44,131 nucleotides of DNA from Methylococcaceae bacterium (GTDB lineage Bacteria; Pseudomonadota; Gammaproteobacteria; Methylococcales; Methylomonadaceae): contig CANGLL010000002.1 in the NCBI GenBank assembly GCA_947454605.1, forward strand, positions 1-44,131, read 5' to 3'. Below the pieces are notes generated by a model, which worked only from the letters and a program-made list of their open reading frames with translations, was not told the origin of the DNA and searched no databases. Shown one piece after another: positions 1-44,131 of the stretch. The translations under genes were made by a program, and so were the position numbers. Within the stretch, counting starts at the first letter, position 1. Each line of letters opens with the position of its first letter.

Positions 1-2210
1 AGCCCCAGTAATAATGCGGTAGCCATATTGATCCAGAGAATTTGCACGGGTGTAATCGGTAGCGTCACGTTGGCAAATACGCCGGCGAGGATAACAAGTC
101 CCTCGCCAAGATTGGTCGGCAAAGTCCAGACAATAAATTTCACTAGATTATCAAAAACTCCTCGACCTTCCTCCACAGCCGCTTCAATGGTGGCGAAATG
201 ATCGTCGGTTAGAACCATGGCAGCAGCCTCCTTGGCGACCTCAGTTCCGTTTAGGCCCATAGCTACGCCGATGTCAGCTTGACGCAAGGCTGGTGCGTCG
301 TTAATACCGTCACCGGTCATGGCTACGACGTGTCCGTGAGTTTGTAACGCCCTTACCAGCTGAAGCTTTTGTTCTGGCGCGACACGAGCGAAAATGGCAC
401 AATTTTCTACCAGATTCGGATATTCACTTTCTACAATGGATTGCATCTGGGCACCCGTGATGACGCGTTCGGCGTGTTCCATTCCTAATTGCCTAGCAAT
501 CGCCTGTGCGGTAATAGGGTGATCACCGGTTATCATTTTGACTTGGATTCCTGCTTTATAACAGGCGGCAATTGAGGCGGCCGCTTCAGGTCTTGGGGGA
601 TCAATCATGGCTTGTAATCCCAAAAAAGTTAAGCCGTTGCAAACTTCATCGTGCTTAACGGAATTGTCGCTATGGTCGATACGGGCAAACGCCAAGACTC
701 GCAAGCCTTGCTTAGCCATCTCTTCAAGCTGACCCAGTAACAATGATTTGTTTAGTGCTATGGGTTGCATTTGGCTATCAAAAACATTTTCACAGCGCAG
801 TAATAGACTTTCTAGTGAGCCTTTTAAGTAGATATGGCGCAGATCTTGTGCTTGATTATGATGAAGTGTCGCCATGAACTGATGCTGGGATTCAAAAGGA
901 ATGGTATCCAACCGAGGATGGTCTTTACTGATAAGCGTATGGTGCAATCCTGCTTTGTGCGCGGAAACTAATAAGGCTCCTTCAGTAGGATCCCCTTCAA
1001 TACGCCAGGTATCCGTCTCCGCAATCAAACGGGCATCATTACATAAGAGGCCCGCCTTTAAGCATTCGAGCAGAGCAGGGTATTCTTGGGCAATGATTGC
1101 CTGACCTTGATAACGGAATTCTCCAGTGGGATTATAGCCACTACCGGTGACTTTAAACAATTTACCACCCGCATAGATAACTTTTACTGTCATCTGTTTT
1201 TGAGTCAGTGTACCGGTTTTGTCTGAGCAAATAACTGTCGTGCTGCCCAAGGTTTCTACTGCAGGTAATTTGCGAATGATGGCATTGCGTTTAGCCATCC
1301 GAGATACTCCTATCGCCAGGGTGATGGTCAATGCTGCCGGCAATCCTTCGGGAATTGCGCCAACCGCTAACGCTACGGAGGCCATAAACATTTCTAGTAT
1401 GGAATGACCGTAACCAATACCCACGGCAAAAGTCAGGGTCGCCATGCCGATGATGATCCACAGCAATAATCGGCTGAATTGACTTATCTTTCGGGTTAAC
1501 GGTGTTTCCAGATCGGTAGTGCTAGCGATCATACGATTAATAAGACCGATCTCTGTTCGGTCGCCAGTTTCCACAACGATACCCAACCCACTTCCATAGG
1601 TCACCAACGTTGACGAATATGCCATGTTGCAACGATCCGCTAATACCGTGTCAATATCCAGCATCGTCAGACGCTTTTCCGCCGACACAGATTCGCCAGT
1701 CATTGCCGATTCATCGATTTGCAATTCGCGAATTTGCGTTAATCGCAAGTCAGCAGGGACCTTATCGCCGGATTGCAGTACAACTAGATCACCTGGTACC
1801 AGCTCATTGGCTAAAATTTTGTGGCGTTGACCTTCCCGTAATACTGTTGCACTGGCATTTAAGCCCCGACTCAGTGCATCAATAGCTTTTAAGGCATTGG
1901 CTTCTTGAACAAACCCTGTCACGGCGTTAATCAGCACTACCCCAAATATCACACTACTATCAACCCATTCTTGCAAAAATGCAGTAACACTAGCGGCAAC
2001 TAAGAGGATATATACTAATGGTTGATGAAATTGTTCAGATAGTAAGCGTAAGCCACTTTTTCCAGAGCGAAGGCTCAGACAATTAGGGCCATAAAGATCT
2101 ATACGGCGTTGCACCTCGACATCACTCAAGCCACGATCAACCTCAACATTGAAGCTTTTTGTCAGCGCTGATAAGGGTTGGCTATGCCAATCTGATTTTT
2201 GAGTGTTCAT
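1..2210 (-). CDS. P-type cation-transporting ATPase (Ca2+/Mg2+ type), C-terminus cut off by window edge
   Basis: Reverse-strand reading from ATG at 2210: [43 protein letters not shown]...; contains [19 protein letters not shown] (DKTGT phosphorylation motif) and the C-terminal [15 protein letters not shown]. Absent from ORF track because no stop lies in the window. Confidence 0.93.
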
Positions 2211-2271
2211 TGTTTACTCCAAAACAGCTAAGCTTAAAATGGGATGTATCTGAATTGTTAACACCTATCAA

Positions 2272-2286
2272 GTCAACTGAGTTGAC
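2272..2286. promoter_or_regulatory. 15-bp perfect inverted repeat (GTCAACT-G-AGTTGAC), possible operator
   Basis: Direct reading of the intergenic region between the divergent ATPase and DUF2062 genes. Confidence 0.35.
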
Positions 2287-2480
2287 AGAGTCATCTTATT
2301 CATTGATAAAACTAAGCTTTATTATTATTTAGTGTTGGTTGGTATTTTTCAGCATTGTACTAGACTTGCTATCACCATAGTAAAGGAAACCATAGCCATT
2401 GAAAGAGTTACAATAAAGCTATCAAAATTTCAGTGTATACTTGTTTTTTTAAATAATAATTACTTATCGAGATGTAAAGG

Positions 2481-2969
2481 ATGTTTGGTTCTAACCCTAA
2501 GCAATGGCTTCATCGACTGATTCATCTTAATGAATCACCTTATCGCATTGCAATGGGCTGTTCCTGTGGTATTTTTTGTTCTGCATTGCCTGTTTTCGGT
2601 CAAACTTTCATTGCTATCATCTTATCTCGTGCCTTAAAAGCCAGTGTCATCGCTAGCATCCCTTGGACATGGATTTCAAATCCGCTGACGACATTACCTA
2701 TGTGGTATGGAGGTTACCGGCTGGGTATCTGGATAATGCCGAGTAAACATAAATCATTAACTTATACTGAAATACAAACATTAATACAGGATTTGAACCA
2801 AATGGATTTGGTCAAAGGTCTTTCGTTACTGTCCACCGAATTCTGGGAAGCACTTCAGCCACTGTGGCTAGGTACCGTTGTCATGGGGCTAGGAATGGCA
2901 GTTACGAGCTTTATCATAATCTATAAAGTACTAGTGCGCCGACGCCAAAAAAGGATGGTTAATCATTAG
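2481..2969 (+). CDS. DUF2062 domain-containing membrane protein
   Basis: ORF 162 aa; SPYRIAMGCSCGIFCSALPVFGQT...WISNPLTTLPMWYGGYRLG is typical of DUF2062. Confidence 0.8.
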   Translation: MFGSNPKQWLHRLIHLNESPYRIAMGCSCGIFCSALPVFGQTFIAIILSRALKASVIASIPWTWISNPLTTLPMWYGGYRLGIWIMPSKHKSLTYTEIQTLIQDLNQMDLVKGLSLLSTEFWEALQPLWLGTVVMGLGMAVTSFIIIYKVLVRRRQKRMVNH

Positions 2970-2995
2970 GTCGGTAGTTCGAGCCCGTCTAGGGA
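2959..2995 (+). other. tRNA 3'-half-like fragment (possible integration scar)
   Basis: AATCATTAGGTCGGTAGTTCGAGCCCGTC resembles the anticodon-stem 3' side, variable loop and T-arm of a tRNA; no 5' half or CCA end present. Confidence 0.3.
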
Positions 2996-3008
2996 GGGTG
3001 ACAAATAT

Positions 3009-3046
3009 AAGAAAGTCTTACATGGATGTGTAGGGCTTTATTTTTG
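3009..3046 (+). terminator. Rho-independent-type hairpin, copy 1 of a recurring family
   Basis: AAGAAAGTCTTACATGGATGTGTAGGGCTTTATTTTTG: stem followed by T-rich tract. Confidence 0.55.
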
Positions 3047-3342
3047 TCTAAAATTCGAGGGTTACATCATGCTGTTATCAACTTTTCAATATGTGAGACT
3101 GGAATATTAAAAATACCTACTATTTAACTAAAGATTGTTTAGTTAATTATCTCTAAGATGTTGGTTGGTATTGTAAAAATAGAGCTATATAGTTATTGTA
3201 CAATTTAAGGAATATCACAAAGAATCATGTGCTTAGGGTGTTGAAAAACCCATTATCCCCAGAGTTATCCACAGAATTTGTGTATAACTTTATAACTCAT
3301 TATGAGTCAGGTTCTTAGGGCCTTTACTTCATTTGATTTGTA

Positions 3343-4392
3343 TCAGTCCAATAGCGCTATTAACCCTTCCACTTCTGCTTTTTCAGATGCAAAACTAGTG
3401 ACTAATCGAATCAGTACTTCGTTTTTATCAACTAAATCACCTTTGGATCGAGGGGTATTCCACTGATAAAAGACTACTCCTTGTTTCTGAAGCCTATCAT
3501 TAGTTGCTTTATCAATAATAGCGAATACTTCATTAGCTTCTGCTTTCCATGCTAAGCGCGTATTTTTAGAATTCAAAATGCCAAGTTGAAGATGTTGGGC
3601 CATGGCATTAGCTTGACTCGCCATTTGTAACCAAAGATCGTTTTTAAAATAAGCGTCAAATTGGGCGGCTATAAATCGACTTTTAGAAAATAATTGTGCA
3701 GCTCGTTTCCTAATAAACGGTAAATCTTTAGCTACTTCTGGGTTCATAAAGACGAGGGCTTCCGCACACCAACAGCCATTTTTAGTAGCACCAAAAGATA
3801 AAATATCGACACCCCGTTTCCACGTCATCTCAGCGGGTGTTAAATTTAAAGAAACTAAGGCATTTGCAAAACGAGCCCCATCCATGTGTAAAGGCAAGTC
3901 GTAGTCTTTTGCAATATTAGCAATCTGCTCAATTTCATCGATTTTATATAGCGTACCAATTTCTGTGGCTTGTGTTATTGATATAGCCATAGGTTGACCT
4001 GCATGCACAAAATTAGGCGGAAATCTTTCGATTTCGGTCTTAAGATGGTTAGCGTCAACTTTGCCGTTGTCTCCATCAACAGGAGCCAGTCGAGCCCCAT
4101 GAGTAAAAAACTCAGGAGCACCACATTCATCTTCTAGCATGTGAGCTTCTCTATGACAAAAAGACACTCCGCCTGGACGGTTTACAGCCGCTAATGCTAA
4201 GGAATTGGCAGCAGTTCCGGTGCTTACGAAGTAAACAGCGACTTCACGTTCAAATATTTCATTAAAACGTAGCTCTATTTTTTTATCGAAATCACTTGCA
4301 CCATAAGGCGCAGAAAATCCAGAAGAAACTTCAAGCAATCGCTCTGAAATAGCAGGGTGGACTCCTGCCCAATTATCGGAAGCAAAATTCAT
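3343..4392 (-). CDS. Low-specificity L-threonine aldolase / beta-eliminating lyase family (PLP)
   Basis: 349 aa; FASDNWAGVHP...YFVSTGTAANSLAL...LPLHMDGARFANAL...FGATKNGCWCAEAL (PLP Lys motif). Confidence 0.88.
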   Translation of the reverse strand: MNFASDNWAGVHPAISERLLEVSSGFSAPYGASDFDKKIELRFNEIFEREVAVYFVSTGTAANSLALAAVNRPGGVSFCHREAHMLEDECGAPEFFTHGARLAPVDGDNGKVDANHLKTEIERFPPNFVHAGQPMAISITQATEIGTLYKIDEIEQIANIAKDYDLPLHMDGARFANALVSLNLTPAEMTWKRGVDILSFGATKNGCWCAEALVFMNPEVAKDLPFIRKRAAQLFSKSRFIAAQFDAYFKNDLWLQMASQANAMAQHLQLGILNSKNTRLAWKAEANEVFAIIDKATNDRLQKQGVVFYQWNTPRSKGDLVDKNEVLIRLVTSFASEKAEVEGLIALLD

Positions 4393-4484
4393 AATTCAAC
4401 TGCAACAAGGTTATCATTTTGTTACGGATTACAGTAATTGGATTTTTGAATTATTGCAAGATCAGACACTAAGCAAAAACAATC

Positions 4485-4874
4485 TTATTCGGCTATTTTT
4501 ATCAGCCACCCACCTGCACCACTGCAATTGTTTTGTGCAGAAGCATCTATGGCTATTCTCGCATGAGTACCTTTTAATAAATCAGGGAGTGTTCCATTAA
4601 TTTTAAAGCTACTGCCGGCGTTATGGGGCGTAATTTTGATGCTGGTTGGTAGTCCTTTAACGGTTACTTTTATGCTTTCAGGGTATGTGTTTGCAGATGC
4701 TGTAAATGAAAAGACAGAACCTGAAGGCACTTCAGTATTTTCAGCGGGAACAAATTCACTAAACTTTGGTTTCGCACAAGCTTTAGTGCTACTGCTACTA
4801 CCGCCTCCATAAGCCGATGCGTTGCAGGAAACTAGCATTAGAGTAATGATGCATATGTAATTGGGTTGTTTCAT
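4485..4874 (-). CDS. Small exported protein, unknown function
   Basis: 129 aa with N-terminal signal-like segment MKQPNYICIITLMLVSCNASA followed by GGGSSSS linker. Confidence 0.6.
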   Translation of the reverse strand: MKQPNYICIITLMLVSCNASAYGGGSSSSTKACAKPKFSEFVPAENTEVPSGSVFSFTASANTYPESIKVTVKGLPTSIKITPHNAGSSFKINGTLPDLLKGTHARIAIDASAQNNCSGAGGWLIKIAE

Positions 4875-5193
4875 TATTAGGCCTTATCTTTTTTTAAATT
4901 CAATTGGCAAGGTACCTGATTTAGTTTGATTGTCAAACTGGATAATTAATAGATTAAGTGGGAGGGTTCGAAAAGTAACAGACTTAAAAAGGTGCAATTC
5001 TTTATCGCTCCAATCTTTAAAGACATAGCGGTTTTAGGTAGAAAGTGGGCTATTGATTCAGTTTTAAATTGATAATAGCTGTAAAAAACAGTTGGGATCT
5101 TCTCTAAAACCCGTTTCAAATGGAAAAAGCAAAATCCCAAGTGGAATGCCATTTTTACTAAAAAGGTTTTATAAAGCCCCGATTGTCCGACTT

Positions 5194-5215
5194 TGTTTTC
5201 TTTTTGTTCTCTTTT
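5194..5215 (+). promoter_or_regulatory. Candidate LexA-type operator (22 bp identical to 33642-33663)
   Basis: TGTTTTCTTTTTGTTCTCTTTT contains GTTT-N7-GTTC; the same 22 bp lies upstream of lexA in this window. Confidence 0.5.
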
Positions 5216-5282
5216 TATTGCGTTATTAAGTAATTCGGATAAAATGACACATTATCAAAAAATAATAAAAAAGGAGATTCAA

Positions 5283-5417
5283 ATGCGTAAAAAAGTACAC
5301 ATGAGAGATCAAGCGGCTAATAAAATTAAAGACATCATGAATGCTTATAAGAAAAAGCCAAGTGAACAATTTAGGTATTTTGTAAAACAGCTGTTTCAGC
5401 ACTCTGTGGTCGCTTAA
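5283..5417 (+). CDS. 44-aa basic small protein, paralog of 34383-34517
   Basis: MRKKVHMRDQAANKIKDIMNAYKKKPSEQFRYFVKQLFQHSVVA; AAGGAG ribosome-binding site just upstream of ATG 5283; the track start at 5193 overlaps the putative operator and is probably too early. Confidence 0.75.
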   Translation: MRKKVHMRDQAANKIKDIMNAYKKKPSEQFRYFVKQLFQHSVVA

Positions 5418-5457
5418 GTCGGTTTAAAGGTTATTTTTATAGTTTGATTTATCAGAG

Positions 5458-6855
5458 TTGCTAGGAGTTTATATCTTAAATTTACCCCAGCGATTAGCTT
5501 TTGTTGATCTTGAAACAACCGGGGGTAATCCCTTGGTGGATAGAGTCACTGAAGTTGGCGTGATCTTGGTTAATGAGGTCGGTGTACGGGAGTGGAGCCA
5601 ATTACTCTATCCTCAAACCCGTATACCGGCTTTTATTGAGCGATTAACAGGTATCACCAATGAGATGGTTTTGGATGCGCCTCGCTTTAAGGACATAGCT
5701 CAAGAGTTAAATAGCTTGTTGGAGGGGTATTTGTTTATTGCCCATAATGCGCGGTTTGATTATGGCTTTTTAAAGAATGAATTTAAACGTCTCGATATCG
5801 TCTTCAGGCCCAACATCTTATGTAGTGTAAAACTGTCCAGAGCTTTATTTCCAGAACACAAACATCATAATCTTGATGCTTTAATCACCCGACATCAATT
5901 AACGGTGTCTGATAGACACAGAGCTTTGGGTGATGCGCAATTAATCTATCAATTTTGGCAAGATATTCATAATCGATTGGATGAAGATCATATTGCTGCC
6001 TCCGTTAAGAAGATGGTGGGCCGCCCCAGTATTCCTTCTCACATCGACGATGCTTTAATCCAAGGGTTGCCTGATACACCGGGTGTGTATTTGTTTTACG
6101 GTGAAAACAATTTACCTTTGTACGTCGGTAAAAGTACCCATATTAAACAACGTGTTTTATCGCATTTTTCATCCGATCACAGGCGCTCTAAAGAGATGAG
6201 TTTATCTCAACAATTACGCCGAATTGATTACATAGAAACCGCCGGTGAAATAGGGGCCTTATTAAAAGAAGCGCAGTTAATTAAAACATTGCAACCCATT
6301 CATAATCGACGTTTAAGACGCAGTAATGATCTATGTGCCTGGCAGTTACAACAAAAAAACGACTGCGTTACCCCTGTTCTGAAGTGGGCAGATGATTTGG
6401 ACTTTGGTGAGCAAGAGAATCTTTATGGTTTGTTTCGTACACAGAAAGATGCTCATAATGCGCTACGTAAATTAGCTCAGGATAGTAATCTGTGTTTAGG
6501 TGTGCTGGGCTTGGAGAAAGTATCAAAAGGTAGACCCTGTTTTGCAAGACAGTTGCATAAATGTCAAGGGGCTTGTGTGGGAAAAGAATCGATGTTGTCC
6601 CATGCTTTGCGCCTGCAACAGGCCATGACTAAGTTGAAAATTAATCATTGGCCTTTTAACGGTGTAATAGGGCTTAAAGAAGCGGAAGATTTGCATGTGA
6701 TTGATCATTGGTGTTACTTAGGTACTGTGCAAGCTGAATCAGAGATTCCTGCCTTACTGGACAGTGCTAGAGTCGCTTTTGATAAGGATACCTATATGAT
6801 TTTAAATAAAGCTTTAAAGTCATCTCCCGAGGTTATCTATCTAAAAAGATCATAA
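5458..6855 (+). CDS. DnaQ-like DEDDh 3'-5' exonuclease fused to GIY-YIG (UvrC/Cho-like) endonuclease
   Basis: 465 aa; FVDLETTGG, AHNARFDYGFL, HRALGDA (exonuclease motifs), then TPGVYLFYGENNLPLYVGKSTHIKQRV (GIY-YIG). Start codon uncertain (TTG at 5458). Confidence 0.9.
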   Translation: MLGVYILNLPQRLAFVDLETTGGNPLVDRVTEVGVILVNEVGVREWSQLLYPQTRIPAFIERLTGITNEMVLDAPRFKDIAQELNSLLEGYLFIAHNARFDYGFLKNEFKRLDIVFRPNILCSVKLSRALFPEHKHHNLDALITRHQLTVSDRHRALGDAQLIYQFWQDIHNRLDEDHIAASVKKMVGRPSIPSHIDDALIQGLPDTPGVYLFYGENNLPLYVGKSTHIKQRVLSHFSSDHRRSKEMSLSQQLRRIDYIETAGEIGALLKEAQLIKTLQPIHNRRLRRSNDLCAWQLQQKNDCVTPVLKWADDLDFGEQENLYGLFRTQKDAHNALRKLAQDSNLCLGVLGLEKVSKGRPCFARQLHKCQGACVGKESMLSHALRLQQAMTKLKINHWPFNGVIGLKEAEDLHVIDHWCYLGTVQAESEIPALLDSARVAFDKDTYMILNKALKSSPEVIYLKRS

Positions 6856-6954
6856 CAGTATGGGTGAACTCATCATCTTAGGGTGTCTGCATTATAATGT
6901 TGCGCTGTAGAATTTGACGATTTTGCCTTTCACAAATATTAAGAGAACTATTTT

Positions 6955-7611
6955 ATGAGCGATTTTTATAGTCAACAGCATAGGGAGTTGCAAGGGCAAC
7001 ACGATACACATAATTTAGCAGATCGACTTCAGCAAATCATCGTCGAAAACCAGATAAGTGATCAACATCAGCCCTTTATTGAAAGCAGGGATTTCTTTTT
7101 CCTGACTACTGTTGACCATCGTGGATACCCTACGTGTTCTTATAAGGGCGGAAATCCCGGCTTCGTTAGAGTTTTAGATCCCCAGACACTTATTTTTCCT
7201 AATTATGATGGCAATGGTATGTTTCTCTCCATGGGTAACATCCAAGGTAATCCGAAGATCGGTATGCTGTTCATCGATTTTGAAACGCCTCATCGTATTC
7301 GTGTTCATGGAGACGCTTATGTTCAGGCAGACGATCCCCTGTTATCTGAATATCCGGGTGCAGATGGGCTTGTTAGGGTCAAGATCAGTGAAATATTTAT
7401 TAACTGTCCTCGTTATATCCATCGCATGCAACGTGTTGAATCATCGAAATATGTGCCGCAAGCAGGGCAGGATGCTCCAGGTCCACAATGGAAGCGAATT
7501 GACGCCTTACAAGATGTGCTCCCTGGCTATGATCAGGGTATTACAGAAAAGCTGGGTGGTATCATTACGCCGGAAGAATATGGCGCTATGGTGATGAAGG
7601 GTGAGGGTTAA
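6955..7611 (+). CDS. Pyridoxamine 5'-phosphate oxidase-family flavin-binding protein
   Basis: 218 aa; FFFLTTVDHRGYPTCSYKGGNPGFVRVLDPQTLIFPNYDGNGMFLSMGNI split-barrel pattern. Confidence 0.85.
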   Translation: MSDFYSQQHRELQGQHDTHNLADRLQQIIVENQISDQHQPFIESRDFFFLTTVDHRGYPTCSYKGGNPGFVRVLDPQTLIFPNYDGNGMFLSMGNIQGNPKIGMLFIDFETPHRIRVHGDAYVQADDPLLSEYPGADGLVRVKISEIFINCPRYIHRMQRVESSKYVPQAGQDAPGPQWKRIDALQDVLPGYDQGITEKLGGIITPEEYGAMVMKGEG

Positions 7612-7780
7612 TTTATGAAAAAATTACTCTTTAACCCATCCCCTTTTACCATGAAAGTGACAAAAGTGAGTGGGTCACCGTTACAGATCGGTGCTTCTGT
7701 AATACCAAGAATTGATTAGCCTTTTTACGATTTCTTAGAGACTTAAAGAAAGCATCTTATTATAAAACTAATTGGAGTGA

Positions 7781-9085
7781 TTGTTTTTGACTTATCAGAC
7801 TTCGCAATCAAATAGGTTGCTTAATATTTTCAGTGGTTCTGTGGGTAACTTAGTCGAATATTTTGATTGGGCTATTTATGCAGCATTTGCGTTGTATTTT
7901 GCACCTGCTTTCTTTCCTGACGGTGATCAAACGTCTCAATTACTCAATAATGCAGCAATTTTTGCAGTTGGTTTTATTTTTCGTCCACTAGGAGGTTGGT
8001 TTCTAGGTGGCTTGGCCGATAGGAAAGGACGTAAAAGTGCATTACTGTTGTCTGTGAGCTTAATGTGTTTAGGTTCACTGATTATCGCGTGCACACCAGG
8101 TTATGCAGCTATTGGGATGTGGGCTCCTGCGTTATTAGTGCTAGCGCGTATTTTGCAAGGGTTTAGTATTGGTGGTGAGTATGGCAGTTCGGCCACTTAT
8201 TTAAGTGAAATGGCTGGTAGCGAAAGGCGAGGTTATTACTCAAGTTATCAGTATGTTACTATTGTTTTGGGTCAGTTGTTGGCCCTGTTATTGTTAATGA
8301 TATTGCAAAAGCTAGTATTGAGTAATGAAGAACTCCATCAGTGGGGTTGGAGAATTCCATTTGTCATCGGAGGTTTATTAGCTATTTTTGCAATGGGGTT
8401 GCGTAGCAACATGGATGAAACTAAGGCTTTCGTAGATCAACATACTTTTCTAAATCGTAAAGGTAATCTGCGAGAACTACTGAATTACCCTAAGGAATTA
8501 TTCACCGTAGTTGCCTTAACGGCCGGTGGAACAGTCTCATATTATACGTTTACAGTCTATATGCAAAAGTTCCTAGTTAATACAACTGGCTTTAACAAAG
8601 AAGATACCACGGTTATTTGCGCTATCGCTTTGCTGGTTTTTATGTTGATTCAACCTATATACGGTTTGATTTCAGATTTTGTTGGGCGACGTTTAATGCT
8701 TATCGTTTTTGGAATAGGAGCGACCTTTTTTACCGTACCTATTTTTTTGCAACTATCTCAACCGCAAAGCATGAGCTCTGCTCTTGCATGGTATATCCTC
8801 GCTTTGCTAATTATCTCTGGTTATTCATCGGTAAACGCCATTGTTAAAGCAGAATTATTTCCGGTCCATATTCGTGTTTTAGGTGTGGGTTTGCCTTATG
8901 CACTTACTGTCGCCCTATTTGGAGGAACGGCAGAATATTTAGCCTTAAGCATGAAAAGTTTTGGTCATCCAGAATGGTTTCCTTACTATGTTAGTGGGTG
9001 TGCTGCTTTATCATTAATGGTTTCTCTAGCCATGAAAGAGCCAAAAGAACATTCCAAAATAGATCTGGTCCGTTATGAAAGGTGA
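7781..9085 (+). CDS. MFS transporter, metabolite:H+ symporter type (alpha-ketoglutarate/proline permease-like)
   Basis: 434 aa, TTG start; NLVEYFDWAIYAAFALYFAPAFFP...GFIFRPLGGWFLGGLADRKGRKSALLLSV...GFSIGGEYGSSATYLSE. Confidence 0.9.
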   Translation: MFLTYQTSQSNRLLNIFSGSVGNLVEYFDWAIYAAFALYFAPAFFPDGDQTSQLLNNAAIFAVGFIFRPLGGWFLGGLADRKGRKSALLLSVSLMCLGSLIIACTPGYAAIGMWAPALLVLARILQGFSIGGEYGSSATYLSEMAGSERRGYYSSYQYVTIVLGQLLALLLLMILQKLVLSNEELHQWGWRIPFVIGGLLAIFAMGLRSNMDETKAFVDQHTFLNRKGNLRELLNYPKELFTVVALTAGGTVSYYTFTVYMQKFLVNTTGFNKEDTTVICAIALLVFMLIQPIYGLISDFVGRRLMLIVFGIGATFFTVPIFLQLSQPQSMSSALAWYILALLIISGYSSVNAIVKAELFPVHIRVLGVGLPYALTVALFGGTAEYLALSMKSFGHPEWFPYYVSGCAALSLMVSLAMKEPKEHSKIDLVRYER

Positions 9086-9172
9086 TCTGCTTTTGAGCAA
9101 TTGTATATTTCACGGATGGAATATTAATTTTATTTAAATATGAATTCGGTTTTACTTTTCGGGAATTAATTA

Positions 9173-9838
9173 ATGAGTGTACCAACAGTTGAAGAAGTTG
9201 AAGCCGGACAGGCTGTTTATAATAAACATGTTTTGGCGATTTATGATCTTTTAGTATTAGGTTTTTCATGTCAGTTTCTATGGAAGTGTCCGGCAGATAG
9301 AATGGCTAAACAATATGATAAATTTGTTAGTAATAATCATTTGGATGTGGGTGTTGGGACGGGTTATTTTTTAGATCGTTGCTATTTTCCATCTGATTAT
9401 CCAAGAATTGCTTTAATGGATTTAAATAATAATGCATTAATGTATACCTCTGAGAGAATAAGTAGATATAGGCCTGAAATATACTGTCGTAATGTGTTAG
9501 AGCCAATTTTTATTTCATCTGAAAAGTTCGATTCAGTGGGTGTTAATTTTCTGTTGCACTGTCTGCCGGGTGATCTATTTATAAAAGGAGTTTTATTTGA
9601 TCATTTAATGAACTTAATGGCTCCGAATGCAGTTATTTTTGGGTCAACCATATTACAATCGGGGGTTTCGCCTAATCGGTTAGCAAAACGATTAATGAGA
9701 TTCTATAATGAAAAGGGTGTCTTTTCTAATCAGAACGATAGTGCTGACGCTTTGAAAAAAGAATTGGAGGCAAGATTTACAGCAGTTTCAGTTGAAATAA
9801 TTGGTTGCGTTGCCTTGTTCTCTGCGCGTAATTATTAG
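9173..9838 (+). CDS. Class I SAM-dependent methyltransferase
   Basis: 221 aa; LDVGVGTGYFLDRC motif I and following Rossmann-like pattern. Confidence 0.8.
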   Translation: MSVPTVEEVEAGQAVYNKHVLAIYDLLVLGFSCQFLWKCPADRMAKQYDKFVSNNHLDVGVGTGYFLDRCYFPSDYPRIALMDLNNNALMYTSERISRYRPEIYCRNVLEPIFISSEKFDSVGVNFLLHCLPGDLFIKGVLFDHLMNLMAPNAVIFGSTILQSGVSPNRLAKRLMRFYNEKGVFSNQNDSADALKKELEARFTAVSVEIIGCVALFSARNY

Positions 9839-9900
9839 TGTATTTCTAGTTAAATTATTTATATATTCAATGTCTTGGTGTACTAATAAAGCAATGAAAT

Positions 9901-10311
9901 ATTATAGATGTATCCGCTAGAAAAGAATCTTGGCTCAGTTGGCCTTGGAAATTAATGAGCATTGAATTAACTTCTTTTAAGCGTGAATATCCCCATTCAA
10001 CTCCACCTTCAACAAGTTCTAATTCAGTTAAAAAGGGATTTTTAGCCTTTCGGCAACATTGCATTAAATGTCATACCCTTAATGGTGAGGGCGTTAGCAT
10101 TGGGCCAGAACTGAATTATGCCGTGAGTGTCACTGAATACTGGCAACAAAAATGGTTAAGTCGGTTTATCGCTAATCCGCAAAGTGTGCGAGTGAATAAT
10201 AAAATGATTCCGTTTTATCGTGATATTGAAAATCAAGAGTAACAAATATCAGATATCATTAAATATTTAAAAGCGATGGCGAGAACTAAACCTTCAAATT
10301 TAGAGAAATAG
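9901..10311 (+). pseudogene. Truncated cytochrome c-like gene fragment with internal stop
   Basis: In-frame coding upstream of ATG 9955 (..SWLSWPWKLMSIELTSF..), single CIKCH haem motif, TAA at 10240-10242, then continuing frame QISDIIKYLKAMARTKPSNLEK* that looks like the missing C-terminal helix; no signal peptide. Confidence 0.65.
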
Positions 10312-10319
10312 TTTCATAA

Positions 10320-11483
10320 ATGATGCATATTGGTAACACTATAAACGCTGTACAAACGTCTATTATTCCCGTTATTGGTGAATGGACACGAAACACTCCA
10401 GGCACATTATCATTGGGACAGGGTATGGTTTCATATCCACCACCATCTTCTGCGCTTAAATATATTCAAGATTTTGGGTTGTTACCTGAACATCACCTAT
10501 ATGGATCTCCTTTAGGATATGAGCCTTTGTTGCAATCGTTAGCAACAAAGTTAAATCATGAGAATGGCATTACCCTAAAATCTGGCAATCGTCTTATGGT
10601 AACAGCTGGATCTAATATGGCATTTTTAAATGTCCTTAGGGCTATTACGGATCCCAGTGATGAAATAATTTTGCCCTTGCCGTATTACTTCAATCATGAA
10701 ATGGCTATTCGAATGCTTAATTGTATTCCGGTGTCAGTTCCGACGGATTCTAATTATCAATTACAGTTGGAAGCATTGCGTGGGGCTATTACTAATAAAA
10801 CGCGTGCCATTGTTACGGTTTCACCTAACAATCCGACGGGTGCTGTTTATCCAGAAGTTGCATTAAGAGCGGTTAATCAGCTATGTAAAGAACATAATTT
10901 GTATCATATTAGTGATGAAGCCTATGAATATTTTACATATGGCTCTGTCAGGCATTTTTCCCCTGCTAGTATTGATGGTTCTGAATCACATACGATTTCA
11001 TTATTCTCGTTTTCTAAGGCTTATGGATTTGCTAGTTGGCGTGTTGGCTACTTGGTTTTTCCAGAGTCGCTTTTACCAGCATTATTAAAAGTTCAAGACA
11101 CTAATTTGATTTGTGCGCCTTTAATTACACAATATGCCGCAATGGGTGCCTTAGAAATTGGGCGTGTTTATTGCAGGAATCATGTTCAGCAATTGAATAA
11201 AATTCGTGAGCAATTTGAGATTCAAATAAATGCCTTAGATAAAGTCAAGGTTGTATCTACAGACGGTGCCTTTTATTTACTGTTAAAAGTCGATACTCAG
11301 TTAAATGATCTTGCTTTAGCAAAAAAGTTAATTAGTGATTATAAAGTTGCAGTGGTTCCGGGGAGTGCTTTTGGATTACACGAGGGTTGTTATCTTCGTG
11401 TTTCTTATGGCATGCTTGATGAAGATGCCTGTGTTATCGCGTTAGATCGTTTAATTTCTGGAATTAAATTGCTTAATTTGTAA
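10320..11483 (+). CDS. PLP-dependent aminotransferase class I/II
   Basis: 387 aa; TVSPNNPTGAVYP, ISDEAYEYFTYG, SLFSFSKAYGFASWRVGYLV. Confidence 0.92.
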   Translation: MMHIGNTINAVQTSIIPVIGEWTRNTPGTLSLGQGMVSYPPPSSALKYIQDFGLLPEHHLYGSPLGYEPLLQSLATKLNHENGITLKSGNRLMVTAGSNMAFLNVLRAITDPSDEIILPLPYYFNHEMAIRMLNCIPVSVPTDSNYQLQLEALRGAITNKTRAIVTVSPNNPTGAVYPEVALRAVNQLCKEHNLYHISDEAYEYFTYGSVRHFSPASIDGSESHTISLFSFSKAYGFASWRVGYLVFPESLLPALLKVQDTNLICAPLITQYAAMGALEIGRVYCRNHVQQLNKIREQFEIQINALDKVKVVSTDGAFYLLLKVDTQLNDLALAKKLISDYKVAVVPGSAFGLHEGCYLRVSYGMLDEDACVIALDRLISGIKLLNL

Positions 11484-11486
11484 AAT

Positions 11487-11519
11487 CGGTTAAAACTAAT
11501 ATTTGAGATAGTTTTACCG
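11487..11519 (+). terminator. Stem-loop after the aminotransferase gene
   Basis: CGG-T-TAAAACTA / ATATTTGAGA / TAGTTTTA-CCG hairpin just after stop; no strong T tract. Confidence 0.4.
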
Positions 11520-11664
11520 TATGAAACTGATTGAGTTGATGTTTTAGTGAGTTCAATTCAATTCAATCAACTCTACCTAATTTACCTCGATTAATAGCTT
11601 ATATAACACGTACTGTATAAACAAGATAGTTGTTTATCAAACTCTTGAATTGAATAGATATATT

Positions 11665-11772
11665 ATGAAAAAAGAATCATCTTCAAACGTTAAAACCATC
11701 CTGCTGATTATTGCTTTTATACTGATATGGATCGTTCTACAATCAGTTACGGGTGTCCCGATGAAGATGTAA
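11665..11772 (+). CDS. 35-aa predicted single-pass membrane protein
   Basis: MKKESSSNVKTILLIIAFILIWIVLQSVTGVPMKM*; below the track cutoff; hydrophobic core. Confidence 0.4.
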   Translation: MKKESSSNVKTILLIIAFILIWIVLQSVTGVPMKM

Positions 11773-11831
11773 TTATTAGGTTTGGGACTTACAAAGTGCT
11801 CATGAAATACTCCAACAACTTTAGGATAAAG

Positions 11832-12026
11832 ATGAAAAGTAATATCGGAAAAATTGATCGGATCATAAGATTAACAATTGCCGTATTTCTTTTAGTCTAT
11901 GCTTTGTGGCAAGGCAGTTACATTGCTTTTGGTTTTTCGATTTTTACCTTTTATGAAAGTTGGGCTGGGTGGTGTGCTTTGTATCAACTCATTGGAAAGA
12001 GTACTTGTCCTCTACCTAAGCAATAA
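11832..12026 (+). CDS. DUF2892 / YgaP-like inner-membrane protein
   Basis: MKSNIGKIDRIIRLTIAVFLLVYALWQGSY..FTFYESWAGWCALYQLIGKSTC; internal start preferred over track start 11727. Confidence 0.7.
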   Translation: MKSNIGKIDRIIRLTIAVFLLVYALWQGSYIAFGFSIFTFYESWAGWCALYQLIGKSTCPLPKQ

Positions 12027-12060
12027 ATTGATTTAAATTTGTTAGTCATACATCCGTCGA

Positions 12061-12990
12061 TTATCTGGGCAGACAAAGTTCCCATGTGGGCTTTAGGCGT
12101 GTAAAAATTTCTATAGCTTTAAGTTCGCTACTTAAGATTTTCCATCGTGCTAGATCAAACGCATTTCGATGCAAATACGCAACCCAATCTGCTAGTAACA
12201 CGGCGGCATAAATTTCAGCATCGATAGATTCGCAGATAGACAGGCCTGCACTGTGTAAGTACCCCGTCTCAATGGTTTTCTCATCATAACCCCAGCGATG
12301 CAGTGCTATCGCTGCTGTACCGGCATGTAATGTTGTATCTTCAGGTAGACTTAATTCTGCAGCCGAAGCAATAGGATCGAGTGTTGTCGGTAACTCAGAG
12401 AATTTAACTTGGCTAAACAAGGCTTGGATGTGTTCGGCGAGTTCTGGTGTATTGGCCGCATGCCAGAAATTAAAGACCACGGTTTGTCGGGGTTGGGTAA
12501 CCTCGGTAACGCCATGGTAGGAATCTACGTGCAGTGTAAAACCAAAGGCTTTGTTGTATTCAGGATTAACACTAAAAACTACGTCACTCTCCGGCGATGA
12601 GAATAACTCAAGGACACCGCCATGTGCGGCTTGCCATTCCTTATTAAGTTGCACAACCAGTCGAGCAATCTCATAGCCCAATAACGGTCGGTCGCTGTGT
12701 ATACCAATCACCTGTCCTGGGAGCATGCGTTGCGCCGTGACTAAAACACGATTCACCAGTGGCAAACCTGTAATCTCCTTCATTCTGTCTAGCACTTCCG
12801 TCTGAAGCGCTGTTGGGACATTTTCACTCACGTCTCGGAGAGAACACCTATAAAAAGCACCGTCTCGATGCTGCCACTCACCGTCTTGTAAAAATAAAGA
12901 ATCCAGTACAGCACACTGATCCTCAGAAAATGCAGCATCTACATAAAAAAAGGGGAACGGATTATTGTGGTGGTTGGGCTGCGAGAGCAA
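12061..12990 (-). CDS. 2OG-Fe(II) oxygenase-like protein with extra C-terminal domain
   Basis: 309 aa; IGIHSDRPLLGYEIARLVVQLNKEW (HxD), HVDSYHGVTEVTQPRQTVVFNFWH (distal His and Arg). Confidence 0.7.
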   Translation of the reverse strand: MLSQPNHHNNPFPFFYVDAAFSEDQCAVLDSLFLQDGEWQHRDGAFYRCSLRDVSENVPTALQTEVLDRMKEITGLPLVNRVLVTAQRMLPGQVIGIHSDRPLLGYEIARLVVQLNKEWQAAHGGVLELFSSPESDVVFSVNPEYNKAFGFTLHVDSYHGVTEVTQPRQTVVFNFWHAANTPELAEHIQALFSQVKFSELPTTLDPIASAAELSLPEDTTLHAGTAAIALHRWGYDEKTIETGYLHSAGLSICESIDAEIYAAVLLADWVAYLHRNAFDLARWKILSSELKAIEIFTRLKPTWELCLPR

Positions 12991-13129
12991 TGGTTAAACT
13001 CCTAATGTAGATGATGTGCGTATGTTCTTTTGAATGGTTGTAAGCCAATGGCGCACATCAGTTAGTTTATCAACATTTTATCCGTAGACAGTATTCCAGT
13101 GCTATAAAGATTACGAATGTTGCTAACAA

Positions 13130-13310
13130 TTATTTCTTAGCATCACGACGATTTCGATAATCTTTTACGCTTTGAGCAGATATCCATAAAACGCCATTTT
13201 CTTTGATGAGTGATCGTGTTTTTAGGCATTTGAGTTACTTTGTTTAGCGCTTGAGATTTATAGGTGGTAGTATAAGAAAAGTGTTTGATATCTATAGCTA
13301 AATTTGACAT
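13130..13310 (-). other. Small ORF pair, possibly one frameshifted small gene
   Basis: ATG at 13310 with upstream AGGA gives MSNLAIDIKHFSYTTTYKSQALNKVTQMPKNT...; the adjacent frame from about 13225 gives ..CLKTRSLIKENGVLWISAQSVKDYRNRRDAKK* ending at 13130. Confidence 0.35.
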
Positions 13311-13595
13311 GGTCATTCCTCTGGAGTCATTACAACCAGAAACAATTCCCGGTTGTTGAAGCATACTCTAATGATTGGTGACGACAGATTATGACGCTTA
13401 ATAAAATAGTTTTATGAATATCGCGTTCATTTCTCTAATCATTCAAGATCAGGATAATTATTATTTAAACAATATTCTAAATACTTTGTAACATGAACAC
13501 TAAAGCACACGGTATAGTGTGTATGTGTGTTTGTATAGAAATTATGCTTGCCAATGAAAAAAGTTAAGATAATCTGTTGAAATGATAGTGATTAA

Positions 13596-14243
13596 ATGGG
13601 ATTTAAGATGAATAGTAATCAAAAAAATATACTGGTTTGGGATAATTTAGTTCGTATTTTTCATTGGTCTTTGGTGTCGAGTTTTATAACGGCGTATTTA
13701 ACCAGTGAGGAAGATAATCCATTACATATTTATGCCGGTTACACCGTATTAGGTTTGATTATTTTTAGAGTTGTTTGGGGATTTATAGGGACTCGATATG
13801 CACGGTTTGATAGTTTTTTGGCTTCACCGACAGCCGTTATTATTTATGTAAAAAGCCTTTTCAGTAAAAAGCCTAAGCATTATGTGGGCCATAACCCCGT
13901 GGGTGGTTGGATGGTACTGGCGATGCTAATCATGTTATTTATGGTTACCTTTAGTGGTCTTAAGCTCTACGCAATTGAGGAAGGAGAGGGGCCTTTAGCA
14001 ATTCAAATGCGGTCTATTAATCCAATTGCAACAGTCTATGCGTCAGACGATCCAGAACAATATTTAATAGTAGAGAAAGACGAAGTGGCTGAAGATTACT
14101 GGAAAGAGTTCCATGAGCTATCTACCGATCTGATGTTGATTTTGATTGGTTTACATATCGCAGGGGTTGTTATTTCAAGTAAGGCTCATAAAGAAAATTT
14201 AGTTAAAGCTATGCTCACGGGCAAAAAGACTATCAATAAGTAA
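13596..14243 (+). CDS. Cytochrome b561-family membrane protein
   Basis: 215 aa; VWDNLVRIFHWSLVSSF, HIYAGYTVLGLIIFRVVWGFIG, HNPVGGWMVLAML, LIGLHIAGVVISS; likely start 13608. Confidence 0.9.
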   Translation: MGFKMNSNQKNILVWDNLVRIFHWSLVSSFITAYLTSEEDNPLHIYAGYTVLGLIIFRVVWGFIGTRYARFDSFLASPTAVIIYVKSLFSKKPKHYVGHNPVGGWMVLAMLIMLFMVTFSGLKLYAIEEGEGPLAIQMRSINPIATVYASDDPEQYLIVEKDEVAEDYWKEFHELSTDLMLILIGLHIAGVVISSKAHKENLVKAMLTGKKTINK

Positions 14244-14267
14244 ATTATGAGATCTTGACTGATTCGA

Positions 14268-15035
14268 ATGCATTTTTTTAAGCGTATCCGTACACGCTAT
14301 ATTTTACATCGCTATCCTATTAATCATGCGTTATGGGCAAAGGTCTGTGACAGTCTGATCATTTTGCGGGGGATGACAGCGGTTGAAAAAGCACATCTAC
14401 GTGAGCTAACAACGCTATTTTTACACCAAAAGAAGTTTGTTGGCGTTCAAGATTTTCAACTCACCGACTTTATGTGCGTTGTTATTGGAATTCAAGCCTG
14501 CTTACCTGTCCTTAAGTTGGGATTAAATTGTTTATCAGGTTGGGTAGAAGTGATCGTTTACCCGGATGCCTTTAGCGTGAGTAGAAACGTAGTTGATGCT
14601 TCGGGTGTTGTGCATCATCAAGAAAGCATACTTATGGGTGAGTCTTGGGCAAGGGGGCCTTTGATATTATCTTGGCATGATGTCGAAAAAGACATGTTAG
14701 GCCATCACATCGGATCTAACGTTGTGATTCATGAAATCGCACATAAGTTAGATAGGCTTAATGGCTCTGCTAATGGTTTTCCGCCTTTACATACTGATAT
14801 GGTCATAAAAGACTGGTCTACGTCTTTAAGCATCGCTTATGAGAATTTATCTAGCCGTATAAATCACCATCACGCCGGCTGCATTAATGCTTATGCTGCG
14901 ACAAATCCAGCTGAATTTTTTGCTGTGATTAGCGAGTATTTCTTTTGTGCACCTGCCGTTCTAAATATTCATTTCCCCGACATTTATAAACAATTATGCC
15001 TGTATTATCGGCAAGATACTTTGTCGAGGCGTTAG
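14268..15035 (+). CDS. mtfA: M90-family zinc peptidase MtfA
   Basis: 255 aa; VVIHEIAHKLDRLNGSANG (HExxH-type) and downstream NPAEFFAVISEYFF. Confidence 0.9.
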   Translation: MHFFKRIRTRYILHRYPINHALWAKVCDSLIILRGMTAVEKAHLRELTTLFLHQKKFVGVQDFQLTDFMCVVIGIQACLPVLKLGLNCLSGWVEVIVYPDAFSVSRNVVDASGVVHHQESILMGESWARGPLILSWHDVEKDMLGHHIGSNVVIHEIAHKLDRLNGSANGFPPLHTDMVIKDWSTSLSIAYENLSSRINHHHAGCINAYAATNPAEFFAVISEYFFCAPAVLNIHFPDIYKQLCLYYRQDTLSRR

Positions 15036-15084
15036 AGTAAATAGGGACGAATTGACATTTAAAATTGACAAGGTAGTGCATGTA

Positions 15085-15103
15085 AATGTTATATTATAAC
15101 ATT
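15085..15103. promoter_or_regulatory. Zur box (perfect 19-bp palindrome)
   Basis: AATGTTATA-T-TATAACATT, matching the known Zur consensus core GAAATGTTATANTATAACATTTC. Confidence 0.88.
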
Positions 15104-15133
15104 GCAAACTTGTGATGCGGTCACTTTCAAGAT

Positions 15134-15637
15134 ATGTACACTAAAGCTGAAAATAACCAAATTTCTGTAAACAGTTTAATTCATGACCATAAAAAGTGTG
15201 TTACTGAGGCTTTAAGTATCGCAGAACGCTTATGTAGTTTGCGCGGTGTACAACTAACGACTATTCGTTATCAAGTGTTAGAGTTGATTTGGAGTAGTCA
15301 TAAAGCAGTTAAGGCTTATGAGTTATTAGATCTTATTAAACCATTACAAAATGCAGCTAAACCCCCTACTATTTATCGCGCATTAGATTTTTTACTTGAG
15401 CAGGGTTTAATTCATAGAATAGAAAGTCTTAATGCCTTTATCGGTTGTAATTGTTCTGGGCATCAGCATGAATTATTGTTATTAATCTGTAAGCAATGTT
15501 ATGAAGTTGAAGAACGTCCGGCTTTAAAGGTGATGTCTGCTTTAACGGAAGAGTTTTCGGATGCAAATTTTGTGACGCATAGCCAAGCAATCGAAGCACA
15601 CGGTCTTTGTGCTAAATGCAATGAACTAAAGAGTTGA
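15134..15637 (+). CDS. zur: Fur-family zinc uptake regulator Zur
   Basis: 167 aa; TTIRYQVLELIWSSHKAVKAYELLDLI, KPPTIYRALDFLLEQGLIHRIES, LLICKQC..HGLCAKC. Confidence 0.88.
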   Translation: MYTKAENNQISVNSLIHDHKKCVTEALSIAERLCSLRGVQLTTIRYQVLELIWSSHKAVKAYELLDLIKPLQNAAKPPTIYRALDFLLEQGLIHRIESLNAFIGCNCSGHQHELLLLICKQCYEVEERPALKVMSALTEEFSDANFVTHSQAIEAHGLCAKCNELKS

Positions 15638-15680
15638 TAGTCTGCTTTGTTTTATGGACTTAAATTCATTCCTTAAATTG

Positions 15681-15696
15681 TAATGTTATAACATTA
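15681..15696. promoter_or_regulatory. Compact Zur-like palindrome
   Basis: TAATGTTA|TAACATTA; same half-sites as the Zur box but with the centre shortened by 5 bp; upstream of the TonB receptor. Confidence 0.6.
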
Positions 15697-15737
15697 TGTA
15701 TGGGCTTTTATTGAGCGCTACGGTTAAAAAAGAAAAG

Positions 15738-17837
15738 ATGTTTTTTAAATATAAATATTATCAAAGCTTATTAATAATCTTAATAATGCCGCTTGCGACA
15801 GCGGCTGAGCCAGAGATTCAAGAGCTAGAAGAAATAACCGTAACGGCACCGGCAGGTCAAAATGACTCCGAATGGGTTACCCCTGTTATCGTATTAAGTG
15901 ATGAGGAGTTGCGTATAAAAATGGCTCATAGCATTGGTGAGACATTAAAACAAGAGCTCGGTATCACCAGCCAATCCTTTGGCCCAGGTGTTGGGACACC
16001 TGTTATTCGTGGTCAAAGTGGTGCACGTGTCAAAGTATTAAACAGTGGCATGAGCAATGGAGATCTCTCTCAATTAAGTCCTGATCATGCTAGTAGTAGT
16101 GAACCGATTATGGCCGAGCGCATTGAGATATTGCGTGGACCTGCTACCTTACTTTATGGCAGCGGAGCTATGGGTGGCGTAGTAAATGTTTTAGATAATC
16201 GTATTCCATCTGAGCAAATGAAGCGACCGTTTACTGGAGCTTTTGAGCAACGTTATGATACTGCGGTAGCCGAAACGAGTACTGCTTTAAAAGCAGAAGG
16301 GGGGCAAGATCACATGGCCTATCATTTAGATGGCTTATTTAGAGATCGTAATAATATGATGATTGGTGGGCAAGCGATTGATGTGTCGGCTGCCGAGTCA
16401 CTCGATCCAACACTCAAAGTTATTCAAAATAGCCAAGGTTCTGTTCCAAACACTAATGCGCAAACAATGAATGGTTCCGCGGGGTTGTCGTGGGTAGCTG
16501 ATCCCGGTTTTGCAGGCGTGGCGATTAATCAATTACACAATAATTACGGTATAGCACCTGATGGAAGCGGTGGCGCAAATACTCGTATCGATATTCAACA
16601 AAGTAAATATGATTTTAAAAGTGAAGTTAAACAGCTATTTAGTTTAGTGGATGTTTTAAAAAGTGGGTTTGCTTATACCGATTATAATCATGTTGAACTA
16701 GATGGTGGTGTGCCGGGTACTGTGTTTACTAATAAAACCTTTGAAGGTCGTTTGGAGCTTAATCATAAGCCCTGGGGCGATCTTAACGGTACGATGGGAT
16801 TACAAGGCTCTACAAGTAATTTCACCGCTATGGATTTTCAAGGTAATCAAACCATTGTGCCCAATTCTTTAATTAACAGTTATAGCGTCTTTGGCTTTGA
16901 ATCCTTACAAAAAGACGTTTTGACTTATCAAGTAAGTGCTAGAGTCGAAGCGAACACCATCGATCCTCAAGCCGGTTCAAATTATATTTCACCGAATGGC
17001 TTGCCTATCAATAGTAGCTATCAATATTTACCCGTCAGCGCATCCGCTTCAGCGTTGTGGGATATAGATGCACATGACGGCTTATCTTTGGCTTTAACAC
17101 GCTCACAACGTGCGCCTCAAGTACAAGAGTTGTTGTCACATGGTTTTCATGATGCCACACGGAGCTTTGAATTGGGCGATCCTAATTTGCATATGGAAAC
17201 GTCTTACAATTTAGATTTGGCTTATAAATTTAAGTCTGATTGGGTGCGTATTGAACTTAATTTATTTAATAATTGGGCTAACAGCTATATTTATCAACGT
17301 CGAACAGGGCAGTTTGTTAAACAAGATCCTATAACAGGGATGGCTGATGTTTGTCCTGCAAATATTGCTTGTACAGCTGTGGTACAAAGCCAGCAGGCTG
17401 ATGCCTTATTTAGAGGCTATGAAAATAAATGGGTGTTTCCGGTCATGGAAAATAACCTGGGTATACTTGATTTAACGTTGTTTAGTGATTACACCCGAGG
17501 AACTTTTTTGAATGGGGGAGATGTGCCCCGTATGCCCCCATTGAGATTTGGTTTTCAGTGGGATTATTTATACAAAGAATGGTCAGCTAATGTGCGTTTC
17601 ACGCGTGCAGAAGCACAGCAAAATCCTGGGCTGAATGATACAACTACTGCGGGTTATTATTTGTTATCTCTAGGGTCTCAATATGAGATCAAGGATTTTC
17701 ATGGCAGCAAAATTATGCTTTTTACCAAAGCCAATAATTTACTCAATGAAAATATTCGTAATTCAGTTTCTTATTTGCGTAACTTTGCACCCGAACCTGG
17801 ACGAGGGGTAGAGGTCGGATTTAGGGTGAGTTATTAG
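15738..17837 (+). CDS. TonB-dependent receptor, ZnuD-like (zinc)
   Basis: Plug (TPVIRGQSGARVKVLNSGMSNGDLSQLSPDHA, RIEILRGPATLLYGSGAMGGVVNVLDNRIP) and barrel ending ..GVEVGFRVSY; start moved from track 15696 because that ATG overlaps the palindrome. Confidence 0.88.
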   Translation: MFFKYKYYQSLLIILIMPLATAAEPEIQELEEITVTAPAGQNDSEWVTPVIVLSDEELRIKMAHSIGETLKQELGITSQSFGPGVGTPVIRGQSGARVKVLNSGMSNGDLSQLSPDHASSSEPIMAERIEILRGPATLLYGSGAMGGVVNVLDNRIPSEQMKRPFTGAFEQRYDTAVAETSTALKAEGGQDHMAYHLDGLFRDRNNMMIGGQAIDVSAAESLDPTLKVIQNSQGSVPNTNAQTMNGSAGLSWVADPGFAGVAINQLHNNYGIAPDGSGGANTRIDIQQSKYDFKSEVKQLFSLVDVLKSGFAYTDYNHVELDGGVPGTVFTNKTFEGRLELNHKPWGDLNGTMGLQGSTSNFTAMDFQGNQTIVPNSLINSYSVFGFESLQKDVLTYQVSARVEANTIDPQAGSNYISPNGLPINSSYQYLPVSASASALWDIDAHDGLSLALTRSQRAPQVQELLSHGFHDATRSFELGDPNLHMETSYNLDLAYKFKSDWVRIELNLFNNWANSYIYQRRTGQFVKQDPITGMADVCPANIACTAVVQSQQADALFRGYENKWVFPVMENNLGILDLTLFSDYTRGTFLNGGDVPRMPPLRFGFQWDYLYKEWSANVRFTRAEAQQNPGLNDTTTAGYYLLSLGSQYEIKDFHGSKIMLFTKANNLLNENIRNSVSYLRNFAPEPGRGVEVGFRVSY

Positions 17838-18027
17838 TAGAGGATTTGAAATGGTTTTTAGTAATATGATTAAAGCTTAGAATTTTTATAGCAAACTAGT
17901 CGTTAAGTTGTGTCTTTCATATATTTGACATACAATCCAAGGATAATCTGGAATCAATTGATTAGAGGCATTTGATGTAATTATAATTATGTCACTGATT
18001 TTTAAATTAATTTAATTTGGTAGTTTC

Positions 18028-18924
18028 ATGAAAAAATATTGTTCTATATCTGCTGTTATAGTTGCTTGTATTGGGTTATTGTCAATTGGAATGCATGATG
18101 CAGAAGCTAAACGTTTTGGAGGCGGAAGCTCATTTGGTAGTCGACCATCACATAGTTCTGCTTTTTCAGGTTCCTCAGCACCTGCATCAGTGAGTCGTTC
18201 TGCAAGTCAACAACAGAACGCGGCGCAAAATCAAATGGCTAGACAGAATGTTTCTCAGCGCGGTGGTTTAATGGGTATGTTGGGTGGTTTAGCGATTGGT
18301 GGATTATTAGGTTCGCTACTTTTTGGGGGTGCGTTTGAAAACATTAATTTTATGGATATAGCTATGTTGGTTATGGCTTTTTTAATGTTTAGATACCTCG
18401 CTTCTAAAATTAAAACAGCTCAACCACAGGCCTATCAGCGCACTTCTGATAATAGTCACTCTAGAAGTATGGAGACTAATTCAGCCGGTTTTAATACGGA
18501 CTATTTATTTAATAAGCAGGGGGGGGCAACGGTCAATCAAAATAACCTACCTGTGGGGTTTGATACTAATGGTTTCTTAAGAGGGGCAACTATTGCCTAC
18601 ACCACACTACAAAAAGCATGGGAAGCTAGAGACTTATATGAAATAAGAGGGCTAACGACGGATAAGGTTTTTGCTGAGATTCAAACACAGCTTAAAGCGT
18701 CAGATACAGATAATCAAACTGAGATTTTAAATGTTGATGCTAAGTTATTAGAAGTGCGTGACATAGGGTCTGAGCTATCAGCGGTCGTATTGTTTGAAGC
18801 GGTTATGCGTGAAGAAATCAATGGGGCAACAGAACACATTAGAGAGGTTTGGCATTTTGTTAAGCCTAAGGCAAGTTCACAAACTAAATGGTTGCTGGAT
18901 GGTATCCAACAATGTTCAGATTGA
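18028..18924 (+). CDS. Tim44-like domain protein
   Basis: 298 aa; signal/GGGSSFGSRPS linker, TM segment and C-terminal Tim44-like domain. Confidence 0.82.
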   Translation: MKKYCSISAVIVACIGLLSIGMHDAEAKRFGGGSSFGSRPSHSSAFSGSSAPASVSRSASQQQNAAQNQMARQNVSQRGGLMGMLGGLAIGGLLGSLLFGGAFENINFMDIAMLVMAFLMFRYLASKIKTAQPQAYQRTSDNSHSRSMETNSAGFNTDYLFNKQGGATVNQNNLPVGFDTNGFLRGATIAYTTLQKAWEARDLYEIRGLTTDKVFAEIQTQLKASDTDNQTEILNVDAKLLEVRDIGSELSAVVLFEAVMREEINGATEHIREVWHFVKPKASSQTKWLLDGIQQCSD

Positions 18925-19008
18925 ACTAAGTCAGTTATATCGATTATAAAAAAATAATGTGTTTTGAGTGGATCGGTTGAGAGTTTAATTTCTCACAACA
19001 CATCTCTT

Positions 19009-19048
19009 TAAAAGGAGGTTTTACATGAAAATGTAGGGCCTTTTTTTA
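19009..19048 (+). terminator. Rho-independent terminator, copy 2 of recurring family
   Basis: AAAAGGAGGTTTTACATGAAAATGTAGGGCCTTTTTTT: stem with GAAA loop and T tract. Confidence 0.7.
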
Positions 19049-19124
19049 TATCAAACAAAAGAGTCAATTAACTATTTACTCTTATAGCAAGGTAAGCAAT
19101 AATGCGACAGTCTTAAATTTAAAT

Positions 19125-19143
19125 AATAATGATTTGCATTTGC
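19125..19143. promoter_or_regulatory. Candidate Fur box
   Basis: AATAATGATTTGCATTTGC matches GATAATGATAATCATTATC at 13 of 19 positions by eye; 45 bp upstream of the porin ORF. Confidence 0.5.
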
Positions 19144-19187
19144 ATATTTATGAAGCTAGAATTTCTTAACTGAAAAATAGTTGAGAT

Positions 19188-20678
19188 ATGTTTATGAAAC
19201 ATTATAAATTGTTAAGAAAAAGTTTAAGCATTATGACAATAAGTGCGGTTAGTTTGTCTGCTATTGCTTTGGATAAGCCTCAATCCATGGAAGATATGTG
19301 GAAAATTATTCAATCGCAGCAAAAGCAACTTAATGAAATGCAAGTCCGATTGGAAAAGGCAGAAAGTAAGTCAGTAGTCGTAGGTGTTCAAAATTTAGAC
19401 AGTAAATCTTCTACTAATCTTTCAAGTAATACTCCCAGTCCTGAGTCACAAGTGGCAAATAATCAGGTGAAAAAATTAGAACGTAAAACGGATGTGCTAA
19501 GTCAAGAGGTTGAGAAGCTAAGGACTAATCTAGCGATTCCAGAAGAGAAGCAACTTAAAAGTGCTTATGGTTTAGGTCCAGCGGCTTCTAAGGTTTATCA
19601 GGTAGATAAAGGGTTGTCTATCGGTGGATACGGTGAGGGCTTTTATCAAGACATTGTAGGAGACAAGGGCACAGAAAAATCGAAAGCGGATATGGAGCGT
19701 ATGGTGCTGTATGTCGGTTATAAATTTACCGATAGCATCATTATGAACAGTGAACTTGAGTTTGAACATGGCACTACTGGTGAGGGAGCTGAGTCCAAAG
19801 GTGAAGTATCTGCAGAATTTGTTTCGCTAGATTTTTTATTAAATCCTAAAGTGAATGTCCGTACCGGTTTGTTATTAATGCCAATGGGTATGATTAATAG
19901 AATGCATGAACCGTTATTTTATTTTGGTAATCATCGACCTGTGGTTGAGCAAACAATCATTCCAAGTACTTGGCGAGAAATGGGTGTGGGGCTATTTGGC
20001 GCTATTACACCCAACCTAACATATACAACTTATGTGGTTAATGGTTTAAATGCAAGTGGCTTTAGTTCTTCAGGTATTCGTGAGGGAACAGGTGGTGGTA
20101 GTCAAGCTTTAGCCCAAGACCTAGGTTATGTTGCTCGAGTAGATTATACACCTGATGCGTTACCTGGCTTAACAATTGGTGGTTCAGGTTACGTAAGTAA
20201 TTCAGGTCAAGATTTAACTTATAATGGCCAGAAAGCGGATGTATTAACTCAAATATATGAGTCTCATTTGCAATGGAAATATTATGGCTTAGAGTTTAGA
20301 GCCTTAGGGTCGTGGGGTTTCATTAATAATGCAGATTTACTTTCTGCTCAAAATGCTTTCACTAGTAATGGCCAAGGTGTCGTAGGATCACAAAATTATG
20401 GTTGGTACACTGAAGCCGGGTATGATGTCTTACCGTTGATGTTTAAAGACACCCCCCAATATTTAGCGCCTTTTGTACGATATGAAAAATTAAATACAAT
20501 AGCCAAAGCGCCGCTCGGTTATAGTGCTGATCCGACTAAAGATCAGCAAGTCTTTCAGGTGGGGTTGCAGTACAAGCCAATACCTCAAGTGGTTCTTAAG
20601 GCTGATTATAGAAACTTTGTTGCAAAACAGGGCAGTTTGCCAGATGATTTTAATTTAGGATTTGGCTTTATTTTTTAA
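19188..20678 (+). CDS. Outer-membrane porin with N-terminal coiled coil (phosphate-selective porin-like)
   Basis: 496 aa; signal peptide, IIQSQQKQLNEMQVRLEKAE coiled coil, beta-barrel pattern, terminal ..FNLGFGFIF. Confidence 0.75.
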   Translation: MFMKHYKLLRKSLSIMTISAVSLSAIALDKPQSMEDMWKIIQSQQKQLNEMQVRLEKAESKSVVVGVQNLDSKSSTNLSSNTPSPESQVANNQVKKLERKTDVLSQEVEKLRTNLAIPEEKQLKSAYGLGPAASKVYQVDKGLSIGGYGEGFYQDIVGDKGTEKSKADMERMVLYVGYKFTDSIIMNSELEFEHGTTGEGAESKGEVSAEFVSLDFLLNPKVNVRTGLLLMPMGMINRMHEPLFYFGNHRPVVEQTIIPSTWREMGVGLFGAITPNLTYTTYVVNGLNASGFSSSGIREGTGGGSQALAQDLGYVARVDYTPDALPGLTIGGSGYVSNSGQDLTYNGQKADVLTQIYESHLQWKYYGLEFRALGSWGFINNADLLSAQNAFTSNGQGVVGSQNYGWYTEAGYDVLPLMFKDTPQYLAPFVRYEKLNTIAKAPLGYSADPTKDQQVFQVGLQYKPIPQVVLKADYRNFVAKQGSLPDDFNLGFGFIF

Positions 20679-20706
20679 GATTACAAAACGTTTACGGAAT
20701 TACACG

Positions 20707-21249
20707 ATGAAAATGCTTAAGCTGATGTTATTAAGCTTATCAATATTATTAGGCACTCCCTGTTTTGCGACTATTTATTACAGTAAAAGTGAAGCAATGG
20801 AATTGGCCTTTGGTGCGGGGGGTACTATTGAGTCGTTGTCTTTATTTCCTGATGACGCTCAAGTTACAAAAATAGAACAAGAGGCTAAGATAAAATTAGA
20901 ATCGGGTTTATTCACTTTTTATGTAGGTAAAAATAAAGATAAAATAGTGGGTTACGGAGCAATAGAAACTAGTACAGTAAGAACTAAGCCAGAAACATTG
21001 ATGATTGTATTAACGCCAGAAGGAGAATTACGTAATGTTTATACATTGGCATTTCATGAACCTAGTGAATATGAACCACCCCAAGCTTGGTATGAAAAGC
21101 TTTATAACAAACCGCTAGCTAACATGGACTTTAATAAAGGTATAGATGGTATTAGCGGTGCGACTTTGAGTACACGGACGGCGCTTGCTAGCATTCGTAA
21201 AGTGATGATGATTTACCAAATTATGATAAAAAATAAGGATCCTGAATAA
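20707..21249 (+). CDS. Exported FMN-binding domain protein
   Basis: MKMLKLMLLSLSILLGTPCFA signal; GIDGISGATLSTRT matches the SGAT[S/T]xT covalent FMN motif; internal start used. Confidence 0.85.
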   Translation: MKMLKLMLLSLSILLGTPCFATIYYSKSEAMELAFGAGGTIESLSLFPDDAQVTKIEQEAKIKLESGLFTFYVGKNKDKIVGYGAIETSTVRTKPETLMIVLTPEGELRNVYTLAFHEPSEYEPPQAWYEKLYNKPLANMDFNKGIDGISGATLSTRTALASIRKVMMIYQIMIKNKDPE

Positions 21250-21743
21250 TGCGTTATTTTGTGACAGGCGAACAGCAGCGTAAAGCGCTACTTAACGCAT
21301 TGGTGTTGATGTTTTTAGGATATATTGCATTATTATGGTTGAGCAATGCGTTGATGTACTTTTATCATATGGCTTTAACACCTAGCTCTGTTATTGCCTA
21401 TTATTTGGGTTCAGAAGAGCAGTTTACTCAGCCTAGAAGTTATCAGGGTATGTTAGAAGTTTCTCACTTTCATCTGTTTTCTATGGGAATGTTAATAGTA
21501 ACGCTAACCCATTTAATGCTGATGACTGATTTTTCAGTACGTTTGAAAATTTGGTTGAGTGCATTAACATATGTTTCAGCGCTTGCTGACGAAGCGGGTG
21601 GTTGGCTAGTGCGATTTGTAAATCCCTTGTTTGCCTATTTTAAAATTGCGGCATTTATTACGTTAGAGTTTTCTTTAGCGACCCTAATCGTTGTGGTTAT
21701 ATGGGCGTTGTTAAAAGCTAGGACACAAATAGTAGCTTCGTAG
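21249..21743 (+). CDS. Multipass membrane protein with conserved-looking His residues
   Basis: 164 aa; TAATG overlap with upstream gene; MLEVSHFHLFSMGMLIVTLTHLMLM. Confidence 0.75.
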   Translation: MRYFVTGEQQRKALLNALVLMFLGYIALLWLSNALMYFYHMALTPSSVIAYYLGSEEQFTQPRSYQGMLEVSHFHLFSMGMLIVTLTHLMLMTDFSVRLKIWLSALTYVSALADEAGGWLVRFVNPLFAYFKIAAFITLEFSLATLIVVVIWALLKARTQIVAS

Positions 21744-21756
21744 GCTAATTAGACTT

Positions 21757-22536
21757 TTAACGCAAAAACCTACCGCCACTGATATCAATCAATGCACCAT
21801 TGATATGAGATGACATATCACTCGCTAGAAACAGAACGGAGCTGGCAACTTCTTCTGCGTAGGTGTTTCTACCTAAAGGTGTTTGTTTACGGTAATTTTC
21901 CATCATTTCTTCAGTCGAATGGATTTCATGGTGTTGGGTTTCGACAGTGCCTGGCATGACTGAGTTAGTCCTTACCTGAGGTGCAAGTTCTTTAGCTAAA
22001 GTGTGGGTAAATACCATCAATCCACCTTTCGCAGCAGCATAAGCCCCGCCACCATTTGCACCACCAGTTTGCACAGAAAGTGACAAGATATTAACGATTC
22101 GACCTGACCCTGTTGCTCGTAACTCTGGAATTGCTCGTTTGGTTAACAAAAACGCACTGGTTAGATTAAGGCCTAATGATTTATTCCAGTTTTCGAGTGT
22201 ACACTCTTCTATTTTTGCGCGCTTTATAAGGCCACCACCGTTATTGACTAAAATATCTAGTCTGCCAGTTTGACTAACTAGCTTATCAACAATCGCGTTG
22301 GCTTCATGTTCTTGAGTCAAATCAGCCGGCAATAACATGCATGAAATACCTTGTGAAACTAATTCATCATAAAGTTGTTCGGCACCCACTTTACTTGAAT
22401 AATAATGAATACCTACAAAGGCTCCTGCTTGACCCAACGCTGAGGCCACTGCTCTTCCAATTCCAACGCCAGCGCCACTGACTATAGCCACTTTACCATT
22501 TAGGTTTAAAGTTTGTTCTGGAATCATATAAACCAC
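21757..22536 (-). CDS. SDR-family oxidoreductase
   Basis: 259 aa; VSGAGVGIGRAVA (TGxxxGIG-like), LVNNGGG, YAAAKGG (YxxxK). Confidence 0.92.
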   Translation of the reverse strand: MVYMIPEQTLNLNGKVAIVSGAGVGIGRAVASALGQAGAFVGIHYYSSKVGAEQLYDELVSQGISCMLLPADLTQEHEANAIVDKLVSQTGRLDILVNNGGGLIKRAKIEECTLENWNKSLGLNLTSAFLLTKRAIPELRATGSGRIVNILSLSVQTGGANGGGAYAAAKGGLMVFTHTLAKELAPQVRTNSVMPGTVETQHHEIHSTEEMMENYRKQTPLGRNTYAEEVASSVLFLASDMSSHINGALIDISGGRFLR

Positions 22537-22540
22537 CTAA

Positions 22541-23008
22541 TTAACTTAAACGCTTTATTTTTTCTAATACGGCTTTGGCATGTCCTTCATGATTAACGCC
22601 ATATTCAACGTCTACTAAAATGCCTGTTTTATCAATGATGAAAGTGGAGCGAAAAATGGCCATCATCTTGACGCCATTTTTTTCTCGTTCACGCCATACG
22701 CCATAACTTTCACACAAATCACCCTTTGTATCTGCCAGTAAAATGACTTTTAAGCCAAACTTATTAATAAAATCGACATGGCTTTCACAACTGTCTTTAC
22801 TTACACCGATAACGACGGTATCTAATTGACTAAATTCATCGGTTAAGCGAGTAAACTCATTGGCCTCAATAGTGCAGCCTGGAGTGTCATCTTTGGGATA
22901 AAAATATAAAACGACATTTTTTGAGCCCGAAAAGTCAGCCAAATTTACTAATTCATTTGATTGGTTTGGTGTGCTGAACAAAGGTGCAGATTGATTTGTT
23001 TCTAACAT
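22541..23008 (-). CDS. bcp: Peroxiredoxin, BCP type
   Basis: 155 aa; LYFYPKDDTPGCTIEANEF. Confidence 0.92.
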   Translation of the reverse strand: MLETNQSAPLFSTPNQSNELVNLADFSGSKNVVLYFYPKDDTPGCTIEANEFTRLTDEFSQLDTVVIGVSKDSCESHVDFINKFGLKVILLADTKGDLCESYGVWREREKNGVKMMAIFRSTFIIDKTGILVDVEYGVNHEGHAKAVLEKIKRLS

Positions 23009-23193
23009 GACATGTTCCTCATTGATTAAAGGGCGATAGTGTGAAATAGTCTATTTAAAAACAAAGTAAATTGCTAGGTTTTTAATAAAGTTTTATGAAA
23101 GAGTAAGGGGTATTGAGTTCATGATGCAGCTATTTTTATTGACCAACAGGCTAAAGTATTTATTCTAAAGACTTTATTTTTGGTTTTTGGTGC

Positions 23194-23268
23194 ACTAGTA
23201 TAAGATTAATCGGACTCTGATAAAAATTATTAAATTATCATTGAGTAATCGATTATTCCGATACTAGT
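23194..23268. repeat. 75-bp imperfect inverted repeat / large hairpin
   Basis: ACTAGTAT ... ATACTAGT ends, inner ACTC/GAGT and TGATAA/TTATCA arms around an AAATTATTAAA loop. Confidence 0.6.
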
Positions 23269-23282
23269 ACTACTAAGTTATG

Positions 23283-23795
23283 CTATTTACGAGAGCCTGC
23301 TTTTTTATCTTCTGTACCTAAAATACGGTTTAACATATGAGTCTGTTGAGATTCTCTATCATCTAGTGTTAAATCAATCATACCTTTTAGGTCTTTAAAG
23401 CGTTTCTCTGCTACTTTAAGTTCTTCTGTGGCTTTATTTAAATCGCCAGCTTGTACCGCCTCTCGAGCTTTCTTTAAATCACCATTTGCACGATTGCGGT
23501 TACGGTCCACTTTATCATTTGCATTAATTTCTTTACTTAGTTTTAAGGCATCTTTAATATTTTCAATAATGACCTCATCACTTGCTTCTTTACTGTCTGC
23601 CGAACCGCCATTAACTCTTGCTTGAATAGCTTTTAACGATTCATTTATTTGAACTAGTGTTGCATCAATACCTTGTGTTGGCGTCATTCTGTTATACATA
23701 CAGGCCATACCTAAACAGATATCTGCCTTAACCATTGCTGAATCTAAAGAGATGGCCAATGCTGTTGTCATAACAATGTTTTTTATTATCCTCAT
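23283..23795 (-). CDS. Exported coiled-coil protein of unknown function
   Basis: 170 aa; signal-like N-terminus, Lys/Glu/Asp-rich helical region. Confidence 0.6.
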   Translation of the reverse strand: MRIIKNIVMTTALAISLDSAMVKADICLGMACMYNRMTPTQGIDATLVQINESLKAIQARVNGGSADSKEASDEVIIENIKDALKLSKEINANDKVDRNRNRANGDLKKAREAVQAGDLNKATEELKVAEKRFKDLKGMIDLTLDDRESQQTHMLNRILGTEDKKAGSRK

Positions 23796-24032
23796 ATAGA
23801 ATAAACCTCGATGTAGTTATTATATTTATTGTATTTATTGATAGTGTCTGCAAAAACTTAGATATTGAAGCCATGAAAGCGTTGCATGACAACGTGAACT
23901 CTAACATGATTCTTCGAAATCGTATAAAAATAACGCTACATGACTAAGGTAAATTGCTTTTATTGAAAATTCTCGTATATATTGAATACTATGAAATCTG
24001 CGGGTCTTTAAATTTAATTGGAGGTAATAATC

Positions 24033-24188
24033 ATGAAATTATTAACGTTTTTGGGGGTATTAATATTTGTTTTTTTGTTTATGTCAATTAACTGTACTAA
24101 GAGTTGTTCTCCAGCTATGTTTTCTGTGGCATTGTTCCCAATGATATTAATATCAATCTATATTGGTTACCGATTTTTAAAAAAATAG
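24033..24188 (+). CDS. 51-aa membrane small protein
   Basis: GGAGGT ribosome-binding site then MKLLTFLGVLIFVFLFMSINCTKSCSPAMFSVALFPMILISIYIGYRFLKK*; below the track cutoff. Confidence 0.5.
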   Translation: MKLLTFLGVLIFVFLFMSINCTKSCSPAMFSVALFPMILISIYIGYRFLKK

Positions 24189-24420
24189 AATTAAAAAGAC
24201 GACTCGCTTTTTTAAATTAATATCATACCAACAATCCCACGATTAAGTTTCTTTTCTAAAACATTTCATTATTTCATAAGCCTTGTAGATAGTTTTACCG
24301 ACTAATCAGAATCTTTATACGTTGTTTTTATGAGGTCATTACGTGTTGTGGTATCTGATTTAGGGATAAACATGTATTGTTATTTGCGCTACTTTTAGTA
24401 AACTATCAGTTTCATATAAA

Positions 24421-24435
24421 GACATAATTTATGTC
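24421..24435. promoter_or_regulatory. 15-bp perfect inverted repeat upstream of the BLUF fusion gene
   Basis: GACATAA-T-TTATGTC, 23 bp before ATG 24459. Confidence 0.4.
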
Positions 24436-24458
24436 ACCTAAAATAATAAAGTGAAATT

Positions 24459-27400
24459 ATGATGATTATTGACTCAAAAGTACGCCCGTTTTTGCACATC
24501 CTTATTTTAATTTTTAGTGTTATTGGGCTTGTGGGTTTCTCTGAGACTTCTTTAGCTCATGAGCGTTGGATTTTGACTCCTGAGCAAATTAATTACTGGA
24601 ATGGTCAATTGCGTCCAGAGCTTTTTTCTCAGTTTTCGGCGCTTAATGTTTCAATGATTTCAGTATTTTTAATTTTTATTGTGGGATGGGTTTGGCTCGG
24701 GTTTACGGGAGCTCGTGAACTATTCCCTGATTTACAAGCTAGATTATCTTCTTATGGCGATCATGTTCCACGTATTTTAAGAGTCTGTGTTGCTTGGATT
24801 TTATTATCTTCCGCTTTGGGTGCTGAGCCAAGATTTGGTGTGGCCGTTTTTACTACACCTACTTTTTTTGCACCTGATCTTGATTTAAGTCAGTTGGGCC
24901 CAGATTGGGCTTGGTTACGTTGGGCTGAAGTCGTTTTGGGCTTTACGATCCTATTTGGTATTTATGTTCGTTTATTTGCCTGTTTATTAATTTTATTAAG
25001 TCTGTTGGGTTTTTATCTTTATGGTGAGGCTATATTTGCTTATGCTGGCGCTATTATTGGCGCTGGTATTTATTTAGTTCTACAAGGATCTGGTAGACAT
25101 TATTTGCCTTTACCCATTCTAGCTCCTTTTCAAGGAATGCAAACTTGGCTTGCGGAGCAACCGCGTCAGCGTGCGCAAGCTATTATGCGAATTTTGACAG
25201 GAACCACTCTGTTGTATTTAGGTGTATTTTTTAAAGTGATGCAGCCTAATCTTTCAATTGGCATTATTACGCACTATCAATTACCCATATTGTCGGTGCA
25301 GCCAGAGGCTTTTACTTTAGTCATGGCTTTAGTTGAAGTGAGCGCTGGTATTTTGATGATTGCAGGTGTTCTATTAAGACCTTTGTCATTGTTTTTGATT
25401 TCAGCATTTTCTATTTTTGCGATGCTGTTACCAGAAACGGTAACCGAACACATTCTTTTTTATGGTGTGGTTTTATCTTGTCTTATTAATTCTGCCGGAC
25501 ATTTGCGACGACCAATCGCTAGAGATAAAGCGGCAAATATAGTCATTCTTGGTGGTGGGCTTTCAGCTCTGCAAGCGGCTATAAAAATTGAGAGGCTCAT
25601 TGGTCAATACTCTAATGTTAAGATTACTTTATTACATGATCAGGCTAACTTTTTATTTACGCCTTTTTTACCAGAAGTAATCGGTGGAACAGTTCAACCG
25701 GGTAACGTGGTTAACCCCTTTAGGCGCATTATTCAACAGACTAATGTTGTAGTAGGACATTTTGAATCTATAGACGAAAAAGCTCAAAAGGTTATAGCAA
25801 AACGAAAAAATAACGATATTATCGAGCTTCCCTACGATAGTTTGATTGTAGCACTCAGCCCTAAGTCTAACATGGCTGGTATTTCAGGCATGATGGCTCA
25901 TTCTTGTATGATTGATTCAGTGGCGGATGCTCTTCGTATAAGGCAACATGTTTTGGATTTGGTTGAAGAAGCCGAGTTTGCAGATGATGAATTTGAGACA
26001 ATTCGTCTTCTTACTTTCGCTGTGATAGGTTTTGGTGAACAAGCCTCTGCCATAGCGGTAGAAGTGAGTCACATACTTAGATCTGCGGAGTCTTCTTATT
26101 CGGTGTTAAGAGATTCTGGGTGGCAAGTACATCTATTTGAAGAACAAGCACAAAGTTGGTCTGATTTTGAAAAGAAGATTACACCCAAAAGGTCTCGGAA
26201 TCTAAAAAAAGCGGGGGTTATCGAACATTTGCATGATGAGGTTACTAGTGTGACCCAAAGAGACTTATTTTTCTCTAATGGTCAAAGTCAGCCAGTGGGA
26301 CTTGTCATTAATGCTACGAAGAAAATACCGAGTATTACTTTTAAGGGGTATGGGGAGTTAAATTGGCCATTTGTAATGAGTGATGAGTTAAGTTTAAAGG
26401 GATTTGAAAATATTTGGATTACAAAAAATAACTATAATCCGCTTTACCCTCAATTTATTTTCACGAATGACTTGGTTGATTTAGGTTATACCGCTGGTTT
26501 TAATGCTTGGGCGAGTTCACAAGGCTTCAAAACTAGACCTTTTAAGAAAAGAACACATTTAATTCAACCTTATAACATGGCTGAATACTCTTTATGTCGT
26601 TTGGGTTGGTTTATGATCGGTGGAAAGCCGGCATGGTTTGTTTCACGTTTGATTAATATGTTTTCTGTACCGGGTTTGGAGAGAAATTTACGAATTATTA
26701 TTGATTGGTTTTTAGTACTTGCGTTCCGAAATGACATTGCTGTTTTAGCCCAAGCTCCTTCTGCGCATCTACAGAGGTCGCATTTTAAAGCAGGAGATAA
26801 TGTTTTTTGTGCTGGTGATGCTGCTCTGATGGCCTATGCTGTTGATTCAGGGCAATTAAAAGTGCTTCAAGAGGGACGTATAGTTAGAGAGTTAGGGCCG
26901 GGTGATTATTTTGGTGAAATTTTGCCTATGCATAATAATCGTCGTGTAGAAACAGTGCGTTGTATGACGGATTGTGAGTTAAAGATTGTGTCTCAAGAAG
27001 ATCTTAATGCATTAATTAAGAGCGGTTGGTTAATGAGTAAAGCGGTCCGAAATTTAAGACATTATCAATCGGAAGTTAATCGACCTGAGTTTTCATTAGG
27101 TTTAAAAAGATTAACCTATGTAAGTAAAGTAAATGCAGTGTTAGATGAAGCAGAAATTATTGAGATCGGTCGTATTTCTAGTATTAACAATAAAAAGAGA
27201 GATGTGACTGGTGTTCTTATTTCAGTAAAGGATTATTTTTTCCAGGTTTTGGAAGGTGAAGAGTCCACAGTTGATGCTTTAGTGGAAAAAATTAGTAAAG
27301 ATCCTCGTCATAATGAAATAACCATATTAAGTTCAGAAATTGGCTGTGAAGAGCGCCTATTTACCGATTGGGGTATGAAAACGGTTGCACTGAGTGAAAG

Positions 27401-28088
27401 CAATGATCTTATGTTATTGGCCATTGGAATGATGCTACAGAATATAGCGCAATCCTATAGCACAGTGGGCCGTTATACTCAGCCTGTATTGCTTAAATAT
27501 TTAATGGAAGGCATAAATCCTTTAACTATTCCCATTAAAAGTTCAGAAAAAATTGTTGTTTCTGGGAGTATGACTGATTTTTCAGCATTATCTCAAGAAT
27601 TCACTCTGGAGGAAGTCATTAACGTTTTGAATAGTTATTTGGAAATATGTTCGACATCATTTATTGAACACGGTGGCCAAGTGGCAAAATATTCAAATGG
27701 ATGCGTTATTGCTCATTTTTTGCCAGATCAAGTAGATATGGCAATTGCTGCTTGTATTGACACTTTTAGAAAAATTAAGTCTTTAAATAAAAATAGCCCT
27801 ATCTACAATGCTATTACTTTTGGGTTTGGCTTAGCCTCTGCTACTATGATTGAAGGTAATATAGGATCTTCTATAAAAATGGATTATACCGTGTTAGGTG
27901 AAGCCGTCGATCAGGCGGTAAATTTAGGCTTACTTGCTAGAGATTTAAAAATGCCTATTGCAATTAGTCAATCTATTCAATTTCTGGCTGATAAATCTTG
28001 GAATTTTCAAGAGGTTGGGCCTATTTATTTTAAGTATAGTAATGATTCTACTAAAATTTACGGCCTTGTAAGTGTCAGTGAAAGTTGA
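24459..28088 (+). CDS. Multidomain membrane photoreceptor: DoxX-like / NDH-2-like / cNMP-binding / BLUF / cyclase-homology
   Basis: 1209 aa. About 24459-25520 multi-TM; about 25530-26745 NDH-2-like (IVILGGGLSALQAA, FLFTPFLPEVIGGTVQP, GKPAWFVSRLINMFSVPGLERNLRIIIDWFL); about 26750-27070 cNMP-binding (GPGDYFGEILPMHNNRRVETVRC); about 27095-27400 BLUF (LKRLTYVSK, INNKKRDVTGVLI, YFFQVLEGEE, FTDWGMK); about 27545-28000 class III cyclase-like (MDYTVLGEAVDQAVNL). Confidence 0.88.
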   Translation: MMIIDSKVRPFLHILILIFSVIGLVGFSETSLAHERWILTPEQINYWNGQLRPELFSQFSALNVSMISVFLIFIVGWVWLGFTGARELFPDLQARLSSYGDHVPRILRVCVAWILLSSALGAEPRFGVAVFTTPTFFAPDLDLSQLGPDWAWLRWAEVVLGFTILFGIYVRLFACLLILLSLLGFYLYGEAIFAYAGAIIGAGIYLVLQGSGRHYLPLPILAPFQGMQTWLAEQPRQRAQAIMRILTGTTLLYLGVFFKVMQPNLSIGIITHYQLPILSVQPEAFTLVMALVEVSAGILMIAGVLLRPLSLFLISAFSIFAMLLPETVTEHILFYGVVLSCLINSAGHLRRPIARDKAANIVILGGGLSALQAAIKIERLIGQYSNVKITLLHDQANFLFTPFLPEVIGGTVQPGNVVNPFRRIIQQTNVVVGHFESIDEKAQKVIAKRKNNDIIELPYDSLIVALSPKSNMAGISGMMAHSCMIDSVADALRIRQHVLDLVEEAEFADDEFETIRLLTFAVIGFGEQASAIAVEVSHILRSAESSYSVLRDSGWQVHLFEEQAQSWSDFEKKITPKRSRNLKKAGVIEHLHDEVTSVTQRDLFFSNGQSQPVGLVINATKKIPSITFKGYGELNWPFVMSDELSLKGFENIWITKNNYNPLYPQFIFTNDLVDLGYTAGFNAWASSQGFKTRPFKKRTHLIQPYNMAEYSLCRLGWFMIGGKPAWFVSRLINMFSVPGLERNLRIIIDWFLVLAFRNDIAVLAQAPSAHLQRSHFKAGDNVFCAGDAALMAYAVDSGQLKVLQEGRIVRELGPGDYFGEILPMHNNRRVETVRCMTDCELKIVSQEDLNALIKSGWLMSKAVRNLRHYQSEVNRPEFSLGLKRLTYVSKVNAVLDEAEIIEIGRISSINNKKRDVTGVLISVKDYFFQVLEGEESTVDALVEKISKDPRHNEITILSSEIGCEERLFTDWGMKTVALSESNDLMLLAIGMMLQNIAQSYSTVGRYTQPVLLKYLMEGINPLTIPIKSSEKIVVSGSMTDFSALSQEFTLEEVINVLNSYLEICSTSFIEHGGQVAKYSNGCVIAHFLPDQVDMAIAACIDTFRKIKSLNKNSPIYNAITFGFGLASATMIEGNIGSSIKMDYTVLGEAVDQAVNLGLLARDLKMPIAISQSIQFLADKSWNFQEVGPIYFKYSNDSTKIYGLVSVSES

Positions 28089-28205
28089 CTAAAAGATGAT
28101 CGCTGATACACATAGTTAGCATAAGTAAAGAAAAATTTATGATAAATATTGCTTCGATAATTTATCGTTCCGGATTGATAAGTCCAATTAACCCCTTTAA
28201 TAATT

Positions 28206-29585
28206 ATGAATAAAAAACCGTTATTGATTTTGCTTGGTGCAGTCGTTGTTTTTCTGCCTCTTTCTAATTTATTAGGTTTGTCCGGAGAGAATGAATCGAT
28301 AGGTGTTGTTTCAGGCAGTACGCCAAATTTTTCTAAAGTTTCAGAAGTTTTTCAGAATAAATGTGTGGATTGTCACTCACCCGGCATGACCCGTATGCCT
28401 ATCTATGCAAATTTACCCATTGCAAAGCAATTAATGGAAAAAGATATCAGTAATGCTTCTGCTAGGTTGATTTTGAGTAAGTCACTTTATAGTGGTGAAG
28501 AAAAGTTTACAGCGTTAGATTTAGGAAGATTAGAAGCGGTGTTACTAAATAATAGTATGCCACCACATTTATATCTTTCAATGCATTGGACTGCCAAATT
28601 AACTGAAGATGAGAAACAGACTATTCTTGCTTGGATTTCGGAAGAAAGATCTAAATTAACATGGAGTATTGATTCCAGTAAAGATTTAAAAGGTGAACCA
28701 ATACAACCCTTGCCCTTAAAAGTGGCTGTTGATGATAAAAAAATAGCGTTAGGCCAAAAGCTTTTTCACGATACATCTTTATCTGGCGACAATACATTGA
28801 GTTGTGCTTCTTGCCATGATTTAACTAAAGGGGGTACTGATCAAGCTAAAGTAGCGACAGGTATAAAAGGTCAGCAAGGACCTATTAATTCACCTACTGT
28901 TTTTAATGCAATGTATAACGTTGCTCAGTTTTGGGATGGTCGAGCTAAAGATCTACAAGCGCAAGCTGCAGGACCAGTTGCCAATCCTGGGGAAATGGGA
29001 GAGCAATGGGATAATGTAATTGCAAAGCTCAAGCAGATTCCTGAATATCAAAATGCTTTTCAAAAAATTTATGAACAGCAAGGCTTAACTAAAGAAACAG
29101 TCACTGATGCGATTGCTGGTTTTGAACAATCATTAGTGACACCTGATTCTCGTTTTGATAAATACTTGCGAGGCGATAAGGGTATTTTAACGGCTGATGA
29201 AAAGTCGGGTTATGAGTTATTTAAGCTAAATTGTGCTTCCTGTCATAATGGGCCTGCAGTGGGTGGGTTAAGTTTTGAAAAAATGGGCGTTAAACAGGAT
29301 TATTTCAAACTTCGTGGTGGACAGCTTACTGAGGCAGATAATGGCCGTTTCAATGTAACAAAAGAAGAAAAAGATAGGCACTTCTTTAAAGTGCCCGTAT
29401 TAAGGAATGTTGAAATAACGTATCCGTATTTCCATGATGGCTCAGTTAATAATTTAAACGATGCTGTCAGAATTATGGGACAAGTTCAGCGAAACAAAAA
29501 CTTTAATGACACTGAAATTAATAACATTGTTAGTTTCTTAAAAACGTTAACAGGTACTTATAGTGGTAAGTCTCTAAAACAATAG
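28206..29585 (+). CDS. Tri-haem cytochrome c peroxidase / MauG-family protein
   Basis: 459 aa; CVDCH, CASCH, CASCH; SGDNTLSCASCHDLTKGGTDQ, NSPTVFNAMYNVAQFWDGRA. Confidence 0.88.
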   Translation: MNKKPLLILLGAVVVFLPLSNLLGLSGENESIGVVSGSTPNFSKVSEVFQNKCVDCHSPGMTRMPIYANLPIAKQLMEKDISNASARLILSKSLYSGEEKFTALDLGRLEAVLLNNSMPPHLYLSMHWTAKLTEDEKQTILAWISEERSKLTWSIDSSKDLKGEPIQPLPLKVAVDDKKIALGQKLFHDTSLSGDNTLSCASCHDLTKGGTDQAKVATGIKGQQGPINSPTVFNAMYNVAQFWDGRAKDLQAQAAGPVANPGEMGEQWDNVIAKLKQIPEYQNAFQKIYEQQGLTKETVTDAIAGFEQSLVTPDSRFDKYLRGDKGILTADEKSGYELFKLNCASCHNGPAVGGLSFEKMGVKQDYFKLRGGQLTEADNGRFNVTKEEKDRHFFKVPVLRNVEITYPYFHDGSVNNLNDAVRIMGQVQRNKNFNDTEINNIVSFLKTLTGTYSGKSLKQ

Positions 29586-29600
29586 ATTTAATAAGAATAA

Positions 29601-29633
29601 AGAAGCCTTGCATGAGAATGTAAGGCTTTTTTT
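29601..29633 (+). terminator. Rho-independent terminator, copy 3 of recurring family
   Basis: AGAAGCCTTGCATGAGAATGTAAGGCTTTTTTT, GAGA tetraloop. Confidence 0.85.
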
Positions 29634-29664
29634 ATGCCTACCGTTACTCTACAGTTATTAGCTG

Positions 29665-30411
29665 ATGAAATATATTCCACTACTCTTTGTGCTGATCCTA
29701 GCAATATTTGGCCTTAGTGTTGAGTTAAATCCTAATGCTCAGTCATGGCAATTGTTAGTTGGATTTCATTTAGCCGAATTGGCCGCATTGACTGAATTAT
29801 CTTTGCGAAACTTAAAGCAATTATCGACAACAAAACGTTATTGGTTTATTGGATTGCAATTATTGGCATTTAGAATTGCTTACTTCCCTATAGTGGTATT
29901 TTCAGCTACGGTTTCTTGTTATACAGAGTTAGTGTTACAAAAATTGGGTATTGATTTACCCATTCAGGTTTTTCCCGAGTTGTTTTTGAGTGGTGCAGTG
30001 TTTTTTGCAGCAATTAGTTGGGTATTATTTTGGGCGCTGAAAGAACGTTTGGCATTATTTGGCTTAATCGCAATTTTAGGGTTGCCTGCTATATTGATTT
30101 CTTTTGCCGATAGACAAGATATAACGCTATTACCTGACAATAATTGGGCAGATATTCAATTACCCAAAGTCAGTTTGCCACAAGCTAATCCTTATGGCGT
30201 TGCGCTAACTGCGAATAATAGTTTGGGTCAAAAGATGATTGGCTTATCTGGATTTTTACTTTATGAGTATATTCCTAATTCACCTTGGGCTCAGGCAGTG
30301 CAGGGGACATTGGAGCAGGCTTATTTAAAAAATCCGAACGGTAACGCTCATGATCAATTAACGTATCATTATGCGGCTTTTTTAGCCGCTCATCGAGCGG
30401 TTTATAAATGA
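29665..30411 (+). CDS. Multipass membrane protein, unknown
   Basis: 248 aa with several hydrophobic segments. Confidence 0.6.
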   Translation: MKYIPLLFVLILAIFGLSVELNPNAQSWQLLVGFHLAELAALTELSLRNLKQLSTTKRYWFIGLQLLAFRIAYFPIVVFSATVSCYTELVLQKLGIDLPIQVFPELFLSGAVFFAAISWVLFWALKERLALFGLIAILGLPAILISFADRQDITLLPDNNWADIQLPKVSLPQANPYGVALTANNSLGQKMIGLSGFLLYEYIPNSPWAQAVQGTLEQAYLKNPNGNAHDQLTYHYAAFLAAHRAVYK

Positions 30412-30481
30412 AAAAATTAAGAATATTAAAAAGATTCTAGTGGCATTTACGTAGTTGATATTAAGCTAAACTCTTTTCAAT

Positions 30482-31504
30482 TCATTTAAACTGCTTTTGC
30501 AAAGTGATTAGTAAATCGACTACTTGTTTCTGAGCTATGTTATCGCCGATGAGGTGTTTTAATGAACTGCCAAAACCGCTGACTTGATCTGTAAAATTTC
30601 GATTTGTATAAAAAATCAGTGCGCCATTTTTATAGGGTAAACACATAATTGTCAGTTGGTTAGCATTAAAAGAGTGACCTGCGTAAAATTGTCTGGCAAT
30701 AATCAACTCACCATTTGAATTCCCATATATAAAACGATGGGTAAGAATAGCGGCAGGTCGGTCTTGTACAAAGCGATAACTCCAGGTGTATGATTCCTCA
30801 ACACCCACAGGTAATGTAATATTGGGATAATTACGCCATGCATTAAATATATCCGGAAAATAGTCACTACCGAGGTCGTTTGCTTGTGAGGCAATTTTTA
30901 AATCAGCACTTGGGTTTATAATGGTTTTATTACCTCTATCATAGGGTGCAATGCCTTTTAAACCACTTTTACGATAAGATTGCCAGCGTTGCCATAAAAT
31001 TTGTCTATAAATTTCAGACGCTTTGTCAGTTTGTTTAGAAGCATTCGAGCGAATTAAATTAAATTCTTGTGTTGATAAGTTAAATTGATTACCTGGTGTC
31101 ACATTTAAAAATTCTTTTGCTTCACTATTTCCAGAAGCAATACTAAAGTTGTTTAAAATACTGGAATTTGCTTGTGTAGGTATTAGACCCCAAGAGATTG
31201 TTAGTGGGTCGAGTGAAGCTAAGCCATCTTTTTTAATCAACAGACTGATTTGAGCGGGTGTTGTTAAAACATAAATAATAACACCTGCCGTGAGTTCAGT
31301 CTCACCGCTATTATCTACATCGAATAAAACAACTTCTCCTTGATTTAAATAGTTGATGTCTTTTTGACTAATTCTGAGTTGATTTAGTAATGCTTGAGGG
31401 CTTGGTATTTCAGCTAATGTAATGGAGGGCATTAAATTGATTAATAGACATAAAATCCATGTCAGTTTGGATTTTAGTCCAGTTAAATTATTATGAATGA
31501 ACAT
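30482..31504 (-). CDS. Exported protein, unknown function
   Basis: 340 aa; signal-like KLTWILCLLINLMPSITLA. Confidence 0.6.
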   Translation of the reverse strand: MFIHNNLTGLKSKLTWILCLLINLMPSITLAEIPSPQALLNQLRISQKDINYLNQGEVVLFDVDNSGETELTAGVIIYVLTTPAQISLLIKKDGLASLDPLTISWGLIPTQANSSILNNFSIASGNSEAKEFLNVTPGNQFNLSTQEFNLIRSNASKQTDKASEIYRQILWQRWQSYRKSGLKGIAPYDRGNKTIINPSADLKIASQANDLGSDYFPDIFNAWRNYPNITLPVGVEESYTWSYRFVQDRPAAILTHRFIYGNSNGELIIARQFYAGHSFNANQLTIMCLPYKNGALIFYTNRNFTDQVSGFGSSLKHLIGDNIAQKQVVDLLITLQKQFK

Positions 31505-31652
31505 GACTATGAAATTATGAGGTTTAATTTGAACTATTTGTAAGCATTAACGTCTTATCATTTATGTGGGCACAGCTAGTCTGAAATCAGCCTATTAAGC
31601 TTAATAAAAAGTTGTTTTTCCCCGTCATACGACTAGTAGAAAAGGAATATTA

Positions 31653-32558
31653 ATGCCCCTTAAGCTCATTTTTGCCAGTGCTTTTATCTCATTAGCATTG
31701 GGTTGTAGTACATTAGGACAACTCAACCCAAGTACAACCTTAGCAAATGATTCTGTTGATATGATAACAGATGATTTAGCGGGTCCCGGTCCAAAAGCAG
31801 TAACATCCACCCGTATGAATATTATTCATCAAGGGGAAAGTATTTCTGTCACTTTATATCAGCCTAATTATGCAGTTAAAACGGCACCTGCAATTGTATT
31901 TTTGCCGGGTAGAATGGCTACCGATGATCAATATGAAAGCTATGCACGAGCCTTGGCTTCAAGAGGTTTTATTGTAGCAGTGCATGGTTGGTACTCATTA
32001 TTTACATCAGATGTAGAGTTAGCTCATGATGCTGAGGTTATGGCTGATTGGTTAATTAGTACTTATGCTGTTGATGCAAAAAAGATTGGAATAGCAGGGC
32101 ATTCAATGGGCGGTAAAGATGCTGTGTTAGCTGCAAGTCAGTCAGGTTTATTTAATAGTGTTGTAGCAATTGATCCTGACGATAATGGTAGTGTATCAGT
32201 TGTGCGTGGATATGTTGCTTCACTACGTGCACCTTTATTGTTAATTGGTGCTGAAGTAGCCTGGCAAGCAGCGAGTGTTTGCGCGCCTAAAGAAAATAAT
32301 TACCAACGATTTTATGAGCAAGCTCCCTCAGGAACAGTAGAGCTAACATTAAAAGGAGCTGATCATGTGCAGATGCTTGATGATCCAGAACGTTTTGGTT
32401 ATGGAATTTGTCGATGTGGAACAGCTGATACTAAACAAGTAAGAATTACGGCTAGGCGCGCAACAGTAGGTTTTTTTGTACAACATTTGATGAATGGTGC
32501 AGTTCTCGTAAGTCCACATCCACGTGATGGCCAAATTCGAGTAGCTCAAAATAATTAG
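31653..32558 (+). CDS. Alpha/beta hydrolase (dienelactone hydrolase-like), possible lipoprotein
   Basis: 301 aa; SLALGCSTLG lipobox-like start, IAGHSMGGKDAV nucleophile elbow. Confidence 0.82.
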   Translation: MPLKLIFASAFISLALGCSTLGQLNPSTTLANDSVDMITDDLAGPGPKAVTSTRMNIIHQGESISVTLYQPNYAVKTAPAIVFLPGRMATDDQYESYARALASRGFIVAVHGWYSLFTSDVELAHDAEVMADWLISTYAVDAKKIGIAGHSMGGKDAVLAASQSGLFNSVVAIDPDDNGSVSVVRGYVASLRAPLLLIGAEVAWQAASVCAPKENNYQRFYEQAPSGTVELTLKGADHVQMLDDPERFGYGICRCGTADTKQVRITARRATVGFFVQHLMNGAVLVSPHPRDGQIRVAQNN

Positions 32559-32569
32559 TTGGAACTTTT

Positions 32570-33565
32570 TTAATCACTGTATAGTGAATTTATAATGGCT
32601 TTGATAGTTTTATAACTTAAATTCTTCTGCGGGAATATTAAATAAGATCCTTCGCGACGAGGTTGAAATTTATCCCAGAAAGTTTCGTGTCCACCTAACT
32701 TAAAGAAATATTTTGATCCGTTGTAAATAGCTTGGGTAATAATAGTTAAAAACCCATTAAGTCCCGTAATTTTACCAAGCTGATTTCTAGGCACGGGGCC
32801 AATAGTTACAGAAGTACACCCCTCAATTTCTAATGCATTTAAAGCTGATATAACAAGTAACTCTGAAAGCCCATTAGGGCTGTCTTCTGTAATCATTACA
32901 TTATTTAACAACCAACTCTTATCTTGTTTGAGTTCATTAAGGATGAGATTGCCAATAATTTTTCCATCTAGTTCTGCGTAAAACCAACGTTTACCATTTC
33001 TATCATTGAATGGAGTGGGTTGGCATAAGTGAATTTGTGGACCTTTTCTAGCGCCTTGCCATGAAGTAAGAATCTCAGTAATAGAGTTTTCAATATCTAG
33101 GTTAAAGTCAATATACTCTTTTACTATCACACCTTTATGTAAACAATTATGCACTTTTTTTCGTAATGGTTTGAATTGGGCACCTTTGTGACTGTATGGA
33201 TTGTTACAAGGATTTAGAAAAAGCGTAGTACCAAATTCAATTAAGACAGGTGATAAATACTCTTGGGCCCACAGGGAAAACTCTTCAGAAGCGATAATAA
33301 AAATTATGTCTAGTGCCTGAGTAGAACAAAATTGTTGAAAAGAAAAGGCGAGCTCGCCTTTTTGTTCTGGAGCGGTAACGGGATCACCTAATACAACAGC
33401 AATATTACCTACTAAACGATAACCAATTAGTCCAGGAATAGATGCGTCGGTATAAAGTAAACAGTTATCATCTAATATACCGCCAGTGCTAACACTTCCC
33501 CATTTTCTGAGAATTGATACTAGATTGTGTCGCTCAATGTGATGAAGTTTGTTTGGAATGGACAT
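32570..33565 (-). CDS. DUF2156 (MprF C-terminal-like acyl/aminoacyl transferase) protein
   Basis: 331 aa; LVGNIAVVLGDPVTAPEQ...RKKVHNCLHKGV...WFYAELDGKIIGNLIL. Confidence 0.78.
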   Translation of the reverse strand: MSIPNKLHHIERHNLVSILRKWGSVSTGGILDDNCLLYTDASIPGLIGYRLVGNIAVVLGDPVTAPEQKGELAFSFQQFCSTQALDIIFIIASEEFSLWAQEYLSPVLIEFGTTLFLNPCNNPYSHKGAQFKPLRKKVHNCLHKGVIVKEYIDFNLDIENSITEILTSWQGARKGPQIHLCQPTPFNDRNGKRWFYAELDGKIIGNLILNELKQDKSWLLNNVMITEDSPNGLSELLVISALNALEIEGCTSVTIGPVPRNQLGKITGLNGFLTIITQAIYNGSKYFFKLGGHETFWDKFQPRREGSYLIFPQKNLSYKTIKAIINSLYSD

Positions 33566-33641
33566 GATGAAAAAATTTGGGCAGAAATAAATACAGATAA
33601 GAATAGCAGAATAATTTGCAATATAGAGCTCAAATGCATTA

Positions 33642-33663
33642 TGTTTTCTTTTTGTTCTCTTTT
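33642..33663 (+). promoter_or_regulatory. Candidate LexA operator (22 bp identical to 5194-5215)
   Basis: TGTTTTCTTTTTGTTCTCTTTT upstream of lexA. Confidence 0.55.
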
Positions 33664-33720
33664 ATCTTGCATTTTAAAAATATCTTGTTAAGATAAGCAC
33701 AAGTTAATTAAATAGTCGCC

Positions 33721-34347
33721 GTGGAAGAAATGAATGTATTAACAAGACGACAAAGAGAAATCTACAATTATCTACTTGATAATGCAGATAGTTTTAATTG
33801 TCCACCAAGTTTAGAAGAGCTTTGTATGCGTTTAGGGGTGGCTTCAAGAGGGTCACTGTATAAACACATTATGGCTCTAATTAATGCAGGGTTAGTTGAG
33901 CCGTTTACAGGTAATAAACAAGCAGGTATTAGATTAGTTAGTGAGACTTTTGATGATGAAGTAGGGTCAGAAGGATTGCCATATGTGGGTGCAATTGCAG
34001 CGGGTAAACCCATTGAAGCGCTAGAAACACTTTCTTATATGAATGTGCCAGATGCATTAAAAACAAATAACCCCTGTTATGTATTACAAGTGAAAGGGGA
34101 GTCAATGATTGATGCCGGAATCTATGATGGTGATTGGGTAGTGATTGAGCAACGTGATTACGCAAAAAATGGTGAAATAGTTGTAGCACTTATAGAAAAC
34201 TCAGAAGCTACACTTAAATATATTGAACAAACACCAGAAAAGATTTTGTTATTACCGGCTAATACAAGTATGAGCGCTTTTACCTATTATCCTGATCAAG
34301 TTCAAATTCAAGGTGTATTAGTAGGTCAAATGAGAAGTTATAGATAA
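33721..34347 (+). CDS. lexA: LexA-family SOS repressor / S24 autoprotease
   Basis: 208 aa; LTRRQREIYNYLLDNADSFNCPPSLEEL, AIAAGKPIEA (Ala-Gly cleavage site), VKGESMIDAGIYDGDWVVIE (Ser), ATLKYIE (Lys). Confidence 0.92.
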   Translation: MEEMNVLTRRQREIYNYLLDNADSFNCPPSLEELCMRLGVASRGSLYKHIMALINAGLVEPFTGNKQAGIRLVSETFDDEVGSEGLPYVGAIAAGKPIEALETLSYMNVPDALKTNNPCYVLQVKGESMIDAGIYDGDWVVIEQRDYAKNGEIVVALIENSEATLKYIEQTPEKILLLPANTSMSAFTYYPDQVQIQGVLVGQMRSYR

Positions 34348-34382
34348 CAGACAATTAAATTTATATAAGTAGGAGAATTGCC

Positions 34383-34517
34383 ATGCAACATAAAATTCAT
34401 ATGCACGATCAAGTTAACAATAAAGTGAATGAAATCATGAAACATTACAAGAAAAGACCTGTTGAACAAATAGTATATGTGCTAAAAAATATTATGAGAC
34501 ATCCATCAACAATTTAA
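34383..34517 (+). CDS. 44-aa basic small protein, paralog of 5283-5417
   Basis: MQHKIHMHDQVNNKVNEIMKHYKKRPVEQIVYVLKNIMRHPSTI*; AGGAG ribosome-binding site; 35 nt after lexA stop; not in the ORF track. Confidence 0.75.
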   Translation: MQHKIHMHDQVNNKVNEIMKHYKKRPVEQIVYVLKNIMRHPSTI

Positions 34518-34533
34518 GTTTTATAATTAAATT

Positions 34534-34747
34534 GGTTATACTCATAACGTATTAAAGTGGAACATAGTAGTTCGGATACGTAGTGGGTATAACCTCATAT
34601 GATTATTAATACTGAGAAGTGAATATACTACTCGCAGTATGGTGTTCATGATATTATGTAACCCAAGGTTAGATTAAATACATTTTTATTGTGGACATAG
34701 CTATTTCAACGAAATAGTCACATAAATCAATTGCTTGATCAGCAAGC
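34534..34747 (+). ncRNA. Series of stem-loops between the lexA operon and rhlE (structured leader or ncRNA candidate)
   Basis: GGTTATAC..ACGTAT..GAAC/GTTC..ATACGT..GTATAACC (34534-34594); ATACTG..CAGTAT (34609-34640); CTATTTC/GAAATAG (34701-34717); GCTTG/CAAGC (34733-34747). Confidence 0.4.
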
Positions 34748-34896
34748 GTTCAATTAGTTCATTATTCCCTGCTAGTTTTTAGTTATATTGCTTGTTTACC
34801 TCCCTTAAGTCTTTGTATATTAGATAGTTAAATTACGTTGTAAATTTAGCTATTGATTCAATATACGGCTAATCATTAATTAAAGAGAAATATACT

Positions 34897-36189
34897 ATGC
34901 CATTTACTAAGCTCGGCTTATCCGATCCTTTATTACGTGCAATTGCGGAGGCGGGTTATACAAGCCCTTCACCGATACAGCAACAAGCGATTCCTGCTGT
35001 TTTACAAGGGCATGATTTACTAGCAGCTGCACAAACAGGTACAGGAAAGACCGCTGGTTTTGCTTTGCCTTTATTACATCGATTATCTCAACATCACTTT
35101 TCATCTAATCGTCCTGTTAGGGTCTTAATTTTAACGCCAACTCGTGAATTAGCAGCTCAAGTTGGTGAGTCTGTTAGTCAGTATGGGGCCCATTTGCAGC
35201 CAAGGTTAAAAACGGAAATCGTTTTTGGCGGAGTAAAAATTAATCCCCAAATGATGCGATTGAGAGGAGGTGTAGACGTTTTAGTTGCTACGCCAGGACG
35301 TTTATTAGATTTAGTAAATCAAAATGCAGTTAAGTTAGATAAAGTCGAAAGCTTGGTATTAGATGAAGCAGATCGTATGTTGGATATGGGGTTTATTCGA
35401 GATATTAAAAAGATTATTGCCTATTTACCAAAAAAACGTCAAAACCTCTTATTTTCTGCCACATTTTCAGAAGAAATTCGTAAGTTAACAACTGGCTTAT
35501 TGATTAATCCTGTGAAAATTGAAGTTGCTCCCAGAAATACTGCTGCCGAGAAAGTTGAGCAAATTGCGTATTTATGTAATAAATCACAAAAAGCTGAATT
35601 GTTATGTCATTTAATTAAAACAGAGCAATGGCAACAAGTCTTAGTTTTTACAAGTACTAAGCACGGTGCGAATAGACTTACAGAAAAATTAAATAAAATT
35701 GATATTAAAGCGGCTGCAATTCATGGAAATAAAAGTCAGGGTGCCAGAACGAGCGCTTTAGCTGGATTTAAAGCAGGTCAGATCAGAGTATTAGTGGCTA
35801 CTGACGTTGCGGCAAGAGGAATTGATATTGCGTTATTACCTTGCGTTATTAATTATGAATTACCAAGATCATCTGCTGATTATGTTCACAGGATTGGACG
35901 TACAGGCAGAGCAGGGGAAGAGGGTAAAGCAATTTCATTAGTGTCACATGATGAAATTGGAGCATTGAAGCAAGTAGAGAAATTGATTGGTTCTGCGATT
36001 TACCGTGAGCAAGTGTTAGGTTTTGAGGCGTCTGCAGTTGCTCCACCACTTCCACCTGAAGAAACTAGGCCACCAAGACAGCTAAGAAATAACAAAATGA
36101 ATGCCAAGCAACCAGCAAAGTTTCAGGGTAATGCCAAAACTAGTAGTGCTAAGAGTTCAGGAAGTCGTAGGAGTGAATCTGTTAAATAG
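34897..36189 (+). CDS. rhlE: DEAD-box RNA helicase RhlE
   Basis: 430 aa; [44 protein letters not shown]. Confidence 0.92.
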
Positions 36190-36257
36190 TTATTTCTGGT
36201 ATCATACGACCCTATAAATCGATAATTCGTCGACACTTAATAAAAATAAGAGTACTA

Positions 36258-37643
36258 GTGAATACCGTAGAATTTTCATCCTTACCTTTAAAGCCAGCCT
36301 TACTTGAAAATATTGAATCTCTAGGTTACAGTCATTTAACACCTATACAAGCCGAAACCCTTCCACATATATTAGAAGGTAAAGATGTTATAGCTCAGGC
36401 AAAAACCGGCAGTGGTAAAACTGCTGCTTTCGGTATTGGTTTGTTATCGAGGTTAGATTTTAGTAGCTTTAGAGTTCAGGCTTTGGTGTTATGTCCGACT
36501 CGCGAATTGGCAGATCAAGTCTGTAAAGAGATTCGTACTTTGGCGCGTTTTACTCAGAATATTAAAGTACTGTCTCTTTGCGGAGGAGTCCCCTTTGGAC
36601 CGCAATTAGGTTCATTGGAACATGGTGTACATGTTGTTGTTGGGACGCCTGGGCGTATACAAGAACACTTGCGAAAACGTAGTTTGCGTTTAAGTAACTT
36701 AAAAACATTGGTGCTTGACGAAGCAGATCGTATGTTGGATATGGGATTTGAAGAAGTGATAACTGATGTTATTTCTTATGCCCCTACCCACAGACAAACT
36801 TTATTATTCTCTGCAACTTATACTGATCCCATCCGAGAAATTAGTCAGAAATTTCAATATCAACCGCTCTCTGTGAGCATTGATAGTCGTCATCATGAAA
36901 GTGTTATTGAACAGCGCTTTTATCAAGTTGAAAAATTGAAAAGAATTAACGCTCTTGGTTATCTATTGGCCTATCACAGGCCAGAATCAACGGTTGTCTT
37001 TTGTAATACGCGCAGGGAATGTCAGGATATTACCAGTGTATTATCAGATTGTGGCTTTTCAGTGCAAACTTTACATGGTGATTTAGAGCAAAAACATCGA
37101 GATCAAGTTTTAGTTAGGTTCGCTAATAATAGTTGTTCTATTTTAGTTGCCACAGATGTTGCTGCTCGGGGCTTGGATATTAAAGAGTTGCAAGCTGTCA
37201 TTAATTATGATTTACCCTGGGATCCTGAGGTTTATGTTCACAGAATTGGACGAACTGGAAGAGCGGGTAAAAAAGGCTTAGCTTTAAGTTTATGTACCGA
37301 ACAAGAGCTTAATAGAGTTAAAGCAATCGAAGATTATCAGAATACGACAGCTAAATGGGATGAGGTTGCACCATTTCAATTGACATATGAACAACGTTTT
37401 GAGCCCCCTATGGCAACATTGTGGATAGATGGTGGTCGTAAGGATAAGGTCCGACCTGGAGATATTTTAGGCGCATTAACTGGGGCAGGGGGTATTACAG
37501 GTACTGAGGTTGGAAAAATTGATATATTCGATGCTCATTCTTATGTAGCTATTAAACAAGGGAGTGTTGATAAAGCCTTATTTTGTTTAAAGAATGGAAA
37601 AATAAAGGGGCGTAGTTTTATGGTTCGTAAATCCCAGTGGTGA
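36258..37643 (+). CDS. dbpA: ATP-dependent RNA helicase DbpA
   Basis: 461 aa; [31 protein letters not shown]-terminal DbpA RNA-binding domain (WIDGGRKDKVRPGDILGALTGAGGI). Confidence 0.94.
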   Translation: MNTVEFSSLPLKPALLENIESLGYSHLTPIQAETLPHILEGKDVIAQAKTGSGKTAAFGIGLLSRLDFSSFRVQALVLCPTRELADQVCKEIRTLARFTQNIKVLSLCGGVPFGPQLGSLEHGVHVVVGTPGRIQEHLRKRSLRLSNLKTLVLDEADRMLDMGFEEVITDVISYAPTHRQTLLFSATYTDPIREISQKFQYQPLSVSIDSRHHESVIEQRFYQVEKLKRINALGYLLAYHRPESTVVFCNTRRECQDITSVLSDCGFSVQTLHGDLEQKHRDQVLVRFANNSCSILVATDVAARGLDIKELQAVINYDLPWDPEVYVHRIGRTGRAGKKGLALSLCTEQELNRVKAIEDYQNTTAKWDEVAPFQLTYEQRFEPPMATLWIDGGRKDKVRPGDILGALTGAGGITGTEVGKIDIFDAHSYVAIKQGSVDKALFCLKNGKIKGRSFMVRKSQW

Positions 37644-37669
37644 ATCATATATCTGATAACGCATTAGAT

Positions 37670-38527
37670 TTAGTTTAGTTCACGGTGTCTTACAATTGTA
37701 TTAACGGCTGGACTTTTAAAGTGAGCCATTAATAAATCGACCAAATACACAGATCGATGTTGTCCGCCAGTGCATCCAATAGCAATTGTTAAGTAGCTGC
37801 GGCCTTCTGCTTCAAATCTTGGAATCCAGCGTTCAAGAAAATTAATTACATCATTTAAAAACTCATTCACCAGTGGTTCTGATTTAAGAAACTCGGTAAC
37901 GGGTCGGTCTCTGCCAGTGAATGGCCTTAATTCAGGCACCCAATATGGGTTTGGTAAGCTTCTAGCATCAAAAACAAAGTCAGCATCTAATGGGACTCCG
38001 TGTTTGAATCCAAAAGATTGAAATTGTAAGGAAATATGTTTAACGTCACGCTCACCAATTTGATCTTTTATAAGGTCGCGCAATTGATGATAGTGAGTTC
38101 GGCTAGTATCAATGATTACATTTGCGTGGCGTGCTATCGGTGTAAGCATTTCCCGTTCAATCTTCAGCGCTTCCTTTAGAGGAATGTTGTCATCGGTTAG
38201 GGGATGTCTTCGTCTAGTTTCGCTGTAACGCTTTAATAGGGTTGCTTCTTCAGCTTGAATGAAAATAATTTCATAATCAATACCTTTTTCTTTAATCAGT
38301 TTTAAGCTATCTGAAAAGTTAGCCAGACTTTCATACTGATTGCGAGCATCTATACCAATAGCTGTTTTTGCATAGGCCTTTTGATTAGCCGACATGACAT
38401 GATTGATGAAGTCCTGTAATAAAGATAATGGGAGATTATCTATACAGTAGTAACCACAATCTTCTAGAGTATCTAAAGCAATGCTTTTTCCTGAACCCGA
38501 TAAGGCACTGACTAGGAGTAATTTCAT
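37670..38527 (-). CDS. rapZ: RNase adapter RapZ
   Basis: 285 aa; VSALSGSGKSIALDTLEDCGYYCIDNLP, IGCTGGQHRSVYL. Confidence 0.96.
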   Translation of the reverse strand: MKLLLVSALSGSGKSIALDTLEDCGYYCIDNLPLSLLQDFINHVMSANQKAYAKTAIGIDARNQYESLANFSDSLKLIKEKGIDYEIIFIQAEEATLLKRYSETRRRHPLTDDNIPLKEALKIEREMLTPIARHANVIIDTSRTHYHQLRDLIKDQIGERDVKHISLQFQSFGFKHGVPLDADFVFDARSLPNPYWVPELRPFTGRDRPVTEFLKSEPLVNEFLNDVINFLERWIPRFEAEGRSYLTIAIGCTGGQHRSVYLVDLLMAHFKSPAVNTIVRHRELN

Positions 38528-38606
38528 AAGCTATGGATTCAGGGTAGTGGTATATAAGGTAGGTGCAAGGTTGTTTCGATTATACCTTGCACGTATTACC
38601 GTAATA

Positions 38607-38897
38607 TTATCTGTGTTGGCCTGTCTTTTCTTTATGTTTGATTATTTGACGGTCTAATTTATCAACTAAATGATCAATTGCGACATACATGTCTTCTTGA
38701 TGGTCTTCAGCAAAGATATTTGCTCCACTTAAATGTAAAGTTGCTTCTGCTTTTTGAGTTAATTTTTCTACACTTAAAATAACGTGTACATCAGTAACAT
38801 TATCGAAATGACGAGCTAGTTTTTCAAATTTTGCATCTATATGTGATTGTAAAGATTCTGTGATTTCAAGATGGTGACCTGTTACTAATATTCTCAT
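38607..38897 (-). CDS. hpf: Ribosome hibernation-promoting factor
   Basis: 96 aa; ITGHHLEIT-like start MRILVTGHHLEITESLQSHI..DVHVILSVEK. Confidence 0.93.
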   Translation of the reverse strand: MRILVTGHHLEITESLQSHIDAKFEKLARHFDNVTDVHVILSVEKLTQKAEATLHLSGANIFAEDHQEDMYVAIDHLVDKLDRQIIKHKEKTGQHR

Positions 38898-38947
38898 GGA
38901 TTTAAACTCCTTTTGTTGTGAAATTTGCTTTTAGTTTTTATAGGGTG

Positions 38948-40396
38948 TTACAAAATACGTTTTCGTTGGCTGGATGATGAAATTAACATTGCCTCTCTAT
39001 ATTTTGCAATGGTTCTCCTAGCAACGTTAATGCCTTTTGCTTGTAAAAATTCAGCTATTTTACTGTCGCTTAAAGGCCTTTCTTGATTTTCATTGTCTAT
39101 AAGTTCTTTGATAATAGACCTTATGGCTGTAGATGAGCATTCTCCTCCATCTTTAGTTGAAACATGGCTTGAGAAAAAATATTTGAATTCAATTATACCA
39201 TTAGGCGTATGCATATATTTATGCGTCGTAACTCTTGAAATAGTTGATTCATGTAATTTAAGCTCCTCTGCAATGTCTCGAAGTACCATTGGTTTCATTG
39301 CAATTGAACCATGATCCAGAAAGCCAGTTTGTTTCTCTATGATACTTCTAGCTACACGCAATAAGGTGTCATTTCTATTGTGTAAGTTTTTAATAAACCA
39401 CTTTGCTTCTTGTAAGTGATCTTTCATAAAAACATTGTCTTTACTGTTATCTGCACGTTTAATCAAATTTGAATAAAAAGGATTAATACGAAGTTTAGGG
39501 GCAATGTCTGGATTTAAATTTACTTGCCACTGATTGTTCCTTTTGCTTACGTATACATCAGGAATAACATATTCAGACTCGGATTCTTGTATTTTTGCAC
39601 CTGGTTTTGGGTCTAGTGTTCTTATTAAAGCCACTATTTTAGTCAGTTGCTGTTCTGTAACATCTAGCTTTTTTAAAAGCTTAGCTTGTTCTTGGCTCGC
39701 TAGTAACTTAAGGTGCTGAGTGACTACAATAAGAGCTTCTTCTTTATAGGGAGTTGAAGGAGGTAGTTGAAGTAACTGTAAGCGTAAACAATCAGCTAAA
39801 TCAATAGCTGCAATTCCTGTTGGATCAAACTGCTGAACTCTATGAAGTACCGCATTTACTTCATCAAAGTCTAAATCATCAAATTGATTTTTGAGCCCTT
39901 CATAGATGTCTTCAGGGCTAGTAATTAAATAACCATCCTCATTTGTTGAATCTATAATGGCAATAGCAATAGCGTGGTCACGCTCAGAAAAATGCGTTAA
40001 CTCCATTTGCCAGAGAAGGTGCTCTTGCAAAGAGGGGGCATTAGTTCGTTGAGTTTCAAACTCTATTGGTTCAATACTAGATGATCCAGAGGTAGATGAG
40101 TTCTCATAAATGTCGTCCCAAGAGTAATCGGTAGGTAGTTCATCTGGAATATCGGTTTGTGAACCCTCACTCGTAAAGCTGTCAACGTTTTCGGATTTAT
40201 GATCAGGGATGCTAGAAAATTCGTCACTAGAATGATTTTCGTCTTCATTAATTTCTAGCATGATGTTTGATTCCAGTACTTGCTGGATTTCTTGCTGTAG
40301 ATCTAATGTTGACATTTGCAACAGTTTTATTGCCTGTTGCAATTGAGGTGTCATGGTTAGTTGTTGGCCTAGCCTAAGATTTAACGACTGTTTCAT
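38948..40396 (-). CDS. rpoN: RNA polymerase sigma-54 factor
   Basis: 482 aa; LRLGQQLTMTPQLQQAIKLLQMSTLDLQQEI; RRTIAKYREAM RpoN box. Confidence 0.97.
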   Translation of the reverse strand: MKQSLNLRLGQQLTMTPQLQQAIKLLQMSTLDLQQEIQQVLESNIMLEINEDENHSSDEFSSIPDHKSENVDSFTSEGSQTDIPDELPTDYSWDDIYENSSTSGSSSIEPIEFETQRTNAPSLQEHLLWQMELTHFSERDHAIAIAIIDSTNEDGYLITSPEDIYEGLKNQFDDLDFDEVNAVLHRVQQFDPTGIAAIDLADCLRLQLLQLPPSTPYKEEALIVVTQHLKLLASQEQAKLLKKLDVTEQQLTKIVALIRTLDPKPGAKIQESESEYVIPDVYVSKRNNQWQVNLNPDIAPKLRINPFYSNLIKRADNSKDNVFMKDHLQEAKWFIKNLHNRNDTLLRVARSIIEKQTGFLDHGSIAMKPMVLRDIAEELKLHESTISRVTTHKYMHTPNGIIEFKYFFSSHVSTKDGGECSSTAIRSIIKELIDNENQERPLSDSKIAEFLQAKGINVARRTIAKYREAMLISSSSQRKRIL

Positions 40397-40440
40397 AAGG
40401 TCTAAATTGTGTAGATTAACTCTATATTTATGAGTTTAAT

Positions 40441-41166
40441 TTAAAGACTAAAGTTCTTTCCTAAGTAGACTTCACGGACTTCTTCATTTGCAACAATTGC
40501 ATCAGCAGGGCCTTCTGCAATGACTTTACCATTATTAAGTATATAAGCACGATTACATATCCCTAATGTTTCTCTGACATTATGTTCCGTAATTAATACA
40601 CCAATACCTCGGTCTTTAAGGTGTTCTATAATTTTTTTTATGTCATCAACAGAGATTGGATCAACGCCAGCAAACGGCTCATCGAGTAAAATAAATTGTG
40701 GATCTGTGGCTAATGCTCTAGCAATTTCAACTCTTCGACGCTCACCACCTGACAGACCTACGGCAATTTGATTGCGTAAATGGTCTATATTAAATTCGCT
40801 TAATAGCTTGTCTATAGTTATTTCGATTTCTTTTGAGCTTAAATTACCGCGTATTTCAAGAACTGCACGTATATTGTCTGCAACATTGAGTTTACGAAAT
40901 ACTGAGGGTTCTTGAGGTAAATAACCAATGCCGTTGATGGCTCTCACATGCATAGGGGCATGGGTGATATCTTTTGAATCTAAAGTTATTTGTCCTTCAT
41001 CTGCTTTAATTAATCCTACCATCATGTAGAAGCTAGTGGTTTTTCCTGCGCCATTAGGTCCTAGCAAACCGACAACTTCATTACTATTTACATAAAATGA
41101 AACGCCATCAACCACATTGCGTTTGTTATAGGTCTTTATTAGATTATGAGCAGCGAGTGTGGCCAT
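40441..41166 (-). CDS. lptB: LPS export ABC transporter ATP-binding protein LptB
   Basis: 241 aa; [31 protein letters not shown]. Confidence 0.97.
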
Positions 41167-41214
41167 TTTATATAAAGTAAAATTAAAGTTAGCACGATGG
41201 TAGGTTAAGTCGAT

Positions 41215-41733
41215 CTATTTCGTTGTAGCGGCTTTGGGTTTTACAATAACGTGTACCCGTTTAGCATCAGATGTTTTTTCGCCCGCATTAACTAATGAAG
41301 TCTTTATATCATATTGAATATAATCACTTGAGTACGTTGTATTTCCTTGCCAAACAGTTGCTTGATTAATAAGAATTAATAAGTTTTTCTTGGGGTAGTA
41401 TTCGCCAATTAAGGCTTCCCCCGTAATATCTTCGTCACCTTCGTTTGGCTTTTGTCTAAATTTTGCTTTATTACCCGTAAAAACCAATTTATCCGCTTCG
41501 CCATCAACGAAATATACAACTAATTTGTCAGAATCAACTTTTATACTACCTTGTATAGATACGACATTACCTGTGTATATACTGGTGTTGTTTTTATCAT
41601 CATAAGTAGCCGTATTTGAATCAATGACTATAGGTTGATCTGCATCCGAGGCAAGGCCCCACGCAGTTGATTGTATAAGACCTAATAATAAGGTAAAGCC
41701 AAAAGCGAGGATTTGTTTGTTATTTATTGTCAT
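41215..41733 (-). CDS. lptA: LPS transport periplasmic protein LptA
   Basis: 172 aa; signal peptide and OstA-like repeat; position in lpt operon. Confidence 0.92.
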   Translation of the reverse strand: MTINNKQILAFGFTLLLGLIQSTAWGLASDADQPIVIDSNTATYDDKNNTSIYTGNVVSIQGSIKVDSDKLVVYFVDGEADKLVFTGNKAKFRQKPNEGDEDITGEALIGEYYPKKNLLILINQATVWQGNTTYSSDYIQYDIKTSLVNAGEKTSDAKRVHVIVKPKAATTK

Positions 41734-42286
41734 AGTTGCCTTTTACATTAGCAAGAAACTCAATATGAATAGGCTCTATGTAAGTCATATTCATTCCCGT
41801 TCCTGTTGTCTTATGGGGTGTGTTAATCAGTTCAGCCCACTCCTGAGTTTCGGCATAGTTAATTTCGGGTTGTACTTTTAAATTGCTTGTGTTGAGAGTG
41901 ATCTTGCGATGGTCTTTATACTCGGCTCGATCTATTTTAACCTGACCGTTCAATTGTAAGTTTTTTCCATCGGCAGATAAGATGCCCGTTTCTGAATTAA
42001 TAACCCAAGGGGGGGTATTATCATTGTAAAAAGTCATTATGGGTTCTATAGAATGGGATGTGCCATCATCACTATAATGAGTCATCTTATCTGCCGTTAA
42101 TGTACTTTTTAAAGTGCCTTGTTCATTCATTTGCCACTTGTGGTAGCCAGAACTAAAGTAATCAGGACTATGCGCAGGGCTCACTCTTTTTGCAATCTGC
42201 AGTATTTCGGTGTTATTAGCCAGCCAGGCACTTAATAGTGCAAAGATAGATAAGAAAATATAGTGTTTATTTTCTGTTAATCTCAT
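41720..42286 (-). CDS. lptC: LPS export protein LptC
   Basis: 188 aa; N-terminal TM, DYFSSGYHKWQMNEQGTLKSTLTADKMTHY; overlaps lptA. Confidence 0.92.
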   Translation of the reverse strand: MRLTENKHYIFLSIFALLSAWLANNTEILQIAKRVSPAHSPDYFSSGYHKWQMNEQGTLKSTLTADKMTHYSDDGTSHSIEPIMTFYNDNTPPWVINSETGILSADGKNLQLNGQVKIDRAEYKDHRKITLNTSNLKVQPEINYAETQEWAELINTPHKTTGTGMNMTYIEPIHIEFLANVKGNYDNK

Positions 42287-42834
42287 TTCAAATAACTGTT
42301 TAAGATGTCATCAAAAGTACCTTGTGCTTGCATAATCAAGTCACAAATCTCACGAACAGCACCCTGGCCACCTAGTGACGTTGTACACCAGTCCGCTCTT
42401 TGCTTTACGGCGAAATTAGCATCATTTACTGCAATGGCTAAGCCGACTCTTTTCATAATAGGTAGATCCAATAAATCATCACCCATATGAGCGGCTTGAT
42501 CGGGAGCGATATTTAGTTTCTCAATGATTTCATTAAAAGCGGCTACTTTATGCTCATGTCCTTGGTAAATAAGTTCTATTCCTAAATTTTTCATGCGGAG
42601 TTCAACCGTTTTTGATTTTCTGCCTGAAATGACAGCAATTTCAACACCCGATTGGCGTAGTAGTTTAATGCCGTGACCATCTCGAGCATGAAAGCATTTG
42701 TATTCATTACCTTCTTGATCAAAAAACAATTTACCGTCAGTGAGGACGCCATCAACATCAAGTATCAATAGTTTAAGGTTTTTAGCCTTTGCTAAGATAT
42801 CAGCTGGAATAAGGGGCGTATTTTCAAACATCAT
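42283..42834 (-). CDS. kdsC: KDO-8-phosphate phosphatase KdsC
   Basis: 183 aa; LLILDVDGVLTDGKLFF, MGDDLLDLPIM. Confidence 0.95.
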   Translation of the reverse strand: MMFENTPLIPADILAKAKNLKLLILDVDGVLTDGKLFFDQEGNEYKCFHARDGHGIKLLRQSGVEIAVISGRKSKTVELRMKNLGIELIYQGHEHKVAAFNEIIEKLNIAPDQAAHMGDDLLDLPIMKRVGLAIAVNDANFAVKQRADWCTTSLGGQGAVREICDLIMQAQGTFDDILNSYLK

Positions 42835-43808
42835 ACAATTCCTGCTCTAAGCAAATCATGCATATTCAAGGCACCGATCGCTTTACGATCATTATTTACG
42901 ACTAGAAGCGCATTAATTTGTTTGCTCTCCATTATTTGCATAGCCTCAGCAGCGAGAATATCTGCAGAAATAACAGTGCAGGCTTGTGTCATAACTTCGC
43001 TGATAGCGGTCTCATTGAGATTAATGTTCTTTGCTAAAGTGCGTCTTAAGTCGCCATCAGTAAAAACGCCAATGACCTTATTCTGCGAGTCAATAACAGC
43101 CGTCATGCCGAGTTTTTTTTCTGACATTTCTAGTAGAGCATGGCTAATAAAGACTTGTTTTGGAACTGAAGGAATGTCGGTGCCGGTATGCATAATGTCG
43201 CTGACTCTTAAGAGTAATCGACGACCCAAACTACCACCGGGGTGTGATAAGGCGAAGTCATCTCTAGTAAAGCCGCGGGCTTCTAATAGAGACACGGCTA
43301 AAGCATCTCCCATGACTAATGCAGCTGTTGTGCTAGAAGTGGGTGCAAGTCCTAATGGACAAGCTTCTTGGGAAACACTGACGTTAATATGAGTGGTTGC
43401 CATCGTCCCTAATGTAGAAGCGGGATTACCGGTCATAGCGATTAAGGGTACGCCGATGCGTTTAAGTAGCGGTAATATGGTTAGAATCTCTTCTGTTTCG
43501 CCTGAATTTGATAAAGCGAGGACCACATCCTGTGGAGTTATCATACCTAGATCACCATGGCTTGCTTCGCCAGGATGAACAAAGAATGCAGGCGTACCGG
43601 TGCTGGCAAGCGTTGCGGCAATTTTGCCGGCAATATGTCCTGATTTGCCCATGCCAGTAACAATGACACGACCTTTGCAACTAAAGATTAATTTACAGGC
43701 ATTTACAAAATTGGAATTGATGTGTACAGATAGCGCCTGAATGGCTTCGGCTTCAACTTGAATAACGGCTAAGCCTAATTCCAATAGCTTTTGATCGTTA
43801 AGTTTCAT
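42831..43808 (-). CDS. kdsD: Arabinose-5-phosphate isomerase KdsD
   Basis: SIS domain VTGMGKSGHIAGKIAATLASTGTPAFFVHPGEASHGDLGMI plus CBS domains; MKLNDQ start preferred over track start 43829. Confidence 0.95.
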   Translation of the reverse strand: MKLNDQKLLELGLAVIQVEAEAIQALSVHINSNFVNACKLIFSCKGRVIVTGMGKSGHIAGKIAATLASTGTPAFFVHPGEASHGDLGMITPQDVVLALSNSGETEEILTILPLLKRIGVPLIAMTGNPASTLGTMATTHINVSVSQEACPLGLAPTSSTTAALVMGDALAVSLLEARGFTRDDFALSHPGGSLGRRLLLRVSDIMHTGTDIPSVPKQVFISHALLEMSEKKLGMTAVIDSQNKVIGVFTDGDLRRTLAKNINLNETAISEVMTQACTVISADILAAEAMQIMESKQINALLVVNNDRKAIGALNMHDLLRAGIV

Positions 43809-44063
43809 GACTAGTCTTCTAGATGGCAAAATTGCAATAACGGAATATTAATTGACAAAGACATGAGGTGTTTAAGTTCAAAAGTTTAAACTCACATTAT
43901 GCCATATTAAAGACTATTTTGGTTTAAATCATGCTAGTAAAATGCGTTAAAAGTTATAAATATTCTGACTTAAATAGGAGGTATTTTGTCTATAGTTACA
44001 AGAACAGCAGTATAGGTAATGTTACAATAGAAAGAATTTCATTGAGTTTAAGATATTTGCATT

Positions 44064-44131
44064 ATGGCTCTATTAGTTACTCCTCCTGCACTAGTTGATC
44101 GCTTTGGTAGAACAGTTGATTATTTAAGGAT
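44064..44131 (+). CDS. moaA: GTP 3',8-cyclase MoaA, N-terminal fragment
   Basis: MALLVTPPALVDRFGRTVDYLR.. matches the MoaA N-terminus; cut off by window end. Confidence 0.85.
   Translation, partial: MALLVTPPALVDRFGRTVDYLR

Follow-up and report, generated by a model that had tools for sequence, protein, structure and literature searches.

A blue-light receptor domain and a predicted pseudo-cyclase fused to a DoxX-NDH-like membrane protein in methanotrophs and Nitrosomonas

A single open reading frame (ORF) in a methane-oxidizing lake bacterium of the Methylococcaceae joins a membrane module, a flavoprotein fold, a cyclic nucleotide-binding (CNB) domain, a BLUF photoreceptor domain, and a class III cyclase-homology domain. 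The same architecture forms one clade across methanotrophs and Nitrosomonas; outside this clade, relatives encode the membrane protein and an intact BLUF-cyclase as two separate genes. In the fused proteins, all domains are under purifying selection and the BLUF photochemistry residues are invariant, and residues for making and reading cAMP have been lost. As a whole, these observations are best explained by a cAMP-independent blue-light switch acting on a membrane redox or stress module, which arose after a photoactivated cyclase (PAC) was fused to its target, a reading that we consider fairly probable.

A five-module ORF

The window, that is, the whole 44,131-nucleotide stretch analyzed here, contains the fusion ORF at positions 24459..28088 (1209 amino acids, ATG start, zero internal stops); this ORF and all window features described below as parts or partners of it lie on the forward strand. 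The sequence-only reading had described five modules in this ORF, and Pfam, an alignment to OaPAC, and a fold search recovered all of them. Hydropathy and conservation indicate a putative signal peptide or first transmembrane segment (residues 1 to 33; 24459..24557), with an AxA motif immediately preceding the invariant His34-Glu35. It is followed by a double DoxX-type membrane module (residues 34 to 350; 24558..25508), assigned from Pfam, hydropathy, and an AlphaFold model. In the window copy, the DoxX match at residues 241 to 321 reaches 23.0 bits, slightly below the cut-off of 23.6, whereas six relatives score 24.9 to 33.8 bits, above the cut-off, with two matching stretches per protein in most. 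The next module has the NDH-2 fold (residues 355 to 765; 25521..26753; Pyr_redox_2 at residues 360 to 620, E = 5.6e-17), and leads into the CNB domain (residues 766 to 870; 26754..27068; cNMP_binding at residues 775 to 854, E = 1.1e-15, 57.8 bits versus a cut-off of 27.5). The BLUF domain (residues 882 to 974; 27102..27380) is recognized with 89.3 bits (cut-off, 25; E = 1.8e-25). The cyclase-homology domain of the window copy (residues 1010 to 1205; 27486..28073) is too diverged for Pfam; residues 882 to 1203 nevertheless align end to end with the BLUF and cyclase domains of OaPAC (254 bits, E = 3e-74), which is the domain layout of a PAC. The DoxX helical bundle is modeled with a pLDDT of 87. 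The full-chain AlphaFold model, proposed as a check in the same reading, has a pTM of 0.42, too low for inter-domain geometry to be used.

An artifact, be it a missed stop or frameshift or a chimeric contig joining two genes, is hardly credible. Some relatives do have two genes where the window has one, and nothing else was found that would favor this explanation; against it, the same stop-free ORF is present in many independent assemblies, including those of isolates, and purifying selection extends across the junction.

Distribution and the unfused state

About 31 fused orthologues were identified in methanotrophs (Methylobacter and Crenothrix) and ammonia-oxidizing Nitrosomonas, isolates included; carriers include Crenothrix D3, Methylobacter KS41, and the isolate Nitrosomonas aestuarii Nm36. 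Within the family, 18 of 151 genomes (the window included) encode a full-length copy and one more a partial copy, and these copies are 51 to 97% identical to that of the window and free of stops. A scan of named genomes yielded 51 loci, from Methylobacter, Crenothrix, other Methylococcales, and Nitrosomonas, and, in a shorter form, from Methylocapsa, Methylococcus-type methanotrophs, and Reyranella-type Alphaproteobacteria, with a truncated fragment alone from SAR324. Across 321 genomes of the class, a search recovered no further full core and only a DoxX-only relative. A strict link to pMMO/AMO was considered and is not relied on here: a pmoA/amoA domain was detected in 7 of 18 genomes searched, several of them incomplete assemblies, and in none of the Reyranella-type or SAR324 genomes. 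A phage or plasmid origin was considered and rejected, as no relatives were seen in viral contigs or in plasmids. The architecture is thus no one-off but a clade across methanotrophs and Nitrosomonas with unfused ancestors. The absence of a described precedent was borne out: none of the papers searched describes it, and the openly licensed literature yielded no report of BLUF fused to DoxX or to NDH.

The DoxX-NDH-CNB core is a gene of its own in seven Methylococcus-type loci. In five of these seven, a separate BLUF-cyclase gene, with its own GAGGAGAG ribosome-binding site and ATG, lies 154 to 232 bp downstream of the core; in Methylolobus and Methylotetracoccus, the separate BLUF-cyclase is located about 1.6 kb away on the opposite strand. 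A further two-gene locus (L081) ends within the BLUF gene, and four alphaproteobacterial loci encode the core without an attached BLUF domain. The core tree groups all fused proteins in a single clade (SH-aLRT, 100), outside which the separate-PAC and core-only forms fall, and in the tree of the BLUF-cyclase part, the fused copies again make up one clade (SH-aLRT, 99). Because both trees agree on one fused clade, a single fusion event is the simplest history of these proteins. Given this shared descent, the residue counts among fused copies reported below are not independent and represent one event per trait.

At two of the loci with separate genes, a metallo-beta-lactamase-fold protein is encoded after the BLUF-cyclase (L087, 8660-10042; L082, 12199-13182), and the L087 protein also has a response-regulator domain. 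A three-gene light/cAMP cassette is possible at such Methylococcus-type loci.

Cyclase, cyclic nucleotide, and light-sensing residues

The separate BLUF-cyclases retain both metal-binding Asp residues, the transition-state Asn and Arg, and the base-recognition Lys and Thr in 7 of 7 cases, and on these grounds the unfused Methylococcus-type proteins look like true PACs. Conversely, mapping onto OaPAC places S1037 and G1081 at the two metal positions of the window copy and D1151 and N1155 at those of the transition-state Asn and Arg. The first metal Asp is missing from all 31 fused copies examined, replaced by Ser, Cys, or Lys, and the second from 29 of the 31. Asn or Arg persists in a few fused copies and, since some of these are early-branching or belong to Nitrosomonas, decay of the active site seems to have been stepwise. 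The class III cyclase-homology domain claimed in the sequence-only reading is therefore real as homology, but its catalytic residues are gone, and the fused domain is predicted from them to be a catalytically dead pseudoenzyme.

The CNB domain of the fused proteins has changed as well. Its phosphate cassette reads FGE...R829-V830-E831-T in the window copy: FGE and the Arg are kept, with V830-E831 in place of the (S/T)-A of the pattern FGE..R(S/T)A(T/S), and cyclic-nucleotide-binding kinases in the PDB show R(S/T)AT at the aligned position. The second residue after the Arg is Ala in 12 of 12 unfused proteins and acidic in 32 of 32 fused ones (Glu in 31, Asp in 1). An acidic side chain beside the cyclic phosphate should disfavor binding, although Glu might be tolerated there. 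Because this residue is acidic in every fused copy, nucleotide binding by the fused CNB domain is doubtful; the domain that the sequence-only reading reported thus stands, but not its cNMP pocket as a safe assumption.

Could the fused protein still be a light-driven source and sensor of cAMP (or cGMP), with a cyclase working through unusual residues and the CNB domain serving as an intramolecular receptor? The cyclase fold and purifying selection on it have been retained, and so have the base-recognition Lys and Thr and, in the CNB domain of the window copy, Glu820 and Arg829. The losses of metal and transition-state residues and the acidic replacement in the cassette make this explanation very improbable, and the genomic background argues in the same direction. 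In the window's genus, neither class I nor class III adenylate cyclases other than the fusion, nor CRP above the cut-off, were detected in the two representatives G012 (99% complete) and G136 (100%). Crenothrix and Nitrosomonas carriers possess other class III cyclases, so an absence of cAMP would not hold clade-wide.

In contrast to the decayed cyclase site, the BLUF residues Y887, N911, Q929, W971, and M973 (window numbering) are invariant in 38 of 38 fused and separate sequences, which bears out the earlier observation that the photochemistry residues are intact. The fusion is also the sole BLUF protein in the window's genome assembly. Between close pairs, dN/dS lies well under 1 for each domain of the fusion; it amounts to 0.03 to 0.14 in the BLUF domain and mostly to 0.10 to 0.28 in the cyclase-homology domain, the highest among the domains. 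Judged by these ratios, the pseudo-cyclase is under relaxed yet non-neutral constraint. This pattern would be expected if it served as a scaffold or relayed a signal, and the relaxation could also reflect general C-terminal decay. An alternative built on the latter holds that the fused C terminus is a light-independent dimerization scaffold in passive decay, its BLUF domain being kept for the fold or for flavin redox sensing. Some BLUF proteins do have redox or light-independent roles, and the high dN/dS of the cyclase domain would fit; however, retention of all five photochemistry residues next to a decayed cyclase site, together with light-linked neighbors in several loci, renders this explanation unlikely.

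On the evidence of these residues, the fused clade has lost cAMP synthesis and has probably lost cAMP reading. Because both the cyclase active site and the CNB pocket lack key residues, a direct action of light on the membrane protein is probable in the fused form. In the ancestral state, light would have driven cAMP production by a PAC, and the cAMP would have been read by the CNB domain of the membrane protein; in the fused state, the BLUF signal would reach the membrane module as a conformational change passed through a pseudo-cyclase dimer and the CNB domain, without cAMP. The full evolutionary scenario, in which a messenger pathway was short-circuited by fusing a cyclase to its own cAMP-controlled target, after which the making and reading sites were lost and a direct light-gated membrane redox protein was left, is advanced more tentatively, at slightly less than even odds.

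The membrane module, its neighbors, and known systems

The model of the sequence-only reading would have an active NADH:quinone reductase of the NDH-2 type under light control, and several features favor it. The fold is that of NDH-2 (best target, 4nwz, TM-score 0.79), the first GGG Rossmann motif and the GxG second motif are kept in most family members, and the C-terminal membrane-associated helix is conserved as in NDH-2 relatives. However, a comparison based on a PDB profile alignment and on L107 and L108, the ordinary NDH-like proteins closest to the family, showed that the GD dipeptide for FAD binding, the catalytic Glu of GVE, and the quinone-site TAQ motif, all present in L107 and L108, are absent from every member examined, fused and unfused, and the fused copies L014, L015, and L016 also lack the second glycine-rich motif. 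With these motifs missing, NADH:quinone activity or redox catalysis cannot be assumed, and this part of the protein may be inert. An active light-gated reductase is accordingly given a low probability: of the respiratory-type NDH-2, the fold was confirmed but not the catalytic signature. The broader role suggested in that reading, in which light would control a redox module or a scaffold in the membrane, is plausible.

For the DoxX module, assignment of a function by fold was attempted and rejected, as the search returned no significant structural match. Its top matches, the membrane regions of vitamin K gamma-carboxylase (E about 0.3, TMq about 0.4, non-significant), give at most a hint of quinone binding. 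As a separate observation, the predicted signal peptide AxA followed by the invariant His-Glu (window 24555-24563, residues 33 to 35) recurs in L106, L113, and L114, DoxX-only relatives included. By analogy with CopC-like proteins, the His at the mature N terminus could be a metal (copper) site. The alphaproteobacterial DoxX-only genes L113 (7185-8692) and L114 (7408-9034) are each paired with a His-containing protein of ~150 amino acids to which no family was assigned.

The most regular neighbor of the fusion is a gene encoding Haem_bd, CCP_MauG, and cytochrome c domains with three CxxCH motifs, a peroxidase/MauG-like protein identified by Pfam and synteny (28206..29585 in the window). Of 26 testable fused loci, 18 have it on the same strand less than 500 bp downstream, and in some it touches the stop of the fusion; it was not seen adjoining the early-branching (including the earliest-branching) or Nitrosomonas copies. 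The remaining synteny is lost beyond the closest relative. DNA photolyase, short LOV/PAS and SRPBCC proteins, and DUF1722 are encoded near some fusion loci, the photolyase/LOV neighborhood being found in a minority. In Nitrosomonas HTM.4 and an uncultured proteobacterium, SRPBCC-like and short LOV/PAS proteins lie directly upstream of the fusion (L092, 6861-7845; L060, 4524-5493), with a photolyase nearby in L092. In the window, a 248-amino-acid membrane-like ORF without a Pfam or NCBIfam match (29665-30411) adjoins the peroxidase gene, and its relatives occur near the fusion loci L049 and L053. No Rfam match to an RNA element was found flanking the fusion gene.

The output of the proposed cAMP-independent switch is the weaker part of the model. 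It may be a DoxX/NDH-like activity, either redox or related to envelope stress, that the switch regulates and that works with the neighboring tri-heme peroxidase, and might serve a photo-oxidative stress response in light-sensitive methane and ammonia oxidizers. If the model is true, these genomes preserve a rare case in which all stages are alive, from neighboring sender and receiver genes with intact cAMP machinery to a fused form whose messenger chemistry is gone, and show how direct allostery can take the place of a diffusible second messenger. The protein would then provide a natural actuator by which blue light controls a membrane flavoprotein, and methane and ammonia oxidizers, whose activity in lakes is reportedly inhibited by light, as has been proposed for lake methanotrophy (PMC12211021), would have a dedicated blue-light receptor.

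Among known systems, DoxX proteins, such as those of the mycobacterial DoxX-SodA-SseA complex and the RpoE2-controlled DoxX operon of Haemophilus, share the DoxX repeats and are tied to envelope and oxidative-stress responses (PMC7907618); here, however, the DoxX unit is doubled and shares one chain with sensor domains and a flavoprotein fold, and no SodA or SseA neighbors were seen. The NDH-2 enzymes (PDB 4nwz and 5na1) resemble residues 355 to 765 in fold (target-normalized TM-scores of 0.74 to 0.79) and differ by possessing the GD motif for FAD, the catalytic Glu, and TAQ. OaPAC and bPAC (PDB 4yus and 5m27), which combine BLUF with a class III cyclase, match residues 882 to 1203 end to end at about 40% identity in a structure search, with all BLUF residues shared, whereas the fused copies are joined to a membrane DoxX-NDH-CNB protein and have lost residues of the metal site (Asp) and of the transition-state pair. 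Judged by its residues, the fusion thus falls outside both the PACs and NDH-2 and would work like a BLUF photoreceptor whose effector is dead. In a 2014 census, 64% of BLUF proteins were of the short type and 34% of EAL types. A parallel for a dead effector is E. coli YcgF/BluF, in which BLUF is combined with a degenerate, enzymatically inactive EAL domain (PMC4844311); that protein differs in having an EAL rather than a class III cyclase domain, in lacking DoxX, NDH-like, and CNB modules, and in its soluble output through YcgE.
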